Below, piece by piece: positions 1 to 64,000 of a stretch of 64,000 nt of DNA. The position numbers and the translations under genes are program-made. The stretch covers positions 1-64,000 of the forward strand of contig CAMATH010000005.1 in the NCBI GenBank assembly GCA_945860955.1. Reading direction: 5' to 3'. The notes beneath the pieces are model-generated. The model was not told where the DNA came from, did not search any database, and worked only from the letters and a program-made list of their open reading frames with translations. Origin of the DNA: Planctomicrobium piriforme. Its GTDB lineage: Bacteria > Planctomycetota > Planctomycetia > Planctomycetales > Planctomycetaceae. How positions within the stretch are numbered: the first letter of the stretch is position 1; each line of letters starts with the position of its first letter.

Positions 1-75
1 CGTCTGCTCCGCCGCCGGGATCTCGATTCCCGCGATGACGATCGGTTGGATTGGCTGGGGGTCTGACTGGCTCAT
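1..75 (-). CDS. N-terminal fragment of an unidentified protein (runs off the window)
   Basis: An open frame begins at the ATG complementary to 73-75 and continues past the left edge, giving 25 residues that start MSQSDPQPIQPIVIAG. A GGGGAA purine stretch lies about 9 bases upstream of this ATG and supports the start. The fragment is too short to identify. The neighbouring DNA on the right is transposase debris, so the gene borders an old insertion zone. Confidence 0.45.
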   Translation of the reverse strand, partial: MSQSDPQPIQPIVIAGIEIPAAEQT

Positions 76-139
76 GCGCCATACATTCCCCGAAAAACCG
101 ACTTTGAGTAAATACCAGTTTCCGAGGGGTTATTGAGCA

Positions 140-721
140 GTTACGATCATCCGACGGCGCGAGTTCCTGCACCTGGAGTTGAAGAGCGAGCAGATCGCGG
201 AATTCAGTTACCGGCCGTATGCCTGCACTCGTGACTACCGGATGATCATCATTCGGAAGAACATCTCGCGAGAGAAGGGTGACAAGGTTCTGTTCGATCA
301 GATCGGGTATTTCTTCTACATCAGCAATGATGACGACAAGACGTCGGCGGAGGTGGTGTTCGACTGCAACGACCGCTGCAATCAGGAAAATCAGATCGCC
401 CAACTCTCGGGCGGAGTGGGCGCATTGCAGGCCCCCGTCGACAACCTGGTCAGCAATTGGGCGTACATGCTGATGACGTCGTTGGCCTGGACCCTCAAGG
501 CGTGGGCCGCACTCCTGGTGCCGGTCAACAATGGGTGCGTCCAGCAGCACACGGAAGAAAAACGCAAACTGTTACGCATGGAGTGCAAGACGTTTGTGAA
601 CGCCTTCATTCGCATTCCCTGTCAGATCGTCCGACAGGGGCACCGCCGAATTGTGCGGGTACTCAACTGGAATCCTTACCTCCCGGCGTTCTTTCGGCTG
701 GCTGCCCTTCTGAAATGTTGA
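140..721 (+). pseudogene. IS1380-family transposase remnant (C-terminal half)
   Basis: The frame is open from about 140 after a stop at 134-136 and ends at 721. It encodes the C-terminal part of a DDE transposase of the IS1380 type: RDYRMIIIRKNIS, then GYFFYISND, the acidic/polar NQENQIAQLSGG segment that includes the family's catalytic Glu region, a hydrophobic SNWAYMLMTSLAWTLKAW stretch, and the usual tail KTFVNAFIRIPCQIVRQG. The N-terminal half with the first two catalytic Asp residues is missing, and the best visible start is only a TTG inside the domain. It should be inactive. The family call rests on recognition of these blocks, not on a search. Confidence 0.75.
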
Positions 722-984
722 AGAATTAATCGGCGGATCCCGAAACGGACCGCCATTAGAGCCGTGCCAGTGGATGGGTGCGGCAATCCGCTCAATCACC
801 GCCAAACCGGTTCGCAGAACCAACTGACACCAAATCGACACAAACATCACCGTCCGTACACTGCGTTGCCAAAAGGCCGGCGCCGGGTGGGGGCTGCGCG
901 CTGACGCGGTGCCCATTTCGCCCTAAAACTTCACTTGTTTTAGGCTTAACTTGGACCAAGTCAGCGGCCCCGTATCTTCCAGGC

Positions 985-1470
985 CCCAGGATCGCGGTGC
1001 GCCTTCGCGAGGTCTGGCCAGACGTGCAGATCACCGTCTGCGGCGATTCGGGATTCGGCGTGCCGATGATGTACGACGTTTCCCGCGAGCTGAAGGCCGA
1101 CCGGTTAAGCGACCACCGATTCATGACGAACTCCTTCCGGTTGTACCTGCATGTGACAGCGCTGAAATTCATGATTCGCCTGCGACGGGCGACAGCGCGT
1201 CCGGAACCGGCTCCCGCCGAAGTGAGAGTCTATACGCCAGAAGAGTTGCCCGCCGAATCGCTTGACGAGCCGCAGCGCAGAACCTTTTTCAACCGTCGTC
1301 GCGAGCGAGATGTGATGGCGGAAGGCTTTGCCAGCACTTGGCGAACGCGACTGATCAAGGTCGACGCCGAGGTCGTGGTTCGCGCTCGCCGCGTATATCG
1401 TGCGGCTGTCCTCGAGTTGGCCACACCTGGACGAACTGACCCGAATCACCGAGATCATTTCGCGGATCCC
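985..1470 (+). pseudogene. Second IS1380-type transposase remnant with internal deletion
   Basis: The translation contains a catalytic block typical of IS1380 elements, VWPDVQITVCGDSGFGVP, followed within about 20 residues by blocks that normally sit near the C-terminus: HRFMTNSFRLYLH, then RRRTFFNRRR-like and STWRTRLIKVDAEVVVRARR. The central domain has therefore been deleted, fusing the two ends in frame. Sequence upstream of about 985 does not look like the normal N-terminus. It lies 260 bases after another IS1380 remnant of a different subgroup, so at least two elements decayed here. No intact terminal inverted repeats were found. Confidence 0.65.
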
Positions 1471-1654
1471 TGTGCTGATCCTACCCACAACTCGACTGCC
1501 AATTTGACAATATCCACCTGAACCCCGACATCACTGAAATGGTGAAAACGCGGGGCGCGGATTTTCACCCAAACTCGATCGTTTTCGGAATCGGAGAATT
1601 TGGGTTTGCATTCCGAAGATTCCCCTGAGGAACTCCAGCGTGACATCATACGAA

Positions 1655-1791
1655 ACAAACAGTCTCTCCGGACGCCGTCCCGATAGATGGATCAACGTGG
1701 GACCGGGGAGGATTTCCCACAGGTCGGCGACCCGCGCCGTCAACAGCCGCCCGGGGAGTTGTTCCAGAATCGACAGCGATAGCGAATCCAT
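1655..1791 (-). pseudogene. 5' stub of an M14/succinylglutamate desuccinylase-like gene
   Basis: On the minus strand an ATG at 1791, preceded by a GAGGG purine run, opens a frame reading MDSLSLSILEQLPGRLL then LWEILPGPTLIHLSGRRPERLFVS. The LPGPTLIHLPGRR and LFVS(V)LLHGNE pattern is what I recall from the start of succinylglutamate desuccinylase/aspartoacylase-type M14 peptidases. Here the similarity stops right after LFVS, just before the expected zinc-binding HGNE motif, and the following residues look random. The gene is therefore truncated to about 45 codons and cannot be functional. It sits among transposase debris. Confidence 0.5.
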
Positions 1792-2069
1792 CCCTCAACA
1801 TCGCCATCTCTTCCCGAACCAGCCGGTTGAAGTGGACGAATTCGTGATGGCGAAGATGGAGCGCGCTGATTTCCTATCCCATGTGTCTGGGAAACGCGTG
1901 GCAAAGAACTGGCAACTGCACCAGGAGGCGAGGTGACGGTTGTCGGGGACCGGGTGCCCGCGATCCTATCGGATCCGCGCTGGCGTGGACCGCTCCGTTC
2001 TCTATTCGGCCCAATGACGTCTGGACCGTGGATCAATCGCGACAACACGGATTGATCTTGAACAGAAAC

Positions 2070-2900
2070 CTAAGCCGCCCGCGCGAGCGGCGAACCCTGC
2101 GCGATTTCCTGCTCCATTTGCAAAACCTCACCCACGAGCCCCGCGTAATCCTCCGCTCCCGGACATTTCGGGGCGTAGTCAAAGATCGACTTGCCAAAGC
2201 TGGGGGCCTCGGCGAGTTTGATATTCCGCCGGATGCGGTTTTGGAAAATCCGTCCCTGCGACCAGGGTGCCTCGGGGTCGCTGGACGAAAGGAATGACTG
2301 CAAGTCGCCCGACACGTCGGCCGCCAGTCGAGTGTTCGTCTCATACATACAGAGGACGATCCCGCTGACCCGCAGCTCGCGGTTCAATCGACGGGTGACG
2401 AGGGCCGTTGTCTCCAGGAGTTTCGACAGTCCATGCAGCGCCAGGAAGTGTGGCTGCAATGGAATGAAGACCTCCCGGGCGGCGGAGAGCGCGTTGATCG
2501 TCAGAACGCCCAACGAAGGGGGGCAATCCATGATCACGTAGTCATACGGTTCGACGACCAGCAGTTGTTCGAGTGCCTGACGCAGAATCAACTCGCGTCC
2601 CTGCGTGTCGGCCAGCTCCACCTCGGCCGCCGCCAAATCAATGCTGGCGGGGGCCAGCCAGAGTTGTGGCCCCACCAGTCGGCGGATCTGCTGCATAGTC
2701 CGCTCGCCGGTGAACGTGTGGTAGATCGTGGGCGCGTTGCCCGGCAATTCGACCCCCAGATGCAGCGAGGCGTGAGCCTGCGGATCCAAGTCGAGCAGGC
2801 AGACCCGCTTCCCTTGCCGGGCCAGGCCGGCGGCCAGATTGACGCTGGTGGTGGTCTTCCCGACCCCACCCTTCTGATTCATGATCGCGATGCTGCGCAT
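2070..2900 (-). CDS. parA: ParA/Soj-family ATPase (orphan)
   Basis: A 276-residue ParA-type P-loop ATPase. The start is the ATG at 2900, preceded by AAAGGAG at ideal spacing; a longer frame upstream lacks such a site. The N-terminus [17 protein letters not shown] is the deviant Walker A box with the signature Lys10 and the P-loop Lys15. LLDLDPQAH is the Walker A' motif and [10 protein letters not shown]-type sequence is Walker B. Proteins of this family form ATP-dependent dimers on the nucleoid to segregate DNA or position cargo. No parB or parS-like sequence is visible nearby, so it may position something other than the chromosome or act with a distant ParB. It is divergent from the DUF1501 gene across 284 bases. 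Confidence 0.9.
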
Positions 2901-3184
2901 GGGAACTCCTTTTCCCCGAAACGCCCCCGGGAGTTCCATGCTCCCAGCGAACGTCGGTCGGGAGTATAGAGAGTGCCTTCGAATGCCAGAAGACAGATTT
3001 TTCGCGGGAATTTCCAGATATCGGCGATTGGAACGGCCCCACGGCAAAAATCTCCCCTCTTGCCGCTGGATCGCGTTCGACGATAGACTCACGTGCGTTG
3101 ATGCGAGTCGGTGTCGCGATCTCGTTCCGCGCGGCGCTCGGTCCACGACCTTCGCTTTGTCCTTCAGTCCCGTCCCGAACTGCG

Positions 3185-4594
3185 ATGGAATCCATGGCTT
3201 CAAACAGCACCGTTCATCGGCACACTGTCGGTTTGTCGCGCCGTGAGGCGTTGCAGGTGGGATATTCCGGGCTCCTGGGACTGGGGCTGCCGGCGTTGTT
3301 GGGGAAGTCGGCGAACGCCGGGGACGAACCTCAGGCGAAACCGAAGAGGCGCAACAAAAGCGTCATCCTGATTTTTCTCACCGGCGCTCCGAGCCATCTC
3401 GACATGTTCGACTTGAAGCCGGAAGCGCCCGCGGAGGTGCGGGGGATCTTCAACTCCATCGACACCAGCGCACCCGGGGTCCGGATTTGCGAACACCTGC
3501 CGATGCTGGCGGCGCGGGCCGAGCGATTCGCCGTGATCCGTTCGATGACCCATGATCTTCCCGGCCACGAGCAGGCGACGCATTTCGTCCTGACGGGAAT
3601 CGATCGATTGCCGTTGGGGGCCACCCACATGGCCTCGCGCAACGACTGGCCCTGCTACGCGTCGGCCCTCAATTTTCTGCGACCACGAAATGACGGCATT
3701 CCCAACGGGGTGTTGCTTCCCACCTACCTGCACAACGGGTACGGATTTTCGGGTCAGGACGCTGGCTTTCTCGGGGCGAAGTTCGACCCGTTGCATGTCA
3801 AACAGGATCCGAACGCGGACGGATTTCGAGTTGACAGCCTGAACCTGCCAGCGGGGTTGACGGTGACGAATCTCGACAACCGCCGACAGTTGCTGGCCGA
3901 GGTCGACTCTCAGCGGGCTGGCATCGACCGGGCCCGGAACCTGAACGAATTCGACAGCTACCAGCAGCAGGCTTTCACGATGCTGTCGTCGAGCGCGGTT
4001 GGCAAGGCGTTCGCCATCGATCAGGAAAAGGCGGAAGTTCGCAATTGTTACGGCCGACATCCCTTCGGGCAGTCGCTGCTTTTGGCCCGACGATTGGTTC
4101 AGGCGGGAGTCCCGATTGTCCAGGCGAACATGGGGACCATGAACAACTGGGATACGCACAACAGTAACTTCACCCAATTGAAAGATCGCCTGCTCCCTCC
4201 GCTGGATCGCGGAGTGTCGGCGTTGCTCGACGATCTGCAGGAGACGGGGCTGCTTGAAGACACGCTGTTGTTGATGGTGGGAGAGTTCGGCCGGACTCCC
4301 AAACTGGGAGGAAACGTCGGCACCCCGAGTTACGTTCCCGACGGGCGCGACCATTGGTCGGGGGCATTCTTCAGTTGGTTCGCCGGCGGTGGTGTGCAGG
4401 GGGGCCAGGTGATTGGCGCGTCCGACAACATCGCCGCCTACCCGGCGACCCGCCCGTACCGCCCTTCGGATCTGGGAGCGACGGTTTATCACGCGCTCGG
4501 AATCGATCCCGGGAGCGAGATCCGCGACCGTGTGAATCGCCCGATGCGGCTGAACGATGGCGAAGTGATCGAGCCGCTCTTCAGTGGGGCGTGA
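3185..4594 (+). CDS. DUF1501 domain-containing protein (Tat-exported)
   Basis: A protein of 469 residues from the ATG at 3185 (ATG at 3194 is the alternative). The N-terminus has a twin-arginine motif, [10 protein letters not shown], followed by a hydrophobic segment [12 protein letters not shown], as in Tat substrates. The body carries the DUF1501 hallmarks: [24 protein letters not shown] near the start, a central [13 protein letters not shown] segment, VGEFGRTP, and GRDHW. DUF1501 proteins resemble the alkaline-phosphatase/sulfatase fold and are hugely expanded in planctomycetes, usually beside DUF1549/DUF1553 genes. No such partner is visible here. The stop is 3 bases before a glycosyltransferase start, so the two genes are probably co-transcribed. 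Its substrate is unknown. Confidence 0.9.
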
Positions 4595-4597
4595 GCG

Positions 4598-5893
4598 ATG
4601 CACATCGCTCTGATCACGGCAGGGGGGGCGGGGATGTTCTGCGGATCGTGCATGCACGACAACACGCTGGCCCGCGCCTTAATGGCCAACGGACATCGGG
4701 TGACACTGATCCCGCTGTACACGCCGATTCGAGTCGACGAACTGGACGTCAGTGAACATCGTGTGTTTCTGGGGGGGGTCAACGTCTACCTCGCCGGCCT
4801 GTGGCCCTGGTGGTCGAAAGTGCCACGGTTCCTGCGTGCCTGGCTCGATCGACCAGCCGTTTTGCGTTTCGTCAGTCGGTTCGCTGTTTCGTCCGACGCG
4901 AAGGATCTGGGAGGACTGACGGTCGCGCTGCTGCGCGGTGACGACGGGCCGCACCGCGCTGAAATCGAAGAGTTCGTGAAGTTTATCGGGGACGAGTTGA
5001 GGCCCGACGTGGTGGTCCTGAGCAATGCGCTGTTGGGGGGCGTGGTTGCATCGCTGAAACGGAAGTTCTCAGGTCCGGTCTGGTGTCTGTTGCAGGGGGA
5101 CGACATCTTTCTCGGAGATCTGGTCGAACCCTATCGTTCGCAGGCGTTTGAACTGATGTACCAAATCGTTCGGGAAATTGATGGTTTCCTGGTGCATAGT
5201 GAGTACTACCGCCAATTCATGGCCGACTATCTGCGCTTTCCCGCAGACAAAGCCCAGGTCGTCCCCTTGGGATTCGATCTGGCGGGGCATGATGGTGTCG
5301 TCAAGACCGCGCGGGAGTCTGGCAAACCATTCACGGTGGGCTACTTTGCCCGGATCTGTCCGGAAAAAGGTCTCCACAACCTGGTTCAAGCGTTTCGAAT
5401 CCTGCATGCGAAGCATCCCCAGAGCCGGCTGGTCGCCGCGGGTTATTTGGGAGCCCGTGATCAGGCATGGTTCGACGATCTGAAACGCTCGGCCGAGGAT
5501 CTGGCGGGGGCGTTTCAATACCAGGGGAGTCCGCCCGATCACCACGGAAAAGTCGCATTCTTGAAATCCGTGGATGTGTTGTCGGTTCCTACGACCTATC
5601 GCGAGCCGAAGGGGTTGTACGTTCTAGAGGCGCTCGCGAATGGCGTTCCCGTAGTCCAGCCTCGCCATGGATCTTTTCCGGAACTGATCGAAGCGACCGG
5701 GGGGGGATTGTTGGTCGAGCCCGATGATCCTGTCGCGCTGGCCGCTGGACTGGAGCGGCTGTTGCTGGATGACGAACTGCGACACCGTCTGGCGGACACT
5801 GGCCGTCAACGGGTCAGGGAGCAATTTACGATGAGTCGGATGGCAGAAGAGACTGCTCGCGTTCTGGGTATTCGTCCAGGATCAATACCGTGA
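4598..5893 (+). CDS. Glycosyltransferase family 4 protein
   Basis: A 431-residue GT-B fold glycosyltransferase. The N-terminal domain begins MHIALITAGGAGMFCGSC, a glycine-rich acceptor-binding loop, and continues with HDNTLARAL. The C-terminal GT4 (glycosyl transferase group 1) domain starts near residue 245 with FTVGYFARICPEKGLHNLVQAF and contains the nucleotide-sugar binding block YREPKGLYVLEALANGVPVVQP with the family's E-x7-E arrangement. No signal peptide or membrane helix is visible, so it acts in the cytoplasm, presumably on a lipid- or protein-linked acceptor. It starts 3 bases after the DUF1501 stop. The sugar specificity cannot be read from sequence. Confidence 0.88.
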   Translation: MHIALITAGGAGMFCGSCMHDNTLARALMANGHRVTLIPLYTPIRVDELDVSEHRVFLGGVNVYLAGLWPWWSKVPRFLRAWLDRPAVLRFVSRFAVSSDAKDLGGLTVALLRGDDGPHRAEIEEFVKFIGDELRPDVVVLSNALLGGVVASLKRKFSGPVWCLLQGDDIFLGDLVEPYRSQAFELMYQIVREIDGFLVHSEYYRQFMADYLRFPADKAQVVPLGFDLAGHDGVVKTARESGKPFTVGYFARICPEKGLHNLVQAFRILHAKHPQSRLVAAGYLGARDQAWFDDLKRSAEDLAGAFQYQGSPPDHHGKVAFLKSVDVLSVPTTYREPKGLYVLEALANGVPVVQPRHGSFPELIEATGGGLLVEPDDPVALAAGLERLLLDDELRHRLADTGRQRVREQFTMSRMAEETARVLGIRPGSIP

Positions 5894-5919
5894 TTTAGCC
5901 CGGCGCGCGACATGTGGTG

Positions 5920-6185
5920 TAGAGGAACCCCCGGCCAGCGAACGGGCCGTGAAGCCGAACTGCCGAATGTGGTTGTGCAGCTCTGAGAGTGCGCACGACT
6001 GACGGTAAGAATTTGACAGGATGAAGAGGATGAAAGGGATGAAAGGGATGAACAGGATGGGGTTGCTCGCCACTCCAGCTCCCTGGAAAAGTGGCTGAAA
6101 TCGAAAAACTCGCAATCCACACGATTGACTGTCGCCTCAGCAATCCTTTCCATCCTTTTCATCCTGTCGAAAAATTCAACGGCCC
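5920..6185 (-). repeat. Dispersed repeat family 1, copy 1 (inverted relative to copies 2 and 3)
   Basis: The core spans 6015-6168 (154 bp). It starts with GACAGGATGAAGAGGATGAA and ends with ATCCTTTTCATCCTGTC, so the two arms are inverted repeats built from GGATGAA-like units. The interior contains CGATTGACTGTCGCCTCAGC, the reverse complement of the interior of the copies at 10896 and 14507. Its right flank ends TTCAACGGCCC (6175-6185). The left flank (from about 5920) matches the right flank of copy 3. It fills the space between the GT4 gene and the Trx7/PDZ gene, and no coding sequence is supported inside it. Confidence 0.85.
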
Positions 6186-6358
6186 ATGAGCGCAGTGGGC
6201 CGGAAGTGTACGCATAAGCGGTAATTGCGGCTGGAGTTCGGGCGATCCTAGTCCCAAAGCGGGCCGTTGTGAGTGAATCGATCGGTTGACCGGGGCTACC
6301 AAATCGAACTTTCAGCCGATAGCATGATGACCTTGACCAATTCCCCACTGGACATGCG

Positions 6359-7648
6359 ATGATGGCGACATCGATGAAGAACCGATTCGGACTGCTGGCG
6401 GCCGTGGCGTTGATGGCGGCGGTGGGGATGGAACAGGCACAGGCCGCTCCGGGCTGGATTGAGGGCATTGACGCGGGGGTGGCCCGGGCGAAAGTGTCGG
6501 GCAAGCCGCTGTTTGTGGTGTTCCGCTGCGTGCGGTGACCCGAATGCTGGATTTGGGATGGGCAGGTTGCTCATCAAGACCCCGATATCGCCGCTCTCCG
6601 TGCGCGCTTTGAGTGCGTCCGTGTGACGCAAATGAACGGCGTCGACCTGGCGCGATTTGACTTCGATTATGACAACACGTGGCAGGCGTTTTTTCTGGAC
6701 GCCGACCTGAACGTGTACGGTCGCTACGGTGGGCGGGAAGCTTCGGCCCCCGAAGCCCGCCTCTCAAAAGAGTCGCTGGTGCAGACGATGGGGGAGGTGT
6801 TGGCGGCGTTCGAACGCAGGAAGAAGAACCCCGCGGGTCCGACCGACGACCTGGAGGTACATCCCGCCCCCGCCCAATCCAAGAAGCCAGCGGATTTTCC
6901 GTTACTCAAGGCGAATCACTCGGGATGTGTGCATTGCCATCAGGTCCAGGAATTTCGGTTGTTGCAGTCCTTCGCCGACGGGGCTTTCGATAAGCAACTG
7001 CTGTTTCCATTTCCACTACCGGAAAACATCGGCCTGCGGTTTGACCGCGACCACGGCCATAGGGTGAAGGAAGTTCTGCCCGAATCCCCCGCGTCACGCG
7101 CCGGTGTGAAGGTGGGAGACATTGTCGCGCGGGCAGAAAATGTTCCCATCCGTTCGGAAGATGATTTTCGCTGGTCGTTGCATCGGTTGCGTGACCAGTC
7201 CGAAATCGCGATTCAGGTCACACGGGAGTCGGTGCAGGAACCGGTCGCCTTGAATCTCAGTCTGCCAGCCGGTTGGCGCAAGGGGGACATCAGTTGGCGA
7301 AAATCACTCCGCAGTTACCCAGTTGTGTGGGGATTTCTGGGGTATCCGGTCGGTCAGGAGGAGCGCAAGACCACCGACATTCCTGAACACGCCTTGGCGA
7401 TTAAAGTCGTCTCGCTGCGAGGACAATCGGGCGGGATCGCCCGGGCACTCGGGTTGCAGAAGGGGGATGTGATTGTCTCAATTGAAGACAATACGAGGGC
7501 CAGAACACTGGAACAGTTCAAATCGGAACTGCTGGGACGTTACGGCCCGGGCGACACGATGCGGCTCCGAATCCGTCGGGGTACGGAGACAATCGAGCTG
7601 ACGGGGGAATTCCCGGACTGGTTCACGAGCGATCGGACCGTTCCCTAA
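6359..7648 (+). CDS. Trx7/PDZ domain-containing selenoprotein (candidate Sec at in-frame TGA)
   Basis: One frame runs from ATG 6359 (or 6362) to the stop at 7648, interrupted only by TGA at 6536-6538, codon 60. Readthrough gives 429 residues. Residues 1-30 form a signal peptide ending in AQA-type sequence. A thioredoxin-like domain follows, with R56-C57-V-R-U60-P-E-C63; relatives I recall from planctomycetes have Cys at the position of U60 (RCVPC-x-x-C). Reading stays good after the TGA: IAALRARFECVRVTQ, then YGRYGGR. A CVHCH motif at 190-194 could bind c-type haem. PDZ-like regions lie at about 215-300 and 330-420. A SECIS-like hairpin starts 18 bases after the TGA. I recall an NCBI family name, Trx7/PDZ domain-containing (seleno)protein, that fits. 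It is probably a periplasmic redox protein of unknown substrate. The alternative is a nonsense mutation. Confidence 0.82.
6557..6575 (+). promoter_or_regulatory. Candidate bacterial SECIS element
   Basis: A 7-bp stem GATGGGC/GCTCATC (one G-U pair) closes a 5-base loop AGGTT. The loop G at 6565 lies 26 bases after the TGA at 6536-6538, inside the 16-37 base window usual for bacterial SECIS loops. The GC-AGGTT-GC apex closely resembles the GCAGGTCTGC apex of the E. coli fdhF SECIS, in which loop G and U contact SelB. It lies within the coding frame, as bacterial SECIS elements must. Confidence 0.65.
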
Positions 7649-7651
7649 GGC

Positions 7652-7680
7652 TTGACGCGTTTGGCAATCGCAACTAGGAT
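7652..7680 (+). promoter_or_regulatory. Probable sigma-70-type promoter of accBC
   Basis: TTGACG (7652-7657) and TAGGAT (7675-7680) are separated by 17 bases. Transcription would begin near 7687, about 45 bases before the accB ATG. It lies just after the stop of the Trx7/PDZ gene, which argues that accBC has its own promoter. Confidence 0.5.
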
Positions 7681-7731
7681 CGCGCACTTACCCGAACCAA
7701 CGCCGGGAGTTGTGTTTAGAGCGACAACAGA

Positions 7732-8247
7732 ATGACTGCCCCCACTCCAAGCCCCGAAGAGCCTTTCGATCTGGTCAAACTGCGCGAACTGGTCGCGCTC
7801 ATGGAGCAGCACGGCTTGACCGAAGTCGACCTCCGCAGCGGCAGCGAACGGTGGAAACTCCGTCGCGGCCCGAAAGAGGTGACCCAGGTTGTCGGCGGAG
7901 GGGGCTTCTCTGGGAGCGGCTATTCGATGATGCCGTTCCCGGCGCCGTCAGCAGCACCTGCCATGGCAGGCCCTGCGGCGGCACCGGTCGCCCCTCCAGC
8001 GGCCGAATTGCCCGCGATTGTCAGCCCGACCGTGGGAACCTACTACGAGTCGGCGGCTCCCGGGGAACCGCCGTTCGTGAAGGTGGGTTCGCCCGTGACC
8101 ACCGATACCGTGGTCTGCATCATTGAGGCGATGAAGGTTTTCAATCAGATCACTGCGGATGTCAAAGGGACCATCGCTGAGGTTCTGGTCAAGAACGGCG
8201 ACCCGGTCGAATTCGGGCAGCCGTTGTTCCGCGTCCGATTGGGCTAG
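7732..8247 (+). CDS. accB: Acetyl-CoA carboxylase biotin carboxyl carrier protein
   Basis: A 171-residue BCCP subunit of acetyl-CoA carboxylase, which carries the carboxylated biotin in the first step of fatty-acid synthesis. The N-terminal region ([21 protein letters not shown]) is typical of bacterial AccB and precedes an Ala/Pro-rich linker (about residues 60-95). The biotinyl domain follows with [19 protein letters not shown]; the biotin-accepting residue is Lys135 in EAMK. The length fits the family. It begins an operon with accC 5 bases after its stop, and a promoter is predicted at 7652-7680. Confidence 0.96.
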
Positions 8248-8252
8248 ATGAC

Positions 8253-9608
8253 ATGTTTCAGCGCATCCTGATTGCAAACCGGGGGGAGATTGCGCTCCGC
8301 GTGATCCGCGCGTGCAAGGAGATGGGGATCGAAACGGTCGCCGTCTTCAGCGAGGCCGACCGCGGGGCTCATTACCTCGATCTCGCCGACGAGGCGTATT
8401 GCATCGGCGGCCGCCCGTCGAACGAGAGCTACCTGATGATCAACCGGATCATCAGCGCGGCGGAAATCGGCAACGTCCAGGCGATTCACCCGGGGTACGG
8501 TTTCCTCGCGGAAAACGCCCATTTCGCCGAGGTTTGCCGAAGCTGCAATATTGAATTCATCGGCCCGACCCACGAGGCGATGAACAAGCTGGGCGACAAG
8601 GTGTCGGCGAAGCAGATCGCCCGTGAAGCCAAGGTTCCGCTGGTTCCGGGCAGCGACGGCTTGATCACCTCGGAAGCCGAGGCACTCAAGATCGCCGAGC
8701 AGATCGGCTACCCGGTTTTGATCAAAGCGACAGCGGGTGGGGGTGGCAAAGGAATGCGGGTGGCGATGAACGGCATTTCGCTTCAGGCGGGCCTCAAAGG
8801 GGCGGCGGTCGAAGCGGAGAAGGCGTTCAAGAATGCGGGGGTCTACCTCGAAAAGTACATCGACCGACCGCGGCACGTGGAAGTTCAGATCATCGCAGAC
8901 AACCACGGGAATGTTCGGCACCTTTGGGAGCGGGACTGCACGTTGCAGCGACGGCACCAGAAGCTGGTCGAAGAGGCTCCCGGGCCGACCCTTCCTCCCG
9001 AAGTGCGAAAAGAACTGTGCGAGTCGGCGGTCCGACTGGTGAAGCACGCGGGCTACACGAATGCCGGCACGGTCGAGTTCATCGTCGATCAAAGCACGAA
9101 CAAGTTTTACTTCATTGAAGTCAATGCCCGGATTCAGGTCGAGCATCCGGTCAGCGAACTGGTTTCGGGCGTGGACCTGATCAAGAGTCAGATCCGGGTG
9201 GCTGCGGGCGAAACGTTGCCATTCACCCAGGAGCAGGTGCCCTGCAATGGTTGCGCGATGGAAGCGCGGATCAACGCCGAAGACCCGGCGAATGGCTTTC
9301 GCGGCTCGCCCGGAACGATCACGAAACTCCGTCTGCCGGGGGGACCTGGGGTCCGTTGGGACTCGCATGTGTATCAGGGCTACACGATTCCCCCGTATTA
9401 CGACTCGATGATCGGCAAACTGATTGTCCACAAGCCGACCCGGGCCGAGGCGATCGCCTGCATGCGACGGGCGCTCGATGAGTTTGTCATCGAAGGGGTG
9501 AAGACCACGATTCCGCTGTTGCGAGATTTGTTCGCCGACGCGGCGTTTCACTCCAGCCAGATCGACACCACGTACATCGAGCGGACCTGGACCCCCAGTC
9601 CCTCGTAA
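8253..9608 (+). CDS. accC: Biotin carboxylase subunit of acetyl-CoA carboxylase
   Basis: A 451-residue ATP-grasp enzyme that carboxylates the biotin on AccB using bicarbonate and ATP. The N-terminal preATP-grasp domain begins [20 protein letters not shown]. The glycine-rich ATP loop [14 protein letters not shown] lies around residue 160. The catalytic segments [14 protein letters not shown] and [10 protein letters not shown] are present, and the C-terminal biotin carboxylase domain contains [12 protein letters not shown]. The length matches E. coli AccC. It starts 5 bases downstream of accB and is presumably translationally linked to it. Confidence 0.97.
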
Positions 9609-9690
9609 TCGATTGAAAAATCGGCTCGCGGTCGGACCAGATCGCGCTCAACCAGATCCCGCGAACGATAGAGACAGAGAACAGCGACTC

Positions 9691-10725
9691 ATGAAGGTAG
9701 CCATGTTGACCGGCGGGGGAGACTGCCCCGCGTTGAACGCCGTGATTCGCGCCGTCGTGCGCACGATCCACAACCATGGCGGGGAGAGCTACGGCTTTCT
9801 TGAGGGTTGGCGTGGCGCGATCGAAGGGAACGCGATTCCGTTGAAAGCCCTGGAGACCGACGAGATCATCGCCAAGGGGGGAACGATTCTCGGTTCGTCG
9901 CGAACCAACCCCTACAAGAAGCAGGAGTCGATTGAGAAGCTGCGTCAGTCTTTCGCCCGGTTGGGGTTTGATGCGCTGGTGGCGATTGGCGGCGATGACA
10001 CGTTGGGCGTCGCGAAAAAGCTGTACGAAGATTTCAAGTTTCCCGTCGTCGGTGTGCCCAAGACGATCGACAACGACCTCGAATGCACCGACTTCACGTT
10101 CGGGTTCGATACGTCGATCAACATTGTGATGGAGGCGGTCGACCGGCTGCGGACGACGGCGGAGTCGCATCGCCGGGTGATAGTGGTTGAGACGATGGGA
10201 CGTCATGCCGGCTGGATCGCCTGCTTCGCTGGAATCGCCACCGCTGCCGACTATGTGCTGATTCCGGAAGAGGAAGTCAACGTCGACGAGATGTGCAATG
10301 TCCTCAAAAAGCGACGCGAGGCGGGCAAGAAATATGGTCTTGTGATCGCCAGCGAAGGGGCCAAGCTCCCTCAGGAAGGCTTAGTCACTGAGGACGCCGA
10401 GGTGGATGACTTCGGACACGTGCGACTCGGTGGACTCGGCAAAACGGTCGCGGACTTGATCGAACGTCGCACGGGAATTGAAACCCGTCATGTCATACTG
10501 GGTCACCTGCAGCGGGGTGGTCCTCCCAGCGCCTACGACCGTGTGCTGGGAACCCGGTTGGGCATTCACGCCGCCCGGCTGGTTCTCAACCGCGAATTCG
10601 GCATGATGGTCGCGCTCCGCGGTTTGAAGATCGCGCACGACACATTGGCCAACGCCGTGGGCAAGAGTCGGTTTCTCGACCTCGAATTCATGCGGGAAGC
10701 CGAAGAGTTCTACAAGAACGTCTAA
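9691..10725 (+). CDS. 6-phosphofructokinase, probably pyrophosphate-dependent
   Basis: A 344-residue PfkA-family enzyme phosphorylating fructose 6-phosphate. [20 protein letters not shown] is the phosphate-donor loop and KTIDNDL the catalytic block. Two positions point to PPi rather than ATP: the sequence GGDDT has Asp where ATP-dependent E. coli PfkA has Gly104 (GGDGS), and VPKTIDND has Lys where E. coli has Gly124 (PGTIDND). Asp plus Lys at these sites is the established signature of PPi-PFK, as in the actinobacterial Amycolatopsis-type enzyme, which this protein resembles. TAESHRRV and ETMGRHAGW are further family blocks. It follows accC after an 82-base gap and may be co-transcribed. ATP use cannot be excluded without assay. 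Confidence 0.93.
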
Positions 10726-10788
10726 CGGCCCGTTCGGGAATACGCTCGCGATTTGCTTTACCCCGCACGGCAGGAAACGAGACAATTT

Positions 10789-10818
10789 CAGGAAGCGGTA
10801 TCAAGCTCCCGCTTCCTG
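10789..10818 (+). repeat. Perfect hairpin downstream of the phosphofructokinase gene
   Basis: CAGGAAGCGG (10789-10798) pairs perfectly with CCGCTTCCTG (10809-10818) across a 10-base loop. No T-run follows, so it is not a classical terminator. Its right arm continues into CTTCCTGACGGGCGCGG, which is also found at 26171-26192 and 45333-45356 (repeat family 3). It may stabilise the mRNA 3' end or be a degenerate mobile palindrome. Confidence 0.6.
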
Positions 10819-10878
10819 ACGGGCGCGGATCCAAACCAAATGTTTTAACGTGGACCGCGCGGAGTATAGACTGCAATC

Positions 10879-11124
10879 GGGCCGTTGAATTCTTAGACAG
10901 GATGAAAGGGATAAAGAGGATGGAAAGGATTGCTGAGGCGAACTTCGATCGTGTGGATTGGGAATGGTTCGATTTCAAGAACTTATTCAGGGAGCAGGAA
11001 TGACGCGCAACTCCATCCTGTTCATCCTCTTCATCCTCTTCATCCTGTCTAATTCTTTCCGTCGGTCGACTCTCTTCGTTCGCTGGCCGTGGCACCCAAC
11101 TCAGCCTCCATTCGGGCCATTGAA
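10879..11124 (+). repeat. Dispersed repeat family 1, copy 2
   Basis: The core 10896-11049 is 154 bp, the same length as copies 1 and 3, with GACAGGATGAAAGGG at the left and CTCTTCATCCTGTC at the right. The element is bounded by a near-direct repeat, GGGCCGTTGAA at 10879-10889 and GGGCCATTGAA at 11114-11124. Its right flank shares TTCGCTGGCCGTGGCACCCA with copy 3 but is about 50 bp shorter. No gene is supported between the phosphofructokinase stop and the DUF1501 stop at 11303. Confidence 0.85.
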
Positions 11125-11235
11125 AAAAAGTCATTGAACCCGAGTCGGAGGAGCGGGTGAATTGGGGCTTGGGCAAGCCAGATGGCGGCCGGCGCATGGG
11201 ACGCGAATCGTCTGATAGGACGCCGTGCGGACCAT

Positions 11236-11271
11236 AACCGACAGCACCACCGCCATGCTGTCGGTTTTTTT
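11236..11271 (+). terminator. Strong intrinsic terminator (plus strand)
   Basis: An 11-bp perfect stem, AACCGACAGCA (11236-11246) with TGCTGTCGGTT (11256-11266), closes a 9-base loop and runs directly into a T-tract (seven T at 11265-11271). It is oriented for plus-strand transcription although the nearest plus-strand gene ends over 500 bases upstream. It faces the 3' end of the minus-strand DUF1501 gene; in that direction an A-tract precedes the stem, so it would be weaker. Confidence 0.75.
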
Positions 11272-11302
11272 GTCCGATCCGTGTCCTTACACCGCGTGGA
11301 GT

Positions 11303-12766
11303 TTACATCAGCCCCGAGATCGGATCGCCATAGTAAATGTGGTTCGGTCGATTGGTTTCATCGAACCAGGCGGTCGTATCGGGAAGGCCCAGCGAGTCAT
11401 AGATCGTCGCCGCCATGTTCTCGGGCTTCTGTGGATTCGCGGCGGGGTAGGCACCGATTTTGTCGGTGGAACCGACGACATTGCCCCCTTTCACGCCTCC
11501 GCCGGCGAAAAAGACCGACTGCACCGCCCCCCAGTGATCACGGCCCGGCAATTTGTAGTGCTGTGGCAGATGTGTGACCTTCGGTGTCCGACCAAACTCC
11601 CCGGCCATGACGATCAGCGTCGAATCGAGCAAACCGCTGTCAAAAAGGTCGTCGAGCAATGCCGCCAGCGCCCTGTCGGTCGGGGGGAAGAGCTTGTCTT
11701 TCAAATGGGGGAACATTTCGCCGTGGGTGTCCCACGTCTCGTTGTTTCCCAGGTTGACCTGTACCAGGTTGACCCCCGCTTCCACCAGTCGGCGCGCCAT
11801 CAGCAACGACCAGCCAAACGAGTTCTTTCCGTAACGCTCTTGCTGGTCAATCGGCGCGCGGGTGACATCGATCGCATCACGAATTCGACTGTCGGTGAGC
11901 AGCGAGATCGCCCCCTGGCGATAACGGTCAAACGACTCAATCCCCGCTTCGTGTTCCAGGTCGGCTCGCTGTCGGTCGATGTGCCCGAGCAACTCCAGCC
12001 GGTTGGATAAACGGTTGTTTCCAAAGCCTTCAGGAAGTGTAAGGTTCGGTGCCTGAAACGAACTCCGTAACGGGGTGTTCGGGCGGTCTTGGTGGTCGAA
12101 TTCGTACTCCGGGTAGGCCCCGTACGCCAATCCGTTGTAGGGAGAGGACTCAATGAACCAAGGATCCCGGCGAGCTCCCATCAGGCCCGCGAACTGCCCC
12201 GGGATGACACGGCGGGAATAGTGAATCAACTTCTCGGGCAGCACGACCGCCGGCGGAAGATTGTTTCGGGGCTTGGTCACCCCACCGGCGATCGCCGCGA
12301 TGGCGGGCCAGTCGGTCGGCATGGGAACCGAAGGATTGAATCCCGGGGGCAACATCGTCCGCCCGGTCAGCATAATGTGATGGCCCGCGGAATGGTCATT
12401 CGACGGATGTGACAACGACCGGCACAAAGCCCACAAATGGCTCCGCTGGGATAACAGCGGCAGGTGTTCGCAGATCTGTAATCCGGGGGTATTCGTGCTG
12501 ATCGGCTTAAACTCTCCCCGCACCTCCGCCGGCGCGTGCGGCTTCATGTCGAAGCTGTCGTGCTGCCCCAGTCCCCCCGAGAGGAAGATGTAGATGACCG
12601 AACGCGCTCGAATTCCCGCAGCCCCCCCGGACTCGGCGGCCCGCGCCTGACGCAGCGCCGCGAGGTGGTTCGATCCCAGTCCTAACAGACCAATCGACCC
12701 CGCCTGCAACGCGAATCGGCGGTTGAACCGGGGATGATTGGCGGGGGAATGGAAGCTCGCAGACAT
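11303..12766 (-). CDS. DUF1501 domain-containing protein
   Basis: A 487-residue DUF1501 protein. The ATG at 12766 is chosen because GGAAAG lies 7 bases upstream; a TTG five codons earlier is possible. The N-terminus has RFNRRFALQAGSIGLLGLG, a twin-arginine export signal (the RR-FAL core), then a signal-peptide-like hydrophobic stretch. Family blocks follow: [46 protein letters not shown] and GRDHWG. It is a second member of the family in the window, only distantly similar to the one at 3185. It stands alone, with no DUF1549/DUF1553 partner. It is likely periplasmic; substrate unknown. Confidence 0.9.
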   Translation of the reverse strand: MSASFHSPANHPRFNRRFALQAGSIGLLGLGSNHLAALRQARAAESGGAAGIRARSVIYIFLSGGLGQHDSFDMKPHAPAEVRGEFKPISTNTPGLQICEHLPLLSQRSHLWALCRSLSHPSNDHSAGHHIMLTGRTMLPPGFNPSVPMPTDWPAIAAIAGGVTKPRNNLPPAVVLPEKLIHYSRRVIPGQFAGLMGARRDPWFIESSPYNGLAYGAYPEYEFDHQDRPNTPLRSSFQAPNLTLPEGFGNNRLSNRLELLGHIDRQRADLEHEAGIESFDRYRQGAISLLTDSRIRDAIDVTRAPIDQQERYGKNSFGWSLLMARRLVEAGVNLVQVNLGNNETWDTHGEMFPHLKDKLFPPTDRALAALLDDLFDSGLLDSTLIVMAGEFGRTPKVTHLPQHYKLPGRDHWGAVQSVFFAGGGVKGGNVVGSTDKIGAYPAANPQKPENMAATIYDSLGLPDTTAWFDETNRPNHIYYGDPISGLM

Positions 12767-12867
12767 CGCACGGCTTTCCAAAAACCAGTGGGACGAAATT
12801 CGACAGAGACAGCGTGAATTATAAGCGAGCGTTGATTAGTGGGCAACCGCAGGGGGGTAAAGTGTCA

Positions 12868-12959
12868 ATCGCAGCGAAATACAGTACCACTTTCGCAGCC
12901 AAAAGGGGCCACTTCGCGGGTCGCCAAATGAATCGAAGCAGCACCGCGGGTGGCGCGTG
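12868..12959 (+). repeat. 92-bp direct repeat, left copy (flanks toxin-antitoxin pair)
   Basis: Begins ATCGCAGCGAAATACAG and matches 13710-13801 with three differences in 92 bases. It lies between the start of the DUF1501 gene and the antitoxin promoter. The two copies bracket the toxin-antitoxin operon, 842 bases from start to start. Confidence 0.9.
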
Positions 12960-13007
12960 CGGGGCGTGCGGGGTGGTAAGTTGCTACTGACATCACTATA
13001 CCGCAAA

Positions 13008-13036
13008 TTGACACACAGCGCAGTGTACACTATGGT
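13008..13036 (+). promoter_or_regulatory. Toxin-antitoxin promoter with palindromic operator
   Basis: TTGACA (13008-13013) and TATGGT (13031-13036) are 17 bases apart. Between them lies a perfect 10-bp palindrome, AGTGTACACT (13022-13031), touching the -10 box, which is a likely operator for the antitoxin. The predicted start of transcription falls at about 13043-13044, essentially on the antitoxin ATG, so the message may be leaderless. Confidence 0.6.
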
Positions 13037-13043
13037 AGTGCGA

Positions 13044-13271
13044 ATGAGGAACATCACATTGAGTGCCGACGAGCAATTGATCGCAGCGGGCCGTGCCGAA
13101 GCGGCCGCGCGCAATACGACCCTCAACCAGCTTTTTCGAGACTGGCTCCAAGAGCTTTGCCGACGAAGAGATGAACGAGAGAAGGCGACCGTTTCGAACC
13201 TTCTCGCTCGGCTCGAAACCCAACTTCGTTTCGACAGGAAATTCACGCGGGACGAGATGAATGAGCGATAG
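13044..13271 (+). CDS. VapB-like antitoxin (ribbon-helix-helix)
   Basis: A 75-residue protein starting MRNITLSADEQLIAAGRAEA. The short beta-strand (MRNITLS) followed by two helices matches ribbon-helix-helix antitoxins, which bind their promoter as dimers and neutralise a PIN toxin through the C-terminal tail (here KFTRDEMNER). An ATG four codons earlier (13032) overlaps the -10 box and is unlikely to be used. The stop overlaps the toxin start by 11 bases, the usual coupling in VapBC-type operons. Autoregulation is inferred from the palindrome in the promoter. Confidence 0.75.
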   Translation: MRNITLSADEQLIAAGRAEAAARNTTLNQLFRDWLQELCRRRDEREKATVSNLLARLETQLRFDRKFTRDEMNER

Positions 13272-13686
13272 GTTTTTCCTCGACACAAACATTCTCGTCT
13301 ACGCGTTCTCAGGGCAGGATCCAGTCAAGAGAACGCGTGCGATGGCGTTGCTTCGTCGTGCGATAGACGACAGGATTGGCGTCATCAGTTGGCAGGTCGT
13401 TCAGGAGTTTCTGCAGGTCGCGATTCAAAAAAACACGCTCTCGGTCGACGTCGCGACGCTGACTGACACCATTCGAATGGTGCTGACTCCGCTCTGTCGG
13501 GTCTTCCCCACGACAGAGCTTTGGGAGTCGGCGGTGAGAATTCACCAGCAGTCGAAGTACCGATTCTACGACAGCCTGATCGTCGCGGCGGCAATTTCCA
13601 GCGGTGCCACGCGGTTGTTTACGGAAGACATGCAACACGGTCATACGATCGGGGCTTTGCGAATCGAGAATCCGTTCGCCGATTGA
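13261..13686 (+). CDS. PIN-domain toxin (VapC-like ribonuclease)
   Basis: A 141-residue PIN-domain protein. The acidic active-site positions are visible: Asp in FFLDTNILVYAF at the N-terminus, Glu in QVVQEFLQVA, and Asp in RFYDSLIVAAA near residue 100, with a further Glu-Asp in LFTEDMQHG. These residues bind the metal that cleaves RNA, typically initiator tRNA or rRNA in VapC toxins. It overlaps the antitoxin gene by 11 bases. The pair is bracketed by 92-bp direct repeats and lies beside a broken cadherin-like gene, suggesting that it was acquired as a cassette. The RNA target is unknown. Confidence 0.88.
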   Translation: MSDRFFLDTNILVYAFSGQDPVKRTRAMALLRRAIDDRIGVISWQVVQEFLQVAIQKNTLSVDVATLTDTIRMVLTPLCRVFPTTELWESAVRIHQQSKYRFYDSLIVAAAISSGATRLFTEDMQHGHTIGALRIENPFAD

Positions 13687-13709
13687 GTTGATTTTCGGAC
13701 GAGCTGTTT

Positions 13710-13801
13710 ATCGCAGCGAAAAACAGTACCACTTTCGCAGCCAAAAGGGGCCACTTCGCGGGTCGCCAAATGAATCGAAGCAGCACTGCGGGTGGCCCGT
13801 G
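13710..13801 (+). repeat. 92-bp direct repeat, right copy
   Basis: Begins ATCGCAGCGAAAAACAG, 24 bases after the toxin stop, and differs from 12868-12959 at three positions. Its right end abuts the fragment of a cadherin-like gene on the opposite strand. Confidence 0.9.
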
Positions 13802-13803
13802 AA

Positions 13804-14225
13804 GGTTGCGATTCACCACTCTCGTCGGAACGACCAGCGGCGTCGTCCCGGTTCCACCCGTGAAGGTACCGATGACGACGTTCGAAGATTTGACGCCGCT
13901 TCCCGAAACGCCAATCTTTCCCGCACTGGTCCCTTGGTTACGGATGGCGAGTCGGTCGTCCGCCGTGCCATTCGCCTGGAAGTCGACCGTCAGTTGGCCG
14001 TTGTTGAAGTTCACATTGTCGATGTCGGTCACGGTGACCGTGGTATCGACCACAATCGCCAGCTTGTTTTCTGTGTAAGTCACCGCTGCGGTGGAATTGA
14101 CGAGGATCGGCGCGTCGTTGGCGTTGGTGACGGTGATCGCCAGATTCTGGACCGCCGTCCCGCCGTGACCGTCATCGACAGTCACCTGCACTTCGTAGAT
14201 GTTATCGGCGTTCGAGTCGCCGGGA
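13804..14225 (-). pseudogene. Fragment of a cadherin-like/Ig-like repeat protein gene
   Basis: Minus-strand translation gives a tandem of extracellular repeats: EVQVTVDDGHGGTAVQNLAI, then TVTNANDAPILVNS, TVTVTDIDNVNFNNG and NGTADDRLAIRNQGTSAG. The VTNANDAP signature is typical of cadherin-like (CA/He_PIG-type) repeats in giant surface proteins. There is no start codon or signal peptide, and the similarity ends at the 92-bp repeat on one side (about 13804) and at about 14225 on the other. It is therefore an internal scrap of a much larger gene. The cassette with the toxin-antitoxin pair appears to adjoin its truncated 3' side. Confidence 0.6.
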
Positions 14226-14489
14226 ATACGGCATTCGCGCCGTACGAGCCGATGTCGTTCGTAAAGCGAAGTCACCTGAACGGCCTCGTTTTCGATGAGC
14301 AAGAACGTGCCTCGCTCCGGATGACCGACCGGCCCTATGTGCTGCAGGAGTTGTCACGCACGATCGTGCGTGACGCGATCGTCGCGCCAGTGTTCCGAAA
14401 AAAATCAACTGCCCGCTTCGGGGCTAGGATCGCCCGAACTCCAACAACAATGCCCGTTGATAGGCGCACTGCCGACTCATTGCTCTCGC
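14226..14489. other. Intergenic stretch, no supported gene
   Basis: This part lies between the cadherin fragment and repeat copy 3. Plus-strand translation around 14300-14390 (RMTDRPYVLQELSRTIVRDA) vaguely recalls the N-terminus of REP-associated tyrosine transposases, but it is too short and lacks the catalytic HxH motif to call. Confidence 0.3.
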
Positions 14490-14787
14490 GGGCCGTTGAA
14501 TTTTTTGACCGGATGATAAGGGATGAAAAGGATGGACAGTATTGCTGAGGCGACAGTCAATCGTGTGGATTGGGAGTTTTCGATTTCAGCCACTTTTCCA
14601 GAGAGCAGGAATGGCGAGCAACTCCATCCTGTTCATCCCTTTCATCCTCTTCATCCTGTCAATTCCTTTCCGTCCGTCGTACGCACTCTCAGAGCTGCAC
14701 AACCAGATTCCGCAGTTCGGCTTCACGGCCCATTCGCTGCGTTCGCTGGCCGTGGCACCCAACTTAGCCTCCAAGCGGGCCGTTGAA
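14490..14787 (+). repeat. Dispersed repeat family 1, copy 3 (most complete)
   Basis: Bounded by identical 11-bp direct repeats, GGGCCGTTGAA, at 14490-14500 and 14777-14787. The 154-bp core (14507-14660) has a GGATGA-rich left arm and CTTCATCCTGTC at the right end; the right flank contains GTACGCACTCTCAGAGCTGC, matching copy 1 in inverse orientation. It lies upstream of the two-component regulator gene. Confidence 0.88.
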
Positions 14788-14932
14788 AAAAATTGAATCC
14801 TGTAGATCTGGCAAATCGGATCTGAGCACGTTTCCAACCACTTACACCCCTGGTGCCTCATTTCCACCCACGATCGTTTACAATCGCGTGATGTTCCCCC
14901 CACCCCTTCGCGGTTGATTTCCGAGGCGACGC

Positions 14933-15646
14933 ATGGCTGCCGGCCGGCGGGTTGTACTGACGGTTGAAGATGACGCGGCGATCCGCCGGGGGATCGTCGA
15001 CGCGCTGCAGTATTCGGGCTACGACGTTCTGGAAACGGGGGATGGAAAGGTGGGGGCTCAACTCGCCACGACGTCGCGGTACGACATCGCGCTCTTGGAT
15101 CTGGTTTTGCCGGGCAAGGGGGGGCTGGAGATCCTCAAGGAAATCCGCCTGTCGCGACCGACGCAGCCGGTCATCATTCTCACCGCGCGGGGTGAGGAAA
15201 ACGATCGGATCGCCGGCCTCAAACTGGGAGCGGATGACTATGTCGTCAAACCGTTCAGCGTGCGGGAATTGCTCGCCCGGGTCGAAGCGGTCCTGCGTCG
15301 CAGTCCGGAACGTCCCGCCGACCTGCACACGGTGGAGCTTCCTGGTTGTACGATCGACCTCGATCGGCTCGAAGTGCGGTTTGCCCCGGATGGACGGGTC
15401 GAGTTGTCGGAGCGCGAGGCGGAGCTGCTGCGGTACTTGGCGGTCAACGCGGGGCGGGCGATCTCGCGGGATGAATTGCTGCAGCGGGTCTGGGGACTGG
15501 ATCCGCAAGGGGTGACCACTCGGACGATCGACATGCACGTGACCCGGCTTCGGGAAAAGCTGCGTGACAACTCCGCCGACCCGCGGATTGTGTTAACCGT
15601 CCGGGGCAAAGGCTACATGTTCGCCAGGACGAACGGGAGCCCCTGA
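14933..15646 (+). CDS. OmpR-family two-component response regulator
   Basis: A 237-residue transcription factor. The receiver domain (about 6-120) has the acidic pocket E12-D13-D14, the phosphorylated Asp56 in ALLDLVLP, Thr84 in ILTARG and Lys106 in VVKPFS. A winged-helix Trans_reg_C domain (about 140-232) ends with the typical VRGKGYMF block. It overlaps the downstream kinase gene by one base (TGATG), so they form a cognate pair in one operon. Repeat copy 3 lies 145 bases upstream. The signal and regulon are unknown. Confidence 0.94.
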   Translation: MAAGRRVVLTVEDDAAIRRGIVDALQYSGYDVLETGDGKVGAQLATTSRYDIALLDLVLPGKGGLEILKEIRLSRPTQPVIILTARGEENDRIAGLKLGADDYVVKPFSVRELLARVEAVLRRSPERPADLHTVELPGCTIDLDRLEVRFAPDGRVELSEREAELLRYLAVNAGRAISRDELLQRVWGLDPQGVTTRTIDMHVTRLREKLRDNSADPRIVLTVRGKGYMFARTNGSP

Positions 15647-17487
15647 TGCGTCGACCGTGGCAGATCTGGGGCACATTTTTCGGCTGCCTGGCACTGGTGG
15701 CGGTGGCGGTGGGCTGGTTGAGTCTCCGCGCCTGGGAGGCCGATCGGGCCGAGTTCACCGCGCGGGAGTTGGCGGCGCTTGAAGAAAATGTGCGGCTCGC
15801 GTTGTGGCGGATGGACTCGATCGTCGCCCCGTTTATCGCACAGGAAAGTGTGCGACCGCCGGCCGCGTTTCAAGTCGCCCGCCGGCCAATGCCCAACGCG
15901 GAGGCCGTTCCACAACAGGCCCCCGGCCCGCTCAGGGGGCAACCGCTGCCGGTCCAACTGGCGGGGGTGGTCTCGCCGTTCGAACAGTCTTTAGCGGGGC
16001 AGTTCATTCAACTCTATTTCCAGCTCAATTGCGATGGCCGGGTGACGTCGCCGCAGGTCTGGTATTCCGATCTGATGAATGAACCCGGGGGAACGGGATC
16101 GTCGAGCAGTGACCATGAACAGGGTGTGCTGCTCGATGCCTTGCGAACCTGGATCGACTTGGCCGAATTGGAATCACAGCTTCCCCCGTTGGATGCGCAG
16201 GGGATCAGTGCGCCGGCCGGGACAGCGATTTCTCCGGAGCGCGGCGGGCGGTCGTTGTCGAATGCCGACGAACCGAACGTGAAATTGCAGATGGAACAAG
16301 CCACGCAGCAGTCACGGAGCGTGAACGAATTTCAGGCCCGACGGAGTGCGATGGCAATAAAGGGAAATCCTGCGGCCAACAATCGGGCTTTTGAGCCGAC
16401 CTCGGCCGGTGGAGAATACGAATTCTCACCATTTCGACCCATTGTGACACGGGGAGAGTTGCTACTGGCCCGGCGGGCGAGAATCGGGGATGAGGAATTC
16501 ATCCAGGGCTGCTGGCTCGACTGGAAGTCACTCGAGCAGGAACTTCAGCAGACAGTTGCCGACCTGCTCCCTGGGAGCCGTCTGGAACTGCAGGCCGCTG
16601 GGTCTGCTGACCCGTCGCGAACGATGGCGTCGTTGCCCGTTGTGCTGATTGTTCCCGTCCCCGAGCCACGGACCGGTCAGGACAATTCTCCCGTACGGTT
16701 TTCACTGGTTCTGGCTTGGGGGGCGATGTCACTGGCGGCATTCGCGGTCGCGGCATTGCTGGGGGGAGTAGTCACGCTCAGCGAGCGGCGGGCGAGTTTT
16801 GTTTCAGCCGTCACTCATGAATTGAGAACCCCCCTCACCACATTTCGAATGTACTCGGAAATGCTCGCCGACGGCATGGTAACCGAACCTGCGCAACAGA
16901 CGCACTATCTGCGGACGTTGCGTGTCGAAGCGGACCGGTTGACCCATCTGGTGGAGAACGTACTGGCGTACGCGCGGCTGGAACGTGGAGGGCTGGGGAA
17001 CCGGATGGCGGCGACCCCGGCGGTCGAACTGGTCGTGACCGCGACCGCCCGTGCGGGGGAGCGGGCCGCCCAGGGGGGAATGGAGTTCACCGTCGCCGCG
17101 CCGGACAAGGAACACAACGTCATCGTCTGGGCCGATCCGTCGGCGGTCGAACAGATCGTGTTCAATCTGGTGGATAATGCCTGCAAATACGCCGCCCAGG
17201 GAGAGGTTCGGCGGATTGAGATCTCGACAAGCACGACCGCCGACGGATTTCAACTGCGGGTGCGGGACCATGGACCGGGGATCTCGGCGGCACGACGGCG
17301 GCGGTTGTTCGAGGCGTTCTCGAAGTCCGCGGACGAGGCGGCCGTCACCGCTCCCGGAGTCGGGTTGGGATTGGCGTTGAGCCGACGGCTGGCACGGGAT
17401 ATGGGGGGCGACCTGGAATTGGACGGAACGCTGAGTGCAGGTGCGGGATTTGTGTTGAAACTGCGAAGTGTCGGGAGAGATCGGTAG
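15646..17487 (+). CDS. Membrane-bound sensor histidine kinase
   Basis: A 613-residue HisKA/HATPase_c kinase. One membrane helix lies at about residues 6-26 (FFGCLALVAVAVGWL) and a second at about 354-376; between them is a long extracytoplasmic sensor region with no recognisable domain. The H-box SAVTHELRTPLTTFRM places the phospho-accepting His at residue 391. The ATP-binding domain shows the N box (FNLVDNACKYA), the G1 box (RDHGPGIS) and the G2 box (GVGLGLALSRRLA). No HAMP domain is evident, as the H-box follows the second helix almost directly. It should phosphorylate the response regulator at 14933. The stimulus is unknown. Confidence 0.94.
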   Translation: MRRPWQIWGTFFGCLALVAVAVGWLSLRAWEADRAEFTARELAALEENVRLALWRMDSIVAPFIAQESVRPPAAFQVARRPMPNAEAVPQQAPGPLRGQPLPVQLAGVVSPFEQSLAGQFIQLYFQLNCDGRVTSPQVWYSDLMNEPGGTGSSSSDHEQGVLLDALRTWIDLAELESQLPPLDAQGISAPAGTAISPERGGRSLSNADEPNVKLQMEQATQQSRSVNEFQARRSAMAIKGNPAANNRAFEPTSAGGEYEFSPFRPIVTRGELLLARRARIGDEEFIQGCWLDWKSLEQELQQTVADLLPGSRLELQAAGSADPSRTMASLPVVLIVPVPEPRTGQDNSPVRFSLVLAWGAMSLAAFAVAALLGGVVTLSERRASFVSAVTHELRTPLTTFRMYSEMLADGMVTEPAQQTHYLRTLRVEADRLTHLVENVLAYARLERGGLGNRMAATPAVELVVTATARAGERAAQGGMEFTVAAPDKEHNVIVWADPSAVEQIVFNLVDNACKYAAQGEVRRIEISTSTTADGFQLRVRDHGPGISAARRRRLFEAFSKSADEAAVTAPGVGLGLALSRRLARDMGGDLELDGTLSAGAGFVLKLRSVGRDR

Positions 17488-17541
17488 TCTTGTGCTTCCG
17501 GTCGAGGACGGGTTGTTGATTCGCTGATTTCGAAGGGTGAG

Positions 17542-18093
17542 ATGACAATGACCCCGGTGACGTTTCAGTGCCAAGCGGACTTGGAAGTTTCTCCACAAAC
17601 CATCGCGGCCCAGATTCTGGAAGTCGCGAACTGGTCGAGTTTTCAGGGATATGGCGTGTTGCCGGGGGTCCGCGAAGCGGTCTTCGAAACGCGAACCGAC
17701 GCGGTCATTGGTTCGCGGATTCGCGTGGTCAACACGGATGGCTCGACACACGTCGAGGAAATCACCGTGTGGGATCCCGAGTACCGATTGGCGCTGAGAA
17801 TGGCCGACTTTTCGCGGCCGCTTTCCGGACTCGCCACGCATTTTGATGAACTCTGGGAATTTGAGCGCGGGGCGACTGCCACGCGCGTCACGCGCACGTT
17901 CGCGTTGCATCCCAGATCCTATATCGGAAAAGTGGCACTGTGGGCGATTTCATTCCTACTGCGCAAGGCGATCAACCGGCAACTTGAACACATGGGCTCG
18001 CTGGCCGATCCCGAATTCGCGGAAACCCGGTGGTCGAATTCCAGCCGCCGCGCGGACTCGAATTCGCCCCAGGAGAACGGGTCACTGACCTGA
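17542..18093 (+). CDS. SRPBCC-family (START/Bet v1-like) protein
   Basis: A 183-residue protein beginning with an FQCQADLEVSPQTIAAQIL strand-helix typical of SRPBCC ligand-binding proteins (polyketide cyclase/dehydrase group). Central features include WSSFQGYGVLPGVREAVFETR, GSRIRVVNTDGSTHVEEIT and LWEFERGATATRVTRTF, which follow the antiparallel-sheet pattern of the fold. The length of the domain (about 150) fits. It is 54 bases after the histidine kinase gene on the same strand and may be co-transcribed with it. The ligand or reaction is unknown; these proteins bind hydrophobic molecules. Confidence 0.75.
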   Translation: MTMTPVTFQCQADLEVSPQTIAAQILEVANWSSFQGYGVLPGVREAVFETRTDAVIGSRIRVVNTDGSTHVEEITVWDPEYRLALRMADFSRPLSGLATHFDELWEFERGATATRVTRTFALHPRSYIGKVALWAISFLLRKAINRQLEHMGSLADPEFAETRWSNSSRRADSNSPQENGSLT

Positions 18094-18253
18094 GTCTTAC
18101 CCGGATCGTTACAACGACGTCCCATGGATGCTACGGAAGAAACCGTGGGATTCCGTGCGATTACCAATTTCGGCCCAGTGGAACATCCGCTGTCATTTGG
18201 TTGGCGCCGCGCTGGTGAATTGGCGTCCTCGCGGCCGGTCCGCCACGAAGAAC

Positions 18254-19357
18254 TCAGCGCTTGCCGCTCTTCTTTTTTGGCGATACCGGCTTCTCTGATG
18301 TCTTGGAATTGGACTTCGAGGGAATGGCCGGCTTCAGTTCCGCGATCCGGGAACTGAAGTCACTGGTTCCCAGATCGGGCTCGTCCCCCAGCGGAGGAAC
18401 ACTCTCCAGGTCGGTGCGATCCAGTTCGGACTCCTCAAACCGGGCGAACCGCAGCGTGAGTGGGGTGATCCGCCAGCCCAGCGTGGGCGCGTTCTCCAGA
18501 ATCATCAGGTCGTCCCCGTGCCGGCCAGCGACAATCACCTGCTGCCACTCTTTGTCCCGCCGCCAGACCTTCATGCCCCGCCGCAACTCATGCAGCGATG
18601 AAACGACAAACGTCGCCACCGGGGGCGTTCCCAACACGCTGTTCGTGGGGGCTGGCTTTCTCGTCCTGGGACGCACACGTTTGTCACTGCCAAAGTCGTC
18701 GTCGTCGTCGGGGTCGTCGATCGCTGTCGAGGGGTCGGGAAAGCCACCGCGGGCAAGCGCCTGTGCGGTGGGATCGACCGGCATCCCCTGATTCGGCGGA
18801 GGCGTGGAGTGAAGGTTTGTCCCAGTACCGTTTTGGGGGCCACCCATTCCCCGGGGATTCGTGACCCCGGTCTGTTGATTCCTGGCATTCCCCGTCCCGG
18901 CGCCGGCATTGGGAGTTTGTCCCCCCAGGCCATTGTTTCCGAACCGGGGATCGTTCTGCAAAGGTCGGTTGGGAGGGATCGAGGTGTTGGAGTTCGCGGA
19001 ACTCCCCGATCCCTGACTCGCTGAGGACGAACTCGAACGACTCGACATCGAAGACCAGACCCAAACTCCAACCAGTAGCACCAGTCCCAGCGCCAGCCCG
19101 CCGCCGATCGTCCGCTTGATGAACGAGGTGGTGTCAAACTCCTGCGGTTCGTCCTCGTCGCGATCCTCCTTCTTCTTTTCAGAACGCCAGTCGCGCCCGG
19201 AGGCCGATCGTCCCCACGGTTCGTCCACCAGTTCAATGTCATCGGTCAAAGGAACGGTAATCGTCCCGCCGCAATGACACAACAGCTTCTTTCCCGCGTT
19301 CACGTCGGCGACGCGAAACGGTCGTTCACAACCCCGACAGGTGATTTGAATCCCCAT
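18254..19357 (-). CDS. Zinc-ribbon-like membrane protein of unknown function
   Basis: A 367-residue protein from the ATG at 19357, which has GGGGAA upstream. The N-terminus MGIQITCRGCERPF with a later CHCGG forms a small zinc-ribbon-like module (Cys at about 7, 10, 28 and 30). One membrane helix (LALGLVLLVGVWVW) lies at about 95-115, followed by a Gly/Asn/Pro-rich low-complexity region and an acidic patch DDPDDDDD. The C-terminal part contains LHELRRGMKVWRRDKEW, a compact domain I do not recognise. The same ribbon, helix and low-complexity plan occurs at 45558. It is the last gene of a minus-strand run with the two TPR genes. Function unknown. Confidence 0.75.
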   Translation of the reverse strand: MGIQITCRGCERPFRVADVNAGKKLLCHCGGTITVPLTDDIELVDEPWGRSASGRDWRSEKKKEDRDEDEPQEFDTTSFIKRTIGGGLALGLVLLVGVWVWSSMSSRSSSSSASQGSGSSANSNTSIPPNRPLQNDPRFGNNGLGGQTPNAGAGTGNARNQQTGVTNPRGMGGPQNGTGTNLHSTPPPNQGMPVDPTAQALARGGFPDPSTAIDDPDDDDDFGSDKRVRPRTRKPAPTNSVLGTPPVATFVVSSLHELRRGMKVWRRDKEWQQVIVAGRHGDDLMILENAPTLGWRITPLTLRFARFEESELDRTDLESVPPLGDEPDLGTSDFSSRIAELKPAIPSKSNSKTSEKPVSPKKKSGKR

Positions 19358-19401
19358 GCGATTCCCCTGTAGCGTCTCAACGTGCCTGTCAGCGGCACTG
19401 G

Positions 19402-20505
19402 TCAGCCGGCGGGCGCTTTCAAACGCCCGGCCCACTCACTGTTCGGATACGACTCGGTCAGGCGGTCGCGGGCGTCGTCGGCCCGTTCCGGATGACCGAC
19501 CTTCGCCCACAACTTCGCCAATTGATACAGCGCCTCGGCATGTTGCGGTTTCGCCGCCGAGAAGAGCAGGTCGACACGCAAATAGTCCAGCACCGCGTCT
19601 TTGTCTTTGCCCATCTCGCGCAGGCAGTCCCCCTTGCGGAGAAACGCCTCGGCGTTGAGGGCGACTTCGTCTCCGTCGGCGGCAAGAATGACTTCATCCA
19701 GCATTTTGAGCGCGTCAGCCGGCTTCTGCTGGAGGATCAGCACCCGCGCCTTCCCCAGCAGCGCCTCCTGTTTCTGCGCCGACTCGGCGGAACCATCGGC
19801 GGCATCTCCCAACACCGAATCATACAGCGACACCGCGTCGTCGTACTTTTTGTCAGCGATCTTCAATCGCGCCAGTTGAACTTTGGACTTTAATTTCGCT
19901 TCCTTCCAGGGGGCTTTGCCATACGCTTCGAATGCGGTCATCGCACGGATGAGATCTTGTTTGGCAAGGTAGAGTTCCCCCAGGAGTTGCACCGCTTCGA
20001 AGTGCCGGTAGTGTTCGCGGGTCCGGAACTCCTCCAGCAGCTTGATCGCGGCGTCGATCTGCTTGGGGTCGGCGAGCGCCTGCTTGCCCGTGGCGCGGGC
20101 GATGCCAAACTCCAGATCGGCCTTGGCCGCCGGGTTGGTCGACTTCGAGGTACTCAGCGACTTCTGGTAGCCGTCGATCGCTTTCGAATACCGGCCCGAA
20201 TTGTCGTCGCTGCGGGCGACGGCCGCCTCCGGGGCTTCGCCCGTCCAGGCGATTGTCAGAATCTCGTTCGCCGGTATCGTGATGGTCTCTTCCTTGGGAG
20301 TCTTCACCCGGACCGTGATATCGGTCTTCGTGACTTCCGAAACATCCCCCGAAACGTTCTTGCTGCCGCGACGGGTGATCGCCTCGGCTCCGTGGACGAC
20401 GGGAACGACGAACAACAGGGGCAGGAGAACCAGCGCGAGCCCGCGAACGCGAGCAGTCAGCGAGAGCATGTCCGACGGTCTCAATGAGGAAGTGATTGGC
20501 GTCAT
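19402..20505 (-). CDS. Secreted tetratricopeptide repeat protein
   Basis: A 367-residue protein; the ATG at 20505 lies 3 bases after the stop of the large TPR gene, while an internal ATG at 20469 would shorten the N-terminus. A signal peptide is clear (LALVLLPLLFVVPVVHGAEA). A beta-rich segment (KNVSGDVSEVTKTDITVRVK) follows, then helical TPR-like repeats from about residue 100, for example YSKAIDGYQKSL, FEAVQLLGELYLAKQDLIRAMTAFEAYGK and AEALYQLAKLWAKVGHPERADDARDRL. TPR arrays mediate protein-protein contacts. It is co-transcribed with the 1157-residue TPR protein, suggesting a shared periplasmic assembly. Function unknown. Confidence 0.8.
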   Translation of the reverse strand: MTPITSSLRPSDMLSLTARVRGLALVLLPLLFVVPVVHGAEAITRRGSKNVSGDVSEVTKTDITVRVKTPKEETITIPANEILTIAWTGEAPEAAVARSDDNSGRYSKAIDGYQKSLSTSKSTNPAAKADLEFGIARATGKQALADPKQIDAAIKLLEEFRTREHYRHFEAVQLLGELYLAKQDLIRAMTAFEAYGKAPWKEAKLKSKVQLARLKIADKKYDDAVSLYDSVLGDAADGSAESAQKQEALLGKARVLILQQKPADALKMLDEVILAADGDEVALNAEAFLRKGDCLREMGKDKDAVLDYLRVDLLFSAAKPQHAEALYQLAKLWAKVGHPERADDARDRLTESYPNSEWAGRLKAPAG

Positions 20506-20508
20506 GAT

Positions 20509-23500
20509 TCAGGACGGATTGGTCTTTTTCGCGGGAGGAGACGCGGGTTTCGCGGTGCGGGTCGGTTTGGGAGCCGGGACTTCGATCGATTCGCTGACCG
20601 GCCGACGTCGGCGGCGTGAACCCGACGATCGCAACATCGCCCAGCAGGCGCCGAGAGCGGCCACCAGCAGTGTCCCCGCGACAATCCAGGGGACAATCGA
20701 ACCACCAGTGGCTTCTGTCTTCGCGGTGGGAGCCGGTTCTGCCGACTTGGCTTTTTTCTTCTTCGCGGCGGCTGCAGGTTCGGTCGACGCGACCTCGGTG
20801 TTGGCCGCTTTGGTCTTGGCCGGCTTTTTCTTGTTCCTCAGGCTCCCGCTGCCTCCCCCGTCCTTGAGTTCCAGGTCGACGGGAGCGGTAAGTCCCGCGA
20901 CTTCGTCGAATTTGCCGACGTTGATCATCTCCTGCTGGATTTCACGATACAGTGCGTTGAACCGCTGGAAACTCTCTTCGCCCCCCAGACTGGGCATAGT
21001 GGTCGCCGTCACGCGGATGTCGCGATACGCCGTCCCCAGTCGGGTGCGCCGTTTCGCATCGTCTGGCTCCGCCTGACTCCAATGAAACCGCGCGAGCGCG
21101 GTCTGATAGCGCGACGCGAAGTACTTCGCCTCCAGTTCATCGGACGCGGACGCCCCTCCCTGGCTCAACGAGTTTTCAAGCCGCTGCGAGATTCCAAACC
21201 AGCCCCAGACAACGCGATTTTCGGGCTTGCGGGTCTTCAGGTTCTGGTCTCCTTCGATCGCCAGATTCCATTTCGCCAAGTCCCCCTTCGCCCCTCGGGC
21301 GGCCCAGTCGGCATACAGCCGGGCGGCCTCTTCCTGCGCGTCGATCGCCCGCGGTCGTGCTTTCAAAATCTTCAGAATCCCCTTCTCCGCATTCTCGAAC
21401 GCCTGCTGTAACCGCTGGCAGCGTACGATCGCCAGTTGCACGCCACTCGCCTGGTCGGCGGGGACGAACCCGGGGGATTTGAGTTCCTCATCGAGAATCT
21501 GCTGGAACGCCGCGATCGATTTGTTGTAGTACACGTCGGCTCGCGCCCGATCTCCCGAACCGAGCCCTTCGCCCAGATCCCGATACGTCTCGCCAATCCA
21601 TCGCAACGAATAGTACGACTGGCTGTCCTTCCGTTTGGCGACTTCATCGAGAAAGGTCTCGAACGACTTCAGCACGTCGGCCAGTCGCGGATCACGGGCG
21701 GCCTGCAACCGCTGTACTTCCTTTTTTAATTGGCTGCCGAAATCGATGTAGACCTGTGTCAGCGCCTTCCCCCCGCCCCCCGAACCGCTAACGATCGCGT
21801 CCAGCTCCTTCTGCGCCGCCTGGGCTTTGGCGAGTTCGTTGACGCCAATATACGCCCGCAACACCTGGATGTACGTCAGCACGCCAACGTCGACATGCTG
21901 CTTCGACCCCGGTTGAAAACTGGGGAGTGAGGCCACGACATTGAGAGGCGCATCGGCCAGCAGCCCCAGGGCCCCTTTGTAATCCCCTGCCCCATTCAGA
22001 ATGGTCGCGAGCGTCAGCTTGGCCAGCGACAGATCGCGGAGTTTCGCCGGCTCGACCTGCGCCGCCTCTTTCGGCACCTGCGCTTCGAATTTGGTGATCG
22101 CCCCCGCGAGGATCTGACGCGACTGGTTGAGCAGTTCATCGACCTGCTCACGCGGTTTGCGCTCCGCCTCGGGTCGCGTCAGTTCATGTACATAGACATT
22201 CCACCAGGCGTTCCCCGCTTTCAATTGGGCGTCAAGAAACTGCGGGGCCGACTCGGGGACGCTGGCGTACCATTTCGCCGCCTCGACGGGCTGATTTAGC
22301 TCGGCGTACAACCCCCCCAGGTTCATCCGCGCGTCCTGAGCCTTGTCGCTCCCGGCCCAGTGGTCGGTGATGTAATTGCACACATTCACCACCCAGGCGA
22401 TTTCCGGGCCACGCCGCTCTTTCGTCTCGCGATGATACGCCTGGATGTACGCCGCCTGCGCGAGGTACGCCGCATCAAGCGCCAGGTCGGGCTGCTGTTT
22501 GCGATACTTGCGGGCGACATATTCGGCCAACACCCCAGAGTCGTAACTGCGATCGCGCATCAGATAGTAAATGTACGCCAGAAAGTACCGGGCGCGATTC
22601 ACTTCACTCGCCTCATCGGTCTTTTTGACCAGCGACAGTGCCAGCGTCAACGTGCGGGCCGTTTCACGGACGACAGGCAACAGTTCGTCGCTCAACTTCT
22701 GCCGTTCGGCTCCGTGGGATTGTTGAATCAACGCGTTCTTCGACCGGATCTCTTCGATTTGCGTCCGCGCCAGACTGAACCCGGTGGCGAAATCTTTGGG
22801 ATCCCCCGAACCGCGGTCGAGGTCCGCGAGCAGTCGCCGGATCATCGCGGTCGAGGCGTCTTTGTATTCGCCCGGATAGCGGTTGATCTTGCGGGCGGCG
22901 TCGAGCGCCGACTGCTGCAACTTTCGACGGTCGGCGTCCGCCGTCGATTCGGCGCGCGACATCATTTCCTGCGCCCGGACCAGTTCCCATTGGATTCCCA
23001 GTCCCACCCGACTGGTCGCCGCGTTGCGGTTCGCTTTCAACCACCGCTGCGCCTCGGGAATCACCACCCCCCAGTCTTTCCGCTTGTCGTGATTCAGGCA
23101 GACCAGCCGAAATTGCAGCACGCGCGCCTGCAGGTCTTCCAGCGGGCTGTCGTCCTTGCCCCGGTGTTCCAACAGCTCGTTGTAGATCCCGAGCGCCGTG
23201 GTCAGCTCATCTATTTCCTCGAAACACTTTCCCTGCCACATGCGGGCGTACAGCCCCACCACCTGGCTGCGGTGTTTCGCGTGGATTCCTTCAAACGCCT
23301 TGGCAGCGTCGGTCAGCAGTTTGATGTTTTCGGGGGACTTCTTTTCGTGCGTTTGGGCTTCCTCGTGGAGCATCTGGGCAAGGTGGAATTCCGCCTGGAT
23401 GAAATTGACGAACGCCTTTTCGCGAGCGGCGTAACGCTGTTTGTCGGTCTGCGGAATGAACTTGTCGAACGAATCGTATTCGACCTTGTACCTGTCGTGG

Positions 23501-23982
23501 GCGGCTTGAAAGACCTTGCGGGCCTCGGTCAGAAGATCACGAGCCTGTTTCTGCAATTCCGCCCGGCGACCGGTGTTGTTGGGCGAATTCGCCAGCAGGA
23601 CCAGTGCCTTCGCCTTGCCGGTGATCACCTCGGCGACTTCGCTGTTCGCCTGGCCGGCAAGCTTATGTTCGGGGTGTTCTTTGAGGAACTTTTCGAATTG
23701 TTTGCGGGCTTCGTCGAAGAGCCGCGACTGCGCGTCGGAATCACGAGTGCGTCCCGCCTGGTCGAGCAGCGTCATTCCCCGTTCGTATGCCAGCCGTTCA
23801 CGCACGTCGGGGTCAAGATTGCCCCGCGCTTCGAGTTCGTCGAGGTAAAAAATTGCGTAGTCGAAGTAATCTTTGTTCCGGAGCGCCTGGAGAAAATCCA
23901 AAGGACGCTCGGCGGCCCCGGCCGGCGGACCCGCCAGCGCGACGCACACCGCCACGCAACCGATCACCCACTGCAAACGCAT
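20509..23982 (-). CDS. Large TPR-rich secreted/membrane-anchored protein
   Basis: A protein of 1157 residues from the ATG at 23982, which has AGGAAG upstream. It begins with a signal peptide (MRLQWVIGCVAVCVALAG) and continues with degenerate TPR repeats over most of the length (for example KDYFDYAIFYLDELEARGN, ALGIYNELLEHRG, MNLGGLYAELNQPVEAAKWY, YVAGTCQ-like helices absent). Near the C-terminus, Lys/Ala-rich sequence precedes one membrane helix (WIVAGTLLVAALGACWAM) and an Arg-rich tail, so the bulk would face the periplasm. It precedes a second TPR gene by 3 bases. Proteins like this are frequent in planctomycetes, but no specific role is known to me. Confidence 0.82.
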   Translation of the reverse strand: MRLQWVIGCVAVCVALAGPPAGAAERPLDFLQALRNKDYFDYAIFYLDELEARGNLDPDVRERLAYERGMTLLDQAGRTRDSDAQSRLFDEARKQFEKFLKEHPEHKLAGQANSEVAEVITGKAKALVLLANSPNNTGRRAELQKQARDLLTEARKVFQAAHDRYKVEYDSFDKFIPQTDKQRYAAREKAFVNFIQAEFHLAQMLHEEAQTHEKKSPENIKLLTDAAKAFEGIHAKHRSQVVGLYARMWQGKCFEEIDELTTALGIYNELLEHRGKDDSPLEDLQARVLQFRLVCLNHDKRKDWGVVIPEAQRWLKANRNAATSRVGLGIQWELVRAQEMMSRAESTADADRRKLQQSALDAARKINRYPGEYKDASTAMIRRLLADLDRGSGDPKDFATGFSLARTQIEEIRSKNALIQQSHGAERQKLSDELLPVVRETARTLTLALSLVKKTDEASEVNRARYFLAYIYYLMRDRSYDSGVLAEYVARKYRKQQPDLALDAAYLAQAAYIQAYHRETKERRGPEIAWVVNVCNYITDHWAGSDKAQDARMNLGGLYAELNQPVEAAKWYASVPESAPQFLDAQLKAGNAWWNVYVHELTRPEAERKPREQVDELLNQSRQILAGAITKFEAQVPKEAAQVEPAKLRDLSLAKLTLATILNGAGDYKGALGLLADAPLNVVASLPSFQPGSKQHVDVGVLTYIQVLRAYIGVNELAKAQAAQKELDAIVSGSGGGGKALTQVYIDFGSQLKKEVQRLQAARDPRLADVLKSFETFLDEVAKRKDSQSYYSLRWIGETYRDLGEGLGSGDRARADVYYNKSIAAFQQILDEELKSPGFVPADQASGVQLAIVRCQRLQQAFENAEKGILKILKARPRAIDAQEEAARLYADWAARGAKGDLAKWNLAIEGDQNLKTRKPENRVVWGWFGISQRLENSLSQGGASASDELEAKYFASRYQTALARFHWSQAEPDDAKRRTRLGTAYRDIRVTATTMPSLGGEESFQRFNALYREIQQEMINVGKFDEVAGLTAPVDLELKDGGGSGSLRNKKKPAKTKAANTEVASTEPAAAAKKKKAKSAEPAPTAKTEATGGSIVPWIVAGTLLVAALGACWAMLRSSGSRRRRRPVSESIEVPAPKPTRTAKPASPPAKKTNPS

Positions 23983-24067
23983 GCTGTTCTTCCTCGACGT
24001 TCGGGCGCACTTCACATGCGTCAACATACCCCTCTGTCTCTCCGGGATCAAGCGGCACGCGAGCCGG

Positions 24068-25756
24068 TCACCGCGGTTGGAACCGAATCGCGTCGACCAG
24101 GACTTTCGCTCCCGCCGGCACGCGAACCACGACCGAGGTTTCTCCCAGGGGGCTGGTCGCGGGAGTGTGATCGCTGGCGACTTCCGTCCAGTCGGTTCCG
24201 ATTCGAAACGACTGCTCCTTTCCTCCCAGAAACAGGGCGATTTCCACCGGATCGGCCGCTTTCAGCCAGGAGGTCAATCGATGTGGAACGGTCGCCGTCG
24301 ACAGGATGGGGGGGAGCAAGGTGTCGCCGGCAGGGAGAATCGCCGACTGCTTCCCCTCTTTGGCGTCAGTGCTCAGTTTCGGTTTCCAGCGGGCCTGGCC
24401 CCCTTTCGTATGGCGGTCGAGATACGCAATCTGCGGCTCTTCAAACCCGCCCCACAGACTGCACCCGTCATAGGGGGGAACGGCGACTTTCCCGGCAATT
24501 CCCAGCTCTTTCGCCTCCACCCGCAACAGCGGTGTCGAACTGCGCAGTCCCGTTTTGGAGACGACCGAACCACTGACGAAACAAGAGAGCGTGGCCGCCG
24601 GGAGTTCGGCCCGACACTCCCCCTTCTCGATGGTCGCGGGAAAAGTGTGCCAGTAACGCCCGCGCCAATTGCCCGACTCGCCGAAGCTGGCGATCAGGTC
24701 GGCTGACTCTACATCATCCGCGACCCGCCACCGCGCGATCAGGTGATTCTCTTCGTTCTGGACCGAAAGGGCCGAGACGGTCGGTAACGTTTTGATCCCC
24801 TTCAGATGCTCGTCGAGCCATGCGAAGATCGATTCGTCATGGAGGCGTTGAGGCAGCGCGTGGTCCCAGTTCGGCACCAGCGTCAACAGTTTCGGTCCCC
24901 CCGATAGTTCGTAGGTGCGCATCACGCCCGAGAGGAAATAGAATTGGTCGTTGGTCCCGGTGAACCAGGCGATCGGGGTTCTTCTCTGCGCGAGCCGGGC
25001 GGCGGGATCGAGTGTCACGCGCCAGCGCTCGCGATCCGCCGGCGTGGGGGACGTGCGACCGTTTCGGCTGTTTCCATCCCACCAGGCATTTCCCAACTCC
25101 AGACTCCCCGTCCCATACAGACACGACCCGACTTTCAATCGCGAGTCAATTCCCACCATGAGAGTTGTGAAAAAACCTCCCCAGGAACTCCCCGCCATCC
25201 CGATGCGATCGCGATCGACTTCCTCGCGCGATTCAAGATACGAGACCGCTTTCAACAGCGCGACCGCGCCGTGATAGATGGGGGCCTGGCGGGGATCTCC
25301 TTCGAGAATCAGCCCCGAGTTGATCGGATATCCCCCGGTCGAGCGGTAGCCTGGTTGCGGGAAGTCGATGCACAGCGTCGCGTATCCCCGGCGGGCTCCT
25401 TCTTCCGTGTACGCGGGACTCGCCTGGCCCAGCCCGCCCGGGTTCCAGATGTACGCCGGCAGTTGTTTCTGGCCCTCGGGGTAAGAGAAGTACGCGAAAA
25501 TCACAACGTCCTGGTCGCCATCCTGTTCCGAGTGAAACTGCACTTCCTCGGTGATGATTCCCTCGCCGACATGGCGTTTGAGGGTTTTCGGCCGCAGTGG
25601 AGTGGCGAGCAACGCGGGGACGTCGAAGACCGGGTCGGCCTCGTCGGCACAAACCAGGGAGGGCATGCAGAGGGCGAGTAGCCCCAGTGGGATTAACCAC
25701 AGTGCCACCCAAGCTGCGCCGATGACGCGAAGTCGAAGAAGGAAAGAGGCGGGCAC
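24068..25756 (-). CDS. Secreted alpha/beta hydrolase (acetyl-xylan-esterase/dienelactone-hydrolase-like)
   Basis: A 562-residue protein with an N-terminal signal peptide (AAWVALWLIPLGLLALCMP). The hydrolase domain spans about residues 40-330: PAYIWNPGGLGQ is the oxyanion strand, GMAGSSWGGFFT the nucleophile elbow with Ser, FTGTNDQFYF the Asp position and VPNWDHALPQR the His. The rest (about 330-562) is beta-rich and may be a binding module. Such enzymes deacetylate or de-esterify polysaccharides, so a role in glycan use is plausible. It is followed 85 bases later by the large TPR gene on the same strand. The true substrate is not evident. Confidence 0.83.
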   Translation of the reverse strand: MPASFLLRLRVIGAAWVALWLIPLGLLALCMPSLVCADEADPVFDVPALLATPLRPKTLKRHVGEGIITEEVQFHSEQDGDQDVVIFAYFSYPEGQKQLPAYIWNPGGLGQASPAYTEEGARRGYATLCIDFPQPGYRSTGGYPINSGLILEGDPRQAPIYHGAVALLKAVSYLESREEVDRDRIGMAGSSWGGFFTTLMVGIDSRLKVGSCLYGTGSLELGNAWWDGNSRNGRTSPTPADRERWRVTLDPAARLAQRRTPIAWFTGTNDQFYFLSGVMRTYELSGGPKLLTLVPNWDHALPQRLHDESIFAWLDEHLKGIKTLPTVSALSVQNEENHLIARWRVADDVESADLIASFGESGNWRGRYWHTFPATIEKGECRAELPAATLSCFVSGSVVSKTGLRSSTPLLRVEAKELGIAGKVAVPPYDGCSLWGGFEEPQIAYLDRHTKGGQARWKPKLSTDAKEGKQSAILPAGDTLLPPILSTATVPHRLTSWLKAADPVEIALFLGGKEQSFRIGTDWTEVASDHTPATSPLGETSVVVRVPAGAKVLVDAIRFQPR

Positions 25757-26130
25757 GATGTGGACTCTCCAGGAACTTGGAGCCGGGATGCGGACAGTTT
25801 ATTCGATGTCGATTGTCGAGACGACGCTCATTCAATCTGTTCATCCTCGGTTCCTGACCCGAATTCGTGAGTCGATTGTGAATGAACGGGCTGAGGCAGT
25901 TTCTAAGAGAAAGACGCAATGTAGCCCGCACTTTCCAAGTGCGCGTCCCGCTGTGCGATCTTCGTCTTTCGACGCACTCCGGGCTGGCGCAACCCCACAA
26001 GCGAGCCGTCCGTCGCGAATTGAATTGGCCCTCGTCGGGGCTTCGCCTCTTCGCCGCGACTCTCGCCATTCCGCGACGCCCCTCGTTGCGTGGGTTTTCA
26101 CCTACGCGCGGACGATGTTGAGACTTTCTG

Positions 26131-26192
26131 GCAGAGCCGCGCCCGTCAGGAAACGGTTGCTGGTTTCCGCTTCCTGACGGGCGCGGCTCTGC
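26131..26192. repeat. Perfect 22-bp inverted repeat (repeat family 3)
   Basis: Positions 26131-26152 and 26171-26192 are exact reverse complements; the right arm starts TTCCTGACGGGCGCGGCTCT. The loop is 18 bases. No T-run follows. The right arm recurs almost exactly at 45333-45356 and partly at 10810-10828. Confidence 0.9.
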
Positions 26193-26300
26193 GCTCAGAA
26201 ACGTCCGATTTCCGACCGCGCGGGAGATAACCCACGCGCATCCCTGCTTGCCGCCAGCGATCCGTCGAGCGCATCCCACGGTTCGAAAGAAAGAAGTTTT

Positions 26301-26433
26301 GACAGGATGAAGAGGATGAAAGGGATGAACAGGATTTTTTGAGCTGAGCTACCGCACCGTTCAATCCCACCCATCCACTTCCTTCCGTTGCTTGTCTTAT
26401 CCTGTCCATCCTCTTCATCCCTTTCATCCTGTC
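26301..26433. repeat. Dispersed repeat family 1, variant copy 4
   Basis: The left arm GACAGGATGAAGAGGATGAA and right arm CATCCTCTTCATCCCTTTCA ending CATCCTGTC match the other copies, but the length is 133 bp instead of 154 and the interior is unrelated (GAGCTGAGCTACCGCACCG). The GGGCCGTTGAA boundaries of copies 2 and 3 are absent. The arms appear to be the conserved part. Confidence 0.8.
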
Positions 26434-26674
26434 TCCCCTTTTTTCCGTCCGTAGGTCCAGAACTCCCGTGTGCCTGTGAATCGACGACCGCTTCCTGACA
26501 GCCGCGGCACCGCGTGATCATCCCGCCGTTTGCCATACGGAAGTCAAACAACCGAACCGGCATGTCGATCCGGAACCCCCGGGAGCGTCCGACGAACAAG
26601 TTCCCATAAATTACGTGATGTCGGCGCCGGGCGTCGCCTACCTGACCGTTGGACTCGCGCGCGGCGGCGGCTGG

Positions 26675-27589
26675 TTACTTGTCGATTTCCGCGAATTGCT
26701 CGCGGGCGTTTTCCACGAGTTGCAGTAGAGCTTGCCGCATTGTCGATGGAACCGCGACGTCCGCCAGAAAGTGCGGAGGTTCGAGCGGCAGCGATCGCGA
26801 AATGGCGTACAGCGGAATTCGATGGGGCTCGTTCCGATCGATGGACAATTCCAGTTCCGCTTCGATCACGCACGTGACATCCGGGCCATAGTCGCCGAGT
26901 TCGGAGGGGGGGCCGGTGACGGCACCATAGGTGCGTGCCAAAGGGGTCTCGCCGGGGAGAGCCGGGAGATCGGAGGGAGAGCCGACCATGACCCCTGCCC
27001 CGATCGGACTTGGGCCAAAACCGGCGGCGATTCCGGTGGACATTCCCATGACGGCCCGGACAGTCGAATTGCGACGCCATTCGACGAGCGCCTCCCGGCG
27101 TTCCTCGGCGAGGTTGTCCCAGATTTCACGAAACGCGTCTTCTTTGTTGACCACCAGAATGAACGACTTCAGGTGCAGAACCGACTTGCGAGATATGAAA
27201 CTGGCCTGATCCAGCTCTCGTGCGAGCGCGGTCGTGACTTCAGCGTAGTTCGCCTTGCGTCCCGCGTCATCAAAACCAAGCCGATCCCCCAGGCTGACCG
27301 ACGCGCCGTCGTGGGGCAGTGGTCGGAATTTCTCCAGCGGAATGAACGTCACCGCCAGCTCGTAATCGCGGGGTGTTTCCGCACCCTGCCAATACTGCTT
27401 TTGCCATTTCGGACGTTCATCCTGAACCGCAATCTCAGCGACACTCGACAAATCCGCCACGGGGAGTGGTTCGTAGGCGAACCGTGGGCCGAACGGCGAA
27501 GCCTGACACCCGGCCATCAATACCACACCTGTCCATAACAGGAGCGCAAACCAGCGGCGACCAGGCTGTGGATTCTGGCGAACAGGCAT
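26675..27589 (-). CDS. Lipoprotein of unknown function
   Basis: A 304-residue protein from the ATG at 27589. The N-terminus has two Arg, a hydrophobic helix and a lipobox (VVLMAGC) with the lipidated Cys at about residue 30. The mature part contains PDVTCVIEAELELSID and RKSVLHLKSFILVVNKEDAFREIWDNL, with a glycine-rich hydrophobic segment MGMSTGIAAGFGPSPIGAG in the middle. I do not recognise a domain. The pattern of a lipoprotein reading out several small strands recalls outer-membrane-associated proteins, but that is inference. It stands alone on the minus strand. Confidence 0.7.
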   Translation of the reverse strand: MPVRQNPQPGRRWFALLLWTGVVLMAGCQASPFGPRFAYEPLPVADLSSVAEIAVQDERPKWQKQYWQGAETPRDYELAVTFIPLEKFRPLPHDGASVSLGDRLGFDDAGRKANYAEVTTALARELDQASFISRKSVLHLKSFILVVNKEDAFREIWDNLAEERREALVEWRRNSTVRAVMGMSTGIAAGFGPSPIGAGVMVGSPSDLPALPGETPLARTYGAVTGPPSELGDYGPDVTCVIEAELELSIDRNEPHRIPLYAISRSLPLEPPHFLADVAVPSTMRQALLQLVENAREQFAEIDK

Positions 27590-27994
27590 GGATTGGGCAG
27601 GTGGAAAGGGGCCACGAACGGATCGTTCGCGGGGCGGCAGAACAAGACGAAGGCAGGCCAACGGCGCGAGAAATTCGGGAAGGACGGGTCTTATCTCTGA
27701 AACAGATTTTCAGGTCAAGCAGAGTTCAAAACCACGCAAGGCACGAATTCCTCGGCCCGTCCCCGCGACGCCAATCCGCAAACAAGACACGACAACGTCC
27801 CGCGAGGAGGCCCCAAAGAATGCCACGGCCGACTCTCCGGGCGCGCCGCGAGAGTCGGCCATAAGATCGTGGCGGGGCTCTGACGCCGGAAGAGCAGAAA
27901 ACCCTGGTATTCTAGCCGTGGGGATGTGAAATTCAGTGATGCCGCCGCCGATCCGTTTTATGTTCCGCCCGGCGGGCGCTGGACCTCGGGAAAA
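27590..27994. other. Intergenic region with a perfect hairpin
   Basis: No gene is supported between the lipoprotein start and the bacterioferritin stop. An 11-bp perfect stem, GGCCGACTCTC (27827-27837) with GAGAGTCGGCC (27850-27860), closes a 12-base loop about 135 bases beyond the bfr stop. In the bfr direction it is followed by CATTCTTTGG, a poor U-run, so it is at best a weak terminator. Confidence 0.5.
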
Positions 27995-28480
27995 TCAATG
28001 TCCCTCTTCGTGTTCACCCACCTGAAGTTGCAGGTATTTTTGCAGCCCCAGATCCTTGATGAGCGACAGTTGCGTTTCCAGCCAGTCGACGTGTTCTTCC
28101 GATTCGACCAGAATGCTGGCGAGCAACTCGCGGCTGCCGTTGTCGACCACTTGCGTGCAGAGCTGAATCGCCTCGTTGTACGCTTTCACCCCGCTCGATT
28201 CGAGAACCAGGTCGTTCTCGAATTGTTCTTTCACATCCGATCCGACGCGAATCACATCGTAGCGGGCGATCTCGGGAACCCCTTCGAGAAAGAGGATCCG
28301 GTCGATCAGTTTCTCGGCGTGCTTCATCTCACCAATCGACTCGGCGTAGTGCTTCGCCGCCAGCTTGGTGTAGCCCCAGTTCTTGCACATCTTCGACTGG
28401 CAAAAGTACTGGTTGATCGCGGTCAGTTCGATCGTCAGCCCCGCGTTGAGCGCGTCAATGACCTTCTGGTTTCCCTGCAT
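27995..28480 (-). CDS. bfr: Bacterioferritin
   Basis: A 161-residue bacterioferritin, an iron-storage 24-mer with di-iron ferroxidase sites. The start MQGNQKVIDALNAGLTIELT is typical. Expected ligands are visible: Glu18, Glu51 and His54 (SIGEMKHAEK), and EEHVDW near residue 130 for the second Glu/His pair. Met52, which ligates the inter-subunit haem, is present, so this is a haem-binding Bfr and not simply a ferritin. Length is normal. No bacterioferritin-associated ferredoxin gene adjoins it. Upstream sequence shows no clear Fur box. Confidence 0.96.
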   Translation of the reverse strand: MQGNQKVIDALNAGLTIELTAINQYFCQSKMCKNWGYTKLAAKHYAESIGEMKHAEKLIDRILFLEGVPEIARYDVIRVGSDVKEQFENDLVLESSGVKAYNEAIQLCTQVVDNGSRELLASILVESEEHVDWLETQLSLIKDLGLQKYLQLQVGEHEEGH

Positions 28481-28726
28481 CTAAGTTTCTCCCATGGAAT
28501 CTGTAGGAATGGCGAACGGCCGGCAACACGCACGGGAACGGTCCCCATCGAGCGGCGTCGCGCGTTGGTGGAGTCTGTTCCGTCTCGAGGCGAAACGGAC
28601 CGAGTCGCAGACACCCGGTCTGCCAGACAGTCGGTTGTACGATCGGTGCCTGATTCTAGAGGGACGCACTGTCTCGTAGTAGCCACGCCACGAGAAATTG
28701 AACAGAACTTTCCGCGCGAAAACGAT

Positions 28727-29746
28727 CTACGACCCGGTTCCCGTCTCCGTCGCGGGGGGAGGTTCGTCCGCCGCCCGTTCATTTTCGACCGGGTCTGGCA
28801 TGCGAAATATCATGGGCTCGTCCCCACCGGTCGCGGCAGTCCCTCCCTCGGGAGATGTGTGTGCCGCTAGTTCATCGTCCAGGGATTCCGCCACCTCAGC
28901 GACAGCCGCCACCTCGCGTGATGTGTTCTTCGGGACTTCAGCGACCAGGGGTTCTGGGGATGCCTCAACCGCGTCGCGACCAGCCTCTCCGTCGGTCTGC
29001 ACTTGCGCGAGTGGAGGCAGAATCCAGATTTCGTGGTAGGCGACAGGCTGTTCCGCTCGGTATTTCTGGTGTCGCAACAGCTCGAGAATCGCCAGAAAGA
29101 TCCCCACGATTCGGCTGCGGGAATTGGTGCCGGCGAAGAAGGAACTGAAGGCGACCCGCTCTTCGGTGTCGACACGGGCCTGGATCTGTTCGATATAGAC
29201 GGCGATCGGCGTATCGTCGTAGATCACCTTCGCCGGCGTCGCCTCCGAGTGCTTTCGCAGCACACGGGAGAGAGCGCTGACCAGATCCCAGAGTTCGACT
29301 TCTTTGAACAGATCCTGGCTGGGATCACCCGAACCACGCGGGCGGTCGTCGGAAAGTCGCGGATAGCGCTGTTGCCACAACGCTGACTGCTCTTCCAAGA
29401 GTTGCGACGCCTCTTTGAACCGCTTGTATTCCAGCAATTGCCGAACGAGTTCCGAGCGGGGATCTTCTTCGCGTTCGACGATTTCGGGGGCTGACACGTC
29501 CTGGGGCAGGACCATGCGACTCTTGATCTCAACCAATGAACTGGCGATCACGACAAATTCGCCAATGAAGTCGAGATCGAGGATCTGGAGAACCTCGAGA
29601 AACTCCAGGAACTGGGCCGTGACACCCGCCATGGGGAGGTCGAGGATATCGACCTCCTGTCGGCGGACGAGGTACAGCAACAGGTCGAGCGGCCCGCAGT
29701 AGCCGTCGAGTTCCACCCGGTATTCCGTTACGTCTTGCTGCGTCAT
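28727..29746 (-). CDS. scpA: Segregation and condensation protein A
   Basis: A kleisin of 339 residues from the ATG at 29746. The N-terminal block YRVELDGYCGPLDLLLYLVR and DILDLPMAGVTAQFLEFLE are typical of ScpA, which bridges the SMC heads in the condensin complex with ScpB. A central helix (SSLVEIKSRMVLP) and a winged-helix-like region (RIVGIFLAILELLRHQKY) are present. The C-terminal 80 residues are an acidic Glu/Ala/Val-rich tail (AEVPKNTSREVAAVAEVAES) that is longer than in most ScpA proteins. scpB and smc are not in the window. Confidence 0.93.
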   Translation of the reverse strand: MTQQDVTEYRVELDGYCGPLDLLLYLVRRQEVDILDLPMAGVTAQFLEFLEVLQILDLDFIGEFVVIASSLVEIKSRMVLPQDVSAPEIVEREEDPRSELVRQLLEYKRFKEASQLLEEQSALWQQRYPRLSDDRPRGSGDPSQDLFKEVELWDLVSALSRVLRKHSEATPAKVIYDDTPIAVYIEQIQARVDTEERVAFSSFFAGTNSRSRIVGIFLAILELLRHQKYRAEQPVAYHEIWILPPLAQVQTDGEAGRDAVEASPEPLVAEVPKNTSREVAAVAEVAESLDDELAAHTSPEGGTAATGGDEPMIFRMPDPVENERAADEPPPATETGTGS

Positions 29747-29859
29747 CGCTTGTGAAGATCCGTGGGGCGCAGGCTGGGCGCGGCATTCCGATTGCGCAGG
29801 CCGAGTGCTGGTGACCTTATCGGCGGAATAACGATCCCGGGATGAGCCGAAGCTCAGGC

Positions 29860-30828
29860 TCACTCTTTCGCAAGTTCCCCGAGGAATTCGCTGATCGCTG
29901 TTGAGACCAGCGCCTGCGAAATTTCCAGATAATCGTTGTGATCGGCTCCCGGAAGCGGAACGAATCGCTTGGCCACACCAGATCGCGATTCCCGGGGAGC
30001 GGCAGAGAAGAGTTGTTGTCCAATCTCGATCGGAATCAGGGAATCCTGGTCGCCGTGCAGAACCAGGATTGGACAGCTCACGTTGTCAATTCGTTCGGAT
30101 GAAGGAAATCGATCCAGCAGCACGTATCGCACCGGAAGCCACCAGAACAGCCGCTGCGCGACGTCGGTCAGGCTCGTGAACGTCGATCTCAAAATCAGCC
30201 CCCCTGGAATTTCGCCCCCCTCGCAAAGTTCCGCAGCCAGACGAGTCGCCACTCCACCACCCAATGACTCTCCGAACAGCACGATCCGCGATGCCGCGAT
30301 GCCTTGGTCAGCGGTCAGATAGTTCCAGGCCGCGTGCGCATCCTTCGCGAGGTCTGTTTCGGTGGGACTCCCGGAATTCTCCCCATATCCCCGGTAATCA
30401 AAGCAGTAAACGTCCACCCCCAGGCGAGCAAGAAGTTCGAATTCTTGCCGCCGATACGCCCGATGCATCGCGTTTCCGCAAAAGTACAGAATGACCGGAC
30501 GAGATCGCGAGTCGGGGATATTCCCATTTACCGCCTGGTGACTCCATCCCCTCAATTTCCAACCGTGCAGTGTAATGTTGTCGTGACTTCGAATCTCAAC
30601 CGATTCAGCTTCGAAGTCTACGCCAGCGAGACGCATTTCTTGAGCGGAGACTCTCTTCGGCCCATAAATCAATGACCGCTGGAATCCCGCGAGCATGGCG
30701 ACAATCACTGTATAGACGATCAAAATCGAGCGGACGACGCGCCAGATCCAACGCCACAGACGCGTTGTTCGGGGGATCGTCGAATTGTTGGGTTCGGGTG
30801 GGGGCATTCTGGGCAGCAATGAGTACAT
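29860..30828 (-). CDS. Membrane-anchored alpha/beta hydrolase
   Basis: A protein of about 322 residues; the ATG at 30828 is taken, but a GTG at 30870 and an ATG at 30807 are possible. An N-terminal helix (VRSILIVYTVIVAMLAGF) anchors it. The hydrolase core shows YFCGNAMHRAYR, the nucleophile elbow LFGESLGGGVATRLA, the Asp in LHGDQDSLIPIE and the His in PLPGADHNDYLE. The sequence fits the BEM46/YfhR-like serine hydrolase group, whose natural substrates are mostly unknown. It ends close to the scpA gene, on the same strand, with about 113 bases between them. Confidence 0.85.
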   Translation of the reverse strand: MYSLLPRMPPPEPNNSTIPRTTRLWRWIWRVVRSILIVYTVIVAMLAGFQRSLIYGPKRVSAQEMRLAGVDFEAESVEIRSHDNITLHGWKLRGWSHQAVNGNIPDSRSRPVILYFCGNAMHRAYRRQEFELLARLGVDVYCFDYRGYGENSGSPTETDLAKDAHAAWNYLTADQGIAASRIVLFGESLGGGVATRLAAELCEGGEIPGGLILRSTFTSLTDVAQRLFWWLPVRYVLLDRFPSSERIDNVSCPILVLHGDQDSLIPIEIGQQLFSAAPRESRSGVAKRFVPLPGADHNDYLEISQALVSTAISEFLGELAKE

Positions 30829-31008
30829 CAACACGAGACCAGTGCCTTGATGGTACCTGTAACCTGTCACCAGAACAGCCCAAAGAACGCAACAGGGAGA
30901 CGCGAGAGGAATCTTGCGACTCCACTCGCGCCTCCCAAGAGAAGGGCGGGACGGTGATTTTCATCCCGTCACGCGAATGCGACATCAACGAACCGTGTTC
31001 ACATCAAC

Positions 31009-31833
31009 TCACCGGGCCGGTGTCGGGAACGATCCTGGCGAGGGAGCGCTCGAACCCGGTTGAGAGTAAACCACACCCGACGCCCCCGGGGCAGGCAGTG
31101 GCTCTGTGTTGCCCGACGAAGGCATGTTCGCCGGCACCCAGCCCGACGAACCATCCATTCCGCCGCCAACAATCGGGCCATTCACAGCCGTCCCGGGATA
31201 CATGCCACCCCCCTGGTAAATCGGAGCGCCCATGTAGCTCGTTCCCCCCGGATACATTCCCGTGGAACCACCACCCGAGCAGCTCGAACATCCACCCGAC
31301 GGGGCAGACATCGGGGCACCCATCATCTGCCCACCCCCCATCGGCTGCATGTCCCCTTCATAGCCGTAACCTTGGGCGTCTACATAGCCCCCGCCCTGGC
31401 AGCCGGAACAGTTTCCTGCGCTCGAGCCACAGCCCATGTCGGCACCGCACTCACCGGTACACGCACCGCCGCAGGCGTTGCAATTGCGTCCCCGGCGACC
31501 ACGCTGGCCGGCGACCCGTCGCTCACGCCGAGATCCGCGGGTGCAGTCGTCGCAGACGCCGCGATTGTCTCGGCCACAACGGGTCCGTCGGCCACACTCT
31601 TCGCAGGCGACCACTTCCTCTTCCACGACCTCTTCGCGGACCCGGGGACGGTGATGCTGCAACCGCGCACCACGCATCGGTTGAGCCGCCCCGCACCCGG
31701 GATCCGACGGACAGCCTTGCTGCCAGTCAACGCACCCCCGGTTGTGGTTGCAATAGTGGTGGCAGCCGGAACCTGTCGCGCAGGTCAGTAGCCCAAGCAT
31801 CAACAGTAAGCACCGGTTCATGGCAGGGTTCAT
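31009..31833 (-). CDS. Cysteine-rich lipoprotein
   Basis: A protein of about 274 residues from the ATG at 31833 (or 31821). A short hydrophobic leader LLLMLGLLTCATGSGC ends in a lipobox Cys. The mature part has more than 25 Cys, many in CxxC pairs (CEECGRRTRC, CDDC, CNACGGAC, CSGC, CSSCSGG), an Arg-rich middle, and a Gly/Pro/Met/Tyr-rich tail (PGGTSYMGAP). No known fold is evident; the CxxC spacing suggests disulfides or metal binding. Planctomycete envelopes are rich in cysteine proteins, so a structural envelope role is a reasonable guess. The gene lies 102 bases after the TolC-like gene on the same strand. Confidence 0.7.
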   Translation of the reverse strand: MNPAMNRCLLLMLGLLTCATGSGCHHYCNHNRGCVDWQQGCPSDPGCGAAQPMRGARLQHHRPRVREEVVEEEVVACEECGRRTRCGRDNRGVCDDCTRGSRRERRVAGQRGRRGRNCNACGGACTGECGADMGCGSSAGNCSGCQGGGYVDAQGYGYEGDMQPMGGGQMMGAPMSAPSGGCSSCSGGGSTGMYPGGTSYMGAPIYQGGGMYPGTAVNGPIVGGGMDGSSGWVPANMPSSGNTEPLPAPGASGVVYSQPGSSAPSPGSFPTPAR

Positions 31834-31935
31834 TCCCAAAGGTTCGAAGAGGGAGCGACCAAGGGATGTCAAGGTCGACCTGTTAATGAAGATCGTCAAA
31901 TTCGATACACGACTTGAATTCGCCACAATCCCACA

Positions 31936-33744
31936 TCAGCGGGGCGAATTCAGTGGACTCGGCGGCACAAACGTCGGCGACGCCGCCGGTGCCGGCGGCA
32001 TATTCGCGGCCCCCGCCCCCGCCACGGGGAGCTGCGAGAGATCTTGAATCTGGAGAAGCTGGAGGAGATCGGACCAGGCGTTCCACTGATCCGACAGAGA
32101 GGTCACATAGATGTTGAGGGCGGTCGCCAGGTTTTGCTGCGCGACTACGACGTCGGTGTAGGAGACCGAACCTTCCTCCGCATGCCGGCGGGCGAAACCG
32201 AGGTACGCCCGGGCCTGGTCCGGTAGAATCTTCGAACGATACGCCTGGACCTGGATTCGCGCCGACTCGTAGCGCTGCCACGCCTCGGCGAGTTTGTGTC
32301 GCAGGCCATTCCGGACCCGTTCGTACTCCCGGGCCGCCCGGGCCGACTCCGCCTCGGCCTTCTGAATATTGCCGCGGTTCAAATCGAAGATCGGAACCGG
32401 GATCCCGACTTGCAGGTTCCAGGTGGTTCGCCCGGTCGGTGGTGTCGTGTAGTCGTGCTGAAGGGCCGAATAGACTCTGACGTCGGGGATCCGCTGCCGG
32501 TACTGCTGTTCGACATCGACTCGAGACTGGTAACTGCGGTTCGAAGCCGCCTGCAGGTCGGTGTGCGACTGTTGCATCCAGTCGGTGAGCGATTTGTAAT
32601 CCAGGGATTCCAGTTCCACGACCGCCGACCCTTCCAGTTCCCCTTCGGGCAGGTCCGGGTCACCGACGGCAGCGGCGAGCTGCTGCCAGGCGGCCCGTTC
32701 TCGGGCAATGGCCGAGTCATAGGCGGCTCGCGCCTGCACCGCCAATGCCCGCAACGGCAGGGGTTCATAGGGAGCGATTTGTTCTTCTCGCAACTGATCC
32801 ACCGGCAAGCGGAAGATCGACTCCGAAAACTCGGCGAGAACCCGGGTGATCCGAACATTCTCGCGGGCGACCAGCATCTGGTACCAAGCTTTGCGGACGC
32901 TGTTGAGCTGGTCGGCCTGTGCTTTCTTAAGATCCAGGTGGGCGTTGGCGACGTCGTAGCTCGCTGACTGTTGCGCCAGACTCAGCTTGCCCCCCGTTTT
33001 GATCATCTGCTCGAAGAAGACACCATGGTAACCCGCGGTACCGGCGGTCCGAACCGTGTCGGCTTCGTAGCCGACCAGGGGATTCGGTGCCCGACCCACT
33101 TGCCAGACCAATCCGTCGGCTGCGGAAATGGCGTTCAGCGCCTGGTCAACTCCAGGTGCCAAAGAGAGTGTCCGCTCTTCCAATTCCCGCAACGAATAGC
33201 GGATTCCAGAACTTCCCACAGCGGAGGTCCGGTCGGGCACCTTTTCCAATGGCGGGAAGAGGTTTTCAATCGCCAGCGCCCGGGCCTCGGGATCGTCAAT
33301 TGAAGGCAGGGCGGCCGGGGGAGATTCGGCTCCCGGCAAATCGGGGGGGAGTTGGATTCGGTTCAGGAATTCCTCCCCGCGCGAGCGATCGGACTTCTGT
33401 GGGCCGCGTGCGACTGGCGTCGGGTCGGCCGACTCTTCTGCGCTGGCGAGAATGACGCCATTACTGCGCGAATTGGCCGGTTTGGCAGGCTTTGGGGAAT
33501 TGCTGCGTGCCGCGACCGCTTGCGGGGTTTTCCCCGACGGTACACCGGCACGTTCCGCCGACCGACTGAAGGGGGCGACACGGAGCGACGCCCGCCGGGG
33601 TGAACTTTCCACCAGTTCGGGAGACTGAGTGGGAGTGGTCATACAGCCAGTCGACACCCCCATAACCAGTGCGGCATAAGCCAGACTGCGCCAGGCGAAG
33701 CTATGCCGAGCCTCACCGCAGGGTGAGTTCAACAGTAGGTTCAT
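31936..33744 (-). CDS. TolC-like outer membrane efflux protein
   Basis: A 602-residue lipoprotein of the outer-membrane efflux protein (OEP/TolC) family. The ATG at 33744 gives a signal peptide ending with the lipobox VSTGC. After a Pro/Ser-rich linker of about 130 residues come the two helical-barrel repeats: around 210-400 (LDLKKAQADQLNSVRKAWYQMLVARE) and 410-590 (YQSRVDVEQQYRQRIPDVRV, AWQRYESARIQVQAYR). The helical hairpins are Ala/Gln/Arg rich, as expected. It would form an export channel with an RND or ABC pump; no pump gene adjoins it. The N-terminal linker is longer than usual. Confidence 0.88.
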   Translation of the reverse strand: MNLLLNSPCGEARHSFAWRSLAYAALVMGVSTGCMTTPTQSPELVESSPRRASLRVAPFSRSAERAGVPSGKTPQAVAARSNSPKPAKPANSRSNGVILASAEESADPTPVARGPQKSDRSRGEEFLNRIQLPPDLPGAESPPAALPSIDDPEARALAIENLFPPLEKVPDRTSAVGSSGIRYSLRELEERTLSLAPGVDQALNAISAADGLVWQVGRAPNPLVGYEADTVRTAGTAGYHGVFFEQMIKTGGKLSLAQQSASYDVANAHLDLKKAQADQLNSVRKAWYQMLVARENVRITRVLAEFSESIFRLPVDQLREEQIAPYEPLPLRALAVQARAAYDSAIARERAAWQQLAAAVGDPDLPEGELEGSAVVELESLDYKSLTDWMQQSHTDLQAASNRSYQSRVDVEQQYRQRIPDVRVYSALQHDYTTPPTGRTTWNLQVGIPVPIFDLNRGNIQKAEAESARAAREYERVRNGLRHKLAEAWQRYESARIQVQAYRSKILPDQARAYLGFARRHAEEGSVSYTDVVVAQQNLATALNIYVTSLSDQWNAWSDLLQLLQIQDLSQLPVAGAGAANMPPAPAASPTFVPPSPLNSPR

Positions 33745-34014
33745 GATCCGGGTCCGGAGGACGACTACGGAAAGTGGAAAGTCGCAGGTTGTATCGGTTG
33801 TATGGCCTGAACAACTGAAACTGTTCACAGATAGGACGGTGGTGTGCCGTGAATTCCGCCGGTCGGCGTGCAAAAGAGTACAGGGCGCGGGTAGAATTGG
33901 GCGCAACCTTGGGCCACGGCAGTTTGGCAGTGATCAAGTGTGCCGGTCCCGCTGGGTGGCCGCTCGTTTCGGGTCGCCGCCCGCGACAAAGTTCAAAACT
34001 CCTCTGGAATTGGA

Positions 34015-35727
34015 ATGGATCGGTCGGTCGAGAACACGTCGGAACGGAGCGAATTCGCCGCCGCCTGCGGGCAACGCGGGCCGCTGCGCTTCCGGATCTT
34101 CGACAGCCGATCGGGCAAGATGCGGGAAACGCAAGTACCCGGTCCTGCCGTTCTGGTTGGCAGCAGCGAAGAGTGCGACCTGTGTTTGAACGATCCGGAA
34201 ATCAGTCGACGGCACGCGTATTTGCAGGTGGTTGACGGCCACCTCGTCTGCTGCGACTTGGACAGTCGCACAGGAATTCACTGGGGCAAGTCTTCGCGTA
34301 CCCGGGGTTGGCTGGCGGTCAATGAATCGCTGCATGTCGGCCCGTTTATGCTTACCCTCCTGGATTCCCAGGGGAATTCCGGAAAGTCGTCACCGCTACC
34401 AGCCAAATTCAGCACGTGGGACGCGCCCGGCGAGGCGACAGCCCCGGTGGTCTTATCGTTTTTGAACGCGCACAGTCGCTCGGGTAAGAAGCGGATTTGC
34501 CGAATCGTGCGGCGGATCACGCTCGTGGGCTGGAGTGACGTTTGCAATCTGCGATTGCAGCACAATAGCGTGGAACGAGTCCACGGCAGTTTTTTGGCGG
34601 TGAATGGCGAGCTTTGGGTTGTGGAGTTGCAGTCGGAAACGGGTATTGAGGTCAACGACCGGCAGGTGGTCTTTCGCAAACTGGCGATAGGCGATCATAT
34701 CCGGCTGGGAAAATTCCAACTGTCGGTATCGCCCCTCTCGGAAGCTCGCTTCGCCGACGACGAAGAATCGGAACCAGAACTGCCCGGTGGCACCTCTTCG
34801 GGGGGCGATTCCGCACCAGGAACGGAAGCGGATACCGGGTCGAAGCCGGCGAAAAGAGTCAAACGCAAAGTGGGCGGGCTGGTCCCCTCGGGAGGATTGC
34901 GTCCTGTCGGCGCGGGTGAAGGGTTGGCACCACGCGTGCCCACGGGTGGGGTGCCACCCATGGACCCCGCGACAACCGCGATGATGCAGCACTTTCAGTC
35001 CATGCAGCAACAATTCATCGACCACACCCAGCAGATGATGTCAATGGTCGTGCAGGCGTTCAGTTCGGCTCACAATCGGCAACTGGATGTCATTCGGGAA
35101 GAACTGCAACGGGTCCATGATCTGAATCGGGAATTGCAGGAGCTGCAGGCGCGTCGGTCGGATTCGGTCGACGCGTCGGAACCTCGCGAAAGCGACGTCC
35201 AGAATACCGATTCGGCTGCGGCTGGTGTCGCACCGGCCAGCCCCGCTCCCGAACCGGCGCTCCCTTCGACGGGCGAAATCCCTCCGGGGATGTTTCCACC
35301 CGGGATGTTCGCCCCTGGAATGTTCCCCCCGGGAACTGTGCCACAGGGGATGTTTCCACCGGGGATGTTTCCACAGGGAATGTTTCCTCCCGGTACGATT
35401 CCACCAGGAATGTTCCCCGGAGGTGCATTTGCACCGGGGACAACCCCACAGGGATTTCCGATGGGGTCTGGGGCTGCGTTCCCTGCTGGACCGGCCCCGC
35501 GAAAGCCGTTGCCCAAGGCGGCGAAGCGACCGGCGGAGGCGGTTTCGGCCGAGAATCCAATGGAAAATCCGGCGGCGAAAGCGAAGCCCGACTCTCTCGC
35601 GGATGCTCCGGTGGGAGCGCCCGACATGCACTTGGAACTGTCCGCTCGAATCAACGAGCTGGAACGGGAACGCACGAGTCGCTGGACCCGGATTCTTCAA
35701 ATGCTGACTTCTGGAGGAGGTTCCTAA
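34015..35727 (+). CDS. Double FHA-domain protein with PGMF-type repeats
   Basis: A 570-residue protein from the ATG at 34015. Two FHA domains are visible: about residues 15-115 (VGSSEECDLCLNDPEISRRH, with the family's Gly, Ser-Arg and His) and about 140-235 (LVGWSDVCNLRLQHNSVERVH). The second lacks the canonical S-R-x-H and may bind differently. A linker, then an MMQHFQSMQQQFIDHTQQMM coiled-coil segment (about 320-365), lead to a tandem PPGMF/PQGMF/APGMF-type repeat at about 419-485. A second helix lies at the C-terminus. FHA domains bind phosphothreonine. The next gene, a J-domain protein, starts one base after its stop. Confidence 0.85.
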   Translation: MDRSVENTSERSEFAAACGQRGPLRFRIFDSRSGKMRETQVPGPAVLVGSSEECDLCLNDPEISRRHAYLQVVDGHLVCCDLDSRTGIHWGKSSRTRGWLAVNESLHVGPFMLTLLDSQGNSGKSSPLPAKFSTWDAPGEATAPVVLSFLNAHSRSGKKRICRIVRRITLVGWSDVCNLRLQHNSVERVHGSFLAVNGELWVVELQSETGIEVNDRQVVFRKLAIGDHIRLGKFQLSVSPLSEARFADDEESEPELPGGTSSGGDSAPGTEADTGSKPAKRVKRKVGGLVPSGGLRPVGAGEGLAPRVPTGGVPPMDPATTAMMQHFQSMQQQFIDHTQQMMSMVVQAFSSAHNRQLDVIREELQRVHDLNRELQELQARRSDSVDASEPRESDVQNTDSAAAGVAPASPAPEPALPSTGEIPPGMFPPGMFAPGMFPPGTVPQGMFPPGMFPQGMFPPGTIPPGMFPGGAFAPGTTPQGFPMGSGAAFPAGPAPRKPLPKAAKRPAEAVSAENPMENPAAKAKPDSLADAPVGAPDMHLELSARINELERERTSRWTRILQMLTSGGGS

Positions 35728-35728
35728 A

Positions 35729-36490
35729 TTGTCGCGTTCCGCCGCGGATTCGACTCCTTCCGAACATGTTTCGGGATCCATGAAGGGGCCAGACCCCGAT
35801 CGTCCGCAGTGTATGGTGGTTCTGGCACTGCTCCCGCCGTACACGATCGACGATGTGCATCGCGCCTATAAGGCGGGAGCCCTCAAGGTGCATCCTGACC
35901 ATGGGGGAAAGCCGGAAGATTTCGTGAAGCTGCGGGATGCCTACGAACAGGCGCAAGAATACGTCCGGTTTCACAGCGGACGTCGCGATTGGCTGGCGGC
36001 GCAAGTCGAACCGTATATGCGGATGCAAGAGGTCATTTCAGAAACCGAACGGCGTGGGGGAACGACCGTCGTTGAGTCTCTGGAATGGATGAACAGCTCG
36101 TTTGGCGACTTCTCCACATTGGCCGACCGGTTGCGCATGATTCGGTATCGCGGGCGCGACGACGGAGACGATTTTTTGCGTTTTCTGGCCGACAACCAGG
36201 GGAGCCTGACCTACCTCATGGAACTCGATCTTTCGGGAACACGCCTCACGTCCACCGGATTGTCGTGTTTGAAATCGATCAAGGCCCTACGGATCGTCAA
36301 TCTCCAGAACACCAACGCCACCGCGAAGGATGTCGCCGCCATACTGCGGATGCCTGAAATTCACGCGCTGAATATCCGGTCGACCCGGGTCAACTGGTGG
36401 CAACGGCTGCGATTGGGCTGGAAGCACCCCAAGATCCAATGGGACTATCAATCTCCTTCGGGCAAAAACAGCGGGGGGCCGTCGGCGTGA
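35729..36490 (+). CDS. J-domain-like protein with leucine-rich repeats
   Basis: A 253-residue protein. The TTG at 35729 is the probable start because GGAGGAGG lies 9 bases upstream inside the FHA gene; an ATG at 35780 is the alternative. Residues 30-75 look like a J-domain helix pair around the HPD tripeptide (residues 55-57, KVHPDHGGK), which in DnaJ proteins stimulates Hsp70. About 170-230 shows leucine-rich repeat pattern (MELDLSGTRLTSTGLSCL, LRIVNLQNTNATAKD, IHALNIRSTRV). The J-domain plus LRR layout and coupling to a double-FHA gene point to a chaperone-signalling pair of unknown role. Its 3' end overlaps the next gene by 43 bases, tail to tail. Confidence 0.75.
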   Translation: MSRSAADSTPSEHVSGSMKGPDPDRPQCMVVLALLPPYTIDDVHRAYKAGALKVHPDHGGKPEDFVKLRDAYEQAQEYVRFHSGRRDWLAAQVEPYMRMQEVISETERRGGTTVVESLEWMNSSFGDFSTLADRLRMIRYRGRDDGDDFLRFLADNQGSLTYLMELDLSGTRLTSTGLSCLKSIKALRIVNLQNTNATAKDVAAILRMPEIHALNIRSTRVNWWQRLRLGWKHPKIQWDYQSPSGKNSGGPSA

Positions 36491-37737
36491 TGCCGATAGG
36501 CTCCCAGAAACAACGAAAACCGTTCGTTGAGCCGCTCTTGTGCGGTCATGGTGGCCCCCCCCACACCCAGCGCGATTTCGATCGTATCATCCGCCGCCAG
36601 ACCGCTCGCTTTCAACAAGTCCAAGGCCTGCTTCACCTGTGGGTCATTCCGAATGCGATCACGTTGCGCCGGATCGATCTTGCCGGCGGCCTGGGCTTCC
36701 TGGTCCTTCCAGACTGTGACCCAGCGTCCCCCATCCAGTCGGGCCGAAAACAGCCCGTCGACAACCGCCCGGCGACGCTCGACTTCCAGCGTCAGCATTG
36801 TCGCGCGAAACCCTTCGATTTTCTTGTCGGCCGCCTCCTGCCGCGACTTTTCCAACCCCTTGGCTGACGCCACCCCCTTGGGCTTTCCCTGAGTTCCGCC
36901 GAGCGCGCCGGTGCCACCCAGCAATTCCCCCAATGTCGACGTCAGTTGAGACTGCGCGACCTGGGAAATCACCGCTCCCAGATCCGGAGGTTCCTGCCCG
37001 GCCCCGGTACCGACCAGCAGATCCGTCGTTCCCTGATAATCCAGAGACTGCCGTTCAACATACTCCAAGAGCGCCCGGCGGGCCTGCCACTCTTTGTCGG
37101 ACTGCCGTCGAATGGGTAATCGATCAAACAGATTCACCCGTTCGTCCGCGACGGAAAACCCCAGGTCGGCCAGCTCTTTCGACAGCGAACTCACGGATCT
37201 CGTGGCGACGTCTGGAAGTTGCTCACGCCAGGCGAGCATGGCGATCTGCCGCCGGTCGGCTGGTTTCAACAACTTGAGTTCAAACTGTCGCGCACCGACA
37301 TCAATGATCATGAATTGGTCGTCGAGTCGCGCCAATTCGGGCTCCAATCGTGCCAGATTTTTGTCAACGCGGGCTTGTTCCATCTCGATGAAGGACCGCA
37401 ATCGATCTTCACCGGCCCGGCGTTTCCGCCATTCTCCGAGGCGTTGCTTCAATTCACGCCATGCCTCACGCGCCTCCTGGACTTCGCGCACAGACTGCTT
37501 CTTGTAGAATTCGGGATAAGCCCGCTCCAGCCAACTCCGCTCGACAGCCACCACGAGGTCGCCCCTTGGTGACTGATGCAGAACCGCCCCCAGCAGTTTT
37601 GGACCGGACCCGATCTGGACGACGTCGACGGCGAGATCGTCGGATTTGGGCGGTTTACCAATCCCCGGCACCTTGATCGGCTTCGGAGGAGGGGCAATCA
37701 ACAGCCCGCACATCAGCAGCATCCAACCCAGATTCAT
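36448..37737 (-). CDS. Secreted coiled-coil protein of unknown function
   Basis: A 429-residue protein from the ATG at 37737, preceded by GGAGGCG. It starts with a signal peptide (MNLGWMLLMCGLLIAPP). The body is charged and helical: RSWLERAYPEFYKKQSVREVQEAREAWRELKQRLGEW, then ARLDDQFMIIDVGARQFELKLLKP, which could be a beta segment, and a Gln/Ser/Gly-rich stretch (AVISQVAQSQLTSTLGELL). No domain is recognised. It overlaps the convergent J-domain gene by 43 bases. It is likely periplasmic. Confidence 0.72.
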   Translation of the reverse strand: MNLGWMLLMCGLLIAPPPKPIKVPGIGKPPKSDDLAVDVVQIGSGPKLLGAVLHQSPRGDLVVAVERSWLERAYPEFYKKQSVREVQEAREAWRELKQRLGEWRKRRAGEDRLRSFIEMEQARVDKNLARLEPELARLDDQFMIIDVGARQFELKLLKPADRRQIAMLAWREQLPDVATRSVSSLSKELADLGFSVADERVNLFDRLPIRRQSDKEWQARRALLEYVERQSLDYQGTTDLLVGTGAGQEPPDLGAVISQVAQSQLTSTLGELLGGTGALGGTQGKPKGVASAKGLEKSRQEAADKKIEGFRATMLTLEVERRRAVVDGLFSARLDGGRWVTVWKDQEAQAAGKIDPAQRDRIRNDPQVKQALDLLKASGLAADDTIEIALGVGGATMTAQERLNERFSLFLGAYRHHADGPPLFLPEGD

Positions 37738-37863
37738 GATCGCCTCCACGTCGCGCGGACCCCGCAGGAATTATACTACGCTCGTTCGGCCAGGTGGAAC
37801 CTGCTTTCCGATCGGCCCGCGGTCGGGCCAATGTCCCATTCCCCGTGAACTCCAGGCGATCTC

Positions 37864-38424
37864 ATGCCCTCACCTTCTTCGCGAAATCCTGACACCGCGG
37901 AACGCGATGTCCGATTGTGGCTGGAACGAATTGTGATCGGCTTCAACCTTTGTCCCTTCGCCGGCCTGCCTTATCGAAACGGCACGGTGCGGATTGTGAC
38001 CAGCGAATCCACGACTCCCGACATTCTGCTGGCGGAATTGCGCGCGGAGTTGAACCTTCTGGACGAAACCCCCGCGACCGAACTGGAAACAACGTTGGTC
38101 GTCCTGACGAAGATGCTGGCGAAGTTCGACGACTACAATCAATTTCTTGATGAAGTCGACGACCTTGTGGTGGCGGAGGAATGGGACGGGATCTACCAGG
38201 TCGCCAGTTTTCATCCGGATTACCAGTTCGCCGAGACCCGGCCCGAAGACGCCGGCAATCTCACGAATCGCGCTCCATGGCCCATCCTGCACCTCTTGCG
38301 CGAAGAGAGCGTCGAACGGGCAATCAAGAGCGACCTGGATGTGGAGTCTATTCCCGGGAGGAACGTCGCGAAAATGGAATCGCTGACTCCGGAGGAACGA
38401 CGGGAGCTTTTTCCCTGGGCCTGA
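37864..38424 (+). CDS. DUF1415 family protein
   Basis: A 186-residue protein with the DUF1415 hallmarks: VRLWLERIVIGFNLCPFAGL near the N-terminus, YQVASFHPDYQFAET in the centre, and NLTNRAPWPILHLLREESVE. The family is widespread in bacteria and of unknown function; the conserved Cys-Pro-Phe and His-Pro-Asp-Tyr residues suggest an enzymatic or metal role. The length is normal. It is a single gene between two minus-strand genes. Confidence 0.88.
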   Translation: MPSPSSRNPDTAERDVRLWLERIVIGFNLCPFAGLPYRNGTVRIVTSESTTPDILLAELRAELNLLDETPATELETTLVVLTKMLAKFDDYNQFLDEVDDLVVAEEWDGIYQVASFHPDYQFAETRPEDAGNLTNRAPWPILHLLREESVERAIKSDLDVESIPGRNVAKMESLTPEERRELFPWA

Positions 38425-38512
38425 CGGTTACAGCGAGGTTTACCAGTCTACCCTGGTGACAAGGCGTCGAAAGGGACTGTCGCGATAACCTGCGCCGTGT
38501 CTGACTCGAAAT

Positions 38513-40639
38513 TCAATCGATGACTTCATTGACAAAATCCGGCGCGGGAGTTTCCGTCAGAAAGCGGAATTGCGCCCGGAGTGGCGTCGCTCCCGCAGGC
38601 GGAGTCACCCGCCGGTAGGTGCCGTCCGATTGCATCTCGCGCGCCTTGACGTTGTCGCCCAACAGTGTCGGCACAATCCATTCCAGCACCCGTTGCTTGA
38701 GCGCCGGCTCGACAATCGGAAACATGATCTCCACCCGCCGACGAAAATTCCGCGGCATCCAGTCGGCGCTCGAGAAGAAGACGTCGGCGTCGTTCCCCGC
38801 CCCGAAGATGAACATTCGGCTGTGTTCCAGAAACCTGTCAAGAATGCTGACGACCCGAATGTTGTCGGAGATCCCTTTGACGCCCGGCCGTAAGCAGCAG
38901 CTTCCGCGGATCAGCAGATCGATCTTCACCCCCGCCTGCGACGCCCGATAGAGCGCTTCGACCACTTCCGGATCGACCAGTTGGTTCAGCTTGGCGAAGA
39001 TCCGACCGCCGGTTTTCTCTTTGGCTTTCGCGGTCTCGCGCTCGATCAATTCCATGACCCGATCCTGCAGATAGTCGGGCGAGACCGTAAATCGCTGCCA
39101 GTTGTAGCCGGCGGAATAGCCTGTCAGGTAATTGAAGAGCGCCGACGCATCCTCCCCGAATTTGTCGCGTGCCGTGAACAGTCCTAAGTCGGTGTAGATC
39201 TTCGCGGTCGACGCGTTGTAGTTTCCGGTCCCCACATGGACATACCGGCGAATGCGTTCCGCCTCGCGACGGACAATCAGTGTCACCTTGCAATGCGTCT
39301 TCAGGTTGACGAAGCCATAGACGACGTGAACGCCCGCCCGCTCCATCTGGCGAGCCCACTTCACGTTCGACTGCTCGTCGAAACGGGCCAGCAGTTCGAC
39401 CACCGCCGTCACGCTCTTCCCTTTTTCGGCCGCGTTGATGAGCGCGCGAATCACCGGGCTTTCGCTGCCGGCCCGGTAAAGCGTCTGCTTGATCGCCAGG
39501 ACATCGGGGTCTTCCGCCGCTTGCTGCAAGAATTCGACGACACACTGGAACGACTCGTACGGATGGTGAATCAACACATCGCGTTTGCGAATCGTCGCGA
39601 AGACGTCCTCTCCTTCGGACATTCCCCGGGGTCGACGCGGAGTGAATGGTTCGTCGCGCAGGTGCGGATATTCGGGCAGGCCATGCCACTCCATAAACGC
39701 GGTGAGATCCAGCGGACCGGTCACCTCGTAGATCTCTTCGTTCATCAGCCCCAGCGGCCTGCGGACGGCGGCCACCAGGGCGGCGTCCGCACCCGGGGCA
39801 ACTTCCAGTCGGACGACGTCGCGGTGCCGCAATGCCTTCAGCCCCTCTTCCACCGCCTGCGAGAGATCCTGCAACACCTGATCGCCATCAATGTCCAGGT
39901 CGGCGTCTCGGGTAATGCGAATGGTGGTCCAGCACAGAATCTTCGATCCGCTGAACAATTGGTCGAGCCGGGAGCCTACCAATTGTTCCAGCAGCACGTA
40001 GTTGTCGGCACCACCGGGAACGCGAATCAATCGCGGCAATACGGGGGGCAGGTGCGCGACCGCCAGCAGTTTATTAGCGGCACCGGGGCGGTAGCTCGCC
40101 TGGTCGATCATCGCGGCGATATACAACCCGCGACTCCGCAGATGCGGCGTCGGATGGCTGGGGTCGATGGCGACAGGGGTCAGCACCGGGAACACGGTCT
40201 GCTGGAAGTAGGTGTCGAGATGCTGTTGTTGTTCCGGTGTGAGAGCGCTGGGGGCGAGGACGCGGATGCCGGCCTGTGCCAAGCCGGGCAACACCTGCTC
40301 GCTCAGGCAGGCGTACTGCCTCTCGACAAGGGTGTGGGTCTTGGAGTGAACCAGTTTGAACTGTTCGTGGGGACTGAGCGCCTCGGGCATCCGGTCTTCC
40401 GGGTCGGCGAGCCCCTGCATCTGTTCACGCAGGCCCGACACGCGGACCATCATGAACTCATCGAGATTCCCGCTGAAAATGCTGAGGAATTTCAGACGTT
40501 CCAGCAGCAGATTGCTCCCATCCTCGGCTTCTTCCAGAACCCGCGCGTTGAATTCCAGCCAGCTCAATTCGCGATTGACGAAGTGTTCTGGGCCGATTGT
40601 GACGACCGGCTTTCTGGAACGGGGGTTGGAGCTGGCCAT
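38513..40639 (-). CDS. ppk1: Polyphosphate kinase 1
   Basis: A 708-residue PPK1, which polymerises the ATP gamma-phosphate into inorganic polyphosphate and runs the reverse reaction. The N-terminal block FVNRELSWLEFNARVLEEAE is characteristic. The catalytic His, autophosphorylated in E. coli at 435, is in RRYVHVGTGNYNA (about residue 468), and the second conserved His is in DRFLEHSRMFIFG. Nucleotide-binding Arg and Asn residues (SNVKWARQMERAG) are present. The ATG at 40639 gives the normal length; 5' extension in frame is possible but lacks support. No ppx gene is nearby. Confidence 0.95.
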   Translation of the reverse strand: MASSNPRSRKPVVTIGPEHFVNRELSWLEFNARVLEEAEDGSNLLLERLKFLSIFSGNLDEFMMVRVSGLREQMQGLADPEDRMPEALSPHEQFKLVHSKTHTLVERQYACLSEQVLPGLAQAGIRVLAPSALTPEQQQHLDTYFQQTVFPVLTPVAIDPSHPTPHLRSRGLYIAAMIDQASYRPGAANKLLAVAHLPPVLPRLIRVPGGADNYVLLEQLVGSRLDQLFSGSKILCWTTIRITRDADLDIDGDQVLQDLSQAVEEGLKALRHRDVVRLEVAPGADAALVAAVRRPLGLMNEEIYEVTGPLDLTAFMEWHGLPEYPHLRDEPFTPRRPRGMSEGEDVFATIRKRDVLIHHPYESFQCVVEFLQQAAEDPDVLAIKQTLYRAGSESPVIRALINAAEKGKSVTAVVELLARFDEQSNVKWARQMERAGVHVVYGFVNLKTHCKVTLIVRREAERIRRYVHVGTGNYNASTAKIYTDLGLFTARDKFGEDASALFNYLTGYSAGYNWQRFTVSPDYLQDRVMELIERETAKAKEKTGGRIFAKLNQLVDPEVVEALYRASQAGVKIDLLIRGSCCLRPGVKGISDNIRVVSILDRFLEHSRMFIFGAGNDADVFFSSADWMPRNFRRRVEIMFPIVEPALKQRVLEWIVPTLLGDNVKAREMQSDGTYRRVTPPAGATPLRAQFRFLTETPAPDFVNEVID

Positions 40640-40890
40640 ATCGGAGGGAGCGAATTCAGAAGAAGTGCGGTTTCGCGAGAAGTGCGTGACGAAGAGAGCG
40701 AATTCTAATCCCAAGGGCCGCGTTTCTGGTAGTCGAATCGGATTCCGGGGTGCCAACCCGTTCTTCACAATTCGCGAACCGCGGCGGCTCGGCGAATTGA
40801 CCCGCAATCTGGCGGTGAATCTCCGGAAGCGGTATCGTACACCCCCCCATTCCTCAGCACTCCAGAATTTCGGAAGGTTCGTTCGGCACC

Positions 40891-41982
40891 ATGGAAGCCG
40901 GTATTGTCGGTCTGCCCAACGTCGGCAAAAGCACGCTCTTCAACGCGCTCACCAGTTCGAAGCAGGCTCAAGCCGCGAACTATCCGTTCTGCACCATTGA
41001 ACCGAACGAGGGGGTCGTCAGCGTCCCCGACGCTCGGCTCAGCCGGATCACCAAGCTCATTCCCCCGCAAAAGATCGTCCCGGCGGCCATCAAGCTGGTC
41101 GACATCGCGGGAATTGTGAAGGGGGCGAGTGAAGGGCAGGGGCTGGGGAATAAATTCCTCAGCCACATTCGGGAAGTCGACGCGATCATGCAAGTGGTCC
41201 GTTGTTTCGAGGATCCCGATGTGATCCACGTCACCGGGTCGGTGAATCCCGTCTCGGATGTCGAGACGATTGAACTGGAATTGATGCTCGCCGACTTGCA
41301 GGGGCTGGACAACGCCCTGCCCAAGGCCGAGCGGACGGCCAAAAGCGGGGACAAAGAAGCGGTGCATCGCGCCGGCGTGATGCGTCGCTGTCTGGAGCAT
41401 CTGAATACCGGACAGCCATTGCGGAAACTGACCTGGGATGCCAATGACGCCAAGGCAGTGAAGAGTTTCGGGCTGATGACAGCCAAGGCGATTTTGTATG
41501 TGGCGAACGTCGACGAGAACGACCTCGAAGGGAAGGGGCCGTTGGTGACGCAATTGCGCGAATTCGCAGCGAAGACGGGGGCCGAGGTCGTTCCGGTCTG
41601 CGCCAAGCTGGAAGCCGAGATTGCGGAATTGGAAGAGACCGACCGTCAGGAAATGCTTGCGTCGGTCGGACTTCCCGAGCCGGCGCTGGCGCTGTTGGCC
41701 CGGGCGGCGTACCGGGTACTGGGATTGCAGAGCTTTTTCACTGCGGGTGAGAAGGAAGTCCGCGCCTGGACCGTTCCGGTGGGAGCGACCGCTCCGCAAG
41801 CCGCCGGCGTGATTCACACCGATTTTGAAAAAGGATTCATCCGGGCCGAGATTTATTGCCTGGATGACCTGGAGAAGTACAAGACCGAAAAGGAAATCCG
41901 CTCGGCTGGCAAACTGCGGGTCGAGGGAAAGGCGTACGTGATGCAGGATGGCGACATCTGTCACTTCCTGGTGAATACGTAG
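40891..41982 (+). CDS. ychF: Redox-regulated ATPase YchF
   Basis: A 363-residue Obg-family P-loop protein. G1 [15 protein letters not shown]3 [10 protein letters not shown], and the N-x-D-E motif (NVDEN) that replaces the G4 NKxD box and makes YchF prefer ATP to GTP, are all present. A coiled-coil insert and a C-terminal TGS domain (about 280-363, ending [13 protein letters not shown]) complete the family layout. YchF binds ribosomes and influences translation and stress responses. It lies divergent from ppk1, with about 250 bases between the starts. Confidence 0.97.
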
Positions 41983-42270
41983 GCTCGACCAAGAACCGCG
42001 ACTCGCCGGAAAATCAAAAAGTTTGTTTTTCCGGCGAAAGAGGCGCATTTCGTTGAATGGACCAAAACTGGGGTGGCTGGGCAGTCAACCTCTGCGGGTT
42101 GGGTTTCGTGTACTTTGTCGCCGCGAGATGGTTCAAACTCGTCTTGCCCGATTTTTCCGTTTCAGTTATTCAGTCCGCTCTCCACAGATTCGCTGGATTG
42201 GGTTGCGTCATCACATCCCTTACCCGATCCCACCTTCCCCCGGTTCGTCCCCTCCCTGGATCCCTTCCCC

Positions 42271-45165
42271 ATGACCGGTGTCCGCCGAGTCCGCACTGAT
42301 GCGCAGACCCGGACCGCGTGTCGGTCTGTTGTCCCGTGTCTGCTGTGTTTCGCGCTGCTGAACGGCTATGTTCAGTCAGCGGAGGCCCAGTCCAAAGCGA
42401 CGCCGCGCGGTGCTGCCGCCGACAAGCGGCTGCCCCGCAGTATCAAGGACACAGTCCTACCGGTCGCTGGCGAAGAACAGGATCTTCCGGAAACCTCGAT
42501 GGGAGTGGGCGGTTCCAAACCCCGTCGGTCGCTCACCGGCAATGACGAAATCGTCGAGATCGACGGTCCCCTCGCGGATGTGATCATTGAGGGAAACCGC
42601 ACGATCGCCGAGGAGGAGATCACCAAGCGAATCAAGACCCGTCCTGGACGCGAACCGAACGCCGAGCAGGTGAAGGACGACGTCAAAGCGCTTTATGCCA
42701 CCCGGTGGTTTTTCCGAATCGAGAACGAAGTTCGCCAGACCCCGGAAGGCCCGGTCCTGGTTTTCAAGGTGATCGAACGCCCCATCGTCAAGAGTGTCGA
42801 ATACAAAGGGGTTGAGGGGAACTGGGTTCCTGGAAGCAAAAAACGCGAACAGAAGCACTTGGCCGACCTGACGGGATTGAAAACCGGTTCGGGTTTTGAT
42901 GTGGGCACCAACCAGGAGGCGGCTCGCCGGATCGAGAGTTACTACCAGGAAAAGGGCTACGTCTACGCCAAAGTCACACTCGAAGAAGGGGACCAGCCCG
43001 AAGATCGCAATGTCGTCTTCGCCGTTGAAAAAGGCCCCAAGGTCCATGTCGACAAGGTGACGTTCTCTGGAAACACGTTCTTCGATTCCGGCACCCTGAC
43101 CACCCAGTTGCGCACGAAGAAACGCTTTCTGTGGCTGTTCGGTGGCAAGTACGACCCCGCGACACTGTCGGACGACATCGCCGCGCTCAAGGCGTACTAT
43201 CACAGCGTCGGATACTTCGACGTGAAATTGAAGCAGGAGATCTCTCAATCGGAAGATCGCTCGAGCGTCATGATCGAGTACCAGATCACCGAGGGGAAAC
43301 GCTACAAGGTCAACCGGATCCGATTCGAAGGGAACCGTGTCATTCCCGACGAGAGGCTCGGCGAAGGGATGAAGCTCAAGGAACAAGAGTATTTCAATGA
43401 ACGTTTCCTGACGGCTGACGTCGAGAAGATGACAAAGCAATACGACGAACTCGGGCGGATTTTTGCGACGATCAATCCAACCCCGACGTTCTCGGAAGCG
43501 GAAGGGACGCTCGACCTCGTGTTTTCGGTCGATGAAGATCGGCCATGGCGCGTGGGGAGAATCAACGTTCACATTCAGGGGGACCATCCGCACACCAAAG
43601 AGACGGTGGTTCGGAATCGACTCACGATGCGAACGGGCGACTTGGCGAGCCGCACCGCCATCAAGCGGAGCGAGCAACGTCTGGCCGGCTCGCAGGTGTT
43701 CGCCGGCGCGCAGCCAGGCAGCCCCGACCGACCACAGATCGTGGTCGCCCCGGCCAGCGGTTCGAAAGAGCGAAAGCCGAAAGTGAATCTCGCTCGCGGC
43801 CAGGCGGCCGACGAGCAGGATGAAACCGAAGAACGAGAACGACGACGCCCTTCCGCGACCGAGACCCGTCGCGCGACAGCAAATCGGTCCCGTGATGGAG
43901 CGAGCCGATCGACGAGTCTGTTTCAAGAACTCGCGTCGACCCGGGTGAGTCTTCCTCCCCTGTTCGAAATCGGACAGAACGAAGAAGTGACCATGCTCCG
44001 CGGTCAAAGCCCGGACTATGACCCGGGCCTGCCGTTTGGGGAGGAATCTCCGCTGGGGGGCAATGACGCGTTGCCGTTCGAACCGGAGACCCCTCCCGAT
44101 TATCTTGATTACGACGTCTTCGCGAAGGACACGCAGACCGGTCGCTTGAATATCGGTGTCGCGGTCAACAGTAACCAGGGGCTGGTGGGAACGTTCGTTC
44201 TCGAAGAAAACAACTTCGACCTGTTTCGCCCTCCCGAAAGCTTCGCCGACCTGGTGAGCGGAAACGCCTTTCGTGGCGGCTCACAACAGTTTCGACTTGA
44301 AGCGGTCCCCGGAACGCAACTCAGCCGCTATCTGGTGAGTTGGCGTGACCCGTACTTTTTGGACCAGAATTTCAGCTTGGGAACCAGCGCCTTCTACTAC
44401 CAGCGGTTTTTCCCGAACTGGAACGAACGGCGGGTCGGTGGTCGTATTTCCGTCGGTCGCCAGATCACACAAGAGTGGTCGGCAACCATGGCCCTGCGAC
44501 TTGAGGGAGTCAATCTCTCCAATCCGTCGTTTCCCACTCCCCAGGTGTTGCAGGAAGCGTTGGGTACATCGTTCCTGTCAACGGTTCGGGGCAGCGTCGT
44601 TCACGACACCCGGGACAGCCCGTTTCTGGCGGGGTCGGGACATTATCTTGAATTCGCCTACGAACAAGGCTTTGGCGAGTGGGTTTATCCCCGACTCGAA
44701 GCGGATGCCAAACAGTACTTCACGCTGTACGAACGTCCCACCGGCGGACACCGACAGATCCTGGCGCTCACCGGCAACCTGAGCTGGGCCGGCGATGCGA
44801 CGCCGATCTTCGAACGGTTCTATGCCGGCGGTTTTCAGAGTTTTCGCGGGTTCGCGTTCTACGGCGTCACGCCACGTGAGAACGGTGTTCGAACCGGTGG
44901 TCTCTGGCAGGCGCTTGGGTCCGCCGAGTACCTGTTGCCCATCACCGCCGACGACATGATCCAGGTGGTTGGCTTCACCGACTTCGGTACTGTCGACAGC
45001 ACTGTGACGATGGACTCGTTCCGACTGAGCGTCGGTACTGGTTTGCGGTTGACGATTCCCGCGATGGGACCGGTGCCGATCGCCCTCGACTTCGGCATTC
45101 CGCTCATGAAGCAGGACTTCGACAACACGCAGATCTTCGCGTTCTACCTGGGTGTGCAGCGATAA
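42271..45165 (+). CDS. bamA: Outer membrane assembly factor BamA
   Basis: A 964-residue Omp85 protein that folds beta-barrel proteins into the outer membrane. The ATG at 42271 precedes a signal-peptide segment (SVVPCLLCFALLNGYVQSAEA). POTRA repeats run from about residue 90 to 480 (EGNRTIAEEEITKRIK, VEYKGVEGNW, FSGNTFFDSGTLTTQL, FEGNRVIPDERLGEG). The barrel domain (about 620-964) begins GVAVNSNQGLVGTFVLEENN and ends with a terminal aromatic-type motif AFYLGVQR; FRGFAFYGV is the lid-lock region. Between about 485 and 605 lies a charged, Arg/Glu-rich low-complexity insertion, seen in other planctomycete BamA proteins as I recall. Repeat family 2 follows immediately. Confidence 0.93.
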   Translation: MTGVRRVRTDAQTRTACRSVVPCLLCFALLNGYVQSAEAQSKATPRGAAADKRLPRSIKDTVLPVAGEEQDLPETSMGVGGSKPRRSLTGNDEIVEIDGPLADVIIEGNRTIAEEEITKRIKTRPGREPNAEQVKDDVKALYATRWFFRIENEVRQTPEGPVLVFKVIERPIVKSVEYKGVEGNWVPGSKKREQKHLADLTGLKTGSGFDVGTNQEAARRIESYYQEKGYVYAKVTLEEGDQPEDRNVVFAVEKGPKVHVDKVTFSGNTFFDSGTLTTQLRTKKRFLWLFGGKYDPATLSDDIAALKAYYHSVGYFDVKLKQEISQSEDRSSVMIEYQITEGKRYKVNRIRFEGNRVIPDERLGEGMKLKEQEYFNERFLTADVEKMTKQYDELGRIFATINPTPTFSEAEGTLDLVFSVDEDRPWRVGRINVHIQGDHPHTKETVVRNRLTMRTGDLASRTAIKRSEQRLAGSQVFAGAQPGSPDRPQIVVAPASGSKERKPKVNLARGQAADEQDETEERERRRPSATETRRATANRSRDGASRSTSLFQELASTRVSLPPLFEIGQNEEVTMLRGQSPDYDPGLPFGEESPLGGNDALPFEPETPPDYLDYDVFAKDTQTGRLNIGVAVNSNQGLVGTFVLEENNFDLFRPPESFADLVSGNAFRGGSQQFRLEAVPGTQLSRYLVSWRDPYFLDQNFSLGTSAFYYQRFFPNWNERRVGGRISVGRQITQEWSATMALRLEGVNLSNPSFPTPQVLQEALGTSFLSTVRGSVVHDTRDSPFLAGSGHYLEFAYEQGFGEWVYPRLEADAKQYFTLYERPTGGHRQILALTGNLSWAGDATPIFERFYAGGFQSFRGFAFYGVTPRENGVRTGGLWQALGSAEYLLPITADDMIQVVGFTDFGTVDSTVTMDSFRLSVGTGLRLTIPAMGPVPIALDFGIPLMKQDFDNTQIFAFYLGVQR

Positions 45166-45328
45166 CCTCGACGTGCGGAGGACGGCCCTGAACTCATGAA
45201 ACGCTTTGGCCATTCCTTGAAAACCTCGCTTCACCCCTGCGCTGGCCCCCACGACGCACTTCGGCAATCGCCGTGCCGGCCATACGCGAAACATGCAACA
45301 AAAGCGGTCTTGATTTTTGGACGGGTTC
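45166..45328 (+). repeat. Dispersed repeat family 2, copy A
   Basis: About 160 bp starting at the bamA stop (CCTCGACGTGCGGAGGACGG), shared with 58251-58411. Common blocks include AACGCTTTGGCCATTC, CCCCCACGACGCACTTCG and GCAACAAAAGCG. No gene is supported. Positions 45333-45356, just downstream, carry a half of repeat family 3 (CGCTTCCTGACGGGCGCGGC). Confidence 0.85.
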
Positions 45329-45557
45329 TTACCGCTTCCTGACGGGCGCGGCTCTGTCAAAGGACGTCGTTTTCGGCTGCGGGGAGAATTGTGCGAATCG
45401 CGCAGCGTGCGTCAACGGGCGTGAGGTTGAAAAAGCGGGGATGCACTTCGGACCTCGCACCGCGGTCCGTTGTCATTTTTGGGTTGCCACGCACGTCCCA
45501 ATTCGGCATGATATCCACCGTCCCGTTCTACACTTGTCGAATCGTCGGCGGTCGGTC

Positions 45558-46328
45558 ATGGCTATTCCGGTTGAGTGCACGTTCTGCTTCCAGAAGTACC
45601 GCGTTCGCGATGAATTCGCCGGCAAGGCGATCAAGTGCAAAGAATGCGGCGGGGAATTGCGCGTTCCCAGTGGCGGTCCCGCCAAATCGAAGCCGTCCTA
45701 CCTGGACGACGACGAGGAAGTCGGAGGGAGCTATTCCGCGAAAGGGAGCGACGACTGGGAGAGTTCCTTTGGAGCGGGGAGTAAGCCCAAAAAACGCTCC
45801 GCCGCCAAGCCGCCCGCCGTTCCGCTGAAACGCTCAACGTCGCGCTCTCAGGATGATGCCGATGATGACGATGTTCCGAGCGGGCGCACCTTCAAGAAGA
45901 AGAAAGCAGACCGCGGCAAGCTGTTTCTGATCATCGGTCTGGCGGCGTTCGCGTCGATCGCGGCGGTGGTGGTCGGAATCATTTTCAGCACGATGGGGAA
46001 AGGGGATCCCAAACTGCCCCCGCAGGCGAACAACCTTCCTCCCGGCTTCCCGCAGAATCAGCCGGGAAATCCCCCGCCCGGCTTTCCCAACAATGCCAAG
46101 AACGCGTTTCCGCAGGGGAATAACGGCTTCCCGGTGAGACCAGATCCCAGTCCGCCGGCATTGGGTGCGCAGCCCCCGGGATTGGAAAACAACTCCGGCT
46201 TTCCCAGTCCGCCCCCGGTGGAACCGCAGATTCCCAAATTCAACCCCGGGGTCAACCCGCCAAACAATCCACCGGGGCTGGGTGCCCAGGGAGCTGCCGG
46301 GGGAGAGAAGAAGCCTGAAAAGAAGTAA
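45558..46328 (+). CDS. Zinc-ribbon-like membrane protein (possible N-terminal part of a broken fusion)
   Basis: A 256-residue protein from the ATG at 45558. MAIPVECTFCFQKYRVRDEFAGKAIKCKECG gives four Cys in CxxC pairs, a zinc ribbon. A Lys/Ser/Asp-rich linker leads to one membrane helix (FLIIGLAAFASIAAVVVGIIF) and a Pro/Gly/Asn-rich low-complexity tail (NNLPPGFPQNQPGNPPPGFP). The tail ends GGEKKPEKK at 46328. The WD40-like frame that follows is +1 relative to this one and lacks a convincing own start, so the two may be a single gene in relatives. Upstream 45329-45557 shows no other gene. Confidence 0.75.
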   Translation: MAIPVECTFCFQKYRVRDEFAGKAIKCKECGGELRVPSGGPAKSKPSYLDDDEEVGGSYSAKGSDDWESSFGAGSKPKKRSAAKPPAVPLKRSTSRSQDDADDDDVPSGRTFKKKKADRGKLFLIIGLAAFASIAAVVVGIIFSTMGKGDPKLPPQANNLPPGFPQNQPGNPPPGFPNNAKNAFPQGNNGFPVRPDPSPPALGAQPPGLENNSGFPSPPPVEPQIPKFNPGVNPPNNPPGLGAQGAAGGEKKPEKK

Positions 46329-49116
46329 GGGCGGAACGGGCTTCCAGCCGGTCGCTGGCGAGGCGAATCAAGGGCCAGCCGACAGTTGGGAGGTCAAAGT
46401 CGACCCGTCCGCGGAGCAGTATGCGCTCGAACCCGATGCAAAGGTGCACGTGGTGTTCCCCAAGGGGTCGAAGCTCGAAATCGTTTACCCCTTGAATCCC
46501 AGTCCGTTCGTCGCGGTCGGCAGCAACAACAACGAAAAGGAATTTCGCGAAATCCGCGACCTGCGGAACAACCACAAAGTGGGAACAGTCAAGGGGGTTC
46601 GAATCCATGGCGACCCCTGGGCACTCAGTCCCGATGGACATTACCTGGCAGGCTGGGTTGTCTTTGAAAAGGCAGTTCGCGTCTGGGATGTGAAAACCGG
46701 GAAACCATTGGGACAACTCGAGTTTGAAAAAGGGGGCTTCCTCCGGATCCTGGCGTTCGCGGGGAACGATCGGCTGCTCGCAGGCTCGCACGACGGAACC
46801 GTGATGGTCTGGCAGATTCCTTCGGGGAAAGAAGAACGCCCACTGAAGTTGCCGATCCATGTCGGAGACAATCAGTTTGGCATCTCGCCCGGAGGCAAGT
46901 ACTTCGCCTATGTCGAGGGGGATCACGCCAAGACCTCGCTACGGGTCTATGACCTCACGACCGGGAACCTCGCGGGGACAAGCCTGATCACGGGTGAGAA
47001 CGTCAGCCCTCACCAGTGCAAGACGCTGGAATTCTCTCCCGATGGCAAAGAACTGGCGGTGCTGTTCGACAACTGGAAAGAAATGAACCTGGTGATCATC
47101 AACGTCGAGAACGGCGAACAGACCGCGATCTTAGGATTCGAGAATTCGATCAAAGACAGTCCGCGCGGCAGAAACCGTAAGGACCGTCCGTTGGCTTGGT
47201 TTCCCAACAAACAGCGGTGGTTGCTGAATGGCGTCGGTTTGATCGACCGCGCGACCGAGAAGATCGTCTGGACGATGCCTGGGGCCGATCAGGATCCCGG
47301 GTACGCCTTTCCGACCGCGTGCCGAATTCTCGACGACGAACACGTGCTGGTGGCGGCGTCCGACGCCAAAGAGACTCGGATTGTGGATTTCAAGTTGCCG
47401 GAGTCCGAAGTGGCACAGGCGGCCAACGTCGTCGCCTCGGGAGGACTGGCCGTCGACGCCCGACTGCCCCTGCTGTCGAAAGCCGAGTTCGGTGCGCCCA
47501 AGAAACTCGCCAGCGAAGCGGGGGGAGCGCCCTGGTCAATGCGACCCGATCCCGTTGGTGCCGACGCGTCACAATTGCTGACCAAGCCCTTCACGCTGTC
47601 GCCCGAGGAAAACCCGCTGCGGGGAGCACGACTTTCCGGCCCGGAGGCCGCCCGGCTGGTGGTGCTGTATGGTGCCGAAAAAGGACCGGCCCGGCCGCGT
47701 CGGTCCCCCCGCCGGGGAAAAGCGGCGGAAGCTCCCGCTTCGGGAGACGCCCCGTCGTGTTCTCTGGAAGTGGTCGATCTGGCGACCCGCAAGGAGATCG
47801 CCGACATCGATCTTCCGTACAATGCCGACCTCCTCTCTGTCACTCTCGACGGGAAGTACGCCGTCGTGCGAATGATCGACGGGCTGACCCGGTTGGACAT
47901 TTTTTCCCTCGACGACAGCTCCCATTACCGTGGCTGGAGACCCTATGGCCATTTGCCTCAGGACAATGAGCAAAAGGTCAAGGCGGCGGTTTTCGTTGAT
48001 GACAAACACCTGCTGACTCTCAACCAGTCCGATCTGCTTGTGATGTGGGATCTCTCCAGCATGGAGGCCATTTATCAGATTGAACGTGCCGCTCATCCCG
48101 GCGTCAGCCCCGGTCGAAAGTACCTGTCGGTCTCGAACGGGAAGGGCTTCCGGTTGTTTGATTCGCTGACGGGCGAAGTGCGGGGCGATGTCGAGTTCGG
48201 GGAATTCGTCCACGTCACCGGAGCGGCGGGTTTCAATTCCCGCGGCGATCGGCTCGCCGCCACGGTCAATCGCAACAATGGAATGCACTTGATCGCGTGG
48301 GATTTGTCGACCGGAAAAATCGTGAATGACTTTCCGATCCCCCTCCCGGCACAACAGCTTCAATGGTGCGGCGACGATTACGTGCTGCTCGACAACCGCT
48401 CCCTGATCGACGTTCCCCACAAGATGCTGGTCTGGAACTACACACTGCCGCCCGGGAAGGGGGTGCATCTCGACGACAACCCCGATGGACGTCATTGGTA
48501 CCTGTCGGCCTCCGGGGGACAGAATTCGAGCGTCACGGTCACCGCTGCTGATCTGCCCCACGCGGCCGCCGTCAAGCAGCTCGAATCCTCGAAGCTCGAT
48601 CCCGGTTACCTGTTGCAGCCTGGATCGAAGGTGAGCGTGCGGTTCAATATCACCAGTAATCCCCCCGGAGTCCAGAATTTCCAGCAGGATGTCTGGAAAA
48701 ACCTGCAGACGCAGTTGGCGAAGAACCAGGTGACGGTGGTCGACAACGAACGGCTCGTTCTGTACGTGTCTCTGACGCACCGCAATACCAACGAGAAGCA
48801 CTCCTTCCGGATGACTGGTTTCGGACGACTGGGGGGCGGACGCAGTGAGCTCGAAGTCGCCGGCCAGGAGGTCGAGTGCGGATTGCAGCTCTGGCTCGAC
48901 AACAAGGTGGTGTGGAACGGCAACGTCAAGCACACCAACGGAGCATTCTTCATTCACCTGAAGGAAGGGGTTTCGGTCGAACAGCACCTGCAGGAACAGA
49001 TGTGGAACGCGAGTACGCAACACCTGCTCAAGCTGACTCCGCCGAAGTACGTCTTGCCCGAAACGGCCGCCAACGGACTGGGGCAATCTCAACTGACCGC
49101 CGATGGCGTGCGGTAG
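46282..49116 (+). CDS. WD40-like beta-propeller protein (uncertain start)
   Basis: Frame open from 46165 to 49116; the GTG at 46282 is used here as a conservative start (944 residues), but no ATG or RBS is convincing before residue 60. The N-terminal part has propeller-blade pattern (ALSPDGHYLAGWVVFEKAVRVWDVKTGKPLG, LLAGSHDGTVMVWQIPSG, KTLEFSPDGKELAVLFD), and later blades recur to about residue 780. A C-terminal module (VWKNLQTQLAKNQVTVVDNE) is not recognised. Without a signal sequence it could be exported only through the membrane helix of the preceding gene. It is in the +1 frame relative to that gene and overlaps it by 47 bases. Confidence 0.7.
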   Translation: MPRELPGERRSLKRSKGGTGFQPVAGEANQGPADSWEVKVDPSAEQYALEPDAKVHVVFPKGSKLEIVYPLNPSPFVAVGSNNNEKEFREIRDLRNNHKVGTVKGVRIHGDPWALSPDGHYLAGWVVFEKAVRVWDVKTGKPLGQLEFEKGGFLRILAFAGNDRLLAGSHDGTVMVWQIPSGKEERPLKLPIHVGDNQFGISPGGKYFAYVEGDHAKTSLRVYDLTTGNLAGTSLITGENVSPHQCKTLEFSPDGKELAVLFDNWKEMNLVIINVENGEQTAILGFENSIKDSPRGRNRKDRPLAWFPNKQRWLLNGVGLIDRATEKIVWTMPGADQDPGYAFPTACRILDDEHVLVAASDAKETRIVDFKLPESEVAQAANVVASGGLAVDARLPLLSKAEFGAPKKLASEAGGAPWSMRPDPVGADASQLLTKPFTLSPEENPLRGARLSGPEAARLVVLYGAEKGPARPRRSPRRGKAAEAPASGDAPSCSLEVVDLATRKEIADIDLPYNADLLSVTLDGKYAVVRMIDGLTRLDIFSLDDSSHYRGWRPYGHLPQDNEQKVKAAVFVDDKHLLTLNQSDLLVMWDLSSMEAIYQIERAAHPGVSPGRKYLSVSNGKGFRLFDSLTGEVRGDVEFGEFVHVTGAAGFNSRGDRLAATVNRNNGMHLIAWDLSTGKIVNDFPIPLPAQQLQWCGDDYVLLDNRSLIDVPHKMLVWNYTLPPGKGVHLDDNPDGRHWYLSASGGQNSSVTVTAADLPHAAAVKQLESSKLDPGYLLQPGSKVSVRFNITSNPPGVQNFQQDVWKNLQTQLAKNQVTVVDNERLVLYVSLTHRNTNEKHSFRMTGFGRLGGGRSELEVAGQEVECGLQLWLDNKVVWNGNVKHTNGAFFIHLKEGVSVEQHLQEQMWNASTQHLLKLTPPKYVLPETAANGLGQSQLTADGVR

Positions 49117-49205
49117 AAATCGCGAACAGCAGTTTTAGTCAACGTCCTGTAGCGATTCCGCAACCATCGGACAAACTGCCGATCCAAACACTCTGTGACG
49201 GGGAG

Positions 49206-50486
49206 TTATGGAGTGGATGCAACGAAAAACAAGTGCTTCTCCCCCCGGAGATAGATGCCGTTTGACGTCGGAACCGGGGAACCGATCACAGGTTCGGCCA
49301 TGTCGTTTTCCGACAGCACGCTGAACTTGCCGTCCGCGACGCTCGCCACAAACACGATTCCGTCTTCGCGCGGGGCGTACAACGTGTCTTGGGCGACCAG
49401 AGGCGACGCGTAGAAATTCGCCCGATTTTTCGGAAACTCGCCTTCCCAAACCGTTTTCCCGGTCGCGGGGTCGATGCACGCGACCTCACCGCGGTCGCGA
49501 ACGAGGATGACCTTTCCGTTGTGAACTGCGGGAGTCGGCACGAACGCTCCCACGTCATCTCGTCTCCAGACGTGATTGGTTTGGGTGACGTCGCCATTCC
49601 CCGTCAGCCGGATGCCGTGCAGTCGGGGAATTCCCCGGTCATTGCGACCATACGCGATCACCACCATGTCTCCGACGATGACCGGCGTCGCGATCGCGGG
49701 CCACAGCTTGTTGCCATCCGGATTGAAATTGCCGCACGACCACGTGGTGTGTCCATCGGTCGCGTTATGAATCGTGAGATGCTCCGCTCCCCAGACCAGG
49801 AGCGACTCCCTCCCTTGATGCTGAATCACCAACGGGGTCGCGTAGCCATGATCGCATTCGGTCGGTGTCGGGTAATTGCGGGCCACTTTCCACGCCATCT
49901 CGCCCGACTCTTTGTCAAACGCCGCGAGCCACGATTCTCCCTGATGCATCCGCGCCATCACGACGTAGCGTTCGGTGAGAACCGGGGACGTGCCATGATC
50001 CCAGAAGAGCGTGTCTTTCCCGAAGCGCTCCACGAGATTGGTCTTCCAGCGAACCTTGCCAGCCAGATCAACCGCCGCGAGGGTGCCGCTCTTGAAGTAG
50101 ACATACACCAGTTTCCCATCCGTCACCGGCGACGCGTTGCAACCGGATCCGTTGCGATGTTTCCCTGGATCCTCTTTGCCGAAAACCGTTCGCCATTGCT
50201 CGGCTCCCTGTGCGTCGAAACAGAGGAGCGCGTCATTCGTGTCAGCCGGCGAGGTCAGATAGATCCGCCCCTGGAGTACGATGGGAGTGGAACAACCCTT
50301 GCCGGGCAATTCGGTGCGCCAGGCAAACCGGTCGGCACCAAATCGCGTGGGAAACTCCCCTTGTTCGACACTACCATTCCCCAAGGGACCGCGCCACGAC
50401 CGCCAGTCCGACAAATCCGCCGCCAGTCCAACGCGCGACACACCGAATACGTAGCAGGCAAGAGCAATCAGACATCGGTGAAACAT
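49206..50486 (-). CDS. PQQ-binding-like beta-propeller protein
   Basis: A 426-residue secreted protein from the ATG at 50486 (AGAGG upstream). A signal peptide is present (FHRCLIALACYVFGVSRVGL). The rest forms a WD40-like beta-propeller of PQQ/BamB type, with repeats such as LLCFDAQGAEQWRTVFGKED, LAAVDLAGKVRWKTNL, WLAAFDKESGEMAWKVARN and ACIDPATGKTVWEGEF. Planctomycetes encode many of these; some are quinoprotein-like, others act like BamB. Cofactor binding cannot be decided here. It is convergent with the WD40-like gene (90 bases between the stops). Confidence 0.85.
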   Translation of the reverse strand: MFHRCLIALACYVFGVSRVGLAADLSDWRSWRGPLGNGSVEQGEFPTRFGADRFAWRTELPGKGCSTPIVLQGRIYLTSPADTNDALLCFDAQGAEQWRTVFGKEDPGKHRNGSGCNASPVTDGKLVYVYFKSGTLAAVDLAGKVRWKTNLVERFGKDTLFWDHGTSPVLTERYVVMARMHQGESWLAAFDKESGEMAWKVARNYPTPTECDHGYATPLVIQHQGRESLLVWGAEHLTIHNATDGHTTWSCGNFNPDGNKLWPAIATPVIVGDMVVIAYGRNDRGIPRLHGIRLTGNGDVTQTNHVWRRDDVGAFVPTPAVHNGKVILVRDRGEVACIDPATGKTVWEGEFPKNRANFYASPLVAQDTLYAPREDGIVFVASVADGKFSVLSENDMAEPVIGSPVPTSNGIYLRGEKHLFFVASTP

Positions 50487-50671
50487 CGTGGGCAACCTCT
50501 GTAGCGAAAGCGGCGGGCTGGCAGCGAAACAATGCTGGGTCAATAATTCTGGCAGCGCGCAAGGCCGAATTCAATTGAGTCAAAACAACAAACCCACTTC
50601 ACCAGTCAGGTCACGACGAGGTGACCGGCTGGCGAAGCGGGTTCGCAGTGGGTTTCGCGAAACGCCAAAAT

Positions 50672-53600
50672 CTACTTCGCTTGAGCCGCTGACAACGTCT
50701 GCGCGGCCGCCAGGACGGATTTGAACGCTTCCGATTCAACCAGGGTTCCCAAGTCGGGATCGGTCGCCACCACTTGCATGGCACCCGCCGCGCGGGGAAG
50801 CGCTTTGGCCAGCATGGCCAAAGCGACCTCCGAATTACCGTTCGGCAACAGCATCTCAGCGCACGCGGCATGATACAGCACCCAACCATTCTCGGGTGCG
50901 AGCTTCAACGCCTGGGCGATGTCGCCACGTGACTGCTCGACATCACCAAGTCGGGCATGCAAGACGGCTCTGCCCGACCAAGCCAGAGGGTCGCGGCTGG
51001 TCTTCCGCAACATTTCGTCCAGGACCGCGACCGCGGCCCGGGAATCCTTCATTTTCTCGTCGAGTACATTGGCCGCGTTCCTAGCCGCATCGAAGCACCG
51101 GGGATCAAGTTTCATCGCCTCACGGAAATCGGCGAGCGCGGCAATCGGATCGACACCCTTCCGGGCGACTCCCCGAACGGTGTAACCCAAGGCATCCACC
51201 GGTTTCGACTCCAGCCCTTTGCTGAACTCGGCCAGCGATTTTTCGCGTTCCCCCATCCGTCCCAGCAATTCCGACCGCATGAACCGCACGCGGGTCTCGG
51301 GAAATCCTGCGATATCCGCCCGATCCAGAGCGATCAGGGCGTCTTCCCAGCGCTGCAATCCCCGCAACGCCAGAGTTCTGTTGAACCAGGCGGCTGAAAT
51401 CGTGGGGTCCAATTCCAACACCCGATCGAGGTCTTCGAGTGCTCCCTTCCATTCCTCCTGTTGAAGCCGGCAAATGCTCCGTTGCAGCCAGGCGTCGACA
51501 GACTTGGGTTGCATTGTGATGCAGACCGTGAAACTGGTCTCCGCATCGGAGAATCTTTCCATCGAGAACTGGCAAGTCCCTGCCACATACCAACTCAGAG
51601 AGTCATTGGGAGAATTCCCCGTAACTTCCTTCAGCAGGTCTGACGCTTTGGTGTAATCCCCGTCTAGTGCCATCAGCAAGGCCTGCCAGGGAAGATCGCT
51701 ACTCGTCAGCTCGGCGGGATTCTCAGGTCCTGCTTCAACGGCGGCCGCCTCGCTCTCGCGACCAAGCCGACGCAACAACTGGGCCTCAAGATCCTTCGCG
51801 GCGACGATTCCGATATGTCCTTGGAGGGCATCCGCAGCCCGGCGGATCAACACCAGAGACTGTTCCAGGCCCGACTCCTTACCCGTGGCCGCCGACAGCC
51901 CATCCAGCGAAATTGCCACGCCGGCCTGACTCGATCGCGCTTTGGCCAGTAAGGTCAACAACTGTCCGATTTCCTGTTCCAGGGCCGATCGCTCGGCGGA
52001 AGGAAGTGATTGCACCAGCTCAGTATTCCGCCAATCATCCCGACTTGCCGCGTTGAACGGCTTCAGGGCGGCCAGCGTTCGCTCGAGCGTCGCCCGCACG
52101 TCCGACTGTGTAGCCTCCTGCGAAGGCATGCTGGCTTGGTACAGCCCAGCCTTCAGCGCCGGAACCTGCAATCGGAAGAATTGTTGTGTGCGCATCGCCA
52201 CCGCACGAGTCTCGCCCTTCCGCGCGAATACGGTTCCGGCAGCCAACACCCCCAGCAACACCAGCGAAATCGCGGTGACCATACTGGTAGAAGTCAACGT
52301 CGGATGGCGCTTCCGCCACTTGGTGAACCGTTCCTTCCAGGAAGTGTTCTCCGCGAACTTCAACGGCCGGTCATGGAGGTGACGCTCCAGGTCTTCCAGT
52401 AACTCGTGCGCGGTCGCATACCGCTTATCGGGGTTGGGGGCGAGGCATCGCAGAATGATCGACTCGGCCCCGGGCGACAGCGTCGGACGCAGTTTCCGGG
52501 GTGATGGAACGAAGTTTCTGGCCGCCGTCAACTTGCTGACCCTGACTCGCGTGACCTGATCCCGATCCGGCCGGGTGCGTTTCCCCTTCCGCGTCGGAAA
52601 CGGAAGTTTTCCCGTCAACAACTCAAACAACACGATTCCCAGCGAATAGATATCGCTGCGGCGATCGACATGTCCTTTTCCCACCAACGCCCCCAGATGC
52701 TCGGGACTCATGTAGGGCAGTGTCCCCCCTTCGACCTCGGCCTTGCCAGCGGCAGCGTCACCCAGAGTCGACAAGTGGAAGTCGAGCAACATGGGCCGGC
52801 CATCCTCTGTCATCAGGATGTTGCCCGGCTTGATATCCAAGTGCAGAATCTCGTGGTCATGCGCATGAGCCAAACCAAGCGCCAGATCGTACACCAGCTT
52901 CAACACTGTCTGCTCGTATGGCGAATGCCGAAGTCTCTCCCAAGCCTTGCCGAAGCTCTGAGCAGGAATCTGCGGTTGAACCTCCGATTCCCCAACCTTC
53001 GCGGGGACAGGTGTTTGGGGGAACGCACCCGGGGCACCATGCTCGGTCGGATCAGGTCGCCGGGTGAACGTCGTCACAAAGTCGGCGGTCGACATCGGCG
53101 GTTTTTTCTGATCTTTCAACCGCGCAACCCACTGTGCCAGCGTGTAATTCCCCAGAAAGGGCATGCACATCACATTGACCCGCCCCTCGTTCACATAGGA
53201 GAGCAAAGGCACGATATTGTTATGCTGCAGCCGCGCGAGTCGATCGGGCTCCGTTGTCGGGATTGTCGAAACCTTCAGCACAACATGGCGATTCGCCAAT
53301 GATTTCTGTCGGGCCAAAAAGACTCGGGCCGACGCCCCGCGCCCCAGTTCCCGTTCGATTTCAAATCCAAAGTGCTTCGTTCCCGGCTTGAATTCCGCGA
53401 CGCCCCCCAGGTACCGCAACGGATTCCGCTTGGTGTGCGAGACGACGACTTCGTCCGGTTCAGCCTGGCGCAGTCCAGTCGGCCACAGCTCGACATCCAC
53501 CCCGTAGCTGTTTTGATACTCCATCGTCGAAACGGGCTCACCCGCTTCCAAACGCAACCGAAATTCTTCATAGGCGACTCCCGCCAACGCGTCGGGATCG

Positions 53601-53944
53601 TCAAATACCGCCGGCCATTGTTCCCGGTACCAAGCCAAAGGCTTCGGATTGCGAGACGCCCAACTGTGTTCGAGGTCGACTCGGATCAGTTCCGCGGCAA
53701 TGTCGAGGTAGAGCGGATGATCCGCTGTCGGCAAGAACTCCGCCAGCGAAACCTCTCCCCGCTCCGCGCGAGCGGCTTCAAATTGCTCGACCCGCTGGAC
53801 CAGCTCCTCGTCTTCAAGCTGCTCTGCCCGCTTCACTTGGTCAGTCGGGGTCATTCGGCCGCTGTGGTCAGTCTGACGACTCGGGTCGACTCGGGTTCCC
53901 GGCGTCAGAAGCAGGTCTTGATTCAGTGGATTGGCTGTGTTCAT
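50672..53944 (-). CDS. Serine/threonine protein kinase with TPR repeats
   Basis: A 1090-residue protein from the ATG at 53944, preceded by GGAGAG. The kinase domain lies at about residues 200-525: the Gly loop LGRGASARVFLARQ, the Lys in VVLKVS, the HxD motif in ILHLDIKPGNILM, and MLLDFHLSTLG where the usual DFG reads DFH. A membrane helix (SMVTAISLVLLGVLAAGTVF) at about 555-575 separates it from TPR-like repeats in the C-terminal half (LSWYVAGTCQFSMERFSDAE, AWFNRTLALRGLQRWEDALI). It overlaps the sigma-factor gene by 77 bases, so the two are translated as a unit. The kinase presumably controls the sigma factor or its targets, as in planctomycete ECF-kinase pairs. Confidence 0.93.
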   Translation of the reverse strand: MNTANPLNQDLLLTPGTRVDPSRQTDHSGRMTPTDQVKRAEQLEDEELVQRVEQFEAARAERGEVSLAEFLPTADHPLYLDIAAELIRVDLEHSWASRNPKPLAWYREQWPAVFDDPDALAGVAYEEFRLRLEAGEPVSTMEYQNSYGVDVELWPTGLRQAEPDEVVVSHTKRNPLRYLGGVAEFKPGTKHFGFEIERELGRGASARVFLARQKSLANRHVVLKVSTIPTTEPDRLARLQHNNIVPLLSYVNEGRVNVMCMPFLGNYTLAQWVARLKDQKKPPMSTADFVTTFTRRPDPTEHGAPGAFPQTPVPAKVGESEVQPQIPAQSFGKAWERLRHSPYEQTVLKLVYDLALGLAHAHDHEILHLDIKPGNILMTEDGRPMLLDFHLSTLGDAAAGKAEVEGGTLPYMSPEHLGALVGKGHVDRRSDIYSLGIVLFELLTGKLPFPTRKGKRTRPDRDQVTRVRVSKLTAARNFVPSPRKLRPTLSPGAESIILRCLAPNPDKRYATAHELLEDLERHLHDRPLKFAENTSWKERFTKWRKRHPTLTSTSMVTAISLVLLGVLAAGTVFARKGETRAVAMRTQQFFRLQVPALKAGLYQASMPSQEATQSDVRATLERTLAALKPFNAASRDDWRNTELVQSLPSAERSALEQEIGQLLTLLAKARSSQAGVAISLDGLSAATGKESGLEQSLVLIRRAADALQGHIGIVAAKDLEAQLLRRLGRESEAAAVEAGPENPAELTSSDLPWQALLMALDGDYTKASDLLKEVTGNSPNDSLSWYVAGTCQFSMERFSDAETSFTVCITMQPKSVDAWLQRSICRLQQEEWKGALEDLDRVLELDPTISAAWFNRTLALRGLQRWEDALIALDRADIAGFPETRVRFMRSELLGRMGEREKSLAEFSKGLESKPVDALGYTVRGVARKGVDPIAALADFREAMKLDPRCFDAARNAANVLDEKMKDSRAAVAVLDEMLRKTSRDPLAWSGRAVLHARLGDVEQSRGDIAQALKLAPENGWVLYHAACAEMLLPNGNSEVALAMLAKALPRAAGAMQVVATDPDLGTLVESEAFKSVLAAAQTLSAAQAK

Positions 53945-54704
53945 CGGACTCTCCGTCTTCAAGCGCTCGCCTCATGCGATCGCGAAATCTCTGTAGGGTT
54001 CGCTCAACCGTTCGTTTCGATCGACGGGTAAACGTCGCAATCTCATCAACCTCGTATCCCTCGATCCGCAAACGGACCATCTCACGCTGCGGTACCTGCA
54101 ACTCACCGATCAAGTCTTCGACAACGTGCCGCAACAACTGCAGCGCCGACTCGTCCTCAAAACTGCTTTGTTCAAGATGCTGGAAGATTTTGTCGTCACC
54201 AACCGACACGGTCAGCCGGAAGTTACGTCGCTGCGCCCGATGATACTCGGACGCCCTGCGGATTCTGTTGAGGGTCATCACCAGGAGCAGACGCCACAGC
54301 TCCCCACCTTGAGGAATGTAGTAAGCACCACTGGCGGCACGTCGAAAAAACGTGCGAAAAACGGACTGAACAATCTCCTCGGGATCAACTTGTTGCTTCA
54401 ACTCTTCCGACGTTTGTTTGCTCGCCAAACCATGCAAACGCCTTGCGTACCGAAGGTACAACTCCGTGGCCGCGTCCTGTTCCGAGGGTCCGAGCGCGCC
54501 GGTTTGAATGCGACGCAACAAGGTGGCGTCTGATGCCTTCAAATCGGTTTTCGGTCCACCCGGATCCTCCCCATCGGGATCCCGACCGTCGGGGTCTGGA
54601 TCTATGGAATCTGGTTCAAATGGTTGGGAGCCGGACGGATCCGGCTCCTCTGGTTCTGGCTGGTCGGACTCTGGTTGGTCGGGCACTGGCTTGTCGGGAC
54701 TCAT
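53868..54704 (-). CDS. ECF-type RNA polymerase sigma factor
   Basis: A 278-residue sigma factor. After a 50-residue acidic Asp/Pro/Glu-rich tail (DQPESDQPEPEEPDPSGS) comes the sigma-70 core: region 2 (ATELYLRYARRLHGLASK, QVDPEEIVQSVFRTFFRRA) and region 4 (VPQREMVRLRIEGYEVDEIA, RRSKRTVERTLQRFRDRM). The N-terminal tail is unusual for this family. Its stop overlaps the kinase start by 77 bases. This sigma-kinase arrangement is characteristic of planctomycetes, where the kinase is thought to act as the regulator in place of an anti-sigma factor. Confidence 0.9.
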   Translation of the reverse strand: MSPDKPVPDQPESDQPEPEEPDPSGSQPFEPDSIDPDPDGRDPDGEDPGGPKTDLKASDATLLRRIQTGALGPSEQDAATELYLRYARRLHGLASKQTSEELKQQVDPEEIVQSVFRTFFRRAASGAYYIPQGGELWRLLLVMTLNRIRRASEYHRAQRRNFRLTVSVGDDKIFQHLEQSSFEDESALQLLRHVVEDLIGELQVPQREMVRLRIEGYEVDEIATFTRRSKRTVERTLQRFRDRMRRALEDGESDEHSQSTESRPASDAGNPSRPESSD

Positions 54705-55176
54705 GTCGTCGCTGAACAGCGCGAGTTCAAGTACTGTTGACTGAGTTATCGCAGGAATTTCCCGGGATTCTCAGACCAGAACTGGTAACAGATCTTGCGG
54801 ATCAGTTTACTCGACTGGACCTCTACGGGCGAGCCGACCTCTCGAAATACAACGTTGATGGGGCTGGGGTGCCCCCAAAAATCGCATCTCGCAACCGAGA
54901 ATAGTCGCAAATCGAGGGAGAGACCGCCAAGTTGACCGTCGGGTATTCCGTTTTTTGTAAAATCCACCAAGCTTGTCGCAGAATGCGACAGAATGCCGGC
55001 CTGTGCGTCAATTGACATCGGTCAACGAAGGTTTATAATTTCACTACCAAGCCGCCGCTCAGCCGGTCTGCTCTCCTGCGGATCAATCGAGTGGGGAACC
55101 GCTTCGGGCGTGGGTAAGAGCGGTCACCCTGCAATGCATTGTCACCCGTCAACACAACGTGATCCGGAGAGTTGCG
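54705..55176. other. Divergent intergenic region of sigma factor and tatA
   Basis: About 470 bases without a supported gene. It contains the tatA promoter (55012-55039). No palindrome or clear sigma-factor recognition site for the minus-strand gene was found. Confidence 0.5.
55012..55039 (+). promoter_or_regulatory. Strong sigma-70-type promoter of tatA
   Basis: A perfect TTGACA (55012-55017) and a perfect TATAAT (55034-55039), 16 bases apart. It lies 138 bases upstream of the first tatA ATG and implies constitutive, high expression. Confidence 0.75.
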
Positions 55177-55377
55177 ATGTTCGGACTGAGTCAAATGGAG
55201 CTGCTTATTTTCTTGGGAATCGCCCTGCTGCTGTTTGGGGGCGCGCGGATTCCCAGCATCGCCCGCTCACTTGGAAAGAGCATCACGGAATTCAAGAAGG
55301 GGGTCAGCGGAATCGACGACGAACCGTCGTCTCCCCCAGCAAGCTCCAGCGACACTCCCAAGAAAGTTGATGCTTGA
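55177..55377 (+). CDS. tatA: Twin-arginine translocase subunit TatA
   Basis: A 66-residue TatA/E protein. MFGLSQMELLIFLGIALLLFGG is the N-terminal membrane helix with the conserved Phe-Gly at the cytoplasmic end, followed by the amphipathic helix RIPSIARSLGKSITEFKKGV. A short acidic tail ends the protein. TatA oligomers form the pore for folded, twin-arginine substrates, fitting the two Tat-type DUF1501 signals in the window. A second tatA-like gene follows 90 bases later. No tatC is present. Confidence 0.93.
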   Translation: MFGLSQMELLIFLGIALLLFGGARIPSIARSLGKSITEFKKGVSGIDDEPSSPPASSSDTPKKVDA

Positions 55378-55467
55378 CGGGAACGCCTGAGTCCGGTTTC
55401 TCGCACGTTCCCTTGGGTCACAGCGCGGCTGGCTGCTTCGGAACCAGCCTGATGGGAGGAAGTCTGT

Positions 55468-55758
55468 ATGTTTGGAATCGATTCCAGCGAGATGGTGATT
55501 CTCTTCATCGTCGCGCTGTTGCTGTTTGGAAAGCGGCTTCCAGAGGTCGCCCGCACGGTGGGTAAGGGAGTTGCCGACTTCAAAAAAGGACTGGGAGGCC
55601 TGGACGATCACATGCGGACCAGTCTCCACTCTCCCTACACCCCTGCCCCCACCACCTCCTCGGCCCCTCAGTCGCGCCCCGCCCCGCTCGAACGGCGTGA
55701 TGAAGTGTCCGTTCCCAGATTTGAACCCCCCAAGTTCGAGCCAGGCGAACCCTCCTGA
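55468..55758 (+). CDS. Second TatA/B-like translocase subunit
   Basis: A 96-residue TatA-family protein with SSEMVILFIVALLLFGKRLPEVARTVGKGVADFKKG: the membrane helix, the FGxxxLP hinge (LLLFGKRLPE) and the amphipathic helix. The C-terminal half is Pro/Ser/Glu-rich (YTPAPTTSSAPQSRPAP). The Leu-Pro at the hinge is typical of TatA/E and TatB alike, so the exact subunit type is open. It lies downstream of the first copy on the same strand, probably in one transcript. Confidence 0.88.
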   Translation: MFGIDSSEMVILFIVALLLFGKRLPEVARTVGKGVADFKKGLGGLDDHMRTSLHSPYTPAPTTSSAPQSRPAPLERRDEVSVPRFEPPKFEPGEPS

Positions 55759-55866
55759 TCAGTCTCCAAGATCCGCTAGCGAGCCGCTTGCGTGTCTGCG
55801 GTCGGCAGGATAAAATCCAACCCACAACGGAACGGCCGTCATGGCCGATGAGCCACGGAAGGTTTC

Positions 55867-55939
55867 GGGCGGCTAACTCAGCGGCTAGAGTGCCATCCTC
55901 ACACGGTGGAAGTCACTGGTTCGAATCCAGTGCCGCCCA
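55867..55939 (+). tRNA. tRNA-Val (CAC anticodon)
   Basis: A 73-base cloverleaf: acceptor stem GGGCGGC/GCCGCCC, D-stem ACTC/GAGT, anticodon stem CCATC/GGTGG with loop CTCACAC (anticodon CAC, reading GUG), a 5-base variable loop and T-stem ACTGG/CCAGT with loop TTCGAAT. Discriminator base A; CCA is not encoded. It ends 11 bases before the ATG of the RND gene. Confidence 0.95.
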
Positions 55940-55950
55940 TTTCCCAGACC

Positions 55951-58242
55951 ATGTCCGATTCCCCGACCTCCTGGCTCGACCGGTTCATTGACCGGCAAGT
56001 TCGCTGGAGAGGGGCCTGCTTCCTCCTCGCGATCATCCTCACGGCGGTCTCCCTCCCGTTCGCCTTTCGGCTCTCTTTCGATCAATCGATCGAAGCTCTC
56101 TACGCACACGACAATCCTCGTCTGAACGACTACCGCGACAGCAAAAGCCTGTTCGGCGGTGACGAATTGGTGCTGGTCGCTTATCGTGACCCCGAGCTCT
56201 ACGACCCGGCAGCCGACGAATTTCGGAACGACCGGCTCAACGTCGTCACCCGCTTTTCAGCCGACCTTTCCAAGGTCGATGGCGTTCACCCCGAGTCGAC
56301 CCAGGATCTGGCGGCGATCGTCGGCCGGGCACAGGCGTTACGTAAAATCCCCAAGTTGGGGCAGATCGACCGCCAGGCGCGCTCTCTGTCGCGGGGAATT
56401 CTGCTCGGCGATGACAACCTGACGACCGCCGTCGTGCTGCGATTACTTCCCCAGTCCGAGACCAAGACGTCGCGAGGCGAATCGATCCGCCAGGTGCGGG
56501 TCATTGGCGACGCGTTCACTAAGCAGACGGGACTGCCGGTGTTCGTGGTGGGTGAGCCGGTCCAGGTTCACGACATGTTCCGCTATGTCGAAGAAGATGG
56601 AGGCCGGCTGGGGCTTTGGTCGTCTTTGTTATTGTTGGGGGTGATCTTCGGCATGTTCCGCAATTTGCGGTGGACGCTGGTGCCGGTCGCGGTGGTCTGG
56701 GTGACCATCGTCTGGACGCGGGCGATTCTCGTCGCGTTCGATTTTCGACTGAGCATGGTCAGTTCGATGCTCACCTCGCTGGTCACGATCATTGGCGTAG
56801 CCACAGTGATCCACGTGATCGTGCGGTATCAGGAATTGCGTCCGAACCGATCGCCGGCCGAGGCGCTGCGCGACGCGTTACAACAACTCGCCCCGGCCAT
56901 CTTCTGGACCTGTGCGACGACCGCAGGGGGATTCGGGGCGCAACTCTCCAGCCATATTCACCCGGTCGCCAGTTTCGGCCTGATGATGTCTCTGGGGACC
57001 ATGCTGGTTCTCCCCGCGCTCGCTCTATTGGTTCCCGGTGGGGCATTGATCGGCGGATTCGCCGTCGACCCCAAGCCCGCACCGGGGTCAGGACTCGTTT
57101 TGCGTGCGCTGACGGGCCTGGCACACTGGGTCGAGTTCCACCCGGGTCAGGTCTGGTTGTCGTTGCTGGTGCTGGCGGGGCTGACGATCGTCGGCTGTAC
57201 CCGATTGACGGTAGAAACCGATTTCAGTCGCAACTTCCGGGCGAACAGTCCGATCCTGAAAGCGCTCGACTTTGTCGAAGGAAACCTGGGTGGAGCAGGC
57301 TCGTGGGAGATCAACTTTCCCGCTCCCGAGGTATTGGACGATGATTACTTGAGCAAAGTCCGCGAGCTGGCGACCCGCCTGCGGGACCTAAAGGAAGAGA
57401 CGGGGGATCAACCCGCGTTGACCAAAGTGATGGCGATCACCGATGGTATCGACATTATTCCGCGCGTGCCGTTCTTTATTCCGGGGCTTGCCGGCCAGCA
57501 GAAGTACCTCTCCCAATTGCAACCCGAGTTCCTTCCGAGCTTATACAACCCCGAACGCGGGCGCATGCGAATCATCCTGCGGTCGCATGAAAGGAAGCGC
57601 TCGGAAGAAAAACTGAAGCTGATCGCCCAGGTGGAATCGGCAGCCCAGGAGATCTTTCCCACGGAGTCGGAGGAGATCGAACCCCGCGCGACCGGCCTGC
57701 ATGTGCTGTTGGCGTTTCTCACGGACAGCCTGCTGGGAGATCAGTGGTCCAGTTTTCTGATCGCCGGCGGCATGATCGCGGCGATGATGGCGGTCGCGTA
57801 TCGCAGCCTTCGTATTGGATTACTGTCGCTGGTTCCCAACCTGTTGGCGATTGGTCTGGTGATCGCCGTGATGGGTTGGTTGAACCTGCCAATCAATATC
57901 GGGACCGCCATGATCGCCAGCGTGGCGATGGGGCTGACCGTCGATTCGAGCATTCACTATCTTGCCGGACTGAAGCGCGAACTGGCGCGGGGTGACGGTT
58001 TCGGGGCGGCTTTGGAGCGGACCCAGCAGGATGTCGGCAGCGCTTTGCTCTACGCCAATTTCGCGCTCGTGGCCGGGTTCCTGGTGTTGACGCTTTCGAA
58101 CTTCATACCCCTGGTGTATTTCGGCATCCTCAGCAGTGTGGCGATGCTGGGTGGGCTGCTTGGGAACTTGGTGGTGCTGCCTCTGCTGCTGAACGCCACC
58201 GGTGGAATGAAAGTCGCGCCGAACACCCCGCCACGTACCTGA
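55951..58242 (+). CDS. RND-superfamily (MMPL-type) transporter
   Basis: A 763-residue membrane protein with the RND plan: an N-terminal helix (GACFLLAIILTAVSLPFAF), a large periplasmic loop (about 40-230), a helix bundle at about 235-400, a second periplasmic loop and a C-terminal helix bundle. Blocks typical of the MMPL/SSD group include SSMLTSLVTIIGVATVIHVIVR and VAMGLTVDSSIHYLAGLKRE, with the buried acidic residues used for proton coupling in RND pumps. It may export lipids or hopanoid-like molecules. The start lies just downstream of tRNA-Val, so they may share a transcript. Repeat family 2 follows the stop. Confidence 0.88.
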   Translation: MSDSPTSWLDRFIDRQVRWRGACFLLAIILTAVSLPFAFRLSFDQSIEALYAHDNPRLNDYRDSKSLFGGDELVLVAYRDPELYDPAADEFRNDRLNVVTRFSADLSKVDGVHPESTQDLAAIVGRAQALRKIPKLGQIDRQARSLSRGILLGDDNLTTAVVLRLLPQSETKTSRGESIRQVRVIGDAFTKQTGLPVFVVGEPVQVHDMFRYVEEDGGRLGLWSSLLLLGVIFGMFRNLRWTLVPVAVVWVTIVWTRAILVAFDFRLSMVSSMLTSLVTIIGVATVIHVIVRYQELRPNRSPAEALRDALQQLAPAIFWTCATTAGGFGAQLSSHIHPVASFGLMMSLGTMLVLPALALLVPGGALIGGFAVDPKPAPGSGLVLRALTGLAHWVEFHPGQVWLSLLVLAGLTIVGCTRLTVETDFSRNFRANSPILKALDFVEGNLGGAGSWEINFPAPEVLDDDYLSKVRELATRLRDLKEETGDQPALTKVMAITDGIDIIPRVPFFIPGLAGQQKYLSQLQPEFLPSLYNPERGRMRIILRSHERKRSEEKLKLIAQVESAAQEIFPTESEEIEPRATGLHVLLAFLTDSLLGDQWSSFLIAGGMIAAMMAVAYRSLRIGLLSLVPNLLAIGLVIAVMGWLNLPINIGTAMIASVAMGLTVDSSIHYLAGLKRELARGDGFGAALERTQQDVGSALLYANFALVAGFLVLTLSNFIPLVYFGILSSVAMLGGLLGNLVVLPLLLNATGGMKVAPNTPPRT

Positions 58243-58250
58243 ACGGTTTC

Positions 58251-58411
58251 CCTCGAAGCGCGGACGACGGCCGTGAACTCATGGAACGCTTTGGCCATTC
58301 TTTGAAAACCTAGCTTCACCCGCCGCCGGCCCCCACGACGCACTTCGACACTCGCCACGCCGACCGTCCGCGAAACAAGCAACAAAAGCGCTTTTGATCT
58401 TGGACAAGTTC
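58251..58411 (+). repeat. Dispersed repeat family 2, copy B
   Basis: About 161 bp matching 45166-45328, including CTCATGGAACGCTTTGGCCA, CCCCCACGACGCACTTCG and AACAAAAGCG. It fills the space between the stop codons of the convergent RND and GT-C genes and reaches the last gene's stop codon (58410-58412). Confidence 0.85.
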
Positions 58412-60014
58412 AATAGTCAAATCCCGCGACCCGCATGATGATCGCGGCACCGAACGCCAGTTGAACCGCCAGCAGGACCAGACCGCAACGCAGCGGCGGA
58501 CTGAGCTGTCGCGTCGTGGTTTCTGGTAAGCCCGTTTCAAACCACTCCCCCGCGATCCAGCACAATCCCGGAATCAGAAACAACCAGAGCCGCGCCGCTT
58601 CTCCCATGTTTTTCCCCGAGAGCAATAACAACCCCCAGGTCACACCGAACGAAACGGCCGCCGTGGAATACGATCGATCGCGCATTTGTCGAATCACAAT
58701 CGCGAACGCGACGCACGCCAGTGGAAGGCCGGCGGCGACCGACAATTCCAACGGATTGACCAGAATCCACTTCCACCAGGTGCGCGGGTATTGCCGATAG
58801 AAGCCCGCGTGGTTGTGGTAATTTCCCAACCAGACGGCGAGCAGATCGCACTCGGTCGCGCGGGAAAACCAGATCGTTGGTCCGACAATTCCCAAGGACA
58901 CCCCCCCCACCGCGGGGAGCAGCCGCATCAGATCGGCACGCAACCCGTTCCATCCCGTTGCCGGCGCATTGGCTTGGTATCGCGTCTGAATCGTGGCCAC
59001 CACGGCCCAAAACCCCACGACCAATGGGGCGAGGCTCAACATCAACCCTCCCCAGAACACCAGCCCCGCAAGCAGCCCCCAGAGAGCGGCTGCGACTCCC
59101 CGCCGATCGATCGCCCCCAACCAGAGATACAGTACCAGACTAGCCACCAACGGAAACAGCGCGTCCGATTTGGGAATGAACAGGGCGAGTGCCGGCACTG
59201 TCGGCCAGAATGCGGTCGCCAGCCAGGCGGCGGCCGGGGAGACGCTCCGCCGCAACAAGCCATAGATCGGCAACACCGCCAAGGCGGCCGCCGAATGTAC
59301 CAGCAGAAACGCCAGCCAGAGTGTGCCACGGTCGACCACCGACAAGGGCTCCCCCGCGAGCGCTCCCCGATCTCCCCGAGTCGATAGCAACTGCAATTCG
59401 CGGAACGAGGTCCGGACCACCTCCGGTTCCGAGGCGGCGAGCGCGGTTCGCAGCGTTGGGGATTTCTCGACGACGCGCAGCAGCATTTCGAATGCGATGA
59501 TCAGGCCGGGAGGGTGCGTTCCCTGATGGAGGACATCACCGGCGGCGACAGTTCGTTCGTAGTTCGCGAGAAATTGGGGGAACGCGTCGTGATACCGGCG
59601 GGCTTCGGTGAAATAGCCCGACGACTTGGGGTAATACAGAACCCAGGCCGACTTGGCGAGATCGTACCCGTTGGGGGCGGCCTGTTGCGCGATCCAGAGC
59701 CATCCAAAGCCGGCGGCCGCCAGCGCCAAAAGCCAGCAGGACCGCCCGCGGGTGCTCAGTCCATCGATCCGCCGCAATCCCATGGCGACGAAGAGAACAT
59801 ACATCAGCCCCCCCCCCAAGGGGACGGCGACCCGAAACAGCGTCGACTCATCGGAAGAGACGCGGGGCCACTCCCATTCGCCGGGGACACCCAGAGGAAA
59901 ATCCCCCATCCAGATCCCCACCGCGCACACGCACGCCGCCAGGCTGGCGATCGCGGTGAAAGCCACCCGAGAGCGGGTTGACCTGGGACGAGGTATGGTT
60001 CCCGGGTGGGGCAT
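58410..60014 (-). CDS. Polytopic membrane glycosyltransferase (GT39/GT-C-like)
   Basis: A 534-residue protein from the ATG at 60014, with about 10-12 membrane helices. After the first helix (ASLAACVCAVGIWMG) lies a periplasmic loop with acidic residues (SGYFTEARRYHDAFPQFLA), then DVLHQGTHPPGLIIAFEM, a pattern seen in dolichyl-phosphate-mannose-protein mannosyltransferase-type proteins. Other helices include GGLMYVLFVAMGL and GLLAGLVFWGGLMLSLAPLV. It probably uses a lipid-linked sugar donor at the membrane. The start is uncertain because the region upstream of 60014 is open. It is divergent from the TetR gene. Confidence 0.8.
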   Translation of the reverse strand: MPHPGTIPRPRSTRSRVAFTAIASLAACVCAVGIWMGDFPLGVPGEWEWPRVSSDESTLFRVAVPLGGGLMYVLFVAMGLRRIDGLSTRGRSCWLLALAAAGFGWLWIAQQAAPNGYDLAKSAWVLYYPKSSGYFTEARRYHDAFPQFLANYERTVAAGDVLHQGTHPPGLIIAFEMLLRVVEKSPTLRTALAASEPEVVRTSFRELQLLSTRGDRGALAGEPLSVVDRGTLWLAFLLVHSAAALAVLPIYGLLRRSVSPAAAWLATAFWPTVPALALFIPKSDALFPLVASLVLYLWLGAIDRRGVAAALWGLLAGLVFWGGLMLSLAPLVVGFWAVVATIQTRYQANAPATGWNGLRADLMRLLPAVGGVSLGIVGPTIWFSRATECDLLAVWLGNYHNHAGFYRQYPRTWWKWILVNPLELSVAAGLPLACVAFAIVIRQMRDRSYSTAAVSFGVTWGLLLLSGKNMGEAARLWLFLIPGLCWIAGEWFETGLPETTTRQLSPPLRCGLVLLAVQLAFGAAIIMRVAGFDY

Positions 60015-60125
60015 GACGCAGAATCCAATTCCAGTGGGCAGGCGATCGCGGCCAAAAATCGCCACGATCCTGAGGAAGAATAGCGACGGCAGCGGGGCGA
60101 CGGCAGTGGCACGCCGTTCACCCCC

Positions 60126-60174
60126 TTGAAACAAAACCGACCAGTCGGTATAGTAATACCAACCAAACAGTCGG
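60126..60174 (+). promoter_or_regulatory. TetR-controlled promoter and operators
   Basis: TTGAAA (60126-60131) and TATAGT (60149-60154) are 17 bases apart. A perfect inverted repeat, ACCGAC-CA-GTCGGT (60136-60149), fills the spacer. A related half-matching copy, ACCAAACAGTCGG, lies at 60162-60174, giving a tandem operator just before the tetR ATG at 60182. Confidence 0.7.
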
Positions 60175-60181
60175 AGCGAAC

Positions 60182-60979
60182 ATGTCGGCGAAATCTCAGT
60201 CCACGCGGGATCTCTTGTGCGAGGCGGCGATCCGCACCGCCAGCCGCGACGGCCTGTTGTCGATGACCCTCGACAACGTCGCCCGCGAGGCGAAAGTCAG
60301 CAAAGGGGGAGTGATGTACCACTTTCCCACCAAAGAACAGCTCGTTCTGGCCATGGTCGAACATTTCGGCCAACGGCTCGAACGGATGATTCTGGAGCGG
60401 GTCGCCGTCGATCCCGAACCCCGCAATCGCTGGGCCCGGGCGATGATCGATCTGACGTTTCCCGCAGTAGCCAGGTCGAACACTAAAAGCGTGGCGAGCG
60501 GGGGCGAAGAGGCCCAGCCCGCTGTGGGCGCTGGGAGAGACGACGAGAGGTCGGCGACCAGTACCAGCGGGTTGGCGGGAGACCTGTTCTGTCCCGAGGC
60601 GCTCGATCAGTTCTTTCTGGCGATGCTCGCCGCCGCTGTCACCCATCCGGGCGTACTGGTGCCTTTGCGGGCGGTGGGGAAACGGATCCAGGAGCGACTG
60701 CTGGGGGATCCCCACGCCGGCCTCGATCAGATGCTGACCTGGCTGGTGATGGATGGGCTGTTTCTCTGGCAGTTCGTCGGACTCATCGACCGCGATGATC
60801 CCCTGTTCCAGCGGATCGGCGAGGAATTGCGACGCCGGGTCGCCGCCGACTCTTCCGCCAACGTCCCCGCAGGGACCACTCCTTCGAAAAAAACTCGCAC
60901 AAACACGTCGGCGAAGCGACCCGCGCCGGCGGGAAAGAATCCCAAGTCCCGGTCCACTCCAGAACGGAGGGCACGATGA
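60182..60979 (+). CDS. TetR/AcrR-family transcriptional regulator
   Basis: A 265-residue regulator with the N-terminal TetR helix-turn-helix (TRDLLCEAAIRTASRDGLLSMTLDNVAREAKVSKGGVMYHFPTKEQLV, roughly residues 9-56). The ligand-binding half (about 60-220) follows the TetR helical pattern; residues 100-130 form a Ser/Gly/Glu-rich insertion. Its promoter contains inverted repeats that fit autoregulation. It overlaps the next gene by 4 bases (ATGA), so it is the first gene of the DevBCA-type export operon. The effector is unknown. Confidence 0.9.
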   Translation: MSAKSQSTRDLLCEAAIRTASRDGLLSMTLDNVAREAKVSKGGVMYHFPTKEQLVLAMVEHFGQRLERMILERVAVDPEPRNRWARAMIDLTFPAVARSNTKSVASGGEEAQPAVGAGRDDERSATSTSGLAGDLFCPEALDQFFLAMLAAAVTHPGVLVPLRAVGKRIQERLLGDPHAGLDQMLTWLVMDGLFLWQFVGLIDRDDPLFQRIGEELRRRVAADSSANVPAGTTPSKKTRTNTSAKRPAPAGKNPKSRSTPERRAR

Positions 60980-62148
60980 ACCGCCTCCTCTCCTCGCGCG
61001 CAGCTCGCTGGCTGCTGGCGATTGTCATTCCGTTCGCACTCGCGGTCTCGCTCGGCAATCTCCCCGGCGAGACCGGTGTCGCTTGGTTCGACGGCCTTCG
61101 CGCCAGGTTTCGCTCGCACTCGACTGCGGAACAAACCGCGAGTTGGACTCCGCGCCACGTTCATGCCCTGGGTCGCCTGGAGCCACGCGGCCGGGTCGTG
61201 CGGCTGGCCCCTCCTTCGGGGAACGACGCGGCTCGGGTGGAGAAACTCCTGGTGAGCGAGGGGGACGACGTTCCCGCGAACACGGTCGTCGCCCTGCTCG
61301 ACACGCACGCTCGGCGACAAGCCGAATTGGGAGAGGCCGAAGCGCGGTGGAACGCCGCCCAGGCGCGACTGGCTCAGACTCGCGCCGGCGCGAAAGCGGG
61401 TGACATTCAGGCGCAACAGGCGGCGGTGGATCTGCTGGCGGAACAGAAGAAAGTCTCTCAGCGCGAGCTGGAGCGAGCCGAGCGATTCCGCAATCAGAAA
61501 GTGATCTCCAGCGAAGACTTCGACAAACACAAATGGACTTACGACCGGGTTGTCTTCGAATATCGGCGGGCCGAGCAATTGCTCACGAGTATCAGCGAAG
61601 TGCGCGAGATTGATGTTCGCGTTCAGGAACTCGAGGTCGCCGCCGCCGAGGCTGCGGTCGAATCGGCCCGCGCCCGGCTCGCAGCGAGCGAAGTCCGCAA
61701 CCCCTCGGAAGGTCGTGTGTTAAAGATTCACACTCAGCCCGGCGAGAAGATTGGCGAGTCGGGGCTGATGGAACTGGGTGACACGGCTCACATGCAGGCG
61801 GTCGCGGAAGTCTTTGAAGGAGATCTCTCGGTTCTTGAACCGGGACTGACTGCGATCGTGCGCGTCGATGGGACCGGCGAGCGTTTCGAGGGGGAACTTC
61901 TGGATTTGGGGGCGCTGGTGGGGCGCAAGGTGGTGCTTTCGAATGACCCGGTCAGCGATACCGACGCCCGGGTCGTCGAGGTTCGCGTGCGGCTCAGTCC
62001 AACCGACAGCGCGCGACTGGCCCGACTTTCCAACGCGCGGGTCGAAGTGACGATTGCTCTGCCCGATCGGGCGGTGTCGGCTTCGACTTCGTCCGCGGAC
62101 GATCGCGACGCGCTCCAGCCCGACGCGACGTCGGCCGACCGCCGTTGA
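60976..62148 (+). CDS. DevB-type ABC exporter membrane fusion protein
   Basis: A 390-residue HlyD-family adaptor. A short N-terminal helix (WLLAIVIPFALAVSLGNL) anchors it. The lipoyl-like half-motif RLEPRGRVVRLAPPSGNDAARV and EGDDVPANTVVALLDT are followed by a coiled-coil hairpin (about 120-215, rich in Ala/Glu/Arg), then the second lipoyl half (RNPSEGRVLKIHTQPGEKIGE) and the beta-barrel part. It would bridge the DevC permease to an outer-membrane channel. It overlaps the regulator by 4 bases and precedes the permease gene by 19. Confidence 0.9.
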   Translation: MNRLLSSRAARWLLAIVIPFALAVSLGNLPGETGVAWFDGLRARFRSHSTAEQTASWTPRHVHALGRLEPRGRVVRLAPPSGNDAARVEKLLVSEGDDVPANTVVALLDTHARRQAELGEAEARWNAAQARLAQTRAGAKAGDIQAQQAAVDLLAEQKKVSQRELERAERFRNQKVISSEDFDKHKWTYDRVVFEYRRAEQLLTSISEVREIDVRVQELEVAAAEAAVESARARLAASEVRNPSEGRVLKIHTQPGEKIGESGLMELGDTAHMQAVAEVFEGDLSVLEPGLTAIVRVDGTGERFEGELLDLGALVGRKVVLSNDPVSDTDARVVEVRVRLSPTDSARLARLSNARVEVTIALPDRAVSASTSSADDRDALQPDATSADRR

Positions 62149-62167
62149 TCCCCTAGGAATTCAGATC

Positions 62168-63322
62168 ATGCTCTCCAGTTTTGTGGTCGCCTGGCGCCAG
62201 TTGAGCTATCACCGGATGAAACTCGCCGTCGCGTCGGCGGGGGTTCTGGTCGCGGTGATGCTGATGCTGGTCCAGTTGGGGATTCGCCAGGGGGCGATGG
62301 ACAACAGCGTGGCGATCGCCCGCCGAGTCACCGCCGACCTGGTGGTGGTGAGTCCCAGAACCCGCACGATCTTTCAGTCGTCTCAATTGCCCAGACGGTT
62401 GTTGTTTCGAGTGGGAGCGCATCCAGAGGTCGACGCGATTCAAGAGATGTACATGGGGCAGGCGCGGTGGCGCAATCCGTGGGAACTGCGCGAGCATCCG
62501 ATCGCGGTGTTTGGCGTCGATCCCCGTTCGCCGTTGATCAACTTTCGTGGCCTGTCGGAGCTCGCCGACGAACTGATGCTCGCCGACCGGGTGGTGTTTG
62601 ATGGCCTGAGCCGCAAGAGTTATGGGCCAGTCGTGGCGCATCTCGCGAACCACGATTTCCTCGAGACCGAGATGAATCTGCACCGTGTCCGGGTGATCGC
62701 GACAATCAACGTGGGGGTGTCGATCACGGGGGATGGGAACGTGTTCATGTCGCCGGCGAATTTTCGACGGATCTTTCCGCAGCGGCCGGCCGGCTCGGTC
62801 GACCTGGGGCTGATCCGCCTGAAGCCCGGTTCCGATGTCGAACAGGTGAAGCGCGACCTGGCTCCTTTATTAGGGGCGGAGGCGACGATCATCACCCGCG
62901 AGGAACTGATCGACAAGGAAATCGCGTTCGTGCGAGAGAGCGCTCCGATCGACTTCATTTTCGGGATGGGGGCGGCGGTCGGTTTTTTCATCGGGTTTGT
63001 GGTGGTCTACCAGATTCTCTACACCGAGGTCACGAATCATCTGCCGCAGTTCGCAACGCTTAAAGCGATGGGTTTTTCCGACAACAAGCTGTTGCAGATC
63101 GTGCTGTCGCAGGGGGTGATTCTGTCGGTTCTGGGGTACGTCCCCGGATTTGTGATGGCGTTGTGGGTTTACGAGATCGCGACCGATGCGATCCAGATGC
63201 CGTTTTCGATGACGTGGCAACGGGCGCTGGCGGTCTTCAGTCTGACGCTGGTGATGTGCCTCCTGTCGGCGATGATCGCGATTCAGAAAGTGCGCACCGT
63301 CGACCCCGCCGACGTCTTCTAA
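62168..63322 (+). CDS. DevC-type ABC transporter permease
   Basis: A 384-residue FtsX/MacB-type permease from the ATG at 62168. The N-terminal helix (LAVASAGVLVAVMLMLVQLGI) is followed by a periplasmic domain of about 220 residues and three C-terminal helices (FIFGMGAAVGFFIGFVVVYQILYTEV, VILSVLGYVPGFVMALWVYE and VFSLTLVMCLLSAMIAIQKV). The layout matches DevC of cyanobacterial heterocyst glycolipid export. It works with the adaptor upstream and the ATPase downstream (3-base gap). Confidence 0.92.
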   Translation: MLSSFVVAWRQLSYHRMKLAVASAGVLVAVMLMLVQLGIRQGAMDNSVAIARRVTADLVVVSPRTRTIFQSSQLPRRLLFRVGAHPEVDAIQEMYMGQARWRNPWELREHPIAVFGVDPRSPLINFRGLSELADELMLADRVVFDGLSRKSYGPVVAHLANHDFLETEMNLHRVRVIATINVGVSITGDGNVFMSPANFRRIFPQRPAGSVDLGLIRLKPGSDVEQVKRDLAPLLGAEATIITREELIDKEIAFVRESAPIDFIFGMGAAVGFFIGFVVVYQILYTEVTNHLPQFATLKAMGFSDNKLLQIVLSQGVILSVLGYVPGFVMALWVYEIATDAIQMPFSMTWQRALAVFSLTLVMCLLSAMIAIQKVRTVDPADVF

Positions 63323-63325
63323 CCG

Positions 63326-64000
63326 ATGCGACCTCCCATGATCATTTCCGCCCGCAATTTGAACTTCGCGTTTGGCGAAGGGGATCTCCGCAAGCAGATT
63401 CTGTTCGACGTCTCGTTTGATGTCGCTCCGGGGGAGGTGGTGTTACTCACCGGTCCCAGCGGCAGCGGAAAGACCACACTCCTGACGCTGATCGGCGGCC
63501 TGCGGCGCACGACCGAAGGGGAGATGACGGTCCTGTCGCGGCCGATGCATCATGCGCGCAAGGAAGATCTGGTCGCGAACCGTCGCGACATTGGCTTCAT
63601 TTTTCAGCAACACAATCTGCTGGAGTTTCTGTCGGCTCAGAAGAATGTGGAACTGATGTTCCAGCTTCATCCGGAAGTCCCGGCGGGCGAAGCGCGGGCC
63701 CGGTCGGCGGAAATGTTGACCAAGGTCGGCTTGGGAAACCGACTCGACTATCATCCCTCGCGGCTGTCGGGAGGACAAAAACAGCGCGTCGCGATCGCCC
63801 GGGCCCTGGTCACGCGCCCGCAGTTGATTCTCGCGGACGAACCAACCGCGGCGCTCGACAGCCATTCAGGCCGCGACGTGGTCGAACTCCTGCAATCCCT
63901 CGCCCGCGACCGCGGTTGCCCGATTCTGATGGTCACCCACGACAACCGGGTTCTCGACATCGCCGACCGGGTGTTGAGCATGGAGGATGGGAGACTTGAG
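63326..64000 (+). CDS. DevA-type ABC transporter ATP-binding protein (3' end beyond window)
   Basis: Open from the ATG at 63326 (ATG at 63338 is the alternative) to the right edge, 225 codons without a stop. Walker A is GPSGSGKTT, the Q-loop is IFQQHNLL, the signature is LSGGQKQR, Walker B is LILADEPTAALD and the H-loop His is in MVTHDN. These belong to the MacB/LolD/DevA group. Family length is about 230-240, so only a few C-terminal residues are missing. It energises the export system with the DevB and DevC genes upstream. Confidence 0.93.
   Translation, partial: MRPPMIISARNLNFAFGEGDLRKQILFDVSFDVAPGEVVLLTGPSGSGKTTLLTLIGGLRRTTEGEMTVLSRPMHHARKEDLVANRRDIGFIFQQHNLLEFLSAQKNVELMFQLHPEVPAGEARARSAEMLTKVGLGNRLDYHPSRLSGGQKQRVAIARALVTRPQLILADEPTAALDSHSGRDVVELLQSLARDRGCPILMVTHDNRVLDIADRVLSMEDGRLE

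Follow-up and report, generated by a model that had tools for sequence, protein, structure and literature searches.

The gene at positions 6359-7648 of the window (the whole 64,000-nucleotide stretch from Planctomicrobium piriforme that was analysed) very probably encodes a selenoprotein of family NF041199, whose UGA at codon 60 would be decoded as selenocysteine (Sec). The locus illustrates clearly how a plain ORF call can strip what appears to be an exported redox protein of its signal peptide and active site. Its family constitutes a natural experiment in selenium use, since Cys, one-Sec and two-Sec forms alternate in one fold. Beyond the window copy, the points of main interest are the frequent two-Sec form and an invariant CxHCH motif.

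Organization of the gene

A single forward-strand frame spans 6359-7648 and is terminated by TAA; its sole in-frame TGA is codon 60, set in CVRUPEC with C57 and U60, in agreement with the first-pass annotation made from the sequence alone. The latter had also predicted that a standard annotator would start the gene at 6623 and drop both signal peptide and active site, and this is indeed what the mechanical ORF call did (GTG at 6623, 341 residues). For a signal peptide, translation would more probably begin at codon 6, an ATG at 6374 (MKNRFGLL...). The main features are as follows.

6359..7648, + strand: whole coding frame, 429 residues, predicted Sec at 60
6374..6445, + strand: signal-peptide-like N terminus (MKNR, hydrophobic core, AQA then AP; putative cleavage site)
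6455..6823, + strand: thioredoxin-like domain, residues 33-155 (Pfam PF13899 Thioredoxin_7 at 33-104; structural match of residues 30-155 to 3f9u_A)
6527..6529, + strand: C57 (TGC), first active-site position, read from the sequence; TGA here in 63 of 136 family copies
6536..6538, + strand: TGA, residue 60, predicted Sec from sequence, relatives and family comparison; site RCVRUPEC
6557..6575, + strand: putative bSECIS hairpin, stem of 7-8 bp, apical GGU, loop start 25 nt (7 bp) or 26 nt (8 bp) after the TGA
6623..7648, + strand: truncated gene of the plain ORF finder, GTG start, 341 aa
6926..6940, + strand: C190-V-H192-C193-H194 (CxHCH), possible c-heme or metal site, invariant in 136/136 family copies
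7028..7255, + strand: first PDZ domain, residues 224-299 (Pfam PDZ_2; HtrA/Deg matches)
7325..7621, + strand: second PDZ domain, about residues 323-421 (two Pfam PDZ_2 stretches; model strands and VIA-align rows over 317-425)

The AlphaFold2 model, computed with Cys in place of Sec, displayed a mean pLDDT of 89.4 and a pTM of 0.88, with a helix at residues 9-23 in the signal-peptide region. Its thioredoxin domain aligned with 3f9u_A over 116 residues (VIA-align, Z 13.8, rmsd 2.0, 14% identity). Structure 3f9u comes from a putative exported protein related to cytochrome c biogenesis and covers its C-terminal domain, which we take to resemble that of DsbD. In Pfam searches at E 0.1 only PDZ models and Thioredoxin_7 were recovered, and neither a trypsin-like protease domain nor any cytochrome family was found in the window protein. 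A hydrophobic stretch preceded W33 in 135 of the 136 family copies examined, versus 6/136 control windows. These observations support export of a protein whose thioredoxin fold bears an RCxxU redox site and which also carries the invariant CxHCH along with two HtrA-type PDZ domains.

Downstream of the gene, at window positions 7732-10722, lie genes that look like those for a biotin carrier protein, a biotin carboxylase and a phosphofructokinase, with no evident link to it.

Selenocysteine machinery and the meaning of UGA

The first-pass annotation held that absence of SelB or tRNA-Sec would speak against Sec; both were present in the genome (282 contigs totalling 8.4 Mb, completeness 98.9%), as were SelA and SelD. 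SelA scored 499 bits and SelD 280.9 bits. SelB scored 294.8 bits, with a separate same-frame match at profile positions 538-579, near the C-terminal end of the profile, and 643 codons separating the match start from the stop. The tRNA-Sec scored 75.1 bits and was called tRNA-SeC(tca) by ARAGORN, which assigned another match, barely above the tRNA-Sec cut-off, to tRNA-Ser. This machinery would decode the UGA of codon 60, guided by the hairpin at 6557-6575.

Readthrough of the UGA as an amino acid other than Sec, by near-cognate suppression or a changed code, would be expected to leave the sequence past the UGA looking alike. Yet UGA is still a stop here, as two adjoining Pfam-supported genes (3098-4594 and 4598-5893) terminate in TGA; besides the complete Sec machinery, Cys occupies the site in 40/40 family copies devoid of TGA and the hairpin goes with the TGA. 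Readthrough of this kind is thus very improbable.

The TGA and its surroundings were retained in two relatives from separate assemblies, L170 (Lake Pavin, 95% identical) and L169 (La Plata, 57%), and the hairpin at 6557-6575 was identical in all three. A sequencing error, named in the first-pass annotation as a possible refutation, is very unlikely given the same TGA in two other assemblies, and assembly error or pseudogene formation was rejected on the same ground. Another rival holds that translation truly ends at this TGA, or that the codon reflects a pseudogene lesion or an assembly error, and that the genuine gene runs from GTG 6623 without any active site. It would suit the mechanical ORF call, the scarcity of synonymous changes 5' of the TGA and a window hairpin within chance by itself, but deserves even less credence, for the TGA is shared with these two assemblies, occurs at the site in 96/136 family copies, is flanked by conserved residues on either side and, in the copies that carry it, is followed by a covarying hairpin.

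Between the window copy and L170, codons 61-200 displayed 19 synonymous and 5 other changes, versus 1 synonymous and 5 other changes in the 59 codons 5' of the TGA, located in the signal peptide and residues 35-38. For L169, codons 32-59 on the 5' side displayed 7 synonymous and 12 other changes, versus 24 and 19 in codons 61-150 on the 3' side. In these pairs, constraint appears clearer 3' than 5' of the TGA, where they give no evidence of purifying selection, and the case for the upstream part therefore rests on the family. There, the NF041199 match begins at residue 32, and W33, A44, P50, R56 and C57 (the last as Cys or TGA) are conserved, which bears out the earlier mention of coding-quality sequence upstream of the TGA. 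Farther downstream, the L170 sequence contains a stretch of unknown bases and shifts frame.

The genome contains another family copy (G000:C105:4064-5263, L023), stop-free, with a plain CLPC site and without a hairpin fitting the bSECIS rule. The family SECIS was represented by a covariance model built on 94 rows, that of the window included; searching this genome with it at E 10 gave 37 matches, the best being the window site with 29.3 bits. The second-best (24.4 bits) had no UGA at the expected place, and nine of the other 36 sites, inspected by eye, did not resemble a selenoprotein gene, so that this narrow search found no further selenoprotein in the genome. A search of the genome for formate dehydrogenase returned no match above the cut-off and no in-frame TGA.

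The hairpin downstream of the UGA

The bSECIS limits given in PMC13188914 are a stem of 4-16 bp, a loop of 3-9 nt with G in its first two positions, a distance of 16-37 nt after the UGA and an energy of at most -7.5. The window hairpin, in which the arms GATGGGC and GCTCATC enclose AGGTT, falls within them, with a loop starting 26 nt after the UGA, a 3-nt GGU loop, 8 bp and -8.8 kcal/mol. Its loop G lies at 6565, leaving 26 bases between TGA and G, exactly the spacing first described. The site ranked first among 69 read-through candidates. Hairpins of equal or greater stability under the same rule accompanied 3.8% of the 1808 TGA trinucleotides on both strands of the window, and 847 of 5000 synonymous-codon shuffles matched the energy of the window hairpin. 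By itself this hairpin is weak evidence, within chance, and the strength of the argument lies in the family comparison.

When the loop and spacing limits of this rule were applied, the best gapless hairpin of 90 of the 96 TGA copies had its loop start 25 or 26 nt downstream of the second TGA. Median energies were -10.5 for UxxU, -7.5 for CxxU and -1.95 for CxxC copies (U versus C, Mann-Whitney p 3.6e-14, a nominal value because the sequences are related). With a gapless stem, the -7.5 limit was reached by 47/63 UxxU, 17/33 CxxU and 3/40 CxxC copies. Covariation was examined over seven named pairs, using 94 distinct TGA copies: pairing was standard in 82.5% of cases, and double-change cells numbered 48, versus a mean of 9.1 in shuffled and 10-32 in slid versions. 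Sequence comparison therefore points to a hairpin that covaries in TGA copies at near-fixed spacing and is mostly absent from Cys copies. When ten CxxC loci were searched with the covariance model, two of them, L045 (17.7 bits) and L036 (12.1), gave weak matches at the site, versus 29.3 for the window.

The hairpin also seems to be reflected in the protein sequence: Gln69, encoded by the CAG at the hairpin apex, was found in 90/96 TGA copies versus 3/40 Cys copies. The first UGA of UxxU copies begins nine bases upstream of the second, so that a loop at 25-26 nt from the latter lies 34-35 nt after the former, inside the 16-37 limit. A single hairpin could serve both UGA codons of these copies. 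Taken together, machinery, TGA in relatives, a family site with either Cys or TGA and a covarying hairpin lend strong, if indirect, support to the original proposal that UGA is read as Sec.

Active-site states in family NF041199

With 379.9 bits (E 1.2e-113, profile positions 2-387 of 390), the window protein passed the curated whole-protein cut-off of 300 set for NCBIfam NF041199, "Trx7/PDZ domain-containing (seleno)protein". The first-pass annotation had correctly suggested an NCBI family with "(seleno)protein" in its name.

The profile was searched at E 1e-40 against 392 sampled genomes of the phylum and matched in 124 of them. The survey set comprised 136 copies from 107 Planctomycetota genomes, taken from among the matches listed. 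Also listed but outside the survey were three copies with two TGA (G117, G343 and G349, sharing a genus with included copies, SelA being present in all) and 11 stop-free copies (G121, G137:C3, G181, G205, G238, G266, G299, G327, G350, G365 and G381); among the genomes of these 11, SelA was found in G121 and G266 only.

The 136 copies were distributed among 40 CxxC, 33 CxxU and 63 UxxU (e.g. L032, L038, L060 and L073), and UxxC did not occur. The position of residue 60 was held by Cys in 40 copies and by TGA in 96, and by nothing else; homologues lacking both Cys and Sec, which the first-pass annotation had considered damaging, were therefore not encountered in this set. On a tree built by a quick method without the active-site columns, the three states required at least 22 changes and CxxC only 4, indicating that the first position switched between Cys and TGA many times. 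A single base change converts TGC or TGT into TGA. The window copy sat on a long branch, poorly placed and in no starred set, and no claim of origin by transfer is made for it.

Locus L123 displayed two adjacent copies, one CxxC (2833-4230, CPPC) and one UxxU (4670-6052); the Cys copy was nested in a UxxU clade and had lost the hairpin (-1.8). Locus L149 (G081:C148:7958-8860), with three TGA within a match covering profile positions 2-288 only, is possibly a damaged copy or one with a TGA outside the active site.

SelA was detected at E 1e-60 in 242 of the 392 genomes. Within the 107 surveyed genomes, it was present in 67 of the 73 with a TGA form versus 14 of the 34 with CxxC only (Fisher p 4.8e-8, a value that ignores kinship). 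Among the six TGA-form genomes without SelA, SelB exceeded its cut-off in five and ARAGORN called a tRNA-Sec in two; in G212, which has a TGA form and an assembly 77% complete, SelA, SelB and an ARAGORN tRNA-Sec were all not found.

The CxHCH motif and possible function

Our best guess is that this protein is exported and works as a (seleno)thiol-disulfide oxidoreductase, with docking through its two HtrA-type PDZ domains. The fuller proposal has roughly even chances: the C57-Sec60 pair would perform thiol/selenol-disulfide exchange outside the cytoplasm, the PDZ domains would grip the C-termini of partner or client proteins, and CxHCH would act either as a redox partner holding a single c-type heme or as a metal or dithiol relay for the thioredoxin site.

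Attachment of c-type heme requires export, and ordinary CXXCH heme motifs need no His between the cysteines. The family has what is sought in a c-type cytochrome at the sequence level, a CXXCH in an exported protein, with CxHCH in 136/136 copies and a hydrophobic N terminus in 135/136. Heme at CxHCH is thus possible; H192 within the motif is likewise invariant (136/136), which calls for caution on c-type heme and would also be compatible with a metal or dithiol site.

Alternatively, CxHCH would bind a metal (Zn/Cu) or serve as a dithiol site, in a chaperone or metal-handling factor devoid of any heme-linked redox relay; this reading is compatible with Sec and has a probability somewhat below one half. 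It draws on this invariant His between the cysteines, the lack of a Pfam cytochrome domain at E 0.1 and a magnetochrome pattern found in none of the 136 copies. Against it, CxHCH agrees with the CXXCH heme-attachment pattern, 135/136 copies look exported and PSCyt2/PSD1 genes adjoin one clade. The VIA-align list contained no cytochrome fold for the linker, which is evidence neither way. MamP and MamE, which are magnetochrome proteins, likewise combine PDZ with a CXXCH-type motif, but membership was rejected since the defining pattern, [P/T/H]HX5-9CX2CH (PMC3971196), was absent from all copies.

A rule-chosen set of 85 upstream and 71 downstream same-strand neighbours of the 136 copies was scanned against Pfam; part of these ORFs may be false, and the initial clustering included shadow ORFs. 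No widely recurrent neighbour family appeared in this set (at most 4/85 upstream; PSCyt2/PSD1 in 8/71 downstream), and gene neighbourhood was rejected as a functional guide for want of a family-wide operon partner. In clade f27, one BLAST cluster grouped ten downstream neighbours (L031, L033, L035, L037-L039, L043, L044, L050 and L052), two members of which were individually named PSCyt2/PSD1 by Pfam.

Returning to the oxidoreductase proposal, its most elaborate version is a rather unlikely one. It depicts a selenium-tuned extracytoplasmic electron relay, where the Sec-containing thioredoxin domain would exchange electrons with a heme covalently bound at CxHCH of the same chain while the PDZ domains dock clients, the site flickering between CxxC, CxxU and UxxU across Planctomycetota and one SECIS decoding two UGA whose first bases are nine apart. 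If true, single-base changes would adjust the selenium content of the relay.

Relation to known systems

The family is already in print as a CxxU selenoprotein, and the window gene therefore belongs to a family already predicted to hold selenoproteins; the novelty implied by the first-pass annotation did not stand. A 2026 review (PMC13188914) lists the family as a selenoprotein with motif CxxU and 1 Sec, and PMC9312934 has an entry 'PDZ domain-containing protein, Thioredoxin_7, CxxU'. Both cite a 2008 study of ocean metagenomes (PMC2398784). Among the new selenoproteins tabulated there is a 'putative secreted serine protease MucD', represented by 2 Sec and 12 Cys members and assigned the motif CxxU in the discussion; this entry is probably the NF041199 family. 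No report of the UxxU form or of CxHCH in family NF041199 was found in the literature searched (text of PMC13188914, PMC9312934, PMC2398784, PMC4807772, PMC3971196, PMC12013277 and PMC5029168).

The window copy shares domains and CxxU motif with NF041199, scores above its cut-off and displayed no difference from the family as tabulated in PMC13188914 and PMC9312934. Its relatives, by contrast, include many UxxU copies, whereas the family tables of these two sources give CxxU only.

The thioredoxin fold is common to the window protein and 3f9u, but the former adds Sec at the second active-site position, CxHCH and two PDZ domains. The PDZ domains match those of DegP/DegQ in sequence and fold; yet a thioredoxin domain stands in place of the trypsin domain of HtrA/Deg proteases and MucD, and the window protein was not retained among HtrA/MucD serine proteases since Pfam detected no trypsin domain at E 0.1. 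Finally, the two-Sec redox site predicted for 63/136 relatives of the window gene is also encountered in UxxU selenoproteins listed in PMC13188914 and PMC2398784 (e.g. Prx-like proteins and ferredoxin-thioredoxin reductase); these constitute different families, and the window copy itself has one predicted Sec.
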